From positions 558,001-622,000 of the forward strand of contig NZ_ATUV01000001.1 of assembly GCF_000420385.1 (NCBI RefSeq): DNA of 64,000 nt, given 5' to 3'. The stretch is from Hippea alviniae EP5-r (GTDB taxonomy: Bacteria > Campylobacterota_A > Desulfurellia > Desulfurellales > Hippeaceae). The notes below the pieces were generated by a model, which worked only from the letters and a program-made list of their open reading frames with translations, was not told the DNA's origin and ran no database searches. The position numbers and the translations under genes were made by a program. This document shows positions 1-64,000 of this stretch, piece by piece; the stretch's first letter is position 1, and every line of letters begins with the position of its first letter.

Positions 1-385
1 CTGGAATTATCTCTAAATCGTTATCTATGGCTAAGTATGCGTTTGCTATTGTTTGTGCTTCAACACCTTGAGTTGCATCGACAACCAGCAGGCATCCTTC
101 GCAGGCTTTTAAGCTCTTTGAAACTTCATATCCAAAATCGACATGTCCGGGTGTGTCTATCATGTTCAAAATATACTCATCACCCTTATATTTGTATGTC
201 AGTCTTACGGTTTGAGCTTTTACTGTTATACCATGCTTTCTTTCAACTTCTAATGTATCTAAGATTTGTTCTTTCATCTCCCTTTTGCTTAAGGCACCTG
301 TTAGCTCTATCAATCTATCCGCAAGAGTGCTCTTGCCGTGGTCTATGTGAGCTATTATCGAAAAATTCCTTATATTCTTACTCAT
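1..385 (-). CDS. lepA: Elongation factor 4 (LepA), N-terminal part, cut by window edge
   Basis: This is a ribosome-bound translational GTPase that acts on stalled or pre-translocation ribosomes (family knowledge). The 128 visible codons start at an ATG at 383-385 and run off the left edge. The G1 P-loop AHIDHGKST is at residues 12-20, followed by a typical effector region ([14 protein letters not shown]) and the G3 motif DTPGH, then [12 protein letters not shown]. The order and wording match LepA rather than EF-G or TypA. It overlaps the end of thiD2 by 8 nt, so it is the last visible gene of the minus-strand operon starting near 8110. The C-terminal domains lie outside the window. Confidence 0.96.
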
Positions 386-763
386 GACTTTTTAGTAATT
401 CCCTTTCTAAGGTGTAGGTTTTGTATCTTAGCTGCTTAAATTTAGCGGATACTTTTATGTCAAACAGCTTAAAAATCTCTTCAAGCACCCTTTCTGACTC
501 TTCTGCCCTTTTTAGGTTTGCGGATATTATCTCGTTGATGTTTTCTCTCTTTTTCTCTATATCACTTGAAAGTGTTGTTCCAGTGTCGTTTGGCGTGTCT
601 CTAAAATCCAAAAAGTCATACTCTTTTTGCAGGTTTCCAACTTCAGAGCGCATGTTTTTAATCTCTTCGGTTAATCTCTTGTTGTCAAGAACGAAACGGG
701 CTATATCTTCAACAACACGCAAGCCTTCTCTTAATCTGTTGAAGTTGGCATCAATTAGACGCT

Positions 764-788
<25 letters not shown>
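378..788 (-). CDS. thiD2: Stand-alone ThiD2-type hydroxymethylpyrimidine-phosphate kinase domain
   Basis: A 136-residue protein matching the all-helical domain found at the N terminus of some thiamine-phosphate synthases (ThiE). That domain is known as ThiD2 and is credited with strictly monofunctional HMP-phosphate kinase activity in thiamine synthesis. The signature is near the N terminus: [19 protein letters not shown], followed by a short [10 protein letters not shown] segment. Here it stands alone, without the ThiE barrel. Its start overlaps the PLD gene by 25 nt and its end overlaps lepA by 8 nt, so it is co-transcribed with unrelated housekeeping genes. The kinase assignment rests on family similarity only. 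A structural role in another thiamine protein is the alternative. Confidence 0.75.
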
Positions 789-4758
<3,970 letters not shown>

Positions 4759-4762
<4 letters not shown>

Positions 4763-5601
4763 AATTCACCCTCCACATATAAACGGGCGACTTTTGCCAC
4801 CATCTCTCTAACCTTTTTTATGAATGTTGCCCTTTCCGTTACGCTTATTGCATTCCTTGCATCAAGCAGGTTGAACACATGCGAGCATTTCATACAGTAA
4901 TCATAAGCCGGCCTTACAAGTTTGGCATTCAGGCAGTTTTGCACTTCTTCTTCAAACATATCAAACAGTTTAAACAGCATCTGCGTGTTTGCCACTTCGA
5001 AATTGTACTTTGAATACTCGTATTCGTCGTGTTTGTGAATATATCCGTATGTGTATCTATCGTTCCACTTCATGTCGAATACATTATCAACACCCTGTAT
5101 ATACATTCCCAATCTTTCGGTTCCGTATGTTATCTCAACAGGGATTGGCTTTAAATCGTATCCGCCAACCTGCTGGAAATATGTGAATTGGGTTATTTCC
5201 ATTCCATCAAGCCAGACTTCCCATCCAAGCCCCCATGCGCCGAGTGTTGGTGATTCCCAGTTATCTTCAACGAATCTTATGTCGTGTTCCTTTAAATTTA
5301 TGCCTAAGAACTCAAGGCTTTCTAAATACATCTCTTGGATGTTCTCAGGAGATGGTTTGATTAAAACTTGATACTGATAATAGTGTTGAAGTCTGTTTGG
5401 GTTTTCTCCGTATCTGCCGTCTGTTGGTCTTCTTGATGGTGCAGGATATGCAACACTCCAATCATCTTTATCTAAGGATTTCAATGTTGTAGCCCAATGG
5501 AATGTGCCGGCTCCTGCTTCAACATCGTAAGGTTGTAAAATTATACATCCCTTACTCTTCCAAAATTCGTTTAGTTTGAGTATTACATCTTGATAGTTCA
5601 T
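4759..5601 (-). CDS. glyQ: Glycyl-tRNA synthetase alpha subunit
   Basis: Catalytic class II subunit that activates glycine with ATP and pairs with GlyS. I choose the ATG at 5599-5601 (protein [14 protein letters not shown]) because GGAGGG lies 7 nt upstream and the family begins here. A longer in-frame start at 5640 would overlap xth by 38 nt and add 13 atypical residues. The 280-residue length is normal. Motifs include [35 protein letters not shown] (class II motif 2 region) and [19 protein letters not shown]. Confidence 0.97.
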
Positions 5602-5602
5602 T

Positions 5603-6376
5603 TTATCCCTCCAGTTCGAAAACCGCCACGACAGGTGCATGGTCTGACGGTTTTTTCTTTTTTCTGTATGTTCTGTCTATGAAACACTCTTTGCATTTTT
5701 GAGCAAGCTCTGGCGTTGACCAGATGTAATCTATCCTTAAACCTATATTCTTCCAGAAGTTGCCTGCTCTATAATCCCACCAGCTAAACGCCTTCTCTTT
5801 TGAGAATTTTCTAAATAAATCAACAAAACCGAACTCATATAGCTCGTTTAGAGCTTCTCTCTCTTTTGGGTGAAACCCTATCTTGCCTTCCATAGCATCT
5901 TTGTCGTAAACATCTATCTCTTCCTTTGCCACATTGAAGTCGCCAAGAATTATCAAGTTTTTCTCGTTGGTATAATGTTTCAGTAAAAAATCTTTAAGCT
6001 TATAGATAAACTCTATCTTGTATTTGAAGTGCTCACTTTCTGGTGTCTGTCCATTTGGAAAGTAAAGATTTATTATCGTTATACCGTTTATCTTTGTTAT
6101 TAGAGTTCTTTTTTGGTTTTTCTCTCCTTCAAATTCTAAAGGCTCAATCGTTATAGGGTGTTTTGATATTGTGGCGATGCCGTTAAATCTCTTTTCTCCT
6201 TTAAAGGCAACTTTATACCCAAGCTCTTCGAACTCTTCCTTGGGAAACAGCTTGTCTTCCACCTTTGTCTCTTGAATGCATAAGACATCGGGATTTCTCT
6301 CTTTTAAAAATTCAAGCACAAGGCTTAGTCTTGCCCTTATCGAGTTTACATTCCAGCTTGCTATTTTAAACTCCAT
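5603..6376 (-). CDS. xth: Exodeoxyribonuclease III (AP endonuclease)
   Basis: Base-excision repair enzyme that cuts 5' of abasic sites and removes 3' blocking groups, using Mg2+. The 257 residues carry the full EEP-family signature: N-terminal [11 protein letters not shown], the metal-binding QETK, the central LGDFNVA, the substrate loop around DYRAG, and the terminal SDHAPV with its catalytic Asp-His pair. It overlaps the SemiSWEET gene by 11 nt upstream and ends 1 nt before the chosen glyQ start. Confidence 0.96.
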
Positions 6377-6644
6377 CTTTTTCCTTCTTTATTCTGAAGT
6401 ATAACGTGATTGTCGCTAAAACTATCATGAAGCCTATGGTATTTGCACTTATTAAGACGATGTCTTTTCTTAATAATCCATAAACAATCCACAGAACCAA
6501 GCCAACGGCTATTTGCACCATCATAAGAAGACTTAAACCCTTTGTTTGTCTTGTTTTTAATAGCTTTAAAAACTGTGGAACAAAGCTAAAGGTTGTCAAA
6601 GCCGCCGCTGTAAAACCTATAACATTGATGAGCCTTGCGTCCAT
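6366..6644 (-). CDS. SemiSWEET-type (PQ-loop) small transporter
   Basis: A 92-residue membrane protein with three predicted helices (about 8-28, 40-60, 65-85) and the PQ signature FSFVPQFLKLLKT near residue 20-32. Bacterial SemiSWEETs are triple-helix bundles that dimerise to carry sugars down a gradient (family knowledge). The substrate cannot be read from sequence. It is joined to its neighbours by a TAATG stop-start with the RACo-like gene and an 11-nt overlap with xth. No sugar-metabolism gene is nearby. Confidence 0.85.
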   Translation of the reverse strand: MDARLINVIGFTAAALTTFSFVPQFLKLLKTRQTKGLSLLMMVQIAVGLVLWIVYGLLRKDIVLISANTIGFMIVLATITLYFRIKKEKDGV

Positions 6645-8110
6645 TAAAATCCCATGCTCTCTATGTAAAGTTTTTCAAACTCGCTCTCGTTTGCAATCTC
6701 TAAATACTCTATTTTCTGACTAATTCTCTCAACCTTCTCCCTGTTCATTTTACAGAACAGCCTTAGGCTGCCAGCCAAAGAGCTGTTTCCAAGCATAACA
6801 AATTCACCGTCAAAAGACAACAGGCTGCTTTTTAAAATCTCTTCTTTGGCTAAGGATTTTGAAAACCCACCAGCTATGTATATTCTCTTTGGGATTTTTA
6901 AATCTGTTTTTTTGAGTATAATTTTTAATGCAGCGTTGAGAGATGCCTTAACGAGCTGAAAGTTTCTTATAGAGTTTTGCGTTAGATATATGTTTTTATC
7001 AAGCAAAAACCCTTCTTTTTTAATGCGGTTTATCAGGCTAAACGGTGCTTCTGTCTCCCATGCTTCTAAAAGTCTGCCTTCATTATCGATAATCTCAAAC
7101 TCTCTTAGAAGTGCTATTGAGCTTATAAGTCCTGAACCTGTTATTCCTATGGCTGGTTTGTCGTTTATTGTGTAAACCTTGAAGGTATCCTTAAACTCAA
7201 CCTTGTATATTGCACCATCTTGGGCAATTGTTCCATAATCTATGTTCGCACCTTCCAATGCTGGTCCTGCTGGGACGCTCGATGCAAAATAGCTATTGTC
7301 CTTCTTTAAAATAAACTCACAGTTTGTCCCTATGTCTATAAAAAGGTAATCTTTATCTTCTGGTAAAATAGAGAGTGCTGCTGTTATATCTGCACCGACA
7401 AACGCACTTACAACAGGTGGAATATAGAGCTTTGAGCTGAATAGTTCGCCTTCAAAACTTCCTTTAAATGGTGGTGTGTATGGATATTCGCCGATTGGTT
7501 TTGGGTCTTTTTCAAGTAAGAATGTAAGCATTGTTGGGTTTGCAGAAACCACAATTGACTCTATCTTGTTTGCACATAGAGAGCTTATCGTCTCCTTTAG
7601 AGCCTTTTTTAATGATTCAGCTAAGACTTTCAAGTTTCCTTCATTTGAATACGCTATTCTTGATATCACATCTGCGCCGAATGCTACCTGCGGATTTAGT
7701 ATATGTGCGGTTTTGAATAGTTTTCTGTTTTTGATAACAGCTACAGCTATGGTTGTTGTTCCTATGTCAATTGCAACATGCGTTTTTTCATCGTCAGAGC
7801 ATACTTCGGCATCAAACTCTGCAAACACAGGCTTTGCAAGGCTAACTTCTATCTCTGCGTCGTTGTTTAAGCTGTGAAGACAGGCAAGCCTGTATCCTTC
7901 TTCTGTTTTTTTGCCAAAAGTCTCTTCTTCCAGTTTTAAAGTTTTTGGTGCATTTTTTGTAAATTTAACTATACACTTTTTACATATACCACGACCAGAG
8001 CAATATGCGTTTATGTATATGCCGTTTGAATGGAGCAGTTTTAGGAGATTTTCCTTTTCTGAAAACTCTATCTCTTTTGTTGAACCGTCAACCTTTACTG
8101 TGAGTTTCAT
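6644..8110 (-). CDS. RACo-type [2Fe-2S] ASKHA ATPase (corrinoid-protein reductive activator, DUF4445)
   Basis: A 488-residue protein with an N-terminal plant-type [2Fe-2S] domain (C37, C43, C46, C77) fused to an acetate/sugar kinase-Hsc70-actin fold with the phosphate motif DIGTTTIAVAV and later DIGTNCEF and AGGFS segments. Relatives (RACo, RamA) use ATP to drive electrons to oxidised Co(II) corrinoid proteins such as methyltransferases or methionine synthase. I take the ATG at 8108-8110; an upstream start at 8146 would add 12 unconserved residues. It has no corrinoid protein beside it and heads a housekeeping operon. A poor -35/-10 pair (8141-8146 and 8118-8123, minus) would make it nearly leaderless. 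Confidence 0.87.
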   Translation of the reverse strand: MKLTVKVDGSTKEIEFSEKENLLKLLHSNGIYINAYCSGRGICKKCIVKFTKNAPKTLKLEEETFGKKTEEGYRLACLHSLNNDAEIEVSLAKPVFAEFDAEVCSDDEKTHVAIDIGTTTIAVAVIKNRKLFKTAHILNPQVAFGADVISRIAYSNEGNLKVLAESLKKALKETISSLCANKIESIVVSANPTMLTFLLEKDPKPIGEYPYTPPFKGSFEGELFSSKLYIPPVVSAFVGADITAALSILPEDKDYLFIDIGTNCEFILKKDNSYFASSVPAGPALEGANIDYGTIAQDGAIYKVEFKDTFKVYTINDKPAIGITGSGLISSIALLREFEIIDNEGRLLEAWETEAPFSLINRIKKEGFLLDKNIYLTQNSIRNFQLVKASLNAALKIILKKTDLKIPKRIYIAGGFSKSLAKEEILKSSLLSFDGEFVMLGNSSLAGSLRLFCKMNREKVERISQKIEYLEIANESEFEKLYIESMGF

Positions 8111-8134
8111 AGGCAGCAATTTACAAAAAAGACT

Positions 8135-8163
8135 TTGAAAAATCAAACCTTATGGTTTAGAAT
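8135..8163 (+). promoter_or_regulatory. Sigma70-type promoter of the Uma2/glycosyltransferase pair
   Basis: The -35 element TTGAAA (8135-8140) and -10 element TAGAAT (8158-8163) are 17 nt apart, each one mismatch from consensus. The spacer and -10 edge hold a short inverted repeat, AAACC-TTAT-GGTTT (8145-8158), where a repressor could bind. A strong GGGGGG ribosome site follows before the ATG at 8187. Confidence 0.6.
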
Positions 8164-8186
8164 TTATAAAAATAAAGGGGGGCAAA

Positions 8187-8786
8187 ATGCTTGCAACAAA
8201 AAGAGTGGATAAAAAATACACATACAGCGATTATAAAAACTGGCCGGATGATGAAAGGTGGGAGATTATCAACGGTGTTGCATATAATATGAGCCCTGCT
8301 CCAAAGATTAAGCATCAGGTTATAAGCAGGAACATAACAGGAGAGATTTACAAACAGAAAGATAAATTGAATGGTTGCGTGTTTTTTGAAGCGCCAACGG
8401 ATGTGGTGTTTGATGAGTATAATGTGGTGCAGCCGGATATTTTGATTGTTTGCGATAAAAACAAGATTACAGAAGACAACATTCAAGGTGCACCTGATTT
8501 GATTATAGAGATTCTGTCAAAGTCAACTGAGATAAAGGATAGAAGGGAAAAGTTAAAGCTCTATGAGATGTTTAAGGTTAAAGAGTATATCATAATCAAT
8601 CCCGATGCTGAGTATGTCGAAAGGTATTTGCTCAAAGACGAGAAATACACTGCACCCGAAATATTCAATTGGGATGAGGAGTTTAAATTTAAGACATTTG
8701 ATATAGAGTTTAAGTTATGGGAGATTTTTGAGAAAGAAAAGAAAGAAGACAATACAGATAAAAAGCAGCCACCGTCTGAACCGTAA
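8187..8786 (+). CDS. Uma2-family (DUF820) PD-(D/E)XK nuclease-like protein
   Basis: A 199-residue member of the Uma2/DUF820 family, a restriction-endonuclease fold common in cyanobacteria and thermophiles whose cellular role is not settled. The core reads WEIINGVAYNMSPAP, then VVQPDILIV, APDLIIEILS and later LKLYEMFKVKEYIIINP. This holds the Asp, Glu and Lys of the nuclease site. The C-terminal tail (about 180-199) is Lys/Glu rich and unstructured. It has a very strong ribosome site (AAGGGGGG) and shares a promoter with the glycosyltransferase 6 nt downstream. I see no antitoxin or transposase partner. Confidence 0.85.
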   Translation: MLATKRVDKKYTYSDYKNWPDDERWEIINGVAYNMSPAPKIKHQVISRNITGEIYKQKDKLNGCVFFEAPTDVVFDEYNVVQPDILIVCDKNKITEDNIQGAPDLIIEILSKSTEIKDRREKLKLYEMFKVKEYIIINPDAEYVERYLLKDEKYTAPEIFNWDEEFKFKTFDIEFKLWEIFEKEKKEDNTDKKQPPSEP

Positions 8787-8792
8787 AAGATT

Positions 8793-9332
8793 ATGAGTTA
8801 TCCAAATATTTTTCAGCTCTGGTATGGATATGATGATACTATACCAAAGAAGTATGAGATATTTATAAAACATAACAGCAAGATTTTTGCTCAGATAGAA
8901 TCATACAAGCTTCTTAAAACAAGCCAGATAAATAGATTTCTCGATGAGTTTGGATATGATTTATCGAAATTTAAGGGTTTTCATTTCAGATTTCAGTCTG
9001 ACATAATAAGATTTTTGCTGCTTTACCATTATGGTGGCCTTTACCTTGACCTTGATATTAAATTGAGCGACAATTTTTTTGAGTTGCTTAACATTTTGCA
9101 GACGGAGTTTGAAGGTAAAGATGCAATGCCTTCAAACAAGCGGATTTATTTTTTATGGTTTCAGAAAGGTTCAGAGAATCTAAGAAAGATGATCAATTAC
9201 TATATGTCGCTTGAGTATTTAGATTATGATTATAATGTCTTTTCCTTTAGTAAGATTAATCTTGAAAACATTGAGTTAATATCAACAGATAGACTTAATC
9301 TTTACCTGAAGCACTTTGTTCTTTCTGGCTGA
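8793..9332 (+). CDS. Small DXD-type glycosyltransferase (Gly_transf_sug/OCH1-like)
   Basis: A 179-residue protein with the family's N-terminal PNIFQLWYG and the core FQSDIIRFLLLYHYGG followed by LYLDLDI, which carries the metal-binding DXD. Relatives add sugars to capsule, LPS or glycoproteins. It is shorter than the usual 230-300 residues and stops soon after the core, so it may be a trimmed or partly decayed member. The 3' end overlaps eptA tail-to-tail by 38 nt. The acceptor is unknown; adjacency to eptA hints at the cell envelope. Confidence 0.8.
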   Translation: MSYPNIFQLWYGYDDTIPKKYEIFIKHNSKIFAQIESYKLLKTSQINRFLDEFGYDLSKFKGFHFRFQSDIIRFLLLYHYGGLYLDLDIKLSDNFFELLNILQTEFEGKDAMPSNKRIYFLWFQKGSENLRKMINYYMSLEYLDYDYNVFSFSKINLENIELISTDRLNLYLKHFVLSG

Positions 9333-10932
9333 GTTTTTCTCTGCAAGGATAATACATATCAAGCTTAGGATTGTAAATCTTTGTTTTTACATCCATTAGA
9401 CCGAGCATTGTGTCAAATACATAGTCCTGACTGTAAGGTTTGTCTTCGAGTTTTTTTGCACATTTTAAATCTATACCAAAATCCTTAGAGAACCAAGCAA
9501 CAGAAGCCGGATGTTTCTGAACATCGGGTGCTATGAAATACGGAAATCCATGCAGGTAAATTCCGTTTTCTCCTAAGCTTTCGCCATGGTCTGCCACGTA
9601 AAACATTCCCACTCTGTATTTTTTCTCATTTTTTTTCAGAAACTTTATTACATCGCTCAAAAATTTGTCAGTATATAAAATTGTATTGTCGTATGCGTTT
9701 ATTACTTCTTGCCTTGTGCAATCCTGAAGCTGGTTTGTTTTACAAACTGGCTTGAATTTTTCGAATTGCGGTGGATATCTCTTGTAATATGCAGGGCCGT
9801 GTGAACCCATTTGATGCAAAACGATAAATATAGGCCTATTGTTGTGAATGTTGTTTATCCAGTCTTGAAGTTTGTAAAGCAGGACTTCATCATAGCATCC
9901 AAACTTGTTGCAGTATGGTTTTATGTGGGCTGATGTAAAATCTTGATAGTTTTTTATCCTTACAGCAACACCTTTTGAGTCTGAATTATTCTCACGCCAC
10001 AAGACATTTACTCCAGCTCTTTTTAACACATCCATCAAAGAGTCTGTGTGTCTTGCCTTTTTGACTGAGAAATTTTTTCGTGTATAGGGAGAGAACATGC
10101 ACGGGACACTTACGGCAGTCTCAGTGCCGCATGAGTGCATATCTGGGTAATCTAATAAATCTTTTATCTTTTCGAGATTGGGGTTTGTATCTCTTTTATA
10201 TCCGTTTAGTGAAAAATGGTCATACCGTGCAGCTTCACCAACAACAAAGATAAATAGCTTAGGTTTTCCTTCCGTTTGTGCAAGGTGAGCGTCAAGTGCG
10301 ATGTGTCTAAACTTAATGGGTTTGGTTAAATATCTTTTTCCTATGTATTCACCGAAGGAGTACATGTAAAATGTTGGGTTCGAATACATCCTTAATCGTT
10401 TGTGAGTTCTAAAGAAGGATGCCCAAGTTCTTGGAAAAACAAAGTAGAGAATTGGTATGAGTATAAGGTTTAATGCAAAAAGCTTGAGTCTAACCTTTAT
10501 CTCGTCCTTTGGTTTTCGATATTTTACTTTTGTTTTGAGAAGGATTATTGAAGGCAAAATACCCAAGAATAGAAGCATTAAGAACATTTTTATATTCAAA
10601 AGGTCTAATACTTCTCTTTTGTCAGTTTCGAAAATGTTTTCTATCATTTTTGAGTTTATGATTGTTGAGTACTCCTGCATATAGTATGCGGCAAGCGAAG
10701 CGGTTATAAACAGGAATATCAAGAAGGGCTTTAATGTGTATTTGTTGGCTATTATGTAAAGTGCTGTTGTTATCGTAATAAACAGCAACAGAGCCAAAGC
10801 CAGCATAAAAAATATATTTGGAAAAGCTGTGAAAGATTTGCTAAAAAAAACCCAATTGTAAGCTATAATCATGAAGATTGTAGATATTACGATGACTTGA
10901 GTTTGAGTTGCTTCAAGTTTCAATCTTTTCAT
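9295..10932 (-). CDS. eptA: Lipid A phosphoethanolamine transferase (EptA/MCR-type)
   Basis: An inner-membrane enzyme that moves phosphoethanolamine from phosphatidylethanolamine to lipid A or core sugar, lowering negative charge. The 545 residues have about five membrane helices (12-30, 38-60, 68-84, 113-133, 150-168) followed by a periplasmic sulfatase-fold domain. Active-site parts visible are VVGEAARYDHF (Glu233), CGTETAVSVPCM with the nucleophile Thr (Thr272), and DHGESLGENG with metal ligands. Several paired cysteines fit the family's disulfides. It lies behind the mcp terminator. A second lipid A-type transferase gene (34162-35685) is elsewhere in the window. Confidence 0.94.
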   Translation of the reverse strand: MKRLKLEATQTQVIVISTIFMIIAYNWVFFSKSFTAFPNIFFMLALALLLFITITTALYIIANKYTLKPFLIFLFITASLAAYYMQEYSTIINSKMIENIFETDKREVLDLLNIKMFLMLLFLGILPSIILLKTKVKYRKPKDEIKVRLKLFALNLILIPILYFVFPRTWASFFRTHKRLRMYSNPTFYMYSFGEYIGKRYLTKPIKFRHIALDAHLAQTEGKPKLFIFVVGEAARYDHFSLNGYKRDTNPNLEKIKDLLDYPDMHSCGTETAVSVPCMFSPYTRKNFSVKKARHTDSLMDVLKRAGVNVLWRENNSDSKGVAVRIKNYQDFTSAHIKPYCNKFGCYDEVLLYKLQDWINNIHNNRPIFIVLHQMGSHGPAYYKRYPPQFEKFKPVCKTNQLQDCTRQEVINAYDNTILYTDKFLSDVIKFLKKNEKKYRVGMFYVADHGESLGENGIYLHGFPYFIAPDVQKHPASVAWFSKDFGIDLKCAKKLEDKPYSQDYVFDTMLGLMDVKTKIYNPKLDMYYPCREKLSQKEQSASGKD

Positions 10933-10985
10933 TGCAGTGGAATTTTAGCACTTAGAAAGAAGCATGACAAGTGGTTTAAAAAGAC

Positions 10986-11006
10986 AAAGGCGCACAGGGC
11001 GCCTTT
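10986..11006 (-). terminator. Rho-independent terminator of the 11006-13018 chemoreceptor gene
   Basis: Perfect 8-bp inverted repeat AAAGGCGC/GCGCCTTT with a 5-nt loop (10994-10998). On the minus strand it is followed by GTCTTTTT. The upstream arm overlaps the mcp stop codon, so transcription should end before eptA. Confidence 0.85.
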
Positions 11007-13018
11007 TAACTTATTTTGTATTTTGAGACAGTTGCTGCTATCTGGTTGGCTTTTTCAAGGAGCTGTTTTGATTTTATCTCAACGCTGTCAGCAACATTTG
11101 ATATCTCTTTTGTTGCTATTTTTATATCCTTTGCTTGGTTTTCTATCTCTGAATATGTTGCAGATAACTCTTCTATCGCAGCTACAATATTGTTGAATTG
11201 ACTGGATGCGCTTTCCATCTCTTGACCGATTTCGTTGAGAATTTCTTTAACTTCTTCTGTATGTAGTTTGCCGTTATATGCTGACTCTTCGCTCTTTTTT
11301 GAACGTCTTACAGCTTCGTCAACATCGAGTTGAATCTTCTTTATAATCTCTTTGATATCTTGAGTTGAATGTTGTGTTTTCTCGGCTAATTTTCTCACTT
11401 CATCTGCAACAACGGCAAAACCACGACCAGCTTCTCCTGCTCGTGCTGCTTCGATTGCAGCATTCAGAGATAGAAGGTTTGTCTGCTCTGCTATGTCGTT
11501 TATCACATTAACTATCTCTCCTATCTGTCTTGAGGTGTCATACAGCTTCTTTATGGCTTTTGCTGTGCTTTTTGCGTTCTCTTCAAGTTCGTCCATTACC
11601 GAACTTGCAGTCGTAATTTTATCTATACCATTTCTTGTGTTCTCAACAATATTTTCAACAAAGCCGCTTACTTCTTCTGTGTTTGATGCTATGCTGTCAA
11701 CAGCTTCTCTAACATCGTTTATAGAGTGGTTTATTACTTCCATCTTCTCTTCAATGTTTTCCATACTTGATTTTAGTTGATTGCTTGATGCGGAAAATTG
11801 TTCTGCAGAGCTTTGTATATCTATTCCAATTGACTTGAGTAATCTTACAGCTTCTGCTCTTCTCCTTGTAAATTCATTGAACTTCTCTGTTATCTTACAT
11901 ATTTCGTCATTTGATGCTTTCTGAAGGTATATCGTCAAGTCGTAAAGAGATTTATCGAATGCTTCAACCAGTTTGTTGATTCTTCCTACAACAGATTTTG
12001 CAAACAGGGTAGAGACAACGAGGGCAATAATAATCATACCTATGAATGCTATAATTGATGATTTTAAGATTGACGATACTATCGGCATAGTAAAGTCTTT
12101 GTTTATTACTTTTACTCCGATAATATAATGCAGTGGAGCGAAATACCTAAAAGCGACTGTTCCTAAAACACCTTTAAATTTGTATTGAATGATTCCATTT
12201 TTCTCTTCGATCATCTTTTTTCCAAAAGAGAAACCTGAAACATTCTTTCCTATTAAGCTTTTATCGGGATGGACTACAGTTGTTCCTTTGTCGTCAATTA
12301 TGAATGCATAGCCTCTCTTTCCTATTCTTATGGATGCGAGAGTTTTTTGTAGTTCATCTGCGAACTTTTTCATGCTAACACCAACAAACAAGATGCCTTC
12401 AACTTTTCCAGCAACTCTTATCGGTTTGTATGCCGTTATGTAATATCTATCAACAACATAGGCTTTTCCATAGTATGTTTTACCTTTCAGGACGGTTTGA
12501 GCAACGACTGATGAGTTTGGTATATATGTTCCTATGGCTCTTCTACCGTCTTTGTATCTTATGCTCGTTGACACCCTTACAAAACCATCTTTAAATCTCT
12601 GAAATATCGTTGCTTTTGCACCTGTTAATTTTGTAATTTCATCTGTAAGCTGATTGTTTACCGTTAAAATCTTCTCACCAGCAAGTAGAATCGGTATTTC
12701 AATTGTCTCTGTTTCGTGTGTTATCTGGTTGACAGCTTTAATTGTTATTTTGTTGTCTGATAGTCTTACAGGTCTATTTCCTATGGCCATCATCCAAGCA
12801 ACATCTAAATTTTTCTTTAATGTATTTTGAAGGCTATTATAGGTTGATTGAACGAACTTTAAAGCAAGCTCATCTTCTGATTTTATAGTTGTTATGAGCA
12901 GTGGTTTCATACCACTTTTTGACAAGTTAATGGTGAAAATAGAGCCTAAAAATACTATAAGAATGCCCGTTAAAAATATTGCGGCAGTTATTTTTGCCCG
13001 TAAGCTTACATTTTTCAT
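11006..13018 (-). CDS. Methyl-accepting chemotaxis protein with periplasmic Cache domain
   Basis: A 670-residue transmembrane chemoreceptor. It has an N-terminal helix (about 9-31), a periplasmic Cache-type domain with a [19 protein letters not shown] strand and a [17 protein letters not shown] segment, a second membrane helix (about 315-335), a linker/HAMP-like region and a cytoplasmic signalling coil. The conserved hairpin tip, with [20 protein letters not shown] and [16 protein letters not shown], contacts CheW and CheA. There is no C-terminal NWETF tether. The ATG at 13016-13018 follows GGAGGG. The ligand is unknown. Its own promoter and terminator make it monocistronic. Confidence 0.95.
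11412..11461. repeat. 50-bp block identical to one in the second chemoreceptor gene
   Basis: These 50 bases match 19216-19265 exactly. They encode the chemoreceptor hairpin tip in both genes. Flanking bases diverge at once on both sides. Confidence 0.85.
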
Positions 13019-13062
13019 CTTTTGATGTCCCTCCTTTTTTACAAAAATTTTTCGTATAAGAA

Positions 13063-13089
13063 ATTATACCAGAAAATCTTAAATGTCAA
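13063..13089 (-). promoter_or_regulatory. Sigma70 promoter with extended -10 for the first chemoreceptor
   Basis: On the minus strand, TTGACA (13084-13089) and TATAAT (13063-13068) are both perfect. The spacer is only 15 nt, but a TGG directly before the -10 makes it an extended -10 element. The mcp start lies about 45 nt downstream. No sigma28 motif is seen. Confidence 0.75.
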
Positions 13090-13154
13090 TGTTAAGTATA
13101 ATTAAAGGTCCCATGAATATCTGAACAAGTGTTTGTTTAATTTTAACTATTTCC

Positions 13155-13183
13155 TTGCCTTGTTTAAAATATTTTTGTAGTAT
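13155..13183 (+). promoter_or_regulatory. Candidate promoter of the three-cysteine sensor-like gene
   Basis: TTGCCT (13155-13160) and TAGTAT (13178-13183) have a 17-nt spacer, each with four of six consensus bases. This is a weak match, but it is well placed 35 nt before the ATG. Confidence 0.35.
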
Positions 13184-13217
13184 GACTTCAAACATCCATA
13201 AAAGAAGGAGGCTAAAA

Positions 13218-14246
13218 ATGGGCGAGAAGGAGAAGCAAGAAAGATTCGAAAAATTAGACGGGGCTCATCTTTTATGGGCAAGCACAATGGGTGCAACTTT
13301 CGATTTAGGTATTATGAGTAAAGCTATGTTAATACCATCGATGAAAACCGCAGCTCAAAGGCTTGCTCGCTACCAGATGCAGAAGGGAACTTTCCCTTTT
13401 ATAGATGGAAAAGAATTGAACACGGAACTTTATAAGGAAATTTTAGATAATCTAAATGATTTTATGTTTTTTGCTAATGGGTATGAAGTTGAAGGTGATG
13501 ATAAGAGTATAACAATAAAAATCCACAAAGATAGATGTATGTATTGTCCAACCGGTGTCGGAGGTGCTTTGCTTGGGACAACTATCTGTCCTTACCCGCA
13601 GCTGTTTAGCGTGTATTTAGACATGATAATAAAAAACGGCTTTTATTATAAGTCTGTTGATATGGTTAAACAAGAAGATGGTTCATATATGAGAAGGGAA
13701 GGAGAATGGGATATTATAGAGTTTAATCTGAACCATGATGAGAATTTTGAGAATATAGTTAACATACTATTTGAAGCTGTAAAAAGGGTTCAGGATACAT
13801 TTGAAAAGGCGATAAGTGATGGTGTTATAACAGAAGAAGATTTGTGGGATAGAAACTATGTTCCTATAGAAAACACGAATCCACAAAAATACAATACAAA
13901 ATTTACAGATTTTGCCAAAGAGTATATTCAACCAATAGAAGATGAAATTCTCAAGAAACATAAAAAGTTTGCTTTTGCTATCATAGTTGATGACAATGGT
14001 TATGCACCTGCACACAACTCAATTTATGATAAACCTTTAACTGGCGATTATAAAAAAGATTTGATAGGCAATCGTTCAAAGAGAATATTCAATGACTTTA
14101 CGGGTATTTCTGCTGCTAAAAATACAAGAAAGTATCTTCTTCAATCCTATCCAAGAGATGTTGGTGTTTTAATGTTTGACATTTCGTCCGAAATAAAATT
14201 GAGGGATAAGCATTGGGGAGCCTTTAGAATAGGCTTTAAGATTTAA
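13218..14246 (+). CDS. Soluble sensor-like protein with Cys-x2-Cys motif and chemoreceptor-type C-terminal domain
   Basis: A 342-residue cytoplasmic protein whose function I do not recognise. I start at the ATG at 13218, 7 nt after AAGGAGG; an upstream TTG would lengthen it without support. Residues 1-200 form an unfamiliar domain with C107-x2-C110 and C124 in CMYCPTGVGG and TTICPYPQ. Those cysteines could hold a metal or cofactor. The last about 95 residues (DNGYAPAHNSIYDKPLTGDY, then GNRSKRIFND, then KHWGAFRIGFKI) resemble a domain I know from the ends of some methyl-accepting chemotaxis proteins, here without any signalling coil. It has no signal peptide or membrane helix. A chemoreceptor gene is divergent upstream and a Roadblock gene follows 64 nt downstream. 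Confidence 0.6.
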   Translation: MGEKEKQERFEKLDGAHLLWASTMGATFDLGIMSKAMLIPSMKTAAQRLARYQMQKGTFPFIDGKELNTELYKEILDNLNDFMFFANGYEVEGDDKSITIKIHKDRCMYCPTGVGGALLGTTICPYPQLFSVYLDMIIKNGFYYKSVDMVKQEDGSYMRREGEWDIIEFNLNHDENFENIVNILFEAVKRVQDTFEKAISDGVITEEDLWDRNYVPIENTNPQKYNTKFTDFAKEYIQPIEDEILKKHKKFAFAIIVDDNGYAPAHNSIYDKPLTGDYKKDLIGNRSKRIFNDFTGISAAKNTRKYLLQSYPRDVGVLMFDISSEIKLRDKHWGAFRIGFKI

Positions 14247-14310
14247 CTTGATTAAAGAGCTTTTTTATGTATTTTTAATAAAAGCAATTTGTTTAGGGAG
14301 GTATATCTAA

Positions 14311-14673
14311 ATGAAAGAGGAACTTATAAACAGAACGCTTCAAGAGCTTGTTAATTCATCTCAGAATATAGAAGGAGCTGCTTTGGTTACAGCTGATGGT
14401 TTAATGATAAGTAGTTATTTACCGTCTGATATGGACGAGGATAGAGTTTCAGCTATGAGTGCAGCTTTGTTATCTTTATCTGAAAGGGCCGTTGAAGAAC
14501 TTGAAAAAGGCATCCCGCAACAGGTTACAATTAAAGGTGACAAAGGTTATATTGTAATAACATCCGCAGGCGAAGAAGCTGTTTTGATGGTTATTACAAA
14601 CGACAAAGTAAAACTTGGTCTTCTTTATATGGAAATTAAAGGAGCTGCGGAAAAAATACAAAAAGCTTTTTAA
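14311..14673 (+). CDS. Roadblock/LC7 domain protein (MglB-like)
   Basis: A 120-residue single-domain protein. The fold signature is clear: N-terminal helix, then NIEGAALVTADGLMISSYLP, a long helix with SAALLSLSERAVEELEKG, and the strands QVTIKGDKGYIVIT and EEAVLMVITND. Such proteins form homodimers that act on Ras-like GTPases, as MglB does on MglA in gliding and polarity control (family knowledge). No MglA-type GTPase gene is in the window. GGGAGG precedes the ATG. Nine bases separate it from the EamA transporter gene, so it leads the transporter operon. Confidence 0.87.
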   Translation: MKEELINRTLQELVNSSQNIEGAALVTADGLMISSYLPSDMDEDRVSAMSAALLSLSERAVEELEKGIPQQVTIKGDKGYIVITSAGEEAVLMVITNDKVKLGLLYMEIKGAAEKIQKAF

Positions 14674-14682
14674 TTTAGTTGA

Positions 14683-15588
14683 ATGAAAAATTTTTATACC
14701 TATTTATTATTGGTTTTAGCTTGCGTATTTTGGGGTGTTGGTTTTCCCATAGCGAAGGTTGGGATAACCTATATACACCCCTTTGTTTTTGCCTTTATTA
14801 GATTTTTTGCTGTTGGTATTCTATTTGTTATTGTGTTTAGGTTATCAGTTTTTAATCTCATACTCAAACTAAAAAGCAATTTTACCTATATTTTTCTAAT
14901 GGCTTTGAGTGGAATTTTTCTATACGGTGTTTTCTTTCTGTTTGCACTTAAATTTGCCAAAGCTTCAGATGTATCTTTGATAAGCGGAGCAAACCCTATC
15001 ATAACGGCAGTGATAGCTTGGATTTTACTTAAAGAAAATTTATCGTTTTTCAGTAAAATTGGTGTTGCCTTATCTTTTTTGGGGATAGTATTCATCGTGT
15101 CGAAAGGTAATTTTGGGATATTGTATAATTTCCAATTTAATTTAGGTGACCTTTTTATGCTTGTAGCAACGACAATGTGGGCTTTTTACTCTGTCATTTC
15201 TAAAAAGGCTTTAAAAAGGATTGATGTGTTTGAAGCTGTTTGTTTGACAGCATTTCTTGGAGCTTTGATGTTTTTTCTACCAGCAATTGTGTTTGGGAAC
15301 ATTAGAAATATAGGCAATTATCCGTTGAAAGCGTGGTTAAGTCTTTCTTATATGGTTGTATTTTCCACTATTTTTGCTTTCAGTGCTTGGTATAAAGGAA
15401 TAGAAAAGATTGGAGCATCCCGTTCGAGCGTATTTGTTAATCTTGTGCCTGTTTTTGGTGTTATAACATCTGTTGTTTTGCTCAAAGAGAGATTTTGTTT
15501 GTATGAGCTTATAGGTGGCTTTCTTGTTATTGCGGGAGTTGTTTTAACAAACACCCGGGATTTAAAAAGTGTTAGAATTAAAAGTTAA
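14683..15588 (+). CDS. EamA/DMT-family transporter
   Basis: A 301-residue inner-membrane protein with ten predicted helices and two EamA repeats (about 1-140 and 150-290). Typical segments are CVFWGVGFPIAKVGI at the start and GLTYLA-type turns replaced by SGANPIITAVIAW and RSSVFVNLVPVFGVI at the repeat ends. The family exports or imports metabolites such as amino acids or nucleotide sugars. The substrate is not predictable. The 3' end overlaps mlaE by 20 nt. Confidence 0.9.
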   Translation: MKNFYTYLLLVLACVFWGVGFPIAKVGITYIHPFVFAFIRFFAVGILFVIVFRLSVFNLILKLKSNFTYIFLMALSGIFLYGVFFLFALKFAKASDVSLISGANPIITAVIAWILLKENLSFFSKIGVALSFLGIVFIVSKGNFGILYNFQFNLGDLFMLVATTMWAFYSVISKKALKRIDVFEAVCLTAFLGALMFFLPAIVFGNIRNIGNYPLKAWLSLSYMVVFSTIFAFSAWYKGIEKIGASRSSVFVNLVPVFGVITSVVLLKERFCLYELIGGFLVIAGVVLTNTRDLKSVRIKS

Positions 15589-16633
15589 AAACAGAACGCT
15601 TTTCTTAAAAGGCGTAGCCACATACCAGACTCTAAAAGGATTTATTTCTGAATTTTCAAAGTATAAGAAAAGCGTAGATGTCATAAACACGAAAGAATTA
15701 AAAGAGATTGATACACTGTTTTTAGGTTACCTTGTCAAGTTGGGTAAAAATTTAGAACTTACTTTGAATCAGGAAAAACTCAAAAATATCGTTGAGGCAA
15801 ATTGGAAAACAGAAGAAAAGAAAAAGGCCTCTATCAACATAGGTTTTATAGAATCCGTAGGTAAAGGGACAATAGATAGACTAAAAGAGTTTTATTTGTT
15901 TTTAGGTTTTGTTGGCGAGGTTTTTTTAAATAGTGTGAAGATACTTTTAAATCCTAAAAGGATAAGGATTAAATCCATTCTTCATGATGTAGAGATTATG
16001 GGATTTAAAGCTGTTCCTATCCTTGCAACCATATCCTTTCTGGTTGGTGCCGTTATAGCTTATCACGGTTCTATAAAATTAAAGCAGTTTGGTGCAAATA
16101 TTTTTGTTGTTGATTTGGTTAGTATTTCGGTTTTAAGAGAATTAGGTCCTTTGCTTGTTGCAATTCTTATGGCTGGCAGGTCTGCAAGCTCTTATACCGC
16201 CCAAATAGGCATAATGAAAGTAACAGAAGAAATCGATGTTATAAAAACAATGGGTATAGACCCTTTAGATGTGCTTGTTTTTCCAAAGATTGTCTCTATG
16301 TTTATAGTTTTTCCGCTACTTATTGTGTTGTCAGATGTTATGGGTGTTTTTGGCGGTGCAGTTGTTGGAAAATTAGCTCTTGATGTTACATTCTCAGATT
16401 TTTTGCTTAGGCTTCACCATGCCATTGGTATAAAAACATTCCTTGCAGGCGTATTGAAAGCGCCAGCTTTTGCGTTTTTGGTTGCAACTATAGGTTCATT
16501 TAAAGGGTTTAGGACTCAGAAGAATGTGGAGAGTATAGGAAAAAGTGTTACTATAAGCGTTGTAGATTCAATATTTGCCGTTATAATAGCAGATGCTATA
16601 TTCTCGGTGTTATTTAGGTTGGCTGGAGTATGA
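15569..16633 (+). CDS. mlaE: MlaE-family lipid ABC permease with fused N-terminal STAS-like domain
   Basis: A 354-residue permease of an MCE-type lipid transporter that moves phospholipid between inner and outer membrane. Residues 1 to about 95 look like a STAS domain (LELKVKNRTLFLKG, then IDTLFLGYLVKL). That corresponds to the separate MlaB protein of E. coli. The remainder is the MlaE core with five to six helices and the coupling signature RELGPLLVAILMAGRSAS followed by EIDVIKTMGIDP. The start is a GTG at 15569, inside the end of the EamA gene; no better start is available. It overlaps mlaF by 4 nt. Confidence 0.92.
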   Translation: MLELKVKNRTLFLKGVATYQTLKGFISEFSKYKKSVDVINTKELKEIDTLFLGYLVKLGKNLELTLNQEKLKNIVEANWKTEEKKKASINIGFIESVGKGTIDRLKEFYLFLGFVGEVFLNSVKILLNPKRIRIKSILHDVEIMGFKAVPILATISFLVGAVIAYHGSIKLKQFGANIFVVDLVSISVLRELGPLLVAILMAGRSASSYTAQIGIMKVTEEIDVIKTMGIDPLDVLVFPKIVSMFIVFPLLIVLSDVMGVFGGAVVGKLALDVTFSDFLLRLHHAIGIKTFLAGVLKAPAFAFLVATIGSFKGFRTQKNVESIGKSVTISVVDSIFAVIIADAIFSVLFRLAGV

Positions 16634-17388
16634 GTATTATAAAAGTTAGAGACCTTAGAGTTAAATTTGGAGATAGGGTCGTTTTAAAAGGAATAGATAT
16701 AACAGTGGATAAGGGTGATATATATGCGATACTGGGAAAGAGCGGTTCTGGTAAAACAACGCTTTTACGCTCTATCCTTATGCTTGAAAAATTCTCGGGC
16801 ACTATAGAGGTATTTGGAGTTAATTTGAATAGGGCAAGGGAAGAAGAAAAACAGGCTATTAGGAATAGGTACGGTGTTATGTTTCAAGCTGCTTCTTTAT
16901 TCACATCCCTTACTGTCGGTGAGAATATTTTGGCGTCAATTAGGGAAAGAGTAAAGTTATCCAAAAATCTTTTAGATGAGTTTGTGAGTTTTAAGTTAAG
17001 ACTTGTTGGTCTTGAGAGTTGGGTTTCCAATCTGTATCCATATGAACTTTCTGGCGGTATGAGGAAAAAAGCCGCATTGGCAAGAGCTTTAGCTCTTGAC
17101 CCAGAGATAATATTTCTTGACGAGCCAACAAGTGGACTTGACCCTGTTAGTGCAGATGATTTTGATAATACCATTAGAAAGTTGAATGAACTGTTGGGTA
17201 TAACTGTTGTTATGATTACTCATGACTTGGATAGTCTGTTTAACATAGCAAAAAGGGCATGTGTGATAAGAGAGGGTAAAGTATTGGCAGAAGGTAAACC
17301 ATCTGATATTATGGACATTGAAGATGATTGGTTAAAAAAGATGTTTAATGGATTAAGAGGAAGGAAATATCAATGGAGTCAAAGGTAA
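16630..17388 (+). CDS. mlaF: MlaF-family ABC transporter ATPase
   Basis: The 252-residue ATPase of the Mla lipid transporter. Walker A GKSGSGKTT is at residues 36-44, the Q-loop is at VMFQAASLF, the signature is LSGGMRKKAALARAL, Walker B is IIFLDEPTSGLDP and the switch His is in MITHDLDS. LSGGM in place of LSGGQ is usual for this subfamily. The ATG overlaps the mlaE stop and the gene overlaps mlaD by 16 nt, as in a tightly coupled complex. Confidence 0.95.
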   Translation: MSIIKVRDLRVKFGDRVVLKGIDITVDKGDIYAILGKSGSGKTTLLRSILMLEKFSGTIEVFGVNLNRAREEEKQAIRNRYGVMFQAASLFTSLTVGENILASIRERVKLSKNLLDEFVSFKLRLVGLESWVSNLYPYELSGGMRKKAALARALALDPEIIFLDEPTSGLDPVSADDFDNTIRKLNELLGITVVMITHDLDSLFNIAKRACVIREGKVLAEGKPSDIMDIEDDWLKKMFNGLRGRKYQWSQR

Positions 17389-18221
17389 ATTATGTTGCTG
17401 TAGGTTTTTTCGTTATACTTTTTAGTGTTGTTGGTATGGGTATGATTGTATGGATTATAGGTGGTAGTGGTACATCAAGGAGTTATAAAAAGTATGTAGT
17501 ATGTACCAATCTAAATGTTAACGGTCTTCATACGGATTCACCCGTGAAGTATAAAGGTTTAACTGTTGGAAAGGTTGTTGGGGTTAGAATATCAAAGAAA
17601 AACCCTGACTACTTGCTTATATATGCACTTATTAGAAAGGATTTGCGTATAGATAGCCATATAGTTGCCCAAATATCATCAAACGGTCTTACGGGTATAT
17701 CATACATAGACTTGATGGATAGGAATAAGTCTTATGCGTGTCCTAAAAACTTGGGCTTAAAGTATCAGTGTATACCCGCTGTTGAATCCAGCTTAAAGGA
17801 TATCATGAATAAACTACCAAGGACTGTAGATAAAATTAATGCTATCGTGTCCAAGATAAATTCTATGCTTGATAACAATACCCAAAACAACTTTAAAAAA
17901 TTAATGAAAAATCTCGCAAATGTGTCAGAAAAGTTGAATGTTAGTGCAGACAAGTTTAACAAATTCCTTGACAATGCAAATGAATTTACATCCAAAGCCA
18001 AAGATGATGCAGTTGTGATTTCTAAAACAGTTTCGCATCTTGATAATCTAATAAAACAACTTAGCAGTAGTTTAAAAAAGCTTGACCAAACAACATTAAA
18101 AGAGAGCTATGACACTATAAAGGAGATAAATTCAACAACTGTTGAGTTAAAGCAATTAATTATAGAGATACGCAAAAACCCTGCCCTTATAATAAAAGGC
18201 AGAAAGGAAAATGTAAAATGA
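17373..18221 (+). CDS. mlaD: MlaD-family MCE-domain periplasmic lipid carrier
   Basis: A 282-residue protein with an N-terminal membrane anchor (about 7-29), an MCE domain (about 38-120) with KYKGLTVGKVVGVRIS and NGLTGISYIDL, and a long C-terminal helical region (about 140-270) rich in Lys, Asn and Ser. MCE proteins form a hexameric ring that carries phospholipid across the periplasm. The extended helix resembles longer tunnel-forming MCE proteins more than short E. coli MlaD. It overlaps the lipoprotein gene by 4 nt. Confidence 0.92.
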   Translation: MESKVNYVAVGFFVILFSVVGMGMIVWIIGGSGTSRSYKKYVVCTNLNVNGLHTDSPVKYKGLTVGKVVGVRISKKNPDYLLIYALIRKDLRIDSHIVAQISSNGLTGISYIDLMDRNKSYACPKNLGLKYQCIPAVESSLKDIMNKLPRTVDKINAIVSKINSMLDNNTQNNFKKLMKNLANVSEKLNVSADKFNKFLDNANEFTSKAKDDAVVISKTVSHLDNLIKQLSSSLKKLDQTTLKESYDTIKEINSTTVELKQLIIEIRKNPALIIKGRKENVK

Positions 18222-18784
18222 AGAAAAAAATATTGGCTGTTTCTGTTTTGCTACTTTATGGTTGCAGTTTGAAACCATATCCTGCTCTCAAGCAGTTTGG
18301 TATAAATGAGAACATTAAGCAACAAAAAGTAATAACGAAAGATATTAAAATAAGGATTTCATCTATTGCTTGCCCTGAAGTATTTAGAGATTTATCTATA
18401 TATAAAGTTAGAGATAGAACAGTTTATATGCCGTTTCCTAATGTTTCGTGGGTTGATTCTGAGTGCTCCATGTTTGAAAATGCGTTAAAAAAAGCACTTC
18501 TTAAAGCGGGTTTTGATGTTGTCGATTACGGAGTTTCAAGATACGAGATTCTTTTCTCCTTGGAAAGGTTTAATGAAAACGAAGATAGTAAGACAGTTTC
18601 AGTCTGCTCTGATTTTTGGCTTAAGGATGAAAAAAACGATTCAACGCTTCTAAATTTTAAGGTCTGCAAAGAAAAAAAGTTAAAAAAACCTTCCATTTAT
18701 GCTGTTGTGAATGGTTTGAATGAGCTTACCCGTTCTACTATTAAGGATTCTATAGCAAAGCTTATCTTATACTTTAAAAGATAA
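18218..18784 (+). CDS. ABC-transport auxiliary outer-membrane lipoprotein (PqiC/YmbA-like)
   Basis: A 188-residue lipoprotein. The signal peptide ends in the lipobox LYGC, giving lipid-modified Cys16. The body (KIRISSIACPEVFRDLSIYKV then YMPFPNVSWVDSECSMFENAL and ALLKAGFDVVDYG) follows the ABC_trans_aux pattern of PqiC-type proteins, which sit in the outer membrane and partner MCE systems. Its place as the last gene, overlapping mlaD by 4 nt, supports a role as the outer-membrane receptor of this lipid pathway. The similarity is moderate. Confidence 0.78.
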   Translation: MKKKILAVSVLLLYGCSLKPYPALKQFGINENIKQQKVITKDIKIRISSIACPEVFRDLSIYKVRDRTVYMPFPNVSWVDSECSMFENALKKALLKAGFDVVDYGVSRYEILFSLERFNENEDSKTVSVCSDFWLKDEKNDSTLLNFKVCKEKKLKKPSIYAVVNGLNELTRSTIKDSIAKLILYFKR

Positions 18785-18808
18785 GGAGAAGCAAAGCTTC
18801 CCCTTATC
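18780..18808 (-). terminator. Hairpin terminator between the converging Mla and mcp-2 operons
   Basis: A 13-bp stem with one mismatch (18780-18792 and 18796-18808) and an AAA loop. On the minus strand it is followed by TTTT, so it ends the chemoreceptor transcript; on the plus strand the T-tract is poor (AATTTC). The stop codon of the lipoprotein gene is inside the left arm. It may work in both directions. Confidence 0.75.
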
Positions 18809-18812
18809 AATT

Positions 18813-20486
18813 TCATACTTTGAATTTTCTTACAAGGTCTGTAAGTCTCTCTGAAGCGGTTTTAAGTTGCTCAGAGAGTGATGCAATCTGCTCTGCTACT
18901 TTTGCGTTGTCTTCAGCTGCTTGTCTTATCTCTTGGGCCTGAGCGTTTACTTCTGATACGGTTGAAGAGAGCTCTTCTGTTGCAGCAGAAGTTGAGTTAA
19001 TCTCTTCTATTGTCTTTGAAATCTGCTCAACCATAGAGTTTATATTATTCTCATCTTCTAAAGCCTTTTCTCTCTCTTTCAGTATGCCTTCTTCTGCTTC
19101 TTTTGTCATCTCTATGGACTTTTGGGCATCCTTCTGCATCTTTACAATCATCTCTCTTATCTCTTCAGTTGCCCTTTGTGTTTTTTCTGCCAACTTTCTT
19201 ACTTCATCGGCAACGACGGCAAAACCACGACCAGCTTCTCCTGCTCGTGCTGCTTCGATTGCAGCGTTTAGAGCAAGTAGGTTTGTCTGGTCTGCAATTT
19301 CGTTGATTACATTAACGATTTGGCCAATCTGTTTTGACGACTCTCCAACTTCGTTAATCTGTTGCATTGCTTTTCTTGCAAGTTCTGCATTTTTGTTCAT
19401 TCTCTTCACGCGCTCTTCTATATCTTTAAGCATTTGTTGGTTGATTTCGCTTACCGTTTCGGCTTGCATATTAATACCTTCTGTTGATTGTGCCACATTA
19501 TTTACAGCTTCTGCCATGTCGTTTACGGCTTGAGCCATCTCTTCAAGGTTTCTTGTTGTTTCTTCAACTGTCGATGCCATTTCGAGAGCAGATGATGCTG
19601 TTGTTTCTGATTTGTTCATGACATCTTCGGCGGAGCTTCTTATGTCTTTTACGAGTTGTTGTATTGTGTCAAGGAAATTGTTTAATTTATTAGCGAGATT
19701 CTCAAACTCATCTCCTGTATCTATTTTAACTCTTTTTGTTAAATCACCTTCTCCGCTCTCTAAGTCTTCAAGTTCTTTAGCCATGAGATTTATTGGTTTT
19801 ACCAATTTGTTTGCTAAAGCTGAACCTATTAGGGCAATAACAATCAATGCTGCGATGGCAACTATAATAGAGACGATAATTGAGCTCAGCATTTCTTTCT
19901 CTATTTTCTTTTTGTAGGCTAAAGCTTCTTTTTGAACATCATCTAAATATACTCCGCTTCCTATAATCCAATTTAATTTTGGAATTGTTTTTATGTAGGA
20001 GATTTTAGGTGCCACACCTCCGCCTGGTTTAACCCACCAGTAATACACAAATCCGTTACCTTTTGTTTTTGAAATTTGAATCATTTTTTGAAATAGGTAT
20101 TCTCCTTTTTTATCTTTTACATTTATGACATTTTTACCATTTAGCTGTGGTTTTGGTGGGTCCAATATCATTGTGCCGTTTTGGTCAATCACAAAGAAAT
20201 AATTTCCATTATCGTATCTTATTTTGCTTAAATCCTGAATAATTTCTTGCTTCACAACATCTATTGGTTTGTTCTCTTTTAGTATACAAGCGATGTATTT
20301 TGATGAGACTTCCTCAACAAGTGTTTTTACTTTGTGTTTTTTTAATCTTAGGAGTAAGTCATAAGTGTTTTGATATCTTACATTTATTTGTTTGATGTTC
20401 CACCATACAGCGTAAATACCGAATATAAGAAGAAATATTAGTACAGAACCAATGCCGTATGCTATCAGTTTTCCTTTGAACTTCAT
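18813..20486 (-). CDS. Methyl-accepting chemotaxis protein with sCache_2 domain
   Basis: A 557-residue chemoreceptor. It has an N-terminal helix (about 10-30), a periplasmic single-Cache domain with [19 protein letters not shown] and a YYWWVKPGG segment typical of sCache_2, a second helix (about 200-222), a HAMP domain ([19 protein letters not shown]) and the methylation and signalling coil with the conserved hairpin tip. I choose the ATG at 20484-20486, which AGAGGTG precedes, over a GTG at 20495. It begins 12 nt after the cyuA stop. No pentapeptide tail. The ligand is unknown; sCache_2 domains often bind small carboxylic acids. Confidence 0.94.
19216..19265. repeat. Second copy of the 50-bp block shared by the two chemoreceptor genes
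   Basis: Identical to 11412-11461 and in the same coding position. See the note there. Confidence 0.85.
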
Positions 20487-20498
20487 TTTAGTCACCTC

Positions 20499-21683
20499 TT
20501 AATTTTTGTTTGATAGTATTTCTATTGTTTCCCTGTCAAATAGTTTAAAATATGGGTCGTATTTAAATAAGTTATTTATGGTTTCGTAGAAATTTCTACC
20601 CAAAAATCCGTCTTTTTCTGACTGTACTATACCTTCTTCTGCTAACTCTATGCTTTTAAGAGCCATATCTTCTGCCAACAAAGCCTTTGAAGAGCAGCCC
20701 TTTTTTGCACCATCGCAAAATACACCCGCAACACCCTGAATGTAGTTTTTAAACGCATCAAAAAACAGACCCATCTTGCCTTTAAGATACAGTATGCCAC
20801 CTATTATTCCAACGCCGGCTGCATGAACAACACCACATTCTGATGAAACAAACCCAAATTTCGATGTTACGATTGATGTTATAAAACAGGATAAAAGAGA
20901 AGCCTTTTGAATCTCTTTTTCTTCTTTTTTTAGGCTTCTTCCAAAACTTACCACAGGTATAATGGCTGTTAAACCTTTGTTTCCGCTTCCCGCACAGCTT
21001 GCAACTTCTATGCTATCACCTCCCATTCTGGCATAAACTGCGCCGAATAGCCTATTGTTGCTTGAGTATTTTTTTGCGTATTCGGCAGCTTTCATATTTA
21101 CATCAACAGCCTTTTTTATCTTTTCTTTTATCTCCTTATCTTCGTAAAGTTTGTTTACAATCTTCTCCCAATTCTTGTAATTATACAGTGCTTCTTCAAA
21201 TTCTATCTCTTCTTCAACCTTAGAAGCTTTTTTCTTTAGAATAATTTTACCATTTTTTGTTATCTGACTTATGCCTGTATGCGTCCTTCTTGTTATAACT
21301 TCGGCATACTCATTGCCTTTATTCGCTTTTGACCTTATGAACAACTGTTTTTTATCGCTTAAGCGAATATCTATCTTTATTTTAGTCTCTTTTGCTTTTT
21401 TGACAACTTCTTTTGACAATAAGGAGAATATCTCAAGCTCTTTTGATGTATCAGATATGAAATATCCAAGCAGTGCGGCCCATTTTGTTCCAGTTAAGCC
21501 TCCTGAATTTGGAATTCCTGCACCGAATGCGTTTTTAAAAGTCATTCTGTCTATCTCTATCTCAATTTTGTCTGCATCTTTGAGCTGTTCACTTAGATAT
21601 GCGCAGTTTAGTGCAATTGCTGCCGGTTCTGTGCATCCTAAGGAGAACTCTATCATCTTTAACATCTTCTCTTTTAGTTCCAT
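20499..21683 (-). CDS. cyuA: L-cysteine desulfidase family protein (UPF0597/CyuA)
   Basis: A 394-residue enzyme of the family that breaks L-cysteine into pyruvate, ammonia and sulfide with a [4Fe-4S] cluster and no PLP. The family's cysteines are visible: C17 in GCTEPAAIAL, C283 in SSECGVVH, and C323 and C330 in CDGAKKGC. The conserved GIPNSGGLTG and GSGNKGLTAIIP segments are also present. Family alternatives include serine dehydratase-like activity. It starts directly after the mbfA stop and is followed 12 nt later by a chemoreceptor, so the three are one transcript. Confidence 0.88.
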   Translation of the reverse strand: MELKEKMLKMIEFSLGCTEPAAIALNCAYLSEQLKDADKIEIEIDRMTFKNAFGAGIPNSGGLTGTKWAALLGYFISDTSKELEIFSLLSKEVVKKAKETKIKIDIRLSDKKQLFIRSKANKGNEYAEVITRRTHTGISQITKNGKIILKKKASKVEEEIEFEEALYNYKNWEKIVNKLYEDKEIKEKIKKAVDVNMKAAEYAKKYSSNNRLFGAVYARMGGDSIEVASCAGSGNKGLTAIIPVVSFGRSLKKEEKEIQKASLLSCFITSIVTSKFGFVSSECGVVHAAGVGIIGGILYLKGKMGLFFDAFKNYIQGVAGVFCDGAKKGCSSKALLAEDMALKSIELAEEGIVQSEKDGFLGRNFYETINNLFKYDPYFKLFDRETIEILSNKN

Positions 21684-22550
21684 TTAAATCTCCACATTGA
21701 GAATTTTTCTTGCAAGATACCCTATGAAAAAGGATACAACGCTTACAGAGAAGCTTATTAAGAACATTTCAAGAAAACTTCTTTTGAACGATGTCTCTTT
21801 TACAACAGAAACAAAGAAACTAAAGATTAATATCACTATGGTTGCATCGACAAACATAAGAATCAAAGAATATACGAAGTTTGAAAAGATAAAAAACGGG
21901 ACAACAAGCATTAAGACGGTTAAAAAGTAAGCAACGGTTGTGTAAAATGCAGCTTTAAGTGGATGCTCGTGTTTGTCCGCTTTTTGCGATAGATATTCAG
22001 AAGAACCCATACTTAATGCGGCAGATATACCCGTAACTACACCGACTATTCCTATAAGCTTTGCGTTTTGAAGTGCAAGTGATACACCAGCTAAAGCACC
22101 CGTGAGCTCAACAATCGCATCACTTATGCCCAAAACCATTGAGCTTATATACTCAATTCTCTCTTCTTTGAGCATATCGACAAGGAGTTTTTCGTGTCTT
22201 GTCTCATCTTCGATTATCTGTTTTGCTTGTGGTATTTTACCTATGATTGATTGATACTCTTCTATTGCCGTATCTTCAGATGCTTCCATCATTTTTACAG
22301 AAAAGACGATACCAAATATTCTGGCTATTAATATGTAAAAAAATACAACAAGCTTGTTTACCTTTACATCTTTACCTGTGTATTTTTTGAGTATGTTGTA
22401 ATGATTTAGCTCATCTTCTGCTATTTTTGAGAGTATCTTTTTATTTTTCTCGTTTACGCTTTTTATTTTGGAGAGTTTTTTGTAAATGAGATGTCCTGTA
22501 AGTTCTTCCTTTTCAAACCTAAGAAGCTTCGCTTTCAACTCTTTTTCCAT
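21684..22550 (-). CDS. mbfA: Ferritin-like/VIT1 fusion membrane protein (MbfA-type iron exporter)
   Basis: A 288-residue fusion. The N-terminal ferritin-like four-helix domain (about 1-140) has diiron-type carboxylates in FEKEELTGHLIY, EDELNHYN and DETRHEKLL. The C-terminal VIT1/CCC1 membrane domain (about 145-288) has GISDAIVELTGALAGVSLAL and MGSSEYLSQKADKHEHPLKAA. In MbfA the first domain senses or binds iron and the second exports Fe2+ or Mn2+ (family knowledge). I use the ATG at 22548-22550, just after GGGGGAG, rather than a start 21 nt upstream. It leads the operon mbfA-cyuA-mcp. Confidence 0.88.
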   Translation of the reverse strand: MEKELKAKLLRFEKEELTGHLIYKKLSKIKSVNEKNKKILSKIAEDELNHYNILKKYTGKDVKVNKLVVFFYILIARIFGIVFSVKMMEASEDTAIEEYQSIIGKIPQAKQIIEDETRHEKLLVDMLKEERIEYISSMVLGISDAIVELTGALAGVSLALQNAKLIGIVGVVTGISAALSMGSSEYLSQKADKHEHPLKAAFYTTVAYFLTVLMLVVPFFIFSNFVYSLILMFVDATIVILIFSFFVSVVKETSFKRSFLEMFLISFSVSVVSFFIGYLARKILNVEI

Positions 22551-22569
22551 TCTTTTCTCCCCCGAGCAC

Positions 22570-22597
22570 ATTATATATCTAGTTTCCGTAAATGCAA
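22570..22597 (-). promoter_or_regulatory. Promoter of the mbfA-cyuA-mcp operon
   Basis: On the minus strand a perfect TATAAT (22570-22575) lies 16 nt after a weak TTGCAT (22592-22597), and about 20 nt before the mbfA ATG. The region further upstream (about 22614-22646) is very A+T rich with a small AAATAAT/ATTATTT inverted repeat. That could be a Fur-family operator, but the match is not good enough to call. Confidence 0.6.
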
Positions 22598-22701
22598 GTG
22601 AAATCAGGTTAAAATATTATTAAATAATTTTTAACTTAATTATTTTTTGACAAAACGGTTGATTTTGTTAAGAATGGTAAAAACGATTTATAGGTGATAG
22701 C

Positions 22702-23157
22702 ATGAAGATTGAAAAGCCTTGCGTTAAATTTGGTGGATTTTTTAAAACAAAAGGTGCTTACGCTTTACTTATAAAGGTTGATAGGGACAGGGATATTGTT
22801 ATTGGAGCTTTGGGGAATGTAAGTTTTAAAAAAGGGTTTTATGTTTATGTGGGCTCTGCTATGGGTGGATTGAATCATAGATTAAAAAGGCATCTCTCTA
22901 AGAACAAGAAGTTAAGGTGGCATATTGATTACCTGCTTCAAAAGGCTGAAGTTGTTGGTGTTATGGTTTGGGAGTCGAACAAGAGAATAGAAGACAAGAT
23001 AGCAAAAAAGTTGATTAAAAGGTTTAAATTTGTAAAGGGTTTTGGAAGTAGTGATTCAAAACTAAAAAGCCATCTATTTTTCTGTAAAGATAGAGAAAAG
23101 TTGATAGAAACTCTATTTAAAGCCTTAAGAAGAAGCTCTGTTTTTGTTGAGTTTTAA
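22702..23157 (+). CDS. DUF123 (GIY-YIG-related) protein
   Basis: A 151-residue protein of the DUF123 family, small proteins related to GIY-YIG nucleases and common in archaea and thermophiles. It shows KGAYALLIKVD, KGFYVYVGSAMGGLNHRLKRHL (the GIY-YIG-like core), RWHIDYLL and a C-terminal GFGSSDSKLKSHLFFC. Sometimes the domain is fused to endonuclease III, which suggests a DNA-repair link, but the function is not established. Its end overlaps the methyltransferase gene tail-to-tail by 33 nt. AGGTGA precedes the ATG. Confidence 0.85.
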   Translation: MKIEKPCVKFGGFFKTKGAYALLIKVDRDRDIVIGALGNVSFKKGFYVYVGSAMGGLNHRLKRHLSKNKKLRWHIDYLLQKAEVVGVMVWESNKRIEDKIAKKLIKRFKFVKGFGSSDSKLKSHLFFCKDREKLIETLFKALRRSSVFVEF

Positions 23158-24234
23158 AAGTGTGAAGCTTTCTATATGATGAGTTTGTGGGAACATGTCA
23201 AATAACTTTATCTTTTCTATAGAATACAGGTTTTTTAAGATATTTAGGTCTCTGCTTAAGGTTGCAGAATCGCAGGAGATATAGATTACATATTGTGGCT
23301 TTTTTCTTATTATCCATTCGCTTACCAGTTTTGCTCCGTCCCGTGGTGGGTCAAGAAGCGCAAGGTCAAACCTATCTTTCAACTTAAATGGCTCCATTAA
23401 ATTGATTTTCTTATATCTGACATTTTTAAGCTCAAAGCTGTTTATGTTTCTTCTTAAAGAAGAGATGGCTTTTGTATCAAACTCTATTGCCGTTATCTTG
23501 TAACCTTCTATAGCAAGTGGTAGGGTAAAATTACCTATTCCGCAGAAAAATTCGACTATTGTTGAAATGTTTAGACTGTTTATTGTGTTTTTTAGCTCTT
23601 CAATGAGTTTTAAGTTGATTTCTCTGTTTATCTGGCTGAATGCTCCCTTTTTGTAAAAGAGCGGTTTATTTAAACCTAAATCAAGCATCATCTCATCGGC
23701 GTTTATATTCGAAAAATCGTCAACTTCTATTCTATTTAGTGAAGAACATCTGTATTTTTTGATAAACTCGTTTATCTGGTTGTCCGCAATATGACAGTAA
23801 TCGACTTTGATAAACTCGTTGCTCTTTTCTTTGAAAAGTCCCCAGTGTCCAAACCTGCACTTAAATTCAACCCTTTTTCTGTAATTGAACTGTTTTGGTG
23901 ATGCTTCTATCTCGATGCTGTCTATCTCTATTTTTGCTATTCTTTTAAGCACATTTCTAAAGGCTTCCTTTTTAAGTTCTAATTGATAATCGTATGTTGC
24001 ATGTTGAAGATTGCATCCACCACACCTGCCGTAATACTTACATTTTGGCTTAACCCTAAAGGGCGATGGTTCTAAAACTTTTGTTGTTTGAGCTATAGTA
24101 TAGCTCTTTTTCTCTTTTGTTATCTCTATTTCAACAGTCTCATTTGGCAGAGCATACCTTACAAACACCGTCTTTGAATCTATTTTGGCAATGCCGTATC
24201 CACCGTTTGCAAAGCCTTCAATCTTTACAATCAT
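23125..24234 (-). CDS. TrmA/RlmD-family RNA (uracil-5-)-methyltransferase
   Basis: A 369-residue SAM-dependent enzyme that makes 5-methyluridine in 23S rRNA or tRNA. It has an N-terminal TRAM RNA-binding domain (about 1-58), a [4Fe-4S] motif with C65, C71 and C74 (CKYYGRCGGC) plus a later Cys in VDYCHIA, a Rossmann core with FCGIGNFTLPLA, and a catalytic region LDPPRDGAK and ISCDSATLSRDL that contains the nucleophilic Cys. The cluster favours the RlmD/RlmCD group over TrmA, but the exact target base cannot be read. It is divergent from the zinc-ribbon gene with 28 nt between starts. Confidence 0.92.
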   Translation of the reverse strand: MIVKIEGFANGGYGIAKIDSKTVFVRYALPNETVEIEITKEKKSYTIAQTTKVLEPSPFRVKPKCKYYGRCGGCNLQHATYDYQLELKKEAFRNVLKRIAKIEIDSIEIEASPKQFNYRKRVEFKCRFGHWGLFKEKSNEFIKVDYCHIADNQINEFIKKYRCSSLNRIEVDDFSNINADEMMLDLGLNKPLFYKKGAFSQINREINLKLIEELKNTINSLNISTIVEFFCGIGNFTLPLAIEGYKITAIEFDTKAISSLRRNINSFELKNVRYKKINLMEPFKLKDRFDLALLDPPRDGAKLVSEWIIRKKPQYVIYISCDSATLSRDLNILKNLYSIEKIKLFDMFPQTHHIESFTLLKLNKNRASS

Positions 24235-24262
24235 AGCTCAAGTTAATAGTATATCAAAAGCT

Positions 24263-24490
24263 ATGTTTGTTGTAAAATGTGCAAAGTGCAAAACCAAGCT
24301 GTTAAAGTATAGAAAAGTCGGCAAAGGCAAACTTTTGCGCTGCTGGAAGGATAGAATTGTTGAAGATTACACTTCGAAAGAAGGCTCTTTTATGAAGTGT
24401 CCTAAGTGTGACGAGATTGTGGGCGTTGATGCTGGTGCATTCTTCAAAATGAGACAGGGAAGATTTACAACGCATGGCAGCTATGAGTGA
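24263..24490 (+). CDS. Small zinc-ribbon protein
   Basis: A 75-residue protein with two CxxC knuckles, CAKC near the N terminus and CPKC near residue 46, plus one further Cys (LLRCW). That fits one structural zinc. I start at the ATG at 24263 because a longer reading would run back over the divergent methyltransferase gene. It ends inside hemW (17-nt overlap), so the two are translationally coupled. No specific function can be assigned. Confidence 0.7.
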   Translation: MFVVKCAKCKTKLLKYRKVGKGKLLRCWKDRIVEDYTSKEGSFMKCPKCDEIVGVDAGAFFKMRQGRFTTHGSYE

Positions 24491-25595
24491 TATTTACTTT
24501 TATATTCACATACCGTTTTGCTATAGGAAGTGTCCTTACTGCTCGTTTGTCTCTTTTGAGAAAAAATTGAGTTTGGTTGATGAGTATGTGGATGCACTTT
24601 TAAAGGAGATTAGAGCGTTTAAAACTGACAGTATAGTAAGAACAGTTTACTTTGGCGGTGGAACACCAACTGTTCTTAAGATTGAGTATATAGATAAGAT
24701 TTTAAGCGAGATATTTAAGCGGTTTAAGAGTGATATTAGAGAGATAACTATCGAAGCAATCCCGTTGGGATTAAAAGTGGAGTATCTAAAGGGTTTGAAG
24801 AGCTTAGGTGTGAACAGAATCAGTCTTGGGGTTCAGTCATTTTCGGACTTTAAACTAAAAAAGCTAAGAAGACTCCACTCAAAAGAAGATAATTTAAAAG
24901 CTATTAATAATGTATTTGATGTTGGTTTTGATAATGTTAGTGTTGATTTGATATATGGAGTAGGTGAAAGTTTGGGTGATTTGGAAGGAGAGATAAAGTA
25001 TTTAAAATTCTATTCTTTTAAGCATGTCTCAACCTATATGTTGTCTATTGAAAAAGGAACACCATTTTTTGATATGTATAAAAATGGTAAACTTAAAGTT
25101 AACGATGATGAGCAGCTTGCTGATTTTTATCTGTTTTTGTGTGATGCGTTGGAAGGCTTAGGCTTTTTGCAGTATGAGATATCAAACTTTGCAAAAAGCG
25201 GTTTTGAGAGTAAGCATAATTTGGCTTATTGGGAGTTGAAGGAGTATAAAGGTTTTGGTGTATCTGCAAGTTCTTTTGTTGATTTCACAAGATTTAAGAA
25301 TAGCGAAAAGCTCGATATTTACCTTAGCAATCCAACATCGTGCTATAAAGTTGAAGAGAAACTTGATAAAGTTGAGCTTGCAAAAGAGATGCTGATTTTT
25401 GGTTTGAGAAAGAATGAAGGCATAAGCTTTAGTAAAGTAAAAACTCAGACAGGAGTTGACTTGCAAAAACTGTTCGAGCATCAAATCAATGAGCTTGTCG
25501 AAATGGGATTCTTGGAGAAAGAGTTAGACGGTCTCAAACTCAAAGGCTGCAAATCCATGTCTGTCTCAAACGCCATCCTGAGTCATTTTATTTAA
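24474..25595 (+). CDS. hemW: Radical SAM haem chaperone HemW
   Basis: A 373-residue HemN-like radical SAM protein. HemW inserts haem into respiratory enzymes rather than oxidising coproporphyrinogen (family knowledge). The cluster motif is CYRKCPYCSF (CxxxCxxC), followed by VYFGGGTPT, an RISLGVQSFS SAM-binding strand, and the C-terminal HemN domain with YEISNFAKSGFESKHNLAYW. The short length and absence of the HemN N-terminal extension support HemW. The start may be the ATG at 24474 or the next one at 24483. It is coupled to the zinc-ribbon gene. Confidence 0.92.
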   Translation: MAAMSDIYFYIHIPFCYRKCPYCSFVSFEKKLSLVDEYVDALLKEIRAFKTDSIVRTVYFGGGTPTVLKIEYIDKILSEIFKRFKSDIREITIEAIPLGLKVEYLKGLKSLGVNRISLGVQSFSDFKLKKLRRLHSKEDNLKAINNVFDVGFDNVSVDLIYGVGESLGDLEGEIKYLKFYSFKHVSTYMLSIEKGTPFFDMYKNGKLKVNDDEQLADFYLFLCDALEGLGFLQYEISNFAKSGFESKHNLAYWELKEYKGFGVSASSFVDFTRFKNSEKLDIYLSNPTSCYKVEEKLDKVELAKEMLIFGLRKNEGISFSKVKTQTGVDLQKLFEHQINELVEMGFLEKELDGLKLKGCKSMSVSNAILSHFI

Positions 25596-25631
25596 TACGG
25601 TAAACCCATTCACCCATCCACAACTTCCAAT

Positions 25632-26710
25632 TCAAAGTCCAAAATTCAAAATTCCCAGCTCAAGTTTTTCCATCCCTTTCTCATAAATCCTGCTATTTCC
25701 CTTGACTTCCAATGTAAGCGGGTCAAAGAAGAGAATCTCTTTTTCTGCCCATTTGGAGATAACTTTGATAAGCTCATGTTTGTTTGGAGAGTTATCTTTT
25801 AAAATAAACTTGCCATCTTTAATTATTATCTTTGCAACTTCTCTAAATATCTTCTCTTCTTCTTGACTATTTTCTCTTGCTAAGAAATCAACCATCTCCG
25901 TATAAGCCAAAAACGCCCTATGCTCTAAATACTCTTTCAATGTCTTAAACTCTTTCTTCTCAAACATCATTCTTTGTATATCTGGAATACAACCACCAAG
26001 ATAATCCCAGATGAGTTCTATTTCATTCTCTTTAAATCCTTCAGAACTCAACCATTCTACAACTATACTCTTATCAAGATGGTCAATCTTGAAGAATTTA
26101 CTTGTTTTCTTCAGTTTTGCATCATTATAAATCCTATCTATAAACACAGTGTTTGAGCTTAAGATAACAACATGAGATAGATGGGTCTCTTTTGTTAGAG
26201 AGACACAGAAGTTTAGAAACTCTTTGAGCAGTTCTTATGTATATATCCTCAAGTGTTTGGATTTCGTCGATGATGAGAATAGGGAGTTTATTAAGACTTT
26301 TAAACTTTTCTATTAGAGCATCAAATAAATCTATTTTTTTTCTCTTTAATCTTGTTGAATATCTTATAATCAAGCCTTATAACTCCTAAATGAAAGGTTA
26401 TGCCAAGCGTTTTATCCAAAGTCTTGTCTTCTGGAAAGATAAAGCTGTTTAAAAATGTTTCATAGCTTGATATTAGCTTTTCTCTCAAGTTTATATACTT
26501 CACCCACCAATTACCTTTGGGTTTTAAGTTCTCAAAATCTTCAAACAGCTCCTTTTCAACAACATACTCAATGAGTGTTGTTTTGCCTGAAGATTTTGGG
26601 CCATAAACCCAAAGGATTAACCCTGGTAATTGATTGAACCAATCAAGGAAGAAGTTTATCTCTTTATCTCTGTCTATGAGTTTTTTGTTTCTGAAGGTTC
26701 TTGTGTTCAT
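25632..26710 (-). pseudogene. Archaeal-type AAA ATPase (ATPase_2 family), broken by two frameshifts
   Basis: Three pieces in different frames together make one protein of about 359 residues. The first piece (from the ATG at 26710, AGGAG upstream) has Walker A GPKSSGKTT. The second has Walker B PILIIDEIQ. The third has the C-terminal region with IVVEWLSSEGF and a GGCIPDIQRM sensor-2-like segment. The frame changes at an 8-base homopolymer (26334-26341) and again near 26235. Removing one base at each site restores a continuous reading frame. Intact relatives in archaea and thermophilic bacteria are mobile-like ATPases of unknown role. Sequencing error at one site is possible; two sites argue for decay. 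Confidence 0.82.
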
Positions 26711-26797
26711 GGGTTGCTCCTTTTAGTCAGTTTGTTTTTATTATACAGGGAGTTTAAAAGAGTTTGCAAGAAAAATTGAAACAAATTTCTTTAATCG

Positions 26798-26825
26798 TTG
26801 ACATGCAATCTCTTTTTATTATAAT
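26798..26825 (+). promoter_or_regulatory. Strong sigma70 promoter for tRNA-Leu and probably metK
   Basis: Perfect TTGACA (26798-26803) and perfect TATAAT (26820-26825) with a 16-nt spacer, 14 nt before the tRNA. No other promoter is seen between the tRNA and metK. Confidence 0.85.
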
Positions 26826-26839
26826 CTGCACTCAGAAGT

Positions 26840-26927
26840 GCCGAAGTGGCGGAATTGGCAGACGCGCTAGATTCAGGGTCTAGTGGGCTTTACGCCCGTA
26901 GGGGTTCGACTCCCCTCTTCGGCACCA
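26840..26927 (+). tRNA. tRNA-Leu (anticodon CAG)
   Basis: An 88-nt type II tRNA including an encoded CCA. The acceptor stem GCCGAAG pairs with CTTCGGC. The anticodon stem CTAGA/TCTAG holds the loop TTCAGGG, with anticodon CAG reading CUG. The long variable arm GGGC-TTTAC-GCCC and T-loop GGTTCGACTCC are typical of leucine tRNAs. The discriminator is A, as leucyl-tRNA synthetase needs. Confidence 0.96.
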
Positions 26928-26955
26928 TTTTTTCGTATAGAAAGGAGCCTGCCAG

Positions 26956-29374
<2,419 letters not shown>

Positions 29375-29399
29375 TTTAAAGTTTTTAAGGAGATAAGCC

Positions 29400-30425
29400 A
29401 TGAAAAATAGAGTGATGGATGAGCTAAAGAAGGTCTTTTATCCGGGAAAAACCCATAGCGTTGTGAAAGAAGGGATAATTGATGATGTAGAAGTTGATGG
29501 TGGAAAAGTTATTGTTAAGATAAAGACGAAAGAGAAGAATCAAGCCGTAATTGATATGCTTAAGAAGAGCATTCCACTTGCTCTAAAAAGGATTGACGGT
29601 GTTGAAGATGTTGAACTTCAGATAGAAAAAATTGTTGAAGAAAAAGAGAAGGTTGCAAACATTAGATGGGTTATAGCGACCACATCGGGTAAAGGTGGTG
29701 TTGGAAAAAGCACGGTAAGTGTTAACACTGCGTTGGCGTTGGCTAAATTTGGGTATAGAGTTGGATTGCTTGATGCTGATATTTATGGTCCTAATATACC
29801 AACAATGATGGGTATTGAAGGTGTGCCTGTAATGCTTGACCCTAATCATAAAGATAAGATTCTGCCAACGGAGAAGTATGGGATAAAGGTTTTATCCATA
29901 GGGAATCTTGTGCCTAAGGATGCAGCAATAATTTGGAGAGGTGCTTTGATTCATCAGGCAATAAAGCAGTTCTTGGAAGACGTGAGCTGGGGTAATCTTG
30001 ATTTTCTTATGGTTGACCTACCCCCTGGCACTGGTGATGCTCAGCTTACTTTAGCTCAAGAAACAAAAGTTGCAGGTGGGATAATAGTAATAACCCCGCA
30101 GAATGTTGCCATGAGCGATGCTGCAAAGGCTTATGACTTTTTTGAAAAGCTAAAGATTCCAACTTTGGGTGTTGTGGAAAATATGAGTTATTTTGTCTGT
30201 CCACATTGTGGAGCAAGAACGGACATTTTCGACCATGGTGGAGCAAGAAAATTTGCAGAAGATAAAGGTTTGACATTTTTAGGTGAGATACCTATAGATG
30301 TTGAAGTCAGAGAAGGTGGAGATAAGGGTAAACCAATTGTAATTGCAAATCCAACTTCGCCTGTGGCTCAAGCCTTTGAAGATGTAGCAAGGAATATTGT
30401 TGAAAAGGTTAAAGCCCTAAGCTAA
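29400..30425 (+). CDS. mrp: Mrp/NBP35-family Fe-S cluster carrier ATPase
   Basis: A 341-residue P-loop carrier that holds and hands over [4Fe-4S] clusters. It has a short N-terminal MIP18/DUF59-like region (about 1-80) followed by the deviant Walker A SGKGGVGKST (about residue 100), VGLLDADIYGPNIP, PPGTGDAQLTLAQ and the bridging CPHCG motif (CxxC) near residue 264. It sits between ahcY and the phosphate-uptake genes with small gaps. Its clients may include the window's Fe-S enzymes, which is an inference. Confidence 0.95.
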   Translation: MKNRVMDELKKVFYPGKTHSVVKEGIIDDVEVDGGKVIVKIKTKEKNQAVIDMLKKSIPLALKRIDGVEDVELQIEKIVEEKEKVANIRWVIATTSGKGGVGKSTVSVNTALALAKFGYRVGLLDADIYGPNIPTMMGIEGVPVMLDPNHKDKILPTEKYGIKVLSIGNLVPKDAAIIWRGALIHQAIKQFLEDVSWGNLDFLMVDLPPGTGDAQLTLAQETKVAGGIIVITPQNVAMSDAAKAYDFFEKLKIPTLGVVENMSYFVCPHCGARTDIFDHGGARKFAEDKGLTFLGEIPIDVEVREGGDKGKPIVIANPTSPVAQAFEDVARNIVEKVKALS

Positions 30426-30435
30426 AGGAGGCTTT

Positions 30436-31101
30436 ATGGGTATTTTTGATTTATTTAGGAAGTCGCCGTTTATAGCAATAGGCGAGATGATGCGGGAAGT
30501 GATGGAGTGCACAAACAGGATACCATCGCTTTACGATGCTTTTGTTAATGGTGATTATGAGAAAGTGCAGCAGACAGCAAAAGAGATATCTGACCATGAA
30601 TATAGAACGGATGAGATAAAGAATAGTATAAGGCAAAGCTTGCCAAACAGTATATTTATGCCTGTTGCAAGAGGTGATTTGCTCCAGATTATAACATCTA
30701 TGGATGCTATAGCTGATAGGACAGAAGATTTAGGAGTGTTGATGACCTTTAAAAAGATTGCCGTTCCGGAAGAGTTAAAGAAAAAGATAGATGACTTTGT
30801 TAAAGTTGTACTAAAAGTTGTTGAACTTTCGAAAAGTGTTATAGACGAACTCGAAACACTAAGAGAGGCAAGTTTTACAGGTCCTGAAGCAAGGCACATA
30901 GTTGAACTGCTTGACAAAATTAACGAAAGCGAACATGAGTCTGATGTTTTTCAGTATGACTTGACAAAAATCGTTTTGAATACAGAAGGTCTTGACTGCG
31001 CGTCGTTAATGCTTTGGATGAAGATAATTGAGACTACGGGCGATATAGCCAACGCTGCTGAAAAAATGGCAAACAGGATTAGGCTAATTATATCCCAATG
31101 A
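30436..31101 (+). CDS. DUF47/PhoU-like phosphate transport accessory protein
   Basis: A 221-residue all-helical protein of the DUF47 family, PhoU-related and nearly always next to Pit transporters. It is thought to regulate or assist Pit. Typical segments are ISDHEYRTDEIKNSIRQSLP, MDAIADRTEDLGVLM and KINESEHESDVFQYDL, with acidic clusters that could bind metal. GGAGG precedes the ATG. It overlaps pit by 4 nt. Confidence 0.93.
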   Translation: MGIFDLFRKSPFIAIGEMMREVMECTNRIPSLYDAFVNGDYEKVQQTAKEISDHEYRTDEIKNSIRQSLPNSIFMPVARGDLLQIITSMDAIADRTEDLGVLMTFKKIAVPEELKKKIDDFVKVVLKVVELSKSVIDELETLREASFTGPEARHIVELLDKINESEHESDVFQYDLTKIVLNTEGLDCASLMLWMKIIETTGDIANAAEKMANRIRLIISQ

Positions 31102-32345
31102 GTCCGCTAATAATTGTTCTTCTGGCCGCAGCGTTTGGCTTTTATATGGCTTGGAACATAGGAGCCAACGATGTGGCCAATGCAATGGGAACAAGCGTTG
31201 GTGCCCGTAGTGTAACCTTTCGTCAGGCTATAATAATCGCCGCTATATTTGAATTTTCTGGAGCTATGCTTGTTGGCAACCATGTTAGTCTCACTGTTGC
31301 CAAAGGCATAGTTGACCCGTTTGCTTATTCTAAGCATGCAATGATTTTTGCTTACGGAATGCTTGCCACACTGCTTGCTGCAGCTTTATGGGTTAACCTT
31401 GCAACAAAACTTGGAATGCCTGTATCAACCACTCATTCCATAGTTGGTGGTGTTATGGGTTTTGGTATTGTTACGCATGGTTTGTCTTCGATTGAGTGGG
31501 GAAAGGTTGCAACAATAGTGGCAAGCTGGGTTGTTTCACCAATAACCGGTGGGATTATATCATTTTTTATATTTCTCTTTATCTCGAAAAAGATTTTAGC
31601 AGATGAGAAACCCGTTGTTGCTGCAAAAAAGTATGCTCCATTTCTGGCTTTTATGGTTTCTATGGTTTTAGTTTTCTCGATGCTTTATAAAGGTTTGAAA
31701 AACTTACATTTAAACTTTACATTTACAAACGCTTTACTTATTGCTGCAGGTGTTAGTGTTGTTTTCTATGCCGTTATTTATAAGATAGTTAGCAATATAC
31801 CCGTTGATACTACCCTACCCTACAAGAGAAGATATCCACAGGTTGAGCGTGTTTTTGCTATTTTGCAGGTTATAACCGCATCTTACATGGCGTTTTCTCA
31901 TGGTGCAAACGATGTGGCAAATGCTGTTGGGCCTTTGATGGGTGCTGTTTATGCTGCTGCTTTGACTTCTCATAAGCATCTTGAGATGTCTATGTGGGTT
32001 TTGAGTATTGGTGCCGTTGGTATAGTTGCCGGTTTATCTATGTATGGATATAAGGTTATCCTGGTTGTCGGGCGTAAAATCACCGACATGACACCATCAA
32101 GAGGTTTTGCCGCAGAGTTTGGTGCTGCAACAACTGTTCTGGTTTGCTCCAAGATGGGTTTGCCCATCTCGACAACTCACACGCTTGTTGGTGCTGTTAT
32201 AGGTGTTGGTCTTGCTCGTGGTATAGGCGCTTTGAATTTGAAGGTTTTGAAGGATATAGTTGTTTCTTGGCTTCTTACTTTGCCTATAGCTGCTGCCCTT
32301 TCTGCTGCAATATTTATGGCTTTGAAGGGTCTATTTTTGGGTTGA
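31098..32345 (+). CDS. pit: Low-affinity inorganic phosphate transporter (PiT family)
   Basis: A 415-residue inner-membrane carrier with about ten to eleven helices and two inverted PiT repeats. Each repeat carries the hallmark: GANDVANAMGTSVG near the N terminus and GANDVANAVGPLMG near residue 275, with the paired GMPVSTTHSIVGGV and GLPISTTHTLVGAV motifs. The substrate is metal-phosphate or phosphate with a proton or sodium ion. It follows its DUF47 partner and precedes ppx. Confidence 0.96.
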   Translation: MSPLIIVLLAAAFGFYMAWNIGANDVANAMGTSVGARSVTFRQAIIIAAIFEFSGAMLVGNHVSLTVAKGIVDPFAYSKHAMIFAYGMLATLLAAALWVNLATKLGMPVSTTHSIVGGVMGFGIVTHGLSSIEWGKVATIVASWVVSPITGGIISFFIFLFISKKILADEKPVVAAKKYAPFLAFMVSMVLVFSMLYKGLKNLHLNFTFTNALLIAAGVSVVFYAVIYKIVSNIPVDTTLPYKRRYPQVERVFAILQVITASYMAFSHGANDVANAVGPLMGAVYAAALTSHKHLEMSMWVLSIGAVGIVAGLSMYGYKVILVVGRKITDMTPSRGFAAEFGAATTVLVCSKMGLPISTTHTLVGAVIGVGLARGIGALNLKVLKDIVVSWLLTLPIAAALSAAIFMALKGLFLG

Positions 32346-32346
32346 G

Positions 32347-33270
32347 ATGAGATATGCATCGATTGATATAGGCACAAATACCATCCGTCTTCTTGTTGTT
32401 GAAAAAAGAGATAGTTGCAGGTTTGATTTTCTTTACCAAAAAAGCAGAATAGCAAGGCTTGGTGAATCTTTTTTACCTGAAAAGACTCTAAAACCGCAGG
32501 CAATCCAAAGAGCTTTGAATATACTGAAAGGTTACAAGAACATAATTGATGAGTTTGACTGTAAAGATATCTTTGCCGTTGCAACAAGTGCCGTAAGAGA
32601 AGCAAAAAACAGAGATGAGTTTATAGATGAAACTAAAAGACAAATTGGCTTGAATATAAGGGTTATAGATGAGAAGGAAGAAGCAGAACTTACCCATCTT
32701 GGTATTGTTTTCTTTTTAAAAGATGTTGTTAAGGGTAAAAAGTGGGTTGCATTCGATATTGGTGGTGGAAGCACAGAGTTTATGTTCTCTTTTTCTGATG
32801 AGTTGAAGAGCTCTTTTAGTGTGCCTTTGGGCGTAGTTAAGCTGCTTGAAGGTTTTGTTAAAAATGACCCGCCGACTATGGATGAACTTAGAGAAGCTAT
32901 AGATTATTTTATTGCTGAGTTTGAAAAATTCAATCCCGACAAAGATGTTGAACTTGTTGTGGCAAATGCTGGAACTGTAACAACGCTTGCAGCAATAGAT
33001 ATGAGACTTAAAGAGTATTCGTATAAAAAAACTGAAGGGTATCGCTTGAATAAATCTAAAATTTACGATATCTTAACATACATGATGAAAATTAATTCCG
33101 AAGAGAGACTAAAACATTTCTCTATATTAGAGAAAGGCAGAGAAGATGTTATAGTTGTGGGAGCTTATCTTGTTTACAGACTGCTTGATTTTTTCTCAAA
33201 GGAGTATCTTATTACAACAAACGGCAGCTTAAGGGAAGGTGTTGTGCTTAAGGAGTTATGCAGTGGATAG
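32347..33270 (+). CDS. ppx: Ppx/GppA exopolyphosphatase-type phosphatase
   Basis: A 307-residue ASKHA-fold enzyme that hydrolyses polyphosphate or pppGpp. ATP-type loops are ASIDIGTNTIRLLV at the N terminus and AFDIGGGSTEFMF near residue 140; the catalytic Glu is in VATSAVREAKN. It is the short form, without the C-terminal HD domain of E. coli Ppx/GppA, so which substrate it prefers is open. It starts 1 nt after pit, linking phosphate import with polyphosphate turnover. Confidence 0.93.
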   Translation: MRYASIDIGTNTIRLLVVEKRDSCRFDFLYQKSRIARLGESFLPEKTLKPQAIQRALNILKGYKNIIDEFDCKDIFAVATSAVREAKNRDEFIDETKRQIGLNIRVIDEKEEAELTHLGIVFFLKDVVKGKKWVAFDIGGGSTEFMFSFSDELKSSFSVPLGVVKLLEGFVKNDPPTMDELREAIDYFIAEFEKFNPDKDVELVVANAGTVTTLAAIDMRLKEYSYKKTEGYRLNKSKIYDILTYMMKINSEERLKHFSILEKGREDVIVVGAYLVYRLLDFFSKEYLITTNGSLREGVVLKELCSG

Positions 33271-33580
33271 CTCAAGAAAAGAAGTTTATGAGAAATTAAA
33301 AGAGAATGCTAAAATTTTAAGAGAGATTCTAAACGCTGATGAGTTTAATCTTGCAGAAGCCGATAAACTTTTTAGAGAGAGAAACACTCTTTTTTATCAG
33401 CTTAAGGATGTGCTTGTTTTGGAGAGTGTCGATGATGAAGAAGCCAAAGAGATAGAGAATATGATAAAGGATAATAACGAGCTGCTTGAGATGATAACAA
33501 AAAAGAAAGAAGAGATGGAGAAAGAGTTTAGAAAGAAAAAGTCGGATGTGTCAAAAATCTCAACCTATCTAAAAGGTTAA
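33263..33580 (+). CDS. Small coiled-coil protein, function unknown
   Basis: A 105-residue, highly charged helical protein with no cysteine or membrane segment. I choose the GTG at 33263 because AAGGAG (33250-33255) lies 7 nt upstream; an upstream start at 33239 would lie deeper inside ppx. It overlaps ppx by 8 nt. The heptad-like runs of Lys, Glu and Leu suggest an antiparallel coiled coil, similar in shape to flagellar chaperones such as FlgN/FliT, but the sequence does not prove it. Confidence 0.65.
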   Translation: MDSSRKEVYEKLKENAKILREILNADEFNLAEADKLFRERNTLFYQLKDVLVLESVDDEEAKEIENMIKDNNELLEMITKKKEEMEKEFRKKKSDVSKISTYLKG

Positions 33581-33595
33581 AAGAAGGAGGCAGTT

Positions 33596-34153
33596 ATGGA
33601 GCTAAAAAGGGATAACTGCATGCTAATTGTCATTGATATGCAGGAGAAACTCTGCAAAGTTATGAAAAATCTTGAAAGAACAACAAAGAACATAAGGTTG
33701 CTCATAGAAGCTGCAAATGAGTTTAATGTTCCTATGATTTACACAGAGCAGTATCCTAAGGGACTTGGTGAGACGATAGAGCCTTTGAAGTCCTTACTTG
33801 AGAAGTATAACGCTAAGCGCTTTGATAAGATGTCTTTTTCTGCATTGAAAATTGATGAGATAAAAAAAGAGATAGAAAGTTCTTCCAAAAAAACAATAAT
33901 TTTAACTGGTATAGAGTCTCATATCTGTGTTCTTTCAACAGCCATTGACCTTAAAAATGCAGGATACGATGTTGTCATAGCTAAAGACGGAACAACTTCA
34001 AGGGAAGATGAGTTTTACAGCACTGCTATGGACTTTTATAACGGCCAGAACATAGCAGTAATACCAGCAGAAACCATCGTATTTTATTGGATTGAGTTTG
34101 CTGGGACAGACTCGTTTAAAAAGCTTCAGAAGATTATTCTTGGCAGAGAATAA
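33596..34153 (+). CDS. Isochorismatase-family cysteine hydrolase
   Basis: A 185-residue alpha/beta hydrolase. The catalytic triad pattern is visible: Asp in LIVIDMQEKL (near residue 14), Lys in AKRFDKMSFSA (near residue 80) and the nucleophile Cys in GIESHICVLSTA (near residue 110). Members include nicotinamidase and the YcaC group; the ESHICV motif and short length fit the YcaC/isochorismatase-like branch. The substrate is unknown. AAGGAGG precedes the ATG. It is in the long plus-strand operon. Confidence 0.9.
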   Translation: MELKRDNCMLIVIDMQEKLCKVMKNLERTTKNIRLLIEAANEFNVPMIYTEQYPKGLGETIEPLKSLLEKYNAKRFDKMSFSALKIDEIKKEIESSSKKTIILTGIESHICVLSTAIDLKNAGYDVVIAKDGTTSREDEFYSTAMDFYNGQNIAVIPAETIVFYWIEFAGTDSFKKLQKIILGRE

Positions 34154-34161
34154 GATAGAAA

Positions 34162-35685
34162 TTGTTTGAGAGATTTTTAAAAGATAAACGGTCTATTTTC
34201 CTATACTCGCTTCTGCTCTTTTCAATAGGTTCGTTTGGTATTACATTTTTCCCGCCTGATGAACCAAAATATGTAGATGCAGCTCTGCGCATGATAGAAA
34301 CAGGCAACTATGTAGTGCCCTTTTTTAACTGCCATATCAGGTTTGACAAGCCCATCCTTTACTATTGGGAGCTTGTTTTGTTTTTTAAAGTGTTTTTTGT
34401 TGATGGCTTGATAAAGGCTGGAATAGACCCGCTTGGTATAGTTGAGTATGCAGCACGACTGCCTTCAATTATAACAGCTTCGTTTACTGCTGTTTATATT
34501 TACAAGTTAGCTGATGAGTTGTTTGATAAAGAAGCTGCAAAAAGGTCTGTTGTTGGTTTTGTTTCAACTCTATTTTTCTTCTATCTTTCTCGAGCTGTTT
34601 ATCCTGATATGAGCCTTATTCTGTTTGAGCTTATGGGTGTTTACTATTTTATTAAAAATAGATACTGCTTGGGTTGGTTTTTTACGGCATTAGCATTTCT
34701 CGTTAAAGGGCCTATAGGCATTGTTAGTGTTGGTTTTACCTATTTTTTGTATCTCTGGATAGTTGAAAGAAAAAGCGGTCTAAAGGAGTTTTTTTCTTTA
34801 AAAAATGGCGCTGGGTTTCTCTTGTTTCTTTTTGTCAGTCTTCCGTGGTATATAGCTGTTTATAAAATGTATGGGATGGAGTTTGTAAATAAGTTTTTTA
34901 TTTATCACAATATAGAAAGGTTTACGGGAAGAGCAGACCAACACCCGCACTCATTCTTTTACTTCTTTCCTATAGCTATAGCAGTTTTGTATCTGTGGTT
35001 GCCCTATTTTATTGAGTTTTTTAGAAGCATTGATTTCAAGGATAGAAAAACACAGTTTCTTATTGCTTGGTTTCTGTGGGTTTTTCTTTTCTTTTCTATC
35101 TCGAGAAACAAACTTGCCCATTATATAGCATTTGGTTTTTTGCCGTTGTCAATCATGTTTGGTGCATATGCTTCTAAATTTAAAAATAATAGGATTAAGG
35201 CAGCCGTAGTGTTTCTGATTGAGTTTATCTTAGGAGCTGTTCTCTCTTTTTATGTTTACAAGATGGGCATCTATTATGCTATTCCGACTCTCTTTTTTGG
35301 AATGTTCTTCGTTGGGCTTTTGAACTTTTACAAAGACCCTGTTAAGTCAATTTTTTATAAAACTATCGCCCTTACGATTGTTGCTTTTGTATTTCTTGTC
35401 CAGTTTGAACCATACAGGGCAACACCAAAAGTCTGGAGAGAAGTTGTAAAAACTCACTTGCCTTTAGTTGAGTATAGGGTGTTTAACCAATCGCTCGTGG
35501 CTTATACAAGATTGTGTCAAAAAGAGTATAGAAGTGTCAATGCCCTTCCTAAGAGTAAGGATTATCTCTTATACACAAAGGATAAATACTTGGGTGATTT
35601 AAAGGGTTTTGATTATAAAATTCTGTATTCAAACATGATAGATAAGGATAGAAGAACAGCTCTTCTTTTAATTCATGGACAATAG
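34162..35685 (+). CDS. ArnT/PMT-like (GT83) membrane glycosyltransferase
   Basis: A 507-residue integral membrane transferase with about ten to twelve helices. The first periplasmic loop carries FPPDEPKYVDAALRMIETG, the acidic motif of ArnT-type enzymes, and FDKPILYYW follows. ArnT adds aminoarabinose from an undecaprenyl donor to lipid A; relatives move other sugars onto lipid or protein. The start is a TTG at 34162, with no usable ATG nearby. Its 3' end overlaps the Toprim gene by 11 nt. No aminoarabinose synthesis genes are in the window, so the sugar is open. Confidence 0.87.
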   Translation: MFERFLKDKRSIFLYSLLLFSIGSFGITFFPPDEPKYVDAALRMIETGNYVVPFFNCHIRFDKPILYYWELVLFFKVFFVDGLIKAGIDPLGIVEYAARLPSIITASFTAVYIYKLADELFDKEAAKRSVVGFVSTLFFFYLSRAVYPDMSLILFELMGVYYFIKNRYCLGWFFTALAFLVKGPIGIVSVGFTYFLYLWIVERKSGLKEFFSLKNGAGFLLFLFVSLPWYIAVYKMYGMEFVNKFFIYHNIERFTGRADQHPHSFFYFFPIAIAVLYLWLPYFIEFFRSIDFKDRKTQFLIAWFLWVFLFFSISRNKLAHYIAFGFLPLSIMFGAYASKFKNNRIKAAVVFLIEFILGAVLSFYVYKMGIYYAIPTLFFGMFFVGLLNFYKDPVKSIFYKTIALTIVAFVFLVQFEPYRATPKVWREVVKTHLPLVEYRVFNQSLVAYTRLCQKEYRSVNALPKSKDYLLYTKDKYLGDLKGFDYKILYSNMIDKDRRTALLLIHGQ

Positions 35686-36394
35686 ATATTTAGAAAAAGC
35701 CAAAGAGAAGATATTGAACTTTATGAAAACAGAGTATAAAGGAGAAGATATAAGATTTTGCTCTGCTTTTCTATTTGGTGATTCGAAGCTTATTGAAAAG
35801 AATAAACCACTTGCCGATTTGTTTAACTCTCTTGCTATAGTTGAAAGACCGAACATTATTTACATAAGAACGGATACCGAGCTTGAGATTAATGGTGTAA
35901 ATATAAAGGACTTGACAGAGAAACTGCATCTTGCAGCCTTTTTTGGTGGTGATGTAAAAAGCATAAAACAGGTTAAGTGTGATGTTATTATAAGTGAGAA
36001 TCTCTCATTTTTCATGAGCGAAAAGCCCAACAACTCAATCTTTCTTTACAATAAAGGATTTCACTTGACCAAACAGATAAGCCATTTTGTTGAAAAGTTA
36101 ACCTTCAACAAACTGGTATTTTTCGGTGATGTTGATTGTCAGGGCGTTGCAATTTTCAACTCTTTTAAAAGGTTTTTTGGCAATATAGAGTTTTATCCCG
36201 ATTTTGAAACTGTTAAATTTATTGTTGAGCATTATAATCTCCCTTTACCTAAGGATGAGTGTGAGTCTGAAGATTTTGAGCACCTAAAAGAGCTGGTGGA
36301 ATTTTTGAAAGAGAAAAAGGTAAGGATAGAGCAGGAGTTTTTACAGGTTTTATTCTACAGAAAGGAGTTAAATAAGCCAAGATGGATAAGGTGA
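35675..36394 (+). CDS. Orphan JetD/DUF2220-like Toprim protein
   Basis: A 239-residue protein whose second half matches the Toprim domain seen at the C terminus of Wadjet JetD and related DUF2220 proteins, itself akin to topoisomerase VI-A/Spo11. Toprim parts are visible: E108 in VIISENLSFF, then FLYNKGF, and D152/D154 in LVFFGDVDCQGVAIFNSF, followed by YPDFETVKF. Residues 1-100 (FLFGDSKLIEKNKPLADLF) resemble the segment before Toprim in such proteins, but the N-terminal arm of full JetD is missing. JetA, JetB and JetC are absent. It overlaps both neighbours. A nuclease or DNA-nicking role is inferred. Confidence 0.68.
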   Translation: MDNRYLEKAKEKILNFMKTEYKGEDIRFCSAFLFGDSKLIEKNKPLADLFNSLAIVERPNIIYIRTDTELEINGVNIKDLTEKLHLAAFFGGDVKSIKQVKCDVIISENLSFFMSEKPNNSIFLYNKGFHLTKQISHFVEKLTFNKLVFFGDVDCQGVAIFNSFKRFFGNIEFYPDFETVKFIVEHYNLPLPKDECESEDFEHLKELVEFLKEKKVRIEQEFLQVLFYRKELNKPRWIR

Positions 36395-38028
36395 GAATGT
36401 TTTGTGCAAAGGATTGCCCAGATACATGTGAGTTTAATGCATGGATAGAAGGTGAAAATCTTAAAATTCAGCCAAAAGGGTGGGATTTTCTAAAAAAGCC
36501 ATTTGTCTGCAGGAAGTTAAGCGATTTTTATAAAAGAGAGATATTGGATAACAATGCAGAAAGCATGGTTAATGGTAAAAGGGTAAGTGTTGATACTGCC
36601 TTGAAAGAGTTTGCCAATTTTTTGAAGAGCTCTAAAGATAAAAAGATTCTTTACTATCGTGGCTCTGGTAATCTTGGGTATGCAATGTTTGGATGGGATT
36701 GTGTATTCTCTAAATTTGATAATGTCTATTTTGTTGACGGCAGTCCGTGTGATGAGACGGGTATAGAAGCTCATATTGAAGATTTTGGTTGTTGTGTTAA
36801 TCCTGATATTAAACAGATTGAAAAAGCCGATGCAGTTGTTATTTTTGGCAAAAACGCCTTTGCGGTGTCGCCACACCTTTACATGTATTTGAAAATTTTA
36901 AACAAACCGATTGTATATATCGACCCGATAAGGACAGAGACGGCAAAACTTGGCAAGTTTATAAGAATAAATCCGGCAGCAGATGGGTCTTTAGCTTATG
37001 CTCTAATAGATGCCTTGGGTTATGAGAATTTAGCCGATAGTGAGTCTGCTTTTTACAAGACGGGTTTAAGATATGAAGAGTTTGAGTATCTGGTTGAGTT
37101 GTTCAAAAACAACAAAAATATAGCCATAATCGAAGGATACGGCCTTCAAAGGTATAGAAATGGTAAAAACTCAATTCAGTGGATAAACAGACTTGCCTAT
37201 TTAAGCGGTAATCTCGATTTTCTGTTTTACTCTCGCTCATCAAAAGAAGGCTTAAAAAAGCCCAATATCTCACCAAGAAATCGGGTTTTTATAAGTGATA
37301 TTGCGGATTTGTTAAAAGATAACTTTTTTGATGCCTTTATTGTTGTGGCTTCAAACCCTGTTATGAGCTTGCCAGACGCTGATATTTGGCAAAAGGCTTT
37401 AGAAAGTAAGTTTTTTGTTTCTATTGATACGAGTCTTACGGAGTCTTCATCTCTTGCCGATATTTTTATAAAGGTTAGCGGAATGTTTGCTCAAAAGGAT
37501 ATTCAAGGGAGCTATTTTTTTGACAAAACCCTAAAAAAAGAACCGCTTGTTAAAGGAATTAGTGATCTTGATGCCGCAAAAAGAGTTGCTAAACTTTTGG
37601 ATTTTGAAATTGATGTGAATTTGAATGACATTTTTACATCCAAAAAGCCAACAAGAAGAGTCAATTTTAGAGAGATAGGATTAAAAGAGCCGTTTAACGA
37701 ACAGGGAAAGGTTAGGTTTTTAAGTATAGCAAAAGGAGATTATCTAAACTCTCAGGGCAAACATTTAAACGACGAGACGGTTTATTTGTCAAAAGAGATA
37801 GCATCAAATCTTGATATAAAAGAAGGTGAAACTGTTTATGTTGTCAATAACGAGAAAAGCGAGACATTTGTTGCTTCGATTACAGATAAAGTAAAAGGCA
37901 ATATAGCACTTGTTTACAAAAGCAGAAGTCCAAAAACAAACAGAATCTTTAAAAGCATTCCGACGGATACAAAAAGGGCTATAGCATACAACGATACATT
38001 CGTTGAGATAAAAAAGGAAGGGCATTAA
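36382..38028 (+). CDS. Molybdopterin-dependent oxidoreductase, compact, [4Fe-4S]-containing
   Basis: A 548-residue catalytic subunit of the DMSO reductase superfamily. The N-terminal cluster motif is C8-x3-C12-x3-C16 with C43. MGD-binding regions follow: YYRGSGNLGYAMFG, the loop GSPCDETGIEAH (Cys123, a candidate metal ligand) and IIVVASNPVM-type segments; the C-terminal barrel is about 440-540. It lacks a twin-arginine signal, so it is cytoplasmic. At 548 residues it is shorter than most relatives (600-750). No iron-sulfur or membrane partner subunit is adjacent. The substrate is unknown. It ends the long operon; its stop is in a terminator loop. Confidence 0.85.
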   Translation: MDKVRMFCAKDCPDTCEFNAWIEGENLKIQPKGWDFLKKPFVCRKLSDFYKREILDNNAESMVNGKRVSVDTALKEFANFLKSSKDKKILYYRGSGNLGYAMFGWDCVFSKFDNVYFVDGSPCDETGIEAHIEDFGCCVNPDIKQIEKADAVVIFGKNAFAVSPHLYMYLKILNKPIVYIDPIRTETAKLGKFIRINPAADGSLAYALIDALGYENLADSESAFYKTGLRYEEFEYLVELFKNNKNIAIIEGYGLQRYRNGKNSIQWINRLAYLSGNLDFLFYSRSSKEGLKKPNISPRNRVFISDIADLLKDNFFDAFIVVASNPVMSLPDADIWQKALESKFFVSIDTSLTESSSLADIFIKVSGMFAQKDIQGSYFFDKTLKKEPLVKGISDLDAAKRVAKLLDFEIDVNLNDIFTSKKPTRRVNFREIGLKEPFNEQGKVRFLSIAKGDYLNSQGKHLNDETVYLSKEIASNLDIKEGETVYVVNNEKSETFVASITDKVKGNIALVYKSRSPKTNRIFKSIPTDTKRAIAYNDTFVEIKKEGH

Positions 38029-38037
38029 CCCTTCCTT
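38014..38037 (-). terminator. Terminator shared by the molybdoenzyme operon and pstS
   Basis: Perfect 9-bp stem AAGGAAGGG/CCCTTCCTT with a 6-nt loop. On the minus strand TTTTT-rich sequence follows, so it ends pstS. On the plus strand the T-tract is weak, but it may stop the converging operon too; the plus-strand stop codon is the last three loop bases. Confidence 0.85.
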
Positions 38038-38038
38038 A

Positions 38039-39058
38039 TCACTTTAGAACCCTGTTTTTCCAATAATCTCTTATCATATTTTTAACGCTTTCTGGCAAAG
38101 GCACATAGCCAAGCTGTTGTGCTGTTTTGTCGCCGTGTTTGAATGCCCAGTCGAAGAATTTGATTGTTGCTTTGTTGCTTTCCGGTTTATCTTTGGCAAG
38201 CAGTATCATAGTGGCAACGGTTAAAGGCCAGCTGTTTTTACCATCTGCAAGCAGAAGATTTGAAGGTATGTAAAATGACGATTTGGAAGACCAAGAAGCT
38301 CTTGCTGCTGCGGACTTGAACGATTCATCGGTTGGTTTTATAAAGTTGCCTTCTTTTGTTTGAAGCTGAACGGTTTTTAGGTTGTTTTGAAGTTTGTAAG
38401 CATACTCAACATAACCTATGGAGTAAGGTATCTGTTTTATATAGTTGGTCACACCCTGATTGCCTTTAGCACCCTTGCCTGTCGGCCAATCAACAACCTT
38501 GCCGTATCCAACCTTTTTATTCCAATCTGGACAAATGTGGGATAGCCAATATGTAAAATTCCAGGTTGTTCCTGAGCCTTCAGACCTATGAATAACGGTT
38601 ATAACTTTGTGCGGCAGATTTAGTGATGGATTATCCTTTTTTATTTCTGGATTGTCCCAATATTTAATTTTTCCCATAAATATGTCGCATACTGCTTTGT
38701 TAGAAAGTTTTAATTTACCATCCTTTACACCTTTTATGTTCTGAACTATAACTATAGAGCCAACAATAGCCGGAAATTGATATAACCCTCTTTTTGATAA
38801 TTCTTTTGGAGATAGCATTTTGTCTGAACCACCAAAATCTACGACTCTTTTTGTTATCTGCCTTATGCCGCCGCCAGAGCCTATACCCTGATAATTTACC
38901 CGTATTCCGGTTGCACCGTAATACTCGTAAGCCCATGCCGTGTAAACGGGATAGGGAAAAGTTGCGCCAGCTCCGTTTATTAGGTTTGATGCGTTAGATG
39001 AGAAGTTAAAACCAAAAATAACTGCGACAACCAAGATGAGCTTGAACAAGCTTTTCAT
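38039..39058 (-). CDS. pstS: Phosphate-binding protein PstS
   Basis: The 339-residue periplasmic receptor of the high-affinity Pst transporter. It has a signal peptide (residues 1-23, cut near SNA) and the phosphate-contact segments NGAGATFPYPVY, GIGSGGGIRQI, FGGSDKMLS and HRSEGSGTTWNF. AGGAGG precedes the ATG. It is monocistronic, transcribed away from the other pst genes, which are about 2.4 kb off. A direct-repeat Pho-box-like array lies 49-88 nt upstream of the ATG. Confidence 0.97.
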   Translation of the reverse strand: MKSLFKLILVVAVIFGFNFSSNASNLINGAGATFPYPVYTAWAYEYYGATGIRVNYQGIGSGGGIRQITKRVVDFGGSDKMLSPKELSKRGLYQFPAIVGSIVIVQNIKGVKDGKLKLSNKAVCDIFMGKIKYWDNPEIKKDNPSLNLPHKVITVIHRSEGSGTTWNFTYWLSHICPDWNKKVGYGKVVDWPTGKGAKGNQGVTNYIKQIPYSIGYVEYAYKLQNNLKTVQLQTKEGNFIKPTDESFKSAAARASWSSKSSFYIPSNLLLADGKNSWPLTVATMILLAKDKPESNKATIKFFDWAFKHGDKTAQQLGYVPLPESVKNMIRDYWKNRVLK

Positions 39059-39106
39059 ACAAACACCTCCTAAAATTGAATTTTCGCCTTGAATTTATCG
39101 TTTAAC

Positions 39107-39146
39107 TGTAAAGGGCTTTTGTAAAAATTGTTAAGAAGTTATTAAG
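39107..39146 (-). promoter_or_regulatory. Pho-box-like direct repeats upstream of pstS
   Basis: On the minus strand, heptamers starting at 39146, 39135, 39124 and 39113 lie exactly 11 nt apart: CTTAATA, CTTAACA, TTACAAA (poor) and CTTTACA. Eleven-base spacing of such direct repeats is how PhoB/PhoP-family regulators bind. A GATAAAT -10 candidate follows. A similar array precedes pstC. Confidence 0.65.
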
Positions 39147-39215
39147 TGATTTTTTTTATGGAAAATTAGGCAAATTATGGTAATCTTTAGTTTGAGAATA
39201 AGAAGGAGGGCTGTT

Positions 39216-39656
39216 ATGTTAAAAAAATCCATTTTCATTGCAAGTCTGCTTCTATTTGCATTTACCTATTTTTCTTATGCTAAAGAAGCAAGCGAAATAG
39301 AAGATATGCTCAAGAGCGCAAAAAATCTAAACCTTATCATAACTCATAAATCCTTCGATGTCTGTTTGAACTCTAAAAATGCAGAAGCCCTGTTTAAGTT
39401 TAGGGTTAAAAATGATGGTGATTACAGGATATATTCAACATCGGATAAGGTTGATTTTGAAGGCAAACTGCTTTCAAGAAATTTTAATTACGAACTTGTT
39501 GTCGATTGCACTGATTTTAACATAAAAAGTCAGAAACGCATCTTTGATTGCAAAGAAGAGCTAAGGTCATCAAAGACATACTATTTGTATTTTACAACAA
39601 CGGGAGACAACCCAGCTTTAGGTTGCATAAACATGGGGATTGATAAAGTTGAGTAA
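39216..39656 (+). CDS. Small secreted four-cysteine protein, function unknown
   Basis: A 146-residue protein with a clear signal peptide (MLKKSIFIASLLLFAF, cut near YA-K at residue 22). The mature part has C50, C98, C112 and C137, able to make two disulfides in the periplasm. I use the ATG at 39216 behind GGAGGG, not an upstream start at 39177. It looks like a beta-rich, immunoglobulin- or C-type fold, but I do not recognise a family. It is divergent from pstS and shares its regulatory gap, so phosphate control is plausible. Confidence 0.72.
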   Translation: MLKKSIFIASLLLFAFTYFSYAKEASEIEDMLKSAKNLNLIITHKSFDVCLNSKNAEALFKFRVKNDGDYRIYSTSDKVDFEGKLLSRNFNYELVVDCTDFNIKSQKRIFDCKEELRSSKTYYLYFTTTGDNPALGCINMGIDKVE

Positions 39657-39754
39657 TAATAATTTTTAAATTTTTTAAGATAAGATGTGTGCTTCACTTA
39701 GAGATAATAAATTTATGGTTATTTTTATTAAGGTTAAGATAGAATCTTAGTGTA

Positions 39755-41422
39755 ATGGGTTACCCAACTAAAAAGCTAAAGGAGCTTATATCCTTATATC
39801 TGTCCAAAATAGAGAATGAGAAGTTTAGGTTTAGTTTGTTTTTTGTGCTTGGTAGTAGGCAATATTTTCTATTTAATGTTTACGATTCCCATAAAGGTTT
39901 CTTGCCTGATTATAAAGGTATGCAACTATCTAATATTTATGCTATTGATAAACTTACAGGTAACGAATCTGAGAGTGAATTTACAGGCAAAGCTGTTGGC
40001 GAGCATATGTTTTTGTATGATGGATTTGGCGAGGATTCTTCAATTTATATAAAAAAAATTAGAGTGTATGGACAAGAAATAGCTATTTGTGAATTTTTGG
40101 CAAGAGATATTACAGTAATAGAATCCACAAAAAGCATTATAGAAAAGCTGATAAACGAATCTTTGCCTTATTTGGTTGAAGTGTTTATGAGTATAAGAAA
40201 TGATACAGCGAGAAGATATTTCTCTATGAATGCTCTAAATATAATAAAAAGTGCTAGGCCGAGAACATTCTATCACTCTTTTAGGGTTGCTGATTTGGCG
40301 GTTGCAATAGCTAAAAAAATGGGATTAGATAAAGAGTCGCAAAGAAAGTTGTATTATGCTGGTTTAATACATGATATAGGTGAGATGTATATACCTAGAG
40401 ATGTTTTTTATAAAGAAGGCAAATTATCAAAAGAAGAGTTAGAGATAATAAAACAACATCCAAAGAATTTAAAGAGGATTTTTGAACATAACCCACTCAT
40501 GGGAGATATTGTTGAGATTGCTTACTATCACCATGAGAGAGTTGATGGTAAAGGTTATTACGGTTATACAGGAGACAATATACCACTTGAGTCTAAAATA
40601 CTTGCTTTGTGCGAAGTTGTAGATGGATTGTACTCCGATAGACCAGATAGAAAGGGTTTTGGTGTTAAGAAGATTATTTCATTGATAGAGAAGTCTTATG
40701 ATGTTTTTGGCGAGGATATAGTAAGAAATTCTATAGAAGCTATAGATAAATTTTATTCCAGAAAAGAGCTTGATGTATCGATACTTGACAACATAAATAG
40801 TGTTGGCAAGCCGGCCACCATTATAGCATCTAAGAATGGAAAGCTTATTTTTTTGCAGGGTTCTGTTGAGTATGCCAATAATAAGATGTTAGGAGTAAGC
40901 TTTAATGATGATGTAGATATTGAATTTTCGTACAGGGAGATAATAAGGGTTCAGTTTCCATTTTTTGATTTTATATACGACTTTAAAGCTGCCGTCATAT
41001 CTAGCTCTTCATCATCCATTAGCTTGGTCATAAAAGGGCCTTCTGAGACTAGTGTCAGTAACTTGAGTGTTCTTTGGGAGTTTGATGCTATAGCTATACC
41101 CTTGAGATTTTCACCAAAATCTGCTGATTCCAAAAAGGAGAGTGTAGTATTTGTGAAGATAAGAGTTGAAAGGTTTGGATCTAAATCACTATCAGCAAGG
41201 GTGGAAAAATCCAATGTCAGATTGACTGTAGGAGAAACAGTTTTATTGAAAATGAAACCATTAAAGGATACTATAACTATTCCTGCCGTGGTTTCTAATA
41301 TTATGGATAGGCATGAGTATGAGCTTGTATATTTTGAATATTTCAATATTTCGGAAAAAACTGACGCACTTATACATAGGGCAATTTACTACAAACAATC
41401 AAAACAAAACGCTCCGCTGTAG
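39755..41422 (+). CDS. HD-GYP-type domain protein with variant GYP motif
   Basis: A 555-residue cytoplasmic protein. Residues 1-150 form an unfamiliar N-terminal region. An HD-GYP-type core follows (about 170-340): H174, H206-D207 in HDIGE, H235, HHERVDGKGYYG (H259, H260) and the metal-site Asp in LCEVVDGLYSD. The C-terminal 180 residues look beta-rich and may be a PilZ-like domain. HD-GYP enzymes hydrolyse cyclic di-GMP. Two motif changes stand out: HDIGE for HDIGK, and GYY for GYP. Activity is therefore uncertain. No clear ribosome site precedes the ATG; a TAAGAT/ATCTTA inverted repeat (39735-39749) sits there instead. Confidence 0.83.
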   Translation: MGYPTKKLKELISLYLSKIENEKFRFSLFFVLGSRQYFLFNVYDSHKGFLPDYKGMQLSNIYAIDKLTGNESESEFTGKAVGEHMFLYDGFGEDSSIYIKKIRVYGQEIAICEFLARDITVIESTKSIIEKLINESLPYLVEVFMSIRNDTARRYFSMNALNIIKSARPRTFYHSFRVADLAVAIAKKMGLDKESQRKLYYAGLIHDIGEMYIPRDVFYKEGKLSKEELEIIKQHPKNLKRIFEHNPLMGDIVEIAYYHHERVDGKGYYGYTGDNIPLESKILALCEVVDGLYSDRPDRKGFGVKKIISLIEKSYDVFGEDIVRNSIEAIDKFYSRKELDVSILDNINSVGKPATIIASKNGKLIFLQGSVEYANNKMLGVSFNDDVDIEFSYREIIRVQFPFFDFIYDFKAAVISSSSSSISLVIKGPSETSVSNLSVLWEFDAIAIPLRFSPKSADSKKESVVFVKIRVERFGSKSLSARVEKSNVRLTVGETVLLKMKPLKDTITIPAVVSNIMDRHEYELVYFEYFNISEKTDALIHRAIYYKQSKQNAPL

Positions 41423-41466
41423 TTTTTACATTTCTTTAATGCAAATTTAATACTTTTTTAACATTT
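41423..41466 (+). promoter_or_regulatory. Pho-box-like direct repeats upstream of pstC
   Basis: Four heptamers start at 41423, 41434, 41445 and 41456, exactly 11 nt apart: TTTTTAC, CTTTAAT, ATTTAAT and TTTTAAC. They resemble the pstS array (consensus about YTTWAYA). A TATATA -10 candidate is at 41469-41474. It lies just after the HD-GYP gene and drives pstCAB-phoUBR. Confidence 0.65.
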
Positions 41467-41487
41467 TTTATATATCTCCTGTTTTTG

Positions 41488-42423
41488 ATGAGAAGAAGAA
41501 CATTTGCCGCAAAAGATAAGATTTTTCTCTTTTTAACAGTCCTATCTTCCATTTTAACTGTTGCTATAGTTGTTGCGATGTTCATAGTTCTTCTTATAGC
41601 TTCTCTTGATGCAATAAAGCATTTTGGTGTTTTTCATTTTATATTTCATGAAGAGTGGAATCCGCCAAGGCATATATTTGGTGGAGCATCTTCAATTTAT
41701 GGAACAATTATGACAACTATAATTGCTCTTCTGTTTGCAATTCCAACTTCATTTGGTATTGCCATTTTTATAACTCAAATATGCCCAAAGTCATTAAAAG
41801 GCATATTCTCATCAGCCATTGAACTGCTTGCAACTATTCCAAGCATAATTTACGGCATGTGGGGTCTGTTTAGCTTAGCTCCCGTTATGAGAAATTACAT
41901 TGAACCAGCACTGCAGAAAGTATTTTTTCCAATACCCGGCTTAAGAATCTTATTTGAAGGCACACCCTTAGGTATAGATTTATTAACCGCAGGCCTTGTT
42001 TTAAGCATAATGATAATCCCATTTATAGCTTCTATAGCAAGGGATAACTTCGAGTTAACGCCAAAGGAGTTGTCTGAGTCTGCCTATGCTATGGGTGCGA
42101 CAAAATGGGAAGTTATAAAAGATGTGATAATACCGTATTCAAAGGTTGGGCTTTTAAGCGGCATTATCATAGCAACAGGCAGGGCTTTGGGTGAGACAAT
42201 GGCTGTTGCTTTTGTGCTTGGAAATGACCATTCTATTCATCTTTCGCTCCTTAAGTCTTCAACGACGATTGCCGTTACACTTGCTAATGAGTTTACAGAA
42301 GCAGACTTTAATCTGTATGTCTCATCTCTGTTTTATTTGGGATTTATTTTGCTATTTTTGAGCTTCTTTTTACTTAGTATTGCAAAATTTTTGGTCAAGA
42401 AGGGAGCAAAAAGGGATGGATAG
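41488..42423 (+). CDS. pstC: Phosphate ABC transporter permease PstC
   Basis: A 311-residue inner-membrane permease, about six helices, with the coupling EAA-type segment ELSESAYAMGATKWEVIKDV and ATGRALGETMAVAFVLGN. I use the ATG at 41488 (a TTG directly before it is in frame). No ribosome site is visible; with the -10 at 41469-41474 the leader would be very short. The first helix starts at about residue 12. It overlaps pstA by 8 nt. Confidence 0.96.
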   Translation: MRRRTFAAKDKIFLFLTVLSSILTVAIVVAMFIVLLIASLDAIKHFGVFHFIFHEEWNPPRHIFGGASSIYGTIMTTIIALLFAIPTSFGIAIFITQICPKSLKGIFSSAIELLATIPSIIYGMWGLFSLAPVMRNYIEPALQKVFFPIPGLRILFEGTPLGIDLLTAGLVLSIMIIPFIASIARDNFELTPKELSESAYAMGATKWEVIKDVIIPYSKVGLLSGIIIATGRALGETMAVAFVLGNDHSIHLSLLKSSTTIAVTLANEFTEADFNLYVSSLFYLGFILLFLSFFLLSIAKFLVKKGAKRDG

Positions 42424-43261
42424 GATAAAAAAAAGAAAGATAGCCAATAAGATAGCTTTAAGTTTAAGTGTTTTTGCTGCTTGCTTAGGTCTTTTTTGGC
42501 TTGTTTTTATCATCCTTAGCGTTCTTCAAAAAGGCTTTTCTGCTATAAACTGGTCTCTATTTTTAAAAGACCCTGCACCACCTGGATTTTCCGGTGGCGG
42601 TCTAAGGTCTGCCTTTGTTGGTCAAGGAATAATAACAGTTATAGCATCAATAGTTGGGATACCTATTGGCATCATGGGTGGCACATTTCTTGCAGAGTAT
42701 GGCAGAAATTCAAAGTTTTCAAAATTGGTAAGCGACATTGCAGACATAATGATAAGCTTGCCATCCATTGTTGTTGGAACATTCGTTTATAGCATAATGG
42801 TTAGGCCTATGGGGCATTTCAGCGGATATGCAGGAGCGGTAGCACTTGCAATTATCATGATACCAACAATTTTAAGAACAACAGAAGAGATGCTTAATCT
42901 CGTTCCGTGGGAGTTAAGAGAAGCAGCATTTGCCTTGGGTGCGCCTTATTATAAAGTTATCAAGGATGTCGTGTATCGCTCTGCTGCCGCAGGTCTTTTT
43001 ACCGGTGTTTTGCTTGGAGTTGCCAGAGTTGCAACAGAGACAGCGCCACTCTTGTTCACATCTTTCAACAATCCGTTTTTCACAATTAACCCTAACCAAC
43101 CTATGCCATCTCTAACCGTCACGATATATCAGTATGCGATGGGGCCGTATGAAGAGTGGCATAAACTCGCATGGGGGGCTTCATTTGTTATAGTTGCAAC
43201 TGTTCTATTTCTCTCTCTAATTGGAAGGTTTCTCATAAATAGGAGGTTCTCAAAAAGATGA
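42416..43261 (+). CDS. pstA: Phosphate ABC transporter permease PstA
   Basis: A 281-residue permease partner of PstC with about six helices. The coupling segment is [20 protein letters not shown], followed by [17 protein letters not shown] choose the ATG at 42416 behind AGGGAG; an in-frame start at 42380 lies deeper inside pstC. It overlaps pstC by 8 nt and pstB by 4 nt. Confidence 0.96.
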
Positions 43262-44013
43262 ATCAGGTGCTTTTGAGTGTGAAGAATCTAAATTTTTTTT
43301 ATGGCAAAACCCAGATATTGCACAACATAAATATGGATATTTATAAAAACAGGATTACAGCTTTAATTGGCCCATCTGGATGCGGTAAAACAACATTCTT
43401 GAGATGTTTTAACAGGATGCATGACCTTTATAAAGGCAATAGATACGAAGGTGAGATACTCTATAAAGGCGAAAACATTTTGAAGGTTAAAGACCTTATA
43501 GAGTTAAGAAGTAAGATAGGTATGGTGTTTCAGAAGCCAACGCCGTTTCCCATGTCTATATTTGACAATGTTGCATACGGATTAAAACTCAAAGGCATAA
43601 AAGATAAGAACATAATAAGAGAAAGGGTTGAAAAAGCTTTAATTGAAGCCGCTTTATGGGATGAAGTGAAAGATAAGCTGTATTCGTCTGCTTTGGCTTT
43701 GAGTGGTGGCCAGCAGCAGAGAATGGTTATAGCAAGGGCTTTGGCTGTTGAACCTGATATTATACTGTTTGATGAGCCTACGAGTGCACTTGACCCTATA
43801 GCAACATCAAAGATTGAAGAGCTTCTGTTTAACTTAAAAAAGATTACAACGATACTCATAGTTACCCATAACATGCAGCAGGCTGCAAGGGTTTCTGATT
43901 TTACCGCATTTTTATTTAAAGGGCATCTGATAGAGTTTGAAAGAACAGAAAAGCTGTTTACGAATCCGAAGGAAGAGTTAACTGAAAAGTACATAACAGG
44001 AAGGTTCGGTTGA
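43258..44013 (+). CDS. pstB: Phosphate ABC transporter ATPase PstB
   Basis: The 251-residue ATPase of the Pst system. Walker A is [17 protein letters not shown] (PstB-type), the Q-loop is [19 protein letters not shown], the signature is [15 protein letters not shown], Walker B is [14 protein letters not shown] and the switch is IVTHNMQQA. The family's FDNVAYGL and DLIE segments are present. The stop is 15 nt before phoU. Confidence 0.97.
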
Positions 44014-44028
44014 TAAAAAGGGGGATTT

Positions 44029-44688
44029 ATGGTTAGAATAGACGATGATATTAGAATGTTAAGGATTAAGATATCAAAAATGGCGTCAATTTCTCTAAAT
44101 ATGGTTGAAAAAGCATCAGAAGGCTTATTTGAAAGAAGGTCGGAGCTGCTTGAAGATGTTATAAAAACAGACAATCTCGTTGATGAGATTGATAATGATA
44201 TAGACCAGACAGTGGTAAGGATATGTGCTATAAGGCATCCAGAAGCCGGTGATTTAAGATTTATTTTATCGTGTGTTAAAGCGAATGTTGCTATAGAACG
44301 CGTTGCTGATAATGCTGTGAATATAGCTGAGTGGGCTTTGAAGATAAACAAGTATCCACAGCTTAAGCCATATATCGATTTACCGAAAATGAGAGACATA
44401 GCAGTAGGAATGGTTAGAGATGCTGTTGATTCGTTTCTTGATAGAAATGTTGACAGAAGTAGGGAGATAATAAAAAAGGATGAGATTGTTGATAATTTGG
44501 AAATTCAAATAATAAGAGAGCTTATGACATATATACTTGAAGATGCTCATAATATAAAAACTGCATTAAGACTTATGTATGTTGCAAGAGCGTATGAGAG
44601 AATAGCAGACCAGGCAACAAACATAGCCGAGCTTGCTATATTCACTGCAACAGGTGAGATAGTAAAACATAGAAGGAAAAAAGAGTGA
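44029..44688 (+). CDS. phoU: Phosphate signalling protein PhoU
   Basis: A 219-residue helical protein with two PhoU repeats (about 1-105 and 115-215). It contains metal-type acidic clusters such as TDNLVDEIDNDIDQ and KDEIVDNLE and the conserved EARIADQATNIAE-like segment near the C terminus. It couples PstB to PhoR: with phosphate plentiful it keeps PhoR in phosphatase mode (family knowledge). The stop overlaps the phoB start, so it is translated with the two-component genes. Confidence 0.95.
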   Translation: MVRIDDDIRMLRIKISKMASISLNMVEKASEGLFERRSELLEDVIKTDNLVDEIDNDIDQTVVRICAIRHPEAGDLRFILSCVKANVAIERVADNAVNIAEWALKINKYPQLKPYIDLPKMRDIAVGMVRDAVDSFLDRNVDRSREIIKKDEIVDNLEIQIIRELMTYILEDAHNIKTALRLMYVARAYERIADQATNIAELAIFTATGEIVKHRRKKE

Positions 44689-45356
44689 AAGGGACGATAT
44701 TAATAATCGAAGATGACGATTATATAGCCGAGCTTATAGAGTTTAATTTGGCAAAGGAAGGCTATGAAGTCATACTTGCAAAAGATGCAAACGAAGGACT
44801 GATGTTTTTAAAAAGCAGCGATATTGACCTTATATTGCTTGATTTAATGCTTCCTGGTCTTCAAGGTGAAGAGTTTTTGGATTTGATAAAAGGCAAAGGT
44901 AAAAGTGATTTACCTGTTCTGATAATAACGGCAAAGACGGGCGATGAGTTGTTTGTTAAGCTTCTTAAAACTGGTGCAGATGATTTTTTGGTTAAACCGT
45001 TCTCTGTTAAGGTGTTGATTGCAAAGATTGAAGCCATATTAAGAAGGGTAAAAGGTGGTGGTTTTAATATTATTGAAGCTTTCGGCATTGAGATACAGCC
45101 AGATGAGTTTATTGCAAGGGTTGATGGAGAAGAGCTTGAGCTTACAAAAACTGAGTTTGATATACTAAAGTTGTTGATTGAGAATAAAGGAAAGGTGTTG
45201 ACAAGGGATAGAATTCTTCAAACTGTTTGGGGTATTGATGCTTCTGTAAGTGATAGGACTATAGATGTTCATGTTTCAAAGATAAGAAGAAAGCTCAAAG
45301 ACAAGGGAAAATTAATAAAATCCATACCCAAAATAGGATATAAGCTCTCTTTATGA
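44685..45356 (+). CDS. phoB: OmpR/PhoB-family response regulator
   Basis: The 223-residue regulator has a receiver domain (1-120, phospho-acceptor D53, acidic pair D10/D11, Lys in LVKPFSVKVL) and a winged-helix DNA-binding domain (about 130-223) with LTKTEFDILKLLIENKG and SDRTIDVHVSKIRRKL. The start is GTG at 44685 overlapping the phoU stop. Position in the pst operon makes PhoB the likely identity. The 11-bp-spaced arrays at pstS and pstC are its natural targets. Confidence 0.94.
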   Translation: MKGTILIIEDDDYIAELIEFNLAKEGYEVILAKDANEGLMFLKSSDIDLILLDLMLPGLQGEEFLDLIKGKGKSDLPVLIITAKTGDELFVKLLKTGADDFLVKPFSVKVLIAKIEAILRRVKGGGFNIIEAFGIEIQPDEFIARVDGEELELTKTEFDILKLLIENKGKVLTRDRILQTVWGIDASVSDRTIDVHVSKIRRKLKDKGKLIKSIPKIGYKLSL

Positions 45357-46669
45357 AAAGGTTTATCAGGCTCTTTAGCATATTTCTTCTTGGTGGTTTG
45401 CTGATAATCTTTTTTATAGCTGTGTATTTCTATCCAAGAGTTTGCTCTGTCGATAAACTTTTTGATGGTATTGCTTCTCTTTTGGTTATTTTTACTGTTT
45501 TTGCCTTTGGGTTTGCAGTTTTTTTAAGCAATAGAGAAGAGAAGGTTTACAAATATCTAAGGGATGTTGTTGACGATTTAAAAAACTCAAAAGAGCCAGA
45601 ATTTCCGCACTTCAATGATAGGGAGCTTGTTAAACTCTTCTCTGGTATAAAGGAGATTTATAAAACCCTTAAAAGGAATAATTTGATAATTGAAGAAGAG
45701 AAAAATAAGCTGAAGTTTGTGATTAATTCAATAGATGATGGCATACTTCTGCTTAATAAGGGCAATCTTGAGCTTTTAAATAAAAAGGCTTGTGAGCTTT
45801 TGGGTATAAAGGATTCAAGTGGCAATATTATAGACCTGTTGTCCAATCATCTGTTTGTTAATGTTTTTGAAGAGATTTTAAAAAGCGATAAGCTTGAAAA
45901 GGAGATAGAAAGTCAAGGCAGGTGGTTTTTTATAAAATCTATAACTCTTGACGATAGAAAATTGGTAGTAATAAGGGATATAACCAAACAGAAAAATTAT
46001 GCACTTCTTAAAGCCAAGTTTTTTGAAGATGCATCACACGAGCTTAAAACACCAATTACATCGATTTTGGGATACTCAGAGACACTGCTTGGAGGCGGAA
46101 TTGATGAGAAAATGAGCTTAAAGTTTTTTGGCTATATACACCAGAACGCAAAAAATTTGGCAGAACTTGTTGAAGATATTTTAACGCTTCACAGATTAGA
46201 AAAACAGAAAGAGCCTATAAAGGGAGAATGCAACCTTTCGAATATATTGGATGAGCTCAAAATCTCATTTGGTAATTTAGCGAAAAAGAAGGGTATTGAT
46301 TTTATGGTTGAGATAGAAGATAAAAGTGTCTCTGTCCCTTGCGGTTATATAAAATCCATACTTTGGAATCTTGTTGATAACGCCATAAAATACACCGATA
46401 ATGGACATGTAAAGATTGAGTGTAAAAGCAGCAATTCTGAGTTTACAATTATAGTTGAAGATACAGGTTCAGGTATAAGTCAGAAGCATTTACCGTATAT
46501 ATTTGATAGATTTTACACAACGCAGAAGGGAAGAAATAGAAGGATAAGTGGGACAGGTCTTGGTCTTTCCATAGTTAAACATATTGTTCAGTTATATGGT
46601 GGCAGTATAGATGTGAAAAGTGAACCACTAAAAGGCAGCAAGTTTACGATAAAGATACCCTATGCTTGA
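45353..46669 (+). CDS. phoR: PhoR-type sensor histidine kinase
   Basis: A 438-residue kinase with two membrane helices (about 8-27 and 40-58) and almost no periplasmic domain, as in PhoR. A linker and PAS domain (about 115-215) follow, then HisKA with DASHELKTPITSILGYSE (His229) and the ATPase with NAIKYTDN (N box), DTGSGI (G1) and GTGLGLSIV (G2). It lacks an external sensor, consistent with signalling through PhoU and Pst. It overlaps phoB by 4 nt. Confidence 0.93.
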   Translation: MKRFIRLFSIFLLGGLLIIFFIAVYFYPRVCSVDKLFDGIASLLVIFTVFAFGFAVFLSNREEKVYKYLRDVVDDLKNSKEPEFPHFNDRELVKLFSGIKEIYKTLKRNNLIIEEEKNKLKFVINSIDDGILLLNKGNLELLNKKACELLGIKDSSGNIIDLLSNHLFVNVFEEILKSDKLEKEIESQGRWFFIKSITLDDRKLVVIRDITKQKNYALLKAKFFEDASHELKTPITSILGYSETLLGGGIDEKMSLKFFGYIHQNAKNLAELVEDILTLHRLEKQKEPIKGECNLSNILDELKISFGNLAKKKGIDFMVEIEDKSVSVPCGYIKSILWNLVDNAIKYTDNGHVKIECKSSNSEFTIIVEDTGSGISQKHLPYIFDRFYTTQKGRNRRISGTGLGLSIVKHIVQLYGGSIDVKSEPLKGSKFTIKIPYA

Positions 46670-46701
46670 AAATATGAGTCTATTTTAATAACATCCTTAC
46701 G

Positions 46702-47847
46702 ATGAAGATAGTTGTTTTTTATAAATCTTATCAGAAATATGGCGGTCAGGAGAAGGTTGTTTATGAGTTTACGCATTATCTTGCAAAGAAAGGGTATGAT
46801 GTTGTCGTTTATTCATACAAAATTAAAGATTTTCCAGAGATTGACGGCATAACCCTTAAAAAGGTTAATCTTTTTGTGCCACATGGTGCAGTAAAAACTC
46901 TTCTTTTTGCGATTTTTTCGTATGTGAAGGCAAAAAGCCTAAAAAAAGAAGATAATAGTATCTGTATATTTGGTTTTGGAAAAACATTTTATCAGGATAT
47001 TTACAGATCTGGCGGCGGTGTTCACAAATACTATTTTAAAAGGGCAGCTTTAAAGTATGTCTCTAAAACTGGCAGGTTTTTCTATAAACTTAGAAAGTAT
47101 CTTTCACTTTATCATTGGATAAATATATTTATAGAGTATCTAACTTTCAGGGTAAAAAAACCAAGATTAATAATAGCACCATCTGAGTTTGTTAAAAAAC
47201 AGATAGTTGACTGCTTTGGATTTGATGAAGATAAAATCGTTATCCTGAGAAACGGTGTTAATTTGAACCGATTTAAACCTTCTAATAAGAGTGAAGCAAA
47301 AAAGAGATTTGGCATTAAAAATGAGTTTGTTTTCTGCTTTGTATCGACGAACCATAGATTAAAAGGGCTTCAATATTTGCTTTACGCTGTTAAATCACTC
47401 AAGGAGAGTGGCCTTAATTTTAAGCTTCTTATAGCTGGCAATGGTTCTGATAGATTTTTCTTAAAAGTGGTCAAGAAACTTAAAATAGAAGATGTGGTAA
47501 TATGGTTTGGCAAAGTAAAAGAGATAGAGATTGTATATAATGCGTCTGATGTGCTTATTTACCCTACCCTTTTTGATGTTAGTTCCAATGTTGTGTTGGA
47601 AGCTATGGCATGTGGGGTTGTGCCAGTATCAAGCATTTATAACGGAACAAGTGAGATTATTGTTGAAGGCAAGAATGGTTTTCTTATAAATGACCCTACA
47701 AACCCAAAAGAGATAGAAGATAAGATGAAAAGAGCTATCAATAGCGATATTAATACACTTTCAAAGAATGCTTATAAAACAATCTCTTCTTACCCTTCTG
47801 GTTCTGTTTTTGATAAAATTATAGAAATCTTGGATTCAAGTTGCTAA
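46702..47847 (+). CDS. GT4-family glycosyltransferase (LPS-core type)
   Basis: A 381-residue GT-B enzyme. The N-terminal donor loop YGGQEKVVYEFTHYL resembles WaaG-like hexosyltransferases; the central RNGVNLNRFKP, IAGNGSDRF and the donor-site LEAMACGVVPV with GTSEIIVEG are GT4 hallmarks. It probably adds sugar to lipid A-core or another glycan. It follows phoR by 32 nt, so read-through from the pst operon is possible but not needed. It meets paaI tail-to-tail with 2 nt between stops. Confidence 0.9.
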   Translation: MKIVVFYKSYQKYGGQEKVVYEFTHYLAKKGYDVVVYSYKIKDFPEIDGITLKKVNLFVPHGAVKTLLFAIFSYVKAKSLKKEDNSICIFGFGKTFYQDIYRSGGGVHKYYFKRAALKYVSKTGRFFYKLRKYLSLYHWINIFIEYLTFRVKKPRLIIAPSEFVKKQIVDCFGFDEDKIVILRNGVNLNRFKPSNKSEAKKRFGIKNEFVFCFVSTNHRLKGLQYLLYAVKSLKESGLNFKLLIAGNGSDRFFLKVVKKLKIEDVVIWFGKVKEIEIVYNASDVLIYPTLFDVSSNVVLEAMACGVVPVSSIYNGTSEIIVEGKNGFLINDPTNPKEIEDKMKRAINSDINTLSKNAYKTISSYPSGSVFDKIIEILDSSC

Positions 47848-47849
47848 CC

Positions 47850-48254
47850 TTAAAACTGCTTATCTTTAAAGTATGCTGTGCCTGTGAATGTTGCTATCAG
47901 CTCCTGCTTATCGTTTAATATGTCCACTCTATATACTGCCACTTTTAAGCTTCTGCTTATCTCTTTTGCTTCGGCTGTTAGGGTGTCGCCTTCTTTTGCG
48001 GGTTTTAGAAATGATATCTGTCCGTTAATGGCAAGGGCAACTCTGCCGTAAGAGTTTGCAGCTGCTGCAAAAGCGAAATCGGCAAGAGAAAAAAGTAAGC
48101 CGCCTTGAGCCACAAAGGCGGCGTTTAGATGCTCCTTTTTAACCTTCACAACAGCTTTTGCATAACCTTCTTTAACATCAACAAGCTTTGTATCTATAAG
48201 CTTGCCAAACCTGTCATTTTCAGAAAGAAAAGCCTTTATTCTTTCTAAGTTCAT
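47850..48254 (-). CDS. PaaI-family hotdog thioesterase
   Basis: A 134-residue hotdog-fold protein. The family segment is HLNAAFVAQGGLLFSLADFAFAAAANSYG. The usual HGG is AQGG here, so the catalytic His is replaced by Gln while the Asp in LADFA is kept. Members hydrolyse acyl-CoA thioesters, for example phenylacetyl-CoA intermediates. Its start overlaps the yebC stop by one base. Confidence 0.86.
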   Translation of the reverse strand: MNLERIKAFLSENDRFGKLIDTKLVDVKEGYAKAVVKVKKEHLNAAFVAQGGLLFSLADFAFAAAANSYGRVALAINGQISFLKPAKEGDTLTAEAKEISRSLKVAVYRVDILNDKQELIATFTGTAYFKDKQF

Positions 48255-49009
48255 TACTGCTCAAACTTTTCCATTATCTCATCAGAGATGTCGAAGTTTG
48301 CATAAACATGAGAAACATCGTCGTCATCTTCTAAAGCGCTCATAAGCTTTAACATACTTATCGCTTTCTCACCTTCTAATTTAACGGTTGTTTGTGGGAT
48401 TCTTGTAAGTTCTGCAGTTTGTGGTTTGAATCCCTTTTCTTCTAAAGCGTCTTTTACTGCCATAAACTCTTTGACTTCTGTTATAACTTCATAAACACCG
48501 TCTTCTTCGTTCTCTCTAACATCTGTTGCACCTGCTTCTAAAGCTGCTTCAAACAGGGCTTCTTCATCTGTTGTGTTCTTATCGAATGTCATATATCCAA
48601 CATAGTCAAACATCCACGATACGCAGCCAGTTTCACCCAAACTTCCACCGAATTTATTCAAAAGATGCCTTATGCTTGCCGTTGTTCTCTGTCTATTGTC
48701 CGTTGTTGCTTCAATTATCATTGCAACTCCACCTGGCCCATATCCTTCATACACGACATCTTCATAAGTTACACCCGGTAATTCGCCTGTTCCCTTCTTT
48801 ATAGCTTTTTCTATGTTCTGTTTTGGCATATTTGCTTCTTTTGCCTTCTCTATAGCCATCCTGAGTCTTGGGTTGTTCTCTGGGTTGCCACCACCCAATT
48901 TTGCCGCAATTGTTATCTCTTTTATTAGTTTTGTGAATATCGCTCCTCTTTTTGCATCTTCTTTTGCCTTTTTATGTTTTATTGTGCTCCATTTATTGTG
49001 TCCGGACAT
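48254..49009 (-). CDS. yebC: YebC/PmpR-family protein
   Basis: A 251-residue protein of a near-universal family. It begins [22 protein letters not shown]. It also shows [19 protein letters not shown]-type sequence, [20 protein letters not shown] and the acidic loop [10 protein letters not shown]. Family members act as transcription regulators (PmpR) or, as shown for some, help ribosomes translate proline-rich runs. GGAGGG precedes the ATG. It is part of the dcd-yebC-paaI run. Confidence 0.96.
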
Positions 49010-49024
49010 TTTACCCTCCCTTTT

Positions 49025-49576
49025 TTATAGTTTTGGCGGTGTTAAACCCATCTGCTTTTGATATTTGCCTTTTTTGTCTGCATAACTTACAAGACACTCT
49101 TCATCTGCTTCAAAAAACAGCACCTGAGCTATGCCTTCAAATGCATAAACCTTTGCCGGAATTGGCGTTGAGTTTGATATCTCTATGGTTACATAACCTT
49201 CCCACTCTGGTTCAAATGGCGTTACATTAACAATGAGCCCGCATCTTGCATAGGTTGACTTACCAACGCATATTGTAAGTATATTTCGCGGGATTCTAAA
49301 GTACTCAACACTTCGTGCCAAAACAAAGCTGTTTGGTGGTATGATACACACATCACCTTTAAAATCAACATAGTTCTTTTCCGTAAAATCCTTAGGGTCA
49401 ACAATCGTATTATTCACATTGGTAAAAATTTTAAACTCATCAGCTATACGCATATCATAGCCATACGAACTTACACCATAAGAGATGACACTTTCTCTGA
49501 CCTGCCTGTCTGCAAAGGGCTCTATCATGCCCTTTTTTGCCATCTCTATAATCCAGCGGTCATTTTTGATGCTCAT
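49025..49576 (-). CDS. dcd: dCTP deaminase
   Basis: A 183-residue homotrimeric enzyme that deaminates dCTP to dUTP. It shows [54 protein letters not shown] with the catalytic Glu, and IAQVLFF near the end. A bifunctional dCTP deaminase/dUTPase cannot be excluded by eye. Its ATG overlaps the stop of the unknown gene upstream by 4 nt. Confidence 0.95.
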
Positions 49577-49884
49577 ACTACAGAACCTTCCTTTCTTACT
49601 ATTTTACCTGCAAAGTGCAATAGGAATAACTTTTTTTGTTCATCTACATATCGTGGGTCTTCTGCTTTTTTTGAGTATAAGGCTTCATCCGAGAAATCTA
49701 TACCGTTCTCATCGAGTATTTTCTCGATTAAAACAACATATTCAGCGATGCTTTCAAGCTCTTCTATTATGGCATAGTGTGGAGCTTTATCAAGAACAGT
49801 ATTTACGAACTCTTTTACATCTTCATAAGTTGTTTCACTTGTCTCTCCATAGCTTTCAAAAGGGTCAAAAATATTTTTTGCCAT
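49573..49884 (-). CDS. Unknown 103-residue acidic helical protein
   Basis: I do not recognise this protein. It is acidic, cysteine-free and helical by eye, with no signal or membrane segment. The core [29 protein letters not shown] is amphipathic. It overlaps dcd by 4 nt (ATGA), so the two are translationally coupled. A GGAGG ribosome site precedes its ATG. It may be a regulator or partner of nucleotide metabolism, but only context suggests this. Confidence 0.7.
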
Positions 49885-50017
49885 TTTTTGCCTCCATAAA
49901 TTTGTTTCACATCTTGGAAATATTACTTATTTAATGTCTATTTTCAAGATTTTCTCTTGACTTTATTGTGCTTAGAGTGCAAATTATTAAAAGAGCCACA
50001 AGAGGAGGGGGGATAAA

Positions 50018-50653
50018 ATGGCAATAAACAGTATTAACGACATAAATTCTTATGTGGTAAATGAATTGTTTAAGGACAAAACAGATAAAAACGATTCCAC
50101 TTCAGTAATAAGCGGTCTTCAAACGCTGTCTGAGAAGTATGCAGAAATATCAGCTTTTGGCAAAAAACTCAACGAGATTTACACGACACTGTCTCAGTCA
50201 AATGCAGACAGCAGAGCCCTTGAAGGTGCAAGGGATGTTATTCTCTCGTTTGTAAATAGTAGTTCAACTGACCTTGACTGGATGGAGACGGTTAATAGGC
50301 TTGATACCCTAAAAAATAATAATGAGTTATTTGAAAATTTCTTTTCAACGGCAAATCTTGTAAAAGAGAAAACAGGAAGTCTATCAGCTTGGCTTACTGC
50401 CTTTAACGGTATTGCCCAGTATGGTTTTGAAGATGACTTTATCAATCAGACAAATACCATTCTGAATAGTGATAATAGTGAACTTGCTGCAGATACATTT
50501 GAAAAGTTTTTGAATACCTTAAATGATATTCTTTCATCTTCTCCGAACGAAGGGATAACCCGCCAAAGCTTATCAACCTTCTTTAGCGGGCTCTCTTCAG
50601 CAACGACGCTTGGTGATAAAAACGACTTTATCACCAATTTTAAAGCGGGGTGA
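50018..50653 (+). CDS. Unknown cysteine-free Asn/Ser-rich protein beside flagellar genes
   Basis: A 211-residue protein with no family I recognise. It has no cysteine, signal peptide or membrane helix, is rich in Asn, Ser, Asp and Leu, and is predicted mostly helical. Polar, cysteine-free, helical composition is typical of flagellin and other flagellar export substrates. It converges on fliS with only 2 nt between stops. A very strong ribosome site (GAGGAGGGGGG) precedes the ATG, suggesting high expression. A 9-bp inverted repeat (50612-50635) lies inside its 3' end. A link to flagella is inferred from composition and place. Confidence 0.72.
   Translation: MAINSINDINSYVVNELFKDKTDKNDSTSVISGLQTLSEKYAEISAFGKKLNEIYTTLSQSNADSRALEGARDVILSFVNSSSTDLDWMETVNRLDTLKNNNELFENFFSTANLVKEKTGSLSAWLTAFNGIAQYGFEDDFINQTNTILNSDNSELAADTFEKFLNTLNDILSSSPNEGITRQSLSTFFSGLSSATTLGDKNDFITNFKAG
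50612..50635 (+). other. Perfect 9-bp inverted repeat inside the 3' end of the unknown gene
   Basis: GGTGATAAA and TTTATCACC (loop 50621-50626) are followed on the plus strand by AATTTT. It looks like a terminator but lies 15-18 nt before the stop codon. On the minus strand no T-tract follows, so it is a poor fliS terminator. Confidence 0.5.
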
Positions 50654-50655
50654 TT

Positions 50656-51045
50656 TTACTCATCTTCGTTATTTCCCATAACCTGCGTTGTCCATATCTC
50701 ATGCATCTTTGCAAGGTATCTTACAACGGTTGAGAAATCTTCTTCGTCAAACTCATCCACAGCTTTTATCGCCTTCTCAAGCAGAAAGTTATAAAGGCCT
50801 GTTAAAAAGGCAACAGTCTCTTTATCCTGGGTTGTATCAAGAGAGTCCCTTAATGCAAGTAGAATCCCTATGACTCTGTTTAAATTGTCAACGAACTCTT
50901 CTTCTTTTTTGGATTTTGCAGCTTCGATAACATTTCTTGCAAACCCTAATGCACCTTCATACAGCATTGCTACAATTTGGAGTTTATCCACCGTTGTATT
51001 TATCATCATGTTTTTGTAAGTGTTATAAGCTTCATTTGCTGTCAT
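50656..51045 (-). CDS. fliS: Flagellar export chaperone FliS
   Basis: A 129-residue four-helix chaperone that keeps flagellin unfolded before export. It shows AYNTYKNMMINTTVDKLQIVAMLYEGAL at the N terminus and LYNFLLEKAIKAVDEFDEEDF later. It is the last gene of the fliD-flaG-fliS transcript and overlaps flaG by 4 nt. No terminator is clear after it. Confidence 0.95.
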   Translation of the reverse strand: MTANEAYNTYKNMMINTTVDKLQIVAMLYEGALGFARNVIEAAKSKKEEEFVDNLNRVIGILLALRDSLDTTQDKETVAFLTGLYNFLLEKAIKAVDEFDEEDFSTVVRYLAKMHEIWTTQVMGNNEDE

Positions 51046-51443
51046 TTTTCTACCTCCTTGCTATCAAATATAATTCCTACAATCTCAGATAATTTTTTCT
51101 GAAGGTTTACAACTTCTTGAGGTGGTATTTCTCTTATAACTTTTCCTGTTTTTTCGTCTATAACTTTAACGATGAGAGATTTTAAAGTATCATTGTAAAC
51201 AAATTTAACTTCTTTGTTTAATCGATTAACATTTTCATTTATCTTGTCTATGATTTTTTTAAGTTCCTTAGGCGATGGTAGTTTTTGAGCTTTTTTTGTT
51301 GTTTGGTTTTGTTGAATTTTTGTATTTATTTGCTCTATTTTTGTTTGCTGGCTTACGTGTTGAGTTGTTCTTTGCTGTTGTTTGTTAATGTTGCTTTGTA
51401 AGTTTGCTGTCTGGTCTGGAATTTTATTGATTCCCGCCGACAT
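51042..51443 (-). CDS. flaG: FlaG-family flagellar protein
   Basis: A 133-residue protein. The N-terminal half (about 1-60) is Gln/Thr/Lys rich and unstructured; the C-terminal half carries the FlaG domain with NRLNKEVKFVYNDTLKSLIVKV and GKVIREIPPQEVVNLQKKL. FlaG affects filament length in some bacteria (family knowledge). It lies between fliD and fliS, as is usual. Confidence 0.9.
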   Translation of the reverse strand: MSAGINKIPDQTANLQSNINKQQQRTTQHVSQQTKIEQINTKIQQNQTTKKAQKLPSPKELKKIIDKINENVNRLNKEVKFVYNDTLKSLIVKVIDEKTGKVIREIPPQEVVNLQKKLSEIVGIIFDSKEVEK

Positions 51444-51458
51444 TTTTGCCTCCTTGCC

Positions 51459-52832
51459 TTACTTTTTCTTTTCCATGCTATCAAAGATATTTTCCATATA
51501 GCTGCTTTGGTTTTTTAGCATTCCTATATACTCGTCCATTTGTGCAAATGTCAAAGTTAACATTGTTCTTTCTTGGTCTAATTGTTTTTGCATAGTCTCA
51601 ATTTGAGAATTTAGACTATCTATCTTATTTGATATATATTGCTTCTGTAATTCTATTGAGCCATTTGTACTTGTCATATTGTTTATTGTGTCATGCAAAA
51701 CACTTAAAACTCCGTCGTTTGCTCCTGTTGAAGTCTCAACCATCATTGCTTTTACATCTTTAAAGTCATCTCTTAAGGCGTCTAAGAACTTTGATGAATC
51801 AAATTCCATTGTTCCATCTTTCTTTAAATTTATTCCTATATCTACGAGAGATGTATATTTGGAATTGCTATTTCCATAGGAACCTATAAGTATATCACTC
51901 AATCTGTTTTCTATGCCTTCGATAGTGCTATTACAGAAAAATGCATCAGCAACATTGGTTTGATCGTCATAATTTGAATTGTCTTTTATGTATTTCATAA
52001 CATCGTTATAATCTTTCACAATATTTTGCATATCTGTAGTTAGTTTTGAGTAGTCTGTATTTATGTAAATGGAAAAGGAGCCTGTCTTTTTTAATTCTAC
52101 ACTTAATCCCGGGATGTAATCATTTAGCGTATTAGAGTGTGAAGTTACGGATATACCATCTATTGTTAAGTCAGCATCTGATGAGTCAACGGCTGGTGAT
52201 GTTCCACCGTTGCCATCGCCAAAGGTTAAGTTTGTATCGTTTTGAACTATTGTTAAATCGTTGTTAGTTCCTTCGGGCGTTTTAAGAACAACTTTGTATC
52301 CCGTTCCGTCAAATATCACACTCGCCTGAAGACCAGAACCGTTGTTATTTATAGCGTTTATGAATTCGTTTAGTGATGTTGGAGTAGAACTCAGAACATT
52401 GTTGTCTAAATCAATTGAATATTCCTTATCACCTATCTTGTAAACAAATTTACCACCCGTAGTTGTTATAGAATTATCAAGTGAACTAACATCTTCATTC
52501 GATACCCATGTTTGGCCTTGAGCTAAACTGTTAACAGTAATATTGTGAACTCCACTTGTTGGACTGCCTGTTATGTTAACTTCAGCCATGTCTTCATCGC
52601 TAACTGTTGCACTCTGAAGAGTGAAATCACTAATCATTTTATTTGCATCGGTCATTAGAGTAATCAGTTTATTCTCTAAGGTATCAAAGTTTTTCTCGTA
52701 TGTTTGATATTGAACCTTTTGAGCCTGAGCCATTAAGAGTGGTTGGCTGTCGGCTTTTACCAATTTATCTATAAGACCCTGTAGGTCCATTCCACTACCT
52801 AAACCTAAAACGGTAAAAGAGCCAAGGTCCAT
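51459..52832 (-). CDS. fliD: Flagellar filament cap protein FliD
   Basis: A 457-residue cap (hook-associated protein 2). The N-terminal coiled coil has GLGSGMDLQGLIDKLVKADSQ and KVQYQTYEKNFDTLENKL, the central D2/D3 domains are repeats of Asn/Ser/Thr-rich strands (about 90-300), and the C-terminal coil reads SQIETMQKQLDQERTMLTLTF. It is exported through the flagellar system and guides flagellin folding at the tip. A sigma28 promoter lies directly upstream. It heads fliD-flaG-fliS. Confidence 0.93.
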   Translation of the reverse strand: MDLGSFTVLGLGSGMDLQGLIDKLVKADSQPLLMAQAQKVQYQTYEKNFDTLENKLITLMTDANKMISDFTLQSATVSDEDMAEVNITGSPTSGVHNITVNSLAQGQTWVSNEDVSSLDNSITTTGGKFVYKIGDKEYSIDLDNNVLSSTPTSLNEFINAINNNGSGLQASVIFDGTGYKVVLKTPEGTNNDLTIVQNDTNLTFGDGNGGTSPAVDSSDADLTIDGISVTSHSNTLNDYIPGLSVELKKTGSFSIYINTDYSKLTTDMQNIVKDYNDVMKYIKDNSNYDDQTNVADAFFCNSTIEGIENRLSDILIGSYGNSNSKYTSLVDIGINLKKDGTMEFDSSKFLDALRDDFKDVKAMMVETSTGANDGVLSVLHDTINNMTSTNGSIELQKQYISNKIDSLNSQIETMQKQLDQERTMLTLTFAQMDEYIGMLKNQSSYMENIFDSMEKKK

Positions 52833-52860
52833 GGCTTACCTCCAATTTTTTCTATCTATA

Positions 52861-52887
52861 TTATCGGATTAAAAACAGAAAACTTTA
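52861..52887 (-). promoter_or_regulatory. Sigma28 (FliA) promoter for fliD-flaG-fliS
   Basis: Read on the minus strand, TAAAGTTT (52880-52887), an 11-nt spacer and TCCGATAA (52861-52868) match the FliA consensus TAAAGTTT-N11-GCCGATAA with one mismatch. It lies 29 nt before the fliD start and just after the flhB stop. Confidence 0.87.
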
Positions 52888-52888
52888 A

Positions 52889-53944
52889 TCAAGAAGCCCT
52901 TTTTAGTCTATAAACATACGCTAATATCTCTGCCACAGCCTTATAAAGCTCTTCGGGTATCTCTTTGTCTATATTTACCTTCATATACAGCTCTCTTGCA
53001 AGCTCTGGTTTTTCCACGATTGGTATATCGTTCTCTTTTGCTATCTGTTTGATTTTTTCAGCTATAAGATTGATGCCTTTTGCCACAACCTTTGGTGCAG
53101 TCATTGAGTTTGAATCGTATTTTAAAGCGACGGCATAATGTGTTGGATTTGTTATTACAACATCGGCTTTTTTTGCTTCTTCCATCATTCTCCTTCTTGC
53201 CATCTCCATCTGCATACTTCTTATTTTTTGCTTGACCTTGGGGTCACCTTCCATTTGCTTGTATTCGTCTTTTACTTCCTGTTTTGTCATCATTATGCTT
53301 TTTTCAAATGTGTATCTTTGAAACAGATAATCTAAAATTGCGACAAAAACTATAAAAATGAGTATGTATATCACTATTAAAAATGCGCTTTTAAGTAGTG
53401 TCAAGAATACGACATTGGTCGGCTGGCCGGATACTTCAAGCCACACGGGTATGTTATGCTTTATAAATATCCAGAGTATGTATGTCATTACGCCTGCTTT
53501 CAGAAGAGATTTTATTAGTTCTCCAAACGAACGCAAAGAGAAGAGATTTTTAAGCCCATTTACGGGATTTATCTTGTCGAATTTAATCTCAAGAACCTTT
53601 GGTGTAATGTGAAAACCCACCTGAATAACATTTACGAAGAAAGATATGATTATCATCACGATAAAGAAAGGTAAAAGTATCTTCAACATCAAGTCAAACG
53701 ATGTTTTAAAAAGAAAAAAGACGCTATCTAAGTTTATCTCAAAGTTTGAAGCAAGACTAAAAAAGTAAATGAGCGACTCTTTTAGGGATGTTGCAACTTT
53801 ATCGGCGTTAAAGTAAAAAAATATTATCGATGTTAGTATCAAAAACGCTGTGTTTAGTTCTATGGACTTGGCGACCCTACCTTCTTCTCGTGCTTCTTGT
53901 CTCCGTTTGGGGGTCGCAGGTTCGGTTTTTTCTTCGTCAGGCAT
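52889..53944 (-). CDS. flhB: Flagellar export switch protein FlhB
   Basis: A 351-residue inner-membrane protein with four helices (about 28-48, 86-108, 145-165, 178-205) and a cytoplasmic domain. The self-cleavage site NPTH is at residues 266-269 (TNPTHYAVALKYD), which is needed for the switch from rod/hook to filament export. A charged N terminus (EEKTEPATPKRRQEAREEG) is typical. It follows fliR by 1 nt and ends the export-gate operon. Confidence 0.97.
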   Translation of the reverse strand: MPDEEKTEPATPKRRQEAREEGRVAKSIELNTAFLILTSIIFFYFNADKVATSLKESLIYFFSLASNFEINLDSVFFLFKTSFDLMLKILLPFFIVMIIISFFVNVIQVGFHITPKVLEIKFDKINPVNGLKNLFSLRSFGELIKSLLKAGVMTYILWIFIKHNIPVWLEVSGQPTNVVFLTLLKSAFLIVIYILIFIVFVAILDYLFQRYTFEKSIMMTKQEVKDEYKQMEGDPKVKQKIRSMQMEMARRRMMEEAKKADVVITNPTHYAVALKYDSNSMTAPKVVAKGINLIAEKIKQIAKENDIPIVEKPELARELYMKVNIDKEIPEELYKAVAEILAYVYRLKRAS

Positions 53945-53945
53945 A

Positions 53946-54734
53946 CTATCCCACCTTTAAAATGGCATAAATGTATTTAAAAGCTTCATTGTAATAAGCC
54001 ACAATCGTGTTTGCTGCAAAAGTGAATGCAGCACCAAGCACTAAAAAACCAACAGCTATGTTCAACGGAAATGCCACAATCATTATGTTTATCTGTGGCA
54101 TTGTTCTGGCTATTAATCCAAATACGACTTGAGTAATGAATAGGGCAATTATAACTGGTGCAAGAACACTAAAGGCTACAGAAAACAGCATAGAGACAAG
54201 CTTGATAAAAATATTCATAACAGGCTCGTTAAGAGCAAAACTTCCTATGGGCATAACTTTAAAACTCAATACCATCGCTTTTATAAACTCGTAATGTCCA
54301 TCTACTGCTAAAAATACAAGTATGGCAAAAATGCTTTCAAACTCTGCGAGTATCGATATTTGAGTATTCTCTTCGGGACTTAAGACATTTGCTATAGAAA
54401 AACCCATATTATATCCGACAAGCTGAGCGCCGAGCTCTATTCCGCTCCAGATAAGATGTATAGTCAAAGCCAGCAGTGTAGCAAGCAGAATCTCTCTAAC
54501 CGTAATAGCAAAAAGTGAGAGTGCCGTCAGCTGGTGTATATTAATAAATGGCTCCACGACGGGAAATATAACAGCCGCAAAGACAAAACAAAACGCCATC
54601 TTTACCTGTGGTGGTATGGACATAGACGAGAAGACAGGAGCAAAAACTATTATCGCAGAAACCCTTAAAAGTATAAACAAAAATACAACAAAGTTCCCAT
54701 AAAACGAAGCTGTGTATGTTATGAGTTCGTTCAT
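53946..54734 (-). CDS. fliR: Flagellar export gate protein FliR
   Basis: The 262-residue core of the FliPQR export gate, with six to seven membrane helices. It shows RVSAIIVFAPVFSSMSIPPQVK and the YNMGFSIANVLSPEENTQISI and RTMPQINIMIVAFPLNIAVG segments typical of the family. The gap after fliQ is 2 nt. Confidence 0.95.
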   Translation of the reverse strand: MNELITYTASFYGNFVVFLFILLRVSAIIVFAPVFSSMSIPPQVKMAFCFVFAAVIFPVVEPFINIHQLTALSLFAITVREILLATLLALTIHLIWSGIELGAQLVGYNMGFSIANVLSPEENTQISILAEFESIFAILVFLAVDGHYEFIKAMVLSFKVMPIGSFALNEPVMNIFIKLVSMLFSVAFSVLAPVIIALFITQVVFGLIARTMPQINIMIVAFPLNIAVGFLVLGAAFTFAANTIVAYYNEAFKYIYAILKVG

Positions 54735-54736
54735 GT

Positions 54737-55006
54737 CTATTTAATTATTGCTGGTATGCTTGAGTATAGCTGAACAACATAGTTAACCATAAGCTTTGTC
54801 ATCCAAGGAGCCAAAAAGATTAAAGCCACCGCTGTTGCAATTATCTTTGGAATGAATGTTAATGTCATTTCTTGAATCTGCGTAACAGCTTGGAATATGC
54901 TGACTAATAAACCTGCTATAAGACTGACAATCAAAATAGGCATTGACAAAAGCATTGTTATCTTCATCGCTTCTTTGCCTATTGCAACAACCGTTGTTAT
55001 GTCCAT
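54737..55006 (-). CDS. fliQ: Flagellar export gate protein FliQ
   Basis: An 89-residue two-helix protein (about 15-38 and 52-75). Segments PILIVSLIAGLLVSIFQAVTQIQ and TLTFIPKIIATAVALI are diagnostic of FliQ. The gap to fliP is 3 nt. Confidence 0.95.
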   Translation of the reverse strand: MDITTVVAIGKEAMKITMLLSMPILIVSLIAGLLVSIFQAVTQIQEMTLTFIPKIIATAVALIFLAPWMTKLMVNYVVQLYSSIPAIIK

Positions 55007-55009
55007 CTT

Positions 55010-55756
55010 TTACCTCGCAAAGCTTTTAAATAGAGACATTACAACAAGATTCCACCCATCAGCCAGAACAAATATGAGCAGCTTAAAAGGTAAAGATATC
55101 ATAATCGGCGGCAACATCATCATTCCCATACTCATGAGTATGCTTGAGACTATCATATCTATGATAAGGAATGGAATGTATATCATGAACCCTATCTCAA
55201 AGGCTGTTTTCAGCTCACTTATTATAAATGCAGGTATAACGACACTCATTGATAAGTCCTGTGGATTTTTTGGGTTTGGCAGATGCCCGATTCTCAAAAA
55301 GAGAGCCAAATCTTTCTGCCTTGTCTGTTTAAGCATAAACTCCTTTAATGGTTTTGTTGCTTTGTAGTAAGCATCTTCAAGTGTTATCTCGTTCTTTTCA
55401 AGTGGCAGGTAGGCGTTGTAATAGATAGACTTTATCTGCGGTGTCATTATGAAAAATGTCAAAAAGAGTGCAATGCCTATAAGTATTTGATTCGGTGGCA
55501 TCTGCTGTGTTCCAAGAGCCTGTCTTAGTATTGCAAGGACGATAATAATCCTTGTAAAAGATGTCATCATAACAAGGATTGAAGGTGCAAGTGCGAGAAC
55601 TGTAAGCAGAATCAGTATTTTTATCGATTCTGCTATGGTTGTTGGATTGTTCGTTGCAGGAAGAGTTATATTTATTGAAGGTGCCACAACATCCGCCGCT
55701 AATGTTAAGGTTGGCAGAATAAGAAGTATGATAACAATTATGCTAATCTTTTTCAT
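55010..55756 (-). CDS. fliP: Flagellar export gate protein FliP
   Basis: A 248-residue membrane protein with a cleavable signal peptide (1-20) and four helices. Segments ILVMMTSFTRIIIVLAILRQA, FMIYIPFLIIDMIVSSILMSM and LPFKLLIFVLADGWNLV are the FliP signatures. It starts 14 nt inside fliO. Confidence 0.96.
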   Translation of the reverse strand: MKKISIIVIILLILPTLTLAADVVAPSINITLPATNNPTTIAESIKILILLTVLALAPSILVMMTSFTRIIIVLAILRQALGTQQMPPNQILIGIALFLTFFIMTPQIKSIYYNAYLPLEKNEITLEDAYYKATKPLKEFMLKQTRQKDLALFLRIGHLPNPKNPQDLSMSVVIPAFIISELKTAFEIGFMIYIPFLIIDMIVSSILMSMGMMMLPPIMISLPFKLLIFVLADGWNLVVMSLFKSFAR

Positions 55757-56060
55757 TTTTCAACTCTTTCAATAAATTTACATTTTCACCGACACCTATC
55801 AGAAACTCTCTTTTGTCTATTTCGACGATGGAGAGATAGTGCTTGTTATCTAAATACAGCCTGCTTTTCATCTTTATTCTTGAATTGGAAGCCCTGCTTA
55901 AAGAGTTTAATCTTTTTGTAAGGTAAAAAAAGACAAAGATAATACCCAAGACTAAAACGAGACTGCCAAATGCCTTAAGTGTATAACCAAAGTAATCCAC
56001 ATTAGTATCTGCAAAGGCTAAAGAAGGGATAAAAAAGAGAAAAAAAAGGATATATCTCAT
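55743..56060 (-). CDS. fliO: Flagellar biosynthesis protein FliO
   Basis: A 105-residue protein with a signal-like first helix (1-18), a second helix (about 30-48), and a cytoplasmic SpoA-like tail (about 65-100) with KSRLYLDNKHYLSIVEIDKREFLIGVG. FliO helps assemble FliP. It overlaps fliN by 4 nt and fliP by 14 nt. Confidence 0.87.
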   Translation of the reverse strand: MRYILFFLFFIPSLAFADTNVDYFGYTLKAFGSLVLVLGIIFVFFYLTKRLNSLSRASNSRIKMKSRLYLDNKHYLSIVEIDKREFLIGVGENVNLLKELKNEKD

Positions 56061-56335
56061 CTCACATTTAATTCCATTAAGTCTTCTTTTGAGTATATTG
56101 TGGTTATTCTTATTGCAAATCTGTTATCTAAAACGATTACCTCTCCTGTTCCGAGTGGTTTATCCTGAATGTTTATATTTATGTATTCACCTGCCATTTT
56201 GTTGGTTTCTATAATATCTCCTTCTTTCCACTTGAGAAGGTCTCTTACGGTTACCTTTGTGCTTGCAAGGTCGAATACAAGCTTTAACGGTATATCAAAA
56301 TATAACGCAAACCTCTCTTTAATCTCTTTGCTCAT
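56057..56335 (-). CDS. fliN: Flagellar switch protein FliN
   Basis: A 92-residue protein with one SpoA/FliN domain (about 15-90): IPLKLVFDLASTKVTVRDLL, GDIIETNKMAGEYININI and GTGEVIVLDNRFAIRIT. This is the short C-terminal type without an N-terminal extension. It forms the cytoplasmic C-ring. FliM and FliG are not in the window. Confidence 0.92.
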   Translation of the reverse strand: MSKEIKERFALYFDIPLKLVFDLASTKVTVRDLLKWKEGDIIETNKMAGEYININIQDKPLGTGEVIVLDNRFAIRITTIYSKEDLMELNVR

Positions 56336-56913
56336 TGTATTATGAATGTTAAGAAGTAAATTTTCCTAACAAGATTTCTATGCAAAGCCTGATTTATTGC
56401 ACTTATCAGTTCGTTTTTTAACTCTTCTTTTCCTGATACAGAGAGTAAATCATCTGATGTCTTAGATGAGATAATAGAGATAATCGTATCCCTTACGATA
56501 GCATCCTCAAGCGATATTCCCGTCTTTTCACCTTCTTTTTCTTCCTTTTTAGCTTCTCTTTTTGCTTCAAGAAGAACAAGTTTAATCTTTAGGTATCTAT
56601 CTCCGCCGACATCAGCGAGGTTTACAATGATTGGACCTATCTCGACAGGTGTCAAGTGAGACAAATTTGTGGTATCTCCATATGTTGGTTCTGGTGCTGG
56701 TTCTGGGGTTTCTTCTTGCTGAGTTTCTTGTTGTTGTGCATGTTCTGTTTTTGCCTTTTTTGGTGTCTCTTTCTTTCCACCAAATACGAACATTTTAACG
56801 GCAACGCCAGCTACTATTAATACTACAATGGCTATGACTATAATAAGAAGCTTGCCTTTACCCTTTTTCTTGCCACCTTCCTGCTCTTGGGTTTCTTCTT
56901 TATCCTTTGCCAT
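56332..56913 (-). CDS. fliL: Flagellar basal body-associated protein FliL
   Basis: A 193-residue single-pass membrane protein. It has a Lys-rich cytoplasmic N terminus, one helix (about 23-43), a Glu/Pro/Gln-rich linker and a periplasmic domain with SHLTPVEIGPIIVNLAD and LSVSGKEELKNELISAINQ. FliL supports the stator ring. It overlaps fliN by 4 nt and heads the flagellar export operon after a 46-nt gap from gpsA. Confidence 0.88.
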   Translation of the reverse strand: MAKDKEETQEQEGGKKKGKGKLLIIVIAIVVLIVAGVAVKMFVFGGKKETPKKAKTEHAQQQETQQEETPEPAPEPTYGDTTNLSHLTPVEIGPIIVNLADVGGDRYLKIKLVLLEAKREAKKEEKEGEKTGISLEDAIVRDTIISIISSKTSDDLLSVSGKEELKNELISAINQALHRNLVRKIYFLTFIIQ

Positions 56914-56959
56914 TTTTTAACTCCTTCTTTGGTTTATTATTAACTAACACAAAATTTAT

Positions 56960-57955
56960 CTAAAGTAAATAGTTTTCTTCTTTTAAAGGTCTGTTCATCA
57001 AGTCTCTTAATGCTTCTTTCGGGTTTTTATTCTCAAAAAGTATCTTGTAAATCTCACTTGTAATTGGCATCTCTATATCATTCCTTTGAGCAAACTCATA
57101 CACGGATTTTGTCGTATTGATGCCTTCTGGCACCATTTTCATTGAGTTTAGTATCTCTTCTTTGGATTTATTTTCGGCAAGCTCAAGCCCTACCCTTCTG
57201 TTTCTGCTTAAATTTCCCGTTGCAGTAAGCATAAGGTCTCCAATCCCTGCAAGGCCCATAAATGTCTCTCTTTTTGCGTCAAAAACCTTTCCAAAGCGCA
57301 TTATTTCGGCAAGCCCTCTTGTTATTAGGCTTGCTCTTGCATTGTGTCCAAGCTTCAGACCATCGCTTATTCCCGCTGCTATAGCCATAATGTTCTTCAG
57401 CGCACCGCAAATCTCAACTCCGACTATGTCATTAGAAGTATATACCCTGAATGTCTCACAACTAAAAGCCTTCTGGAAAAACTCAGCAGTTTCCTTCTTT
57501 TTTGATGCTACAACCGTTGCCGTTGGCAGACCTTTTGCCACTTCAAGTGCAAAATTCGGCCCACTTAATGCCGCAATCTTTTCTATCTTGAGAGTATTTT
57601 CTATTATCTGAGAAGGTCTGCAGAATGTCTCATTCTCCATGCCTTTGCTTAAAGATATTACAGGTGATAATATTTTTTCCTTAATCTGTTCAACTGTAGC
57701 TCTTAAATATTTAACAGGCACAACAAATACAATAAAATCCTTATCCCTAACCGTTTCGTTTATATCGCCTAAAGCTTCTATATTTTTTGGGAACTCAACA
57801 TTCGGAAGATATACAGGATTAACCCTTTTTCTCTTTATACTTTCTCTTATCTCTTCTTCCCTTACATAAAGGGAAACATTATGCCCATTTTTTGCAAGTA
57901 GAATCGATATAGCACTTCCCCAACTTCCTGCACCTACTACTCCAACTCTAAGCAT
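56960..57955 (-). CDS. gpsA: Glycerol-3-phosphate dehydrogenase [NAD(P)+]
   Basis: A 331-residue enzyme reducing dihydroxyacetone phosphate to sn-glycerol-3-phosphate, the phospholipid backbone. Segments GAGSWGSAISILLAKNGHNV (NAD(P) site), ALSGPNFALEVAKGLPTA, the substrate-binding GVEICGALKNIMAIAAG and MGLAGIGDLMLTATGNLSRN are all present. It overlaps coaX by 8 nt. Confidence 0.97.
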   Translation of the reverse strand: MLRVGVVGAGSWGSAISILLAKNGHNVSLYVREEEIRESIKRKRVNPVYLPNVEFPKNIEALGDINETVRDKDFIVFVVPVKYLRATVEQIKEKILSPVISLSKGMENETFCRPSQIIENTLKIEKIAALSGPNFALEVAKGLPTATVVASKKKETAEFFQKAFSCETFRVYTSNDIVGVEICGALKNIMAIAAGISDGLKLGHNARASLITRGLAEIMRFGKVFDAKRETFMGLAGIGDLMLTATGNLSRNRRVGLELAENKSKEEILNSMKMVPEGINTTKSVYEFAQRNDIEMPITSEIYKILFENKNPKEALRDLMNRPLKEENYLL

Positions 57956-58706
57956 TTTTCTCGTATATTACCTTTAATCCAAAAAGTGTCAAATAAGGCC
58001 TGAAGTGGTCTATCTCATTTAGGTGTCTGTAAAATAAGGCACTATCTCCACCTGTTATAACAACCGTGCAATCTGTCTCCATTTCGTTTTTTATTCTTCT
58101 TATCATGCCTTCTATTAAAGAAAGGTATCCGTAAAATAAACCAGACTGTATAGAGTTTATTGTTGTTTTCCCTATAACACTTTCTGGCTTTCCCAAAGGC
58201 ACCCGCGGCAACTTTGCAGTCTTTTCTGCTAAAGCATCAGCCGATATGTGGATACCTGGCACTATTGCACCACCAATATATTCACCTTTTTTGCTTATTA
58301 CATCAAAGGTTATTGCCGTCCCTGAATCTATAACAATTAATGCATCTTTGAACTCTTCGTATGCTCCAACAGCATTGACGATTCTATCTGCTCCGACTTC
58401 CGATGGGTTTTTATACCTTATCGGCATGCCTGTTTTAATACCGGGCCCAACTTCCAAAGGTTTTATATTAAATACCGTCTCTATGGCATTTATAACTCGT
58501 GGTGTTATCTGTGGAACGACACTTGATACAATTGCACCATAAGCTCTTTCGTTTATGCCATATAGGTTGAATAGATTGTAAAAGTTTATGCAGTACTCAT
58601 CTTGGGTTAGCTTTAAGTTTGTGCTGAGTCTAAAATTTAAAAACCTATCCTTTAAAAAGACACCAATAACTATGTTCGTATTGCCTATATCAACTGCTAT
58701 AAGCAT
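57948..58706 (-). CDS. coaX: Type III pantothenate kinase
   Basis: A 252-residue ASKHA-fold kinase for the first step of coenzyme A synthesis. It shows VDIGNTNIVIGVF at the N terminus, GVGADRIVNAVGA-type sequence as SEVGADRIVNAVGAYE, IDSGTAITFDV with the catalytic Asp, GGAIVPGIHIS and a TGGDSALF segment. The type III form is ATP-using, not inhibited by CoA and typical of bacteria that lack CoaA. It overlaps gpsA by 8 nt and tyrS by one base. Confidence 0.96.
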   Translation of the reverse strand: MLIAVDIGNTNIVIGVFLKDRFLNFRLSTNLKLTQDEYCINFYNLFNLYGINERAYGAIVSSVVPQITPRVINAIETVFNIKPLEVGPGIKTGMPIRYKNPSEVGADRIVNAVGAYEEFKDALIVIDSGTAITFDVISKKGEYIGGAIVPGIHISADALAEKTAKLPRVPLGKPESVIGKTTINSIQSGLFYGYLSLIEGMIRRIKNEMETDCTVVITGGDSALFYRHLNEIDHFRPYLTLFGLKVIYEKNA

Positions 58707-59923
58707 TACTTCAAAACCACCTTACCTATTTTTCTTTTTCCAACTTTTATAATATATTCACCTTTGTTTAGTTTCAAATTCTCGTCTTCTATTTTGTTGC
58801 CGTCGATTGATACTGCCTTTGATTTTATCATTCTCCTTGCTTCGGATGAGCTTTTTGTAAAGCCTATCTCCTTAAGCAGATGGCATATCCATATATCTTC
58901 ATCAATATCCTTTTCAATTATCTCAATGTCGTCTGGTATATCTTTCTTCTCAAACATCTTCCTGAAGTGCTCTTCTGCTTCCTTTGCCTTCTCTTCGCTA
59001 TGGAATCTTTTTGTTATCTCAAATGCCAGCATCTCTTTTGCTTTTTTGGGATGGAGCTTGCCTTCTTCAACATCTCTTTTCATCTGATTTATCTCATCAA
59101 TACTTCTGTCGCTTAAAAGCTCGTAATATCGCCACATCAACTCATCGGAAATCGACATAATTTTGCCGTACATCTCGTTTGGCTCTTCGGTTATTCCGAC
59201 ATAGTTGCCGAGTGATTTGCTCATTTTCTGAACACCATCTAAACCTTCTAAAATCGGCATCATTATAACCGTCTGTGGCCTTTGACCGTTTAACTTTTGA
59301 AGATGCCTTCCAACAAGCAGATTGAACTTCTGGTCTGTTCCACCAAGCTCAACATCCGCTTCCATCGCAACGGAATCGTATCCTTGCAAAAGCGGATACA
59401 AAAACTCATGAATCGATATAGGTTTGTTGCTCTCGAACCGTTTTGAAAAGTCGTCTCTTTCAAGCATTCTTGCAACAGTCATTGTGCTTGCAAGTTTTAT
59501 TAAATCAACAGCTGTTAATTTTGAACACCACTCTGAGTTGTAAACCACTTTAGTCTTATCTTTATCTAAAATCTTGAATATCTGCTCTTTGTATGTCTGA
59601 GCGTTTCTTTCGACTTCTTCTTTACTTAGGGCTTTTCTTGTTTCGCTTTTTCCTGTTGGATCTCCTATCATTCCGGTAAAATCACCAATCAGAAAATAGA
59701 CTTCATGTCCTAAGTCCTGAAAGTGCTTCAATTTTTGAATTAAGACGGTATGGCCAAGATGCAAATCTGGTGCCGTTGGGTCAAAACCTGCTTTTACCTT
59801 TAAAGGTTTGTTGTTTTTTATACTATCCCTTAGTTTCTCTTTCAGCTCTTCTTCGTCTATTATCTCGACTGTCCCTCTTTTTATTATTTCGAACTGCCTT
59901 TGAACCTCTTTTTCTAAATCCAT
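58706..59923 (-). CDS. tyrS: Tyrosyl-tRNA synthetase
   Basis: A 405-residue class I synthetase. The HIGH motif is HLGH (in [11 protein letters not shown]) and the KMSKS motif is [11 protein letters not shown]; the C-terminal S4 RNA-binding domain is about 340-405. I use the ATG at 59921-59923 because GGAGG lies 8 nt upstream; an upstream start at 59977 adds 18 untypical residues and overlaps nrdJ. Its end overlaps coaX by one base. Confidence 0.97.
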
Positions 59924-59934
59924 TTTGCCTCCTT

Positions 59935-62112
59935 TTATCCGCACCTTGAATATCCACAATTTCTGCAGACTGCACAACCCTCAACTATCTCAAGCGGTGA
60001 GCCACACTCTGGGCACTCCTCACCCACTATCTTTTTAGGCTCTTCCTTTCTTGAGCCGTTTCTTAGGAAGTGGTCTCTCAAAACCTGAGCTATGGCATCG
60101 GGGACAGACTTAATCAGTCTGCCTTTATCCCAGATAGGTTGAGCTCCTGTTATGCTTATGAGCGTATTTATTATGCTTTTCACATTGACACCGTTTTGAA
60201 GTGCAATTGAGATAAGCCTGCCTATGGCTTCAGAAAGAGCAGATATATCACCACCGGATTTACCTATGTTTGCAAATACTTCGATAGGCTCTCCATTTAT
60301 CGTATTTACTGTTACATAGAGCGTTCCTCTTGATGTTTTTACCTTCTCTGTAAACCCATTCAAAACAATTGGCCTTGAGAATGATTTTGTTTGTGTTTTC
60401 TCTTCTTTCTTTGGCACAACCAACACCTGCTCTTCCCTTGAGCCGTCTCTATAGACGGTTATGCCTTTTAGTCCCTTCTTGTAAGCATAATCGTATGCTT
60501 CCTTTACATCTTCAACCGTTACGGAGTTTGCCATGTTTATCGTTTTTGAGACGGCGTTATCCGTGTATTTCTGAAATGCTGCTTGAATGTCTATGTGTGC
60601 TTTGTATGATATGTCCATCGCCGTGACGAAGAGCCTTTTTATGTCTTCTGGTATTTCGTCTATTCCTTTTAGGCTTCCCCTGTTGTCTATGATTTTCTCG
60701 GCTAAGCTATCCGAATAGATGCTCTTCTCTTTCAATGCGTCAAAGAGCCTCTCATAGACATAGGGCAGTCTTTTGCCGTCTAAAACCTGTTTGTAATAGG
60801 CTAAAGCAAAAATAGGCTCTATGCCACTTGATGCGTCTGCAATCATGGAGATTGAGCCTGTTGGTGCAATGGTCGTGGTTGTTGCATTTCTCATTGGGAT
60901 ATTCTCTTTTGCATAGATGCTGTATTTGTAATTTGGAAAGTTGCCTCTTATCTTTGCAAGCTCGCTTGATGCTTCTTTGGATGTATCTTGAATAAATTTC
61001 ATTACTTCTTCTGCTGTTTTGATAGCTTCTTCTGAATCATAAGGTATGCCCAGATCTATCAACAAATCGGCAAAACCCATAACACCAAGGCCGATTTTTC
61101 TGTTCTTCTTTGTGTTCTCTTCTATCTTGTCAAGCGGATATTTATTTACATCTATAACATTGTCAAGGAAATGAACGGCTATTTTGACCGTTCTTTTTAA
61201 ATCTTCCCAGTTTATTTGTCCGTCTTTTACGAACTTACCGAGATTTATCGAACCAAGGTTGCAAGACTCATAAGGCAGAAGCGGCTGCTCGCCGCAGGGG
61301 TTTGTGGATTCTATTTCTCCCACCTCTTTGCTTAGCGGGTGTTTTTCGTTTATTCTGTCTATGAAGATGATACCCGGTTCTCCGTTTTTGTGGGCTCCTT
61401 TGGCTATCTCATCCCAGACAAAGCTGGCTTTGAGCCTGCCAACCACTTCACTGTTTCTTGGATTTATGAGCTCGTATTCTTCGTCGTTTTCTAAAGCCTT
61501 TAAAAATTTATCCGTTATGGCAACAGATATATTGAAGTTGCTAAACTCTCCTTCTTTCTCTTTACAATGAATGAAGTCTAAAATGTCTGGATGGTCAACA
61601 CGCAAGATACCCATGTTTGCGCCACGCCTGACGCCGCCCTGTTTAATTGCTTCTGTGGCGCAGTCAAACACTTTCATAAACGAGACAGGACCACTTGAGA
61701 CACCCATTGTTGAACTGACTATGTCGTTTTTTGGTCTGAGTCTTGAAAAAGAGAAACCCGTTCCACCACCAGACTTATGAATCAAAGCTGTTGCCTTTAC
61801 GGCATCAAAGATACTCTCCATGCTGTCGTCTATCGGGAGAACGAAGCAGGCAGAGAGTTGCCCTAAAGGGCGTCCTGCATTGACGAGCGTTGGTGTGTTG
61901 GGTAAGAACTTAAGCTCTGACATTATCTCGATAAACTCATCTGTCGTTTTTTCAACCTGCTTATCGTCTGCATTGTAATTTTTGTCTGCTTTGGCTATAG
62001 CTTTTGCGACTCTTTCGATGAGTTGGTCGGGGGTTTCAATGATGTTTCCGTCTGGGTCTTTCTGTAGGTATCTGCTCTTTAAAACAACTAACGCATTCTC
62101 AGATAATCTCAC
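59935..62112 (-). CDS. nrdJ: Class II (adenosylcobalamin-dependent) ribonucleotide reductase
   Basis: A 725-residue enzyme making deoxynucleotides without oxygen sensitivity or a separate radical subunit. It shows [33 protein letters not shown] and the catalytic [34 protein letters not shown] and a C-terminal cysteine-rich tail ([21 protein letters not shown]) that fits the zinc/redox end of this group. The start is GTG at 62110-62112, 7 nt after GGAGG. It needs a vitamin B12 supply. It follows recJ by 10 nt. Confidence 0.97.
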
Positions 62113-62122
62113 AATTTACCTC

Positions 62123-63832
62123 CTATTTAACTAAAAAGGCATCCTTAAGCGTATAGGACATATATCCATTCTTTATGTATGCATAAAACGCCACATCATA
62201 CACATGCCCAACGCTCAGGTTCAGTTTATCAAAACTTACCATCCATAAACTCGCCGTTCCATCATCAAGAAGGTATTTTGGATATTTGTCAAGAATTAAG
62301 CCAACATCCTTTACAATGGCGTTTCTTGAGAAGAACAATGGCTCTTCGTTTGAATGACCAAACGGTTCAAGCAGGCTCAACTCTTCCAAAAACTGCCTGT
62401 TAAACACATCAAACGAAACTTCGCACTCAATATCATAACTTGCCGTTGGCACATAATCCCTATATCTCTCTTTTGCTATCTCGTTAATTCTCTCCTTAAA
62501 TTTATCTAAATACTTATTCTTTATCGTTATACCAACAGCCATTCTATGACCGCCAAATCTCTCAAGAAAAACTTCGGTCTCTTTTATGAGAGAAAATAGG
62601 TCTATATCTCCGGCACTTCTGCCACTGCCTATGCTTATCTCTTCGCCTTTGCTTACAATAATTGCAGGTTTTTTGTATTTGTATGATATGGCATTTGCCA
62701 CTATTCCTATGACGCCTTTGTGCCAATGTCTATCTGCTGCGACAATAACCAAATCATCTGTATTTTCGGCTAATTTTTGAACTTCCGATACTATCTGCAT
62801 CTGAAGTTTTCTTCTTTCGGCATTTATCTGTTCAAGCTTTCTTGCTATTAGCTCTGCTTCCTTCTCATCTTCCTTCATGAACATATCAACAACTATTGAA
62901 GCATCGGATAGTCTGCCCGCTGCGTTTATCTTTGGCGCTATAACAAAGCCTACATGTTTTGATGTTAAGTTTCCTTCTATGCCCGAAACCTTCTTTAGAA
63001 GCTCAAGCCCAACAGTTGAGTGTTTCTTGTTAAATAAACCAACCTTTACACAAACCCTGTTCTCATCTAAAAGTGGGACGATGTCTGCAAGTGTTCCAAG
63101 AGCAACAAGGTCTAAATACTTCTTCAAGTTTGGCTCTTCCATAGAGTCAAAAAAACCCATCTTTCTAAGCCTGTTTCTTAATGCCATGATAAGATTGAAT
63201 GCAACACCAACACCTGAGAGCTCTTTAAATGGAAACTTTGAGTCTCTCCTTTTTGGATTTACTACGGCAAATGCATTCGGCAGACTCTCCTGCGGCTCGT
63301 GATGGTCTGTAATTATCACATCTATGCCAACATTCTTTGCAAACTCAACTTCGTCTATGCTTGTGATACCGTTGTCAACGGTGATTATTAACCCGGCTTT
63401 TGTTTGGACGGCCTTTTTAATTGCTTCAAGGCTTAACCCATATCCTTCATCCCTTGTTGGTATGTAAAAGCTTGCATTTACACCTATTTCTTTAAAGAAT
63501 TTGAGCAGAAGGCTTGTTGATGTGACACCGTCGGTGTCGTAATCACCTACAACAAAAATCTTCTCTTTTCTTCTTATCGCCATAATAATTCTATCGACGG
63601 CTATGTCCATATCCTTAAGAAGAAACGGATTGTATAACTGGGAAAGGGAAGGATAGAGAAACTCTCTTATCTGATGCTCTGTTGTTATTCCCCTGTGTGA
63701 TAGGATTTTTCTTGTTATCTCGTATATGTTAAGCCTTCCAACCCTTATTAAAGGGTTTTTGAAGCACTCATCTTTGATTATGAGCTTTTTCTTTTCACCT
63801 GTTATGCTGTTCAGTTGAATTTCCCGTGCCAT
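62123..63832 (-). CDS. recJ: Single-stranded-DNA exonuclease RecJ
   Basis: A 569-residue 5'-3' exonuclease of DNA repair. DHH-family motifs are visible: [40 protein letters not shown] and [17 protein letters not shown]; the DHHA1 domain has [11 protein letters not shown] and [12 protein letters not shown] use the ATG at 63830-63832; an upstream in-frame start at 63871 would lie deeper in the NUDIX gene. It overlaps the NUDIX gene by 38 nt, a deep overlap, so its true start may differ. Confidence 0.95.
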
Positions 63833-64000
63833 ATTTTGAGAAATAGTCCTGCAGAATCTTTTTATGGTCAAAAACTATCGGTTCAGGTAAACTATTTTTA
63901 TCAAATAGACCTATTTCTAAAGCATCATCATCCGCTTTGGGTTTACCTTCGGCTTCTGCAACAAATACGGTGGTTATTGTGTGCCCTCTTGGGTCTCTGT
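63795..64000 (-). CDS. NUDIX hydrolase (ADP-ribose pyrophosphatase-like), C-terminal part, cut by window edge
   Basis: Sixty-eight visible codons on the minus strand end at a TGA at 63795-63797. They read [20 protein letters not shown], then [19 protein letters not shown] and the end [13 protein letters not shown]. This is the strand pattern and tail of NUDIX hydrolases that clean up ADP-ribose or other nucleoside diphosphates (the RDPRG strand, then the FD-LP-FDH element). The NUDIX box itself is beyond the right edge, so the substrate cannot be told. Its end overlaps recJ by 38 nt. Confidence 0.75.

Follow-up and report, generated by a model that had tools for sequence, protein, structure and literature searches.

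A 342-residue protein encoded in the genome of Hippea alviniae EP5-r is, judged by its sequence, a chimera of two sensory modules, since its N-terminal domain is also found alone and its C-terminal domain is also found at the C-termini of methyl-accepting chemotaxis proteins (MCPs). The N-terminal module likely belongs to the TRAPPC3(Bet3)/V4R/H-NOX/BcsD superfamily, as indicated by its modelled structure and by profile comparisons, and the fused gene is repeatedly found beside a gene for a Roadblock protein. The analysis was computational throughout: it identified the gene and its two domains, a site conserved at four positions, a predicted fold and the neighbourhoods in which the gene occurs. 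The window refers to the whole 64,000-nucleotide stretch that was analysed (contig NZ_ATUV01000001.1, positions 558,001 to 622,000), and its relevant features are as follows.

11006-13018, minus strand: divergently transcribed MCP with Cache_3-Cache_2; relatives do not keep it at this position
13218-14246, plus strand: fused gene, predicted TRAPPC3/V4R-superfamily domain plus chemoreceptor-type C-terminal sensor domain, 342 aa
13218-13736, plus strand: N-terminal domain, residues 1-173; predicted TRAPPC3/V4R/H-NOX/BcsD fold (AlphaFold, Foldseek, V4R profile match)
13536-13547, plus strand: CxxC (C107, C110), the first two ligands predicted for the metal site; invariant in 23 relatives and aligned with CVWC of Thorarchaeota TRAPPC3
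13587-13589, plus strand: C124, third predicted ligand, directly before the next helix; CxxC-x13-C spacing as in Thorarchaeota TRAPPC3
13710-13712, plus strand: D165, predicted fourth ligand, where the last strand begins; hhalign pairs it with the final zinc-type Cys in V4R
13740-14243, plus strand: C-terminal domain, about residues 175-342, with a long helix and a PAS/Cache-like fold; elsewhere in these genomes confined to the C-terminal ends of MCP-length frames
14311-14673, plus strand: Roadblock/LC7 (MglB-like) protein, 120 aa (PF03259, 2e-21); 64 bp downstream of the fused gene with no predicted terminator between

The fused gene and the distribution of its N-terminal domain

The open frame at 13218-14246 starts at an ATG preceded by an AGGAGG ribosome-binding site that was rated good. 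The gene is real and is conserved throughout the order, at 17 loci. The fused copies, full-length or truncated, fall in two families and are 54-82% identical to the window protein; family f2 is called Desulfurella-type here, which is an inferred label. The copy in genome G012 (L149:272-1089) contains in-frame stops and has apparently broken ends while the Roadblock and V4R genes downstream are intact; it is read as either a gene in decay or a misassembly. The product is soluble. A family-model search detected no MCP signalling domain (PF00015, MCPsignal) in the window protein, which also has no membrane segment or HAMP domain, in agreement with the preliminary description of a sensor-like protein that lacks a signalling coil and membrane segment. 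The architecture proposed there, a chemoreceptor-type end domain joined to an N-terminal domain outside the curated families, is supported on both counts. Residues 1-200 matched no Pfam or NCBIfam model, and searches of Pfam, NCBIfam and PDB sequences with the window protein and with its family returned nothing significant. Of the two outcomes that were to refute the preliminary reading, neither was seen: the N-terminal region is placed in no known enzyme family by Pfam or NCBIfam, and relatives do occur beside Roadblock genes.

Residues 1-173 also occur as stand-alone proteins of about 160-195 residues in which the C-terminal domain is absent altogether. A third family of the class contains them (G019, G021 and G023), as do G068, 10 of 36 genomes in the family of G263 and 5 of 136 genomes in the phylum of G321. 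For G068, the search of its own phylum covered two genomes only. A plasmid search with one stand-alone relative gave no match. A sweep of 386 genomes detected the domain in 23 of them; the family is real but patchy in its distribution.

Predicted fold of the N-terminal domain

AlphaFold modelling of the N-terminal domain from 23 diverse sequences gave good overall confidence (pLDDT 86), the cysteine-bearing loop being the lowest-confidence part. The model contains helices at residues 3-12, 15-30, 32-56, 69-83 and 126-141 and a sheet with strands at 90-93, 97-103, 146-149, 158-161 and 164-172, which gives a predicted topology of four helices followed by beta-beta-alpha-beta-beta-beta. TRAPPC3/Bet3-type TRAPP subunits, BcsD (AxCeSD) or H-NOX proteins constitute 46 of the 50 best Foldseek matches in the PDB, with E values of only 0.006-0.2 and TM-scores of about 0.5. 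Both BcsD and H-NOX have been named as structural relatives of Thorarchaeota TRAPPC3 (PMC10933270).

Profile comparisons point in the same direction. Profile-profile alignment (hhalign) of the N-terminal domain family with V4R proteins, nearly all of them from the class of the window organism, gave a score of 31.1 (E 3.6e-4), as against a mean of 12.7 and maximum of 22.6 in 200 column shuffles and 14.2 for the reversed alignment. Control alignments of the family with the unrelated Roadblock (E 0.32) and GTPase (E 0.49) proteins were also run, and a second V4R subgroup gave no signal (E 0.25). The link to V4R is carried mainly by the stand-alone relatives, since the fused subset alone fails against V4R (E 0.07). 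The Pfam V4R model (PF02830) matches none of the 17 or 23 members, and the Pfam TRAPP model likewise leaves the family unmatched. A fragment of Thorarchaeota TRAPPC3 scores 12.9 bits against the family profile, a value reached by 0 of 1855 scored shuffles and by 0 of 1910 shuffles that preserve the cysteines (maximum 11.0). In an hmmsearch of the whole PDB, however, the same match has an E value of just 0.42, with spurious-looking matches placed above it, so that this weak sequence match should be read as support and not proof. TRAPPC3 is marked by glycine pairs in its helices 2 and 5 (PMC2253512), and the alignment of the N-terminal domain family has no glycine pair in the helix after C124. 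Taken as a whole, the fold assignment is fairly strong: the predicted structure, the fold search and the profile comparison place in this superfamily a domain that had first been described as unknown.

The closest solved relative is Thorarchaeota TRAPPC3 (Bet3; PDB 7YH2/7YH3), which shares with the N-terminal domain its helices and four-stranded sheet as predicted, and whose genomes also contain Roadblock proteins and small GTPases. It differs in having only about 12% identity to the window protein, which is bacterial and fused to a PAS/Cache-like domain. The V4R proteins (PF02830; the PoxR/MopR sensors and MJ1460) similarly share the superfamily fold and an aligned last-strand ligand, but differ in the Pfam match that the N-terminal domain lacks and in the arrangement of their ligands. 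V4R has C-E-C-C, with two ligands after the helix, versus a CxxC before the helix in the N-terminal domain; its pattern of C-x22-E-x2-C-x7-C is not found in this family, which has CxxC-x13-C...D/C. Ordinary V4R proteins of this class have the other arrangement, for example C117-E140-C143-C151 in G020.

A conserved four-position site

The three cysteines reported in the preliminary description are positioned as stated, at C107, C110 and C124, and none of them varies among 23 aligned relatives, the most distant of which are 18% identical. One correction is that the metal-type site has a fourth position, which in the window protein is Asp165. This position is Asp in the family of the window protein and Cys in the stand-alone and Desulfurella-type members, which make up most of the total. 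The core CxxCPxG[VI]G...CP[FY]P is invariant in 23 of 23 sequences, and this invariance rules out a cysteine motif arising by chance. Spacing from CxxC to the third cysteine is x13 in 20 of the 23 sequences and x15 in the other 3.

The same CxxC-x13-C spacing is present in the Thorarchaeota TRAPPC3 sequence (...ITDDNCVWC-QEVNLEGMRGFGY-C...), and its relative 7YH2 has a later Cys in DSCIW. The bacterial site resembles an Asgard-type CxxC-x13-C...C with spacing identical to 7YH3 and with a later predicted ligand at a matching place, where the window protein has D165 and the majority of other lineages have Cys. In the Thorarchaeota TRAPPC3 structure four cysteines hold a zinc; zinc sites of this type are structural and fasten helix D to the sheet (PMC10933270). 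By analogy, the CxxC-C-D/C site would hold a metal, most likely a structural zinc. A redox switch is less likely on the same analogy, since the matching zinc site in the closest solved relative is structural, and the redox proposal is the weakest part of the first reading.

The C-terminal domain and neighbouring chemoreceptors

A match between the end of the protein and chemoreceptor end domains had been noted earlier and is correct, but the domain comprises about 170 residues (170-342) and not 95. It is 52-57% identical to the C-termini of chemoreceptors in the window genome and about 46-63% identical to MCP ends within the same genomes that carry the fused gene. The only other architectures observed for this domain are MCP-length frames, including one frame in a distant genome that was read as an MCP. 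A fold search with the full-length model, which mainly saw the C-terminal domain, indicated a predicted structure resembling PAS/Cache sensors. Chemoreceptors with a C-terminal PAS/Cache-like domain resemble the window protein in these 170 residues, but the latter has a TRAPPC3-like domain in place of the membrane segment, HAMP and MCP signalling domains. The C-terminal domain of the window protein is cytosolic.

The divergent chemoreceptor at 11006-13018 is present as described, but the window genome alone has it at that place. Among congeners with a readable upstream region it is absent at that place, and on these grounds we rejected it as a partner; it is probably outside the module. A second MCP about 4.6 kb downstream (18813-20495) is common to most congeners and is located on the opposite strand past the MlaEFD genes. 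No chemotaxis gene is conserved directly beside the fused gene in the loci compared. Elsewhere in the window, an EptA/EptB-type phosphoethanolamine transferase (9295-10932; PF08019, PF00884) is not found here in the congeners that were read. A RACo-type ASKHA protein whose N-terminal domain is of the 2Fe-2S type (6644-8146) is a conserved neighbour of the locus across most of the genus, and a protein similar to it (L075:4400-5944) is near the stand-alone copy in G068, together with MlaEFD-type genes.

Roadblock, GTPase and V4R genes in the neighbourhood

Proximity to a Roadblock gene, which had been pointed out for the window, is a conserved property as Roadblock adjoins 13 of the 17 fused loci. 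It is the next gene in all nine loci of the genus (83-92% identical), and the adjacency extends to one further genus of the family and to the three Desulfurella-type genomes. In all three of the latter, Roadblock precedes the fused gene and there is a convergent Ras/MglA-type GTPase together with a receiver-like protein. The Ras/MglA-type GTPase of the window genome (G000:C1:409229-409750) is about 160 kb from the fused gene, and at that locus (L115:8223-9778) a degenerate receiver protein overlaps the GTPase start. Roadblock is not adjacent in nearly all of the stand-alone relatives or in the remaining four fused loci, which come from two related genera and have a molybdopterin oxidoreductase operon downstream. 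In these genera (L040:1981-10190, L041:8727-14181) the fused gene is just upstream of genes for a molybdopterin oxidoreductase, an iron-sulphur protein and a NrfD-like membrane protein, as if it were co-transcribed with a respiratory enzyme.

Stand-alone N-terminal domains and true V4R proteins also occur in such settings. The order in G068 is histidine kinase, Roadblock, stand-alone N-terminal domain and receiver-DUF4388; in G012 it is fused gene, Roadblock and V4R; and in G021 a V4R gene is located between genes for a Ras-like GTPase and Roadblock. In G020, from a sister family, a compact operon of five genes (L117:5230-8218) encodes a receiver-like protein, a Ras/MglA-type GTPase, a divergent Roadblock-like protein, a Roadblock protein and a V4R protein (PF02830, 1e-16), the last of which occupies a slot equivalent to that of the window gene. 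The family profile found no N-terminal domain copy in this genome, and the operon is a clean example of a V4R protein inside a GTPase module. This filling of an equivalent operon slot in sister genomes is a further likeness between V4R and the window family. In part, the loci also resemble MglA/MglB polarity modules and Streptomyces conservons, through a Ras-like GTPase gene coupled to Roadblock in the three Desulfurella-type genomes and, beside V4R, in G020, and through receiver- or DUF4388-type partners; they differ in their TRAPPC3/V4R component, which is absent from the papers found on those systems. Asgard small-GTPase genes are said to be generally outside operons with these regulators (PMC10933270), unlike the window gene which is encoded beside Roadblock.

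Proposed function and alternatives

We propose, with about an even chance of being correct, that the window protein is soluble, senses a ligand, contains a structural zinc site and feeds a Roadblock/small-GTPase switch. The protein would probably be a dimer with two inputs. In the N-terminal domain the CxxC-C-D/C site would hold a metal that joins the beta-sheet to the helix after it and shapes a pocket inside the domain, where a small hydrophobic ligand would bind, while the PAS/Cache-like C-terminal domain would add a second, cytosolic input. Hydrophobic ligands are bound in this fold by TRAPPC3 and PoxR (PMC10933270). Binding of ligand may alter how the protein contacts its co-encoded Roadblock partner, which in turn would tune a Ras/MglA-type GTPase; together with the receiver-like protein, this GTPase would constitute a polarity- or motility-type switch. 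Two reports on such switches (PMC3441718, PMC6785124) describe the Roadblock protein MglB as the GAP of MglA and, in Myxococcus, a response regulator that couples a chemosensory system to the MglA/MglB switch. For our protein we infer the metal, the ligand, dimerisation, Roadblock binding and the effect on the GTPase.

Several other functions were weighed against this one. The cysteines could be a redox switch or an iron-sulphur site, with the N-terminal domain sensing redox state or oxygen and relaying this through the chemoreceptor-type domain. A CxxC and Cys accompanied by invariant prolines, and the location of the gene before a molybdopterin oxidoreductase operon in two related genera, fit such a role, as does the fourth-position Asp, a residue that is among the ligands of some iron-sulphur clusters. 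However, equal spacing holds zinc in the closest solved fold (PMC10933270), and the Cys/Asp swap speaks against a disulphide partner at the fourth position, so that we regard this function as unlikely. Haem or nitric-oxide sensing of the H-NOX type is suggested by the H-NOX structures among the best fold matches and is very improbable: H-NOX needs a proximal His for haem, the alignment of 23 contains no conserved His column and H-NOX-type haem binding was rejected on this basis.

The protein could instead be a chemotaxis accessory that acts or competes with MCPs having the same end domain, with its Roadblock neighbour being incidental. The identity of the C-terminal domain to MCP ends in the same genomes and the two genera without an adjacent Roadblock would be expected from such a role; yet the protein lacks a helix bundle that could signal to CheW or CheA, chemotaxis genes are not conserved at its side and stand-alone N-terminal domains occur without the C-terminal domain, all of which make it improbable. 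A more far-reaching version of a GTPase-linked role, in which the family is a bacterial counterpart of the TRAPP core with a TRAPPC3-like dimer and Roadblock partners directly regulating a Ras-like GTPase upon binding of a lipid or small ligand, is quite doubtful.

Implications

Papers that combine V4R or TRAPPC3 with Roadblock or MglA amount in substance to the Asgard study in the open literature, and V4R is not mentioned in the GTPase survey. The domain family, the fusion and the bacterial neighbourhood link all appear to be undescribed in the open literature, and the N-terminal domain family is absent from Pfam and NCBIfam. In eukaryotes, TRAPPC3, Roadblock/longin proteins and Rab-like GTPases belong to the TRAPP and Ragulator machineries, and the prokaryotic ancestry of these parts is an open question. 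Recurrent bacterial neighbourhoods of TRAPPC3/V4R-type, Roadblock and Ras-like GTPase genes would make a functional link among them directly testable outside the Asgard archaea, and would provide an input component that has been missing from MglA-type switches, which are widespread and poorly understood.
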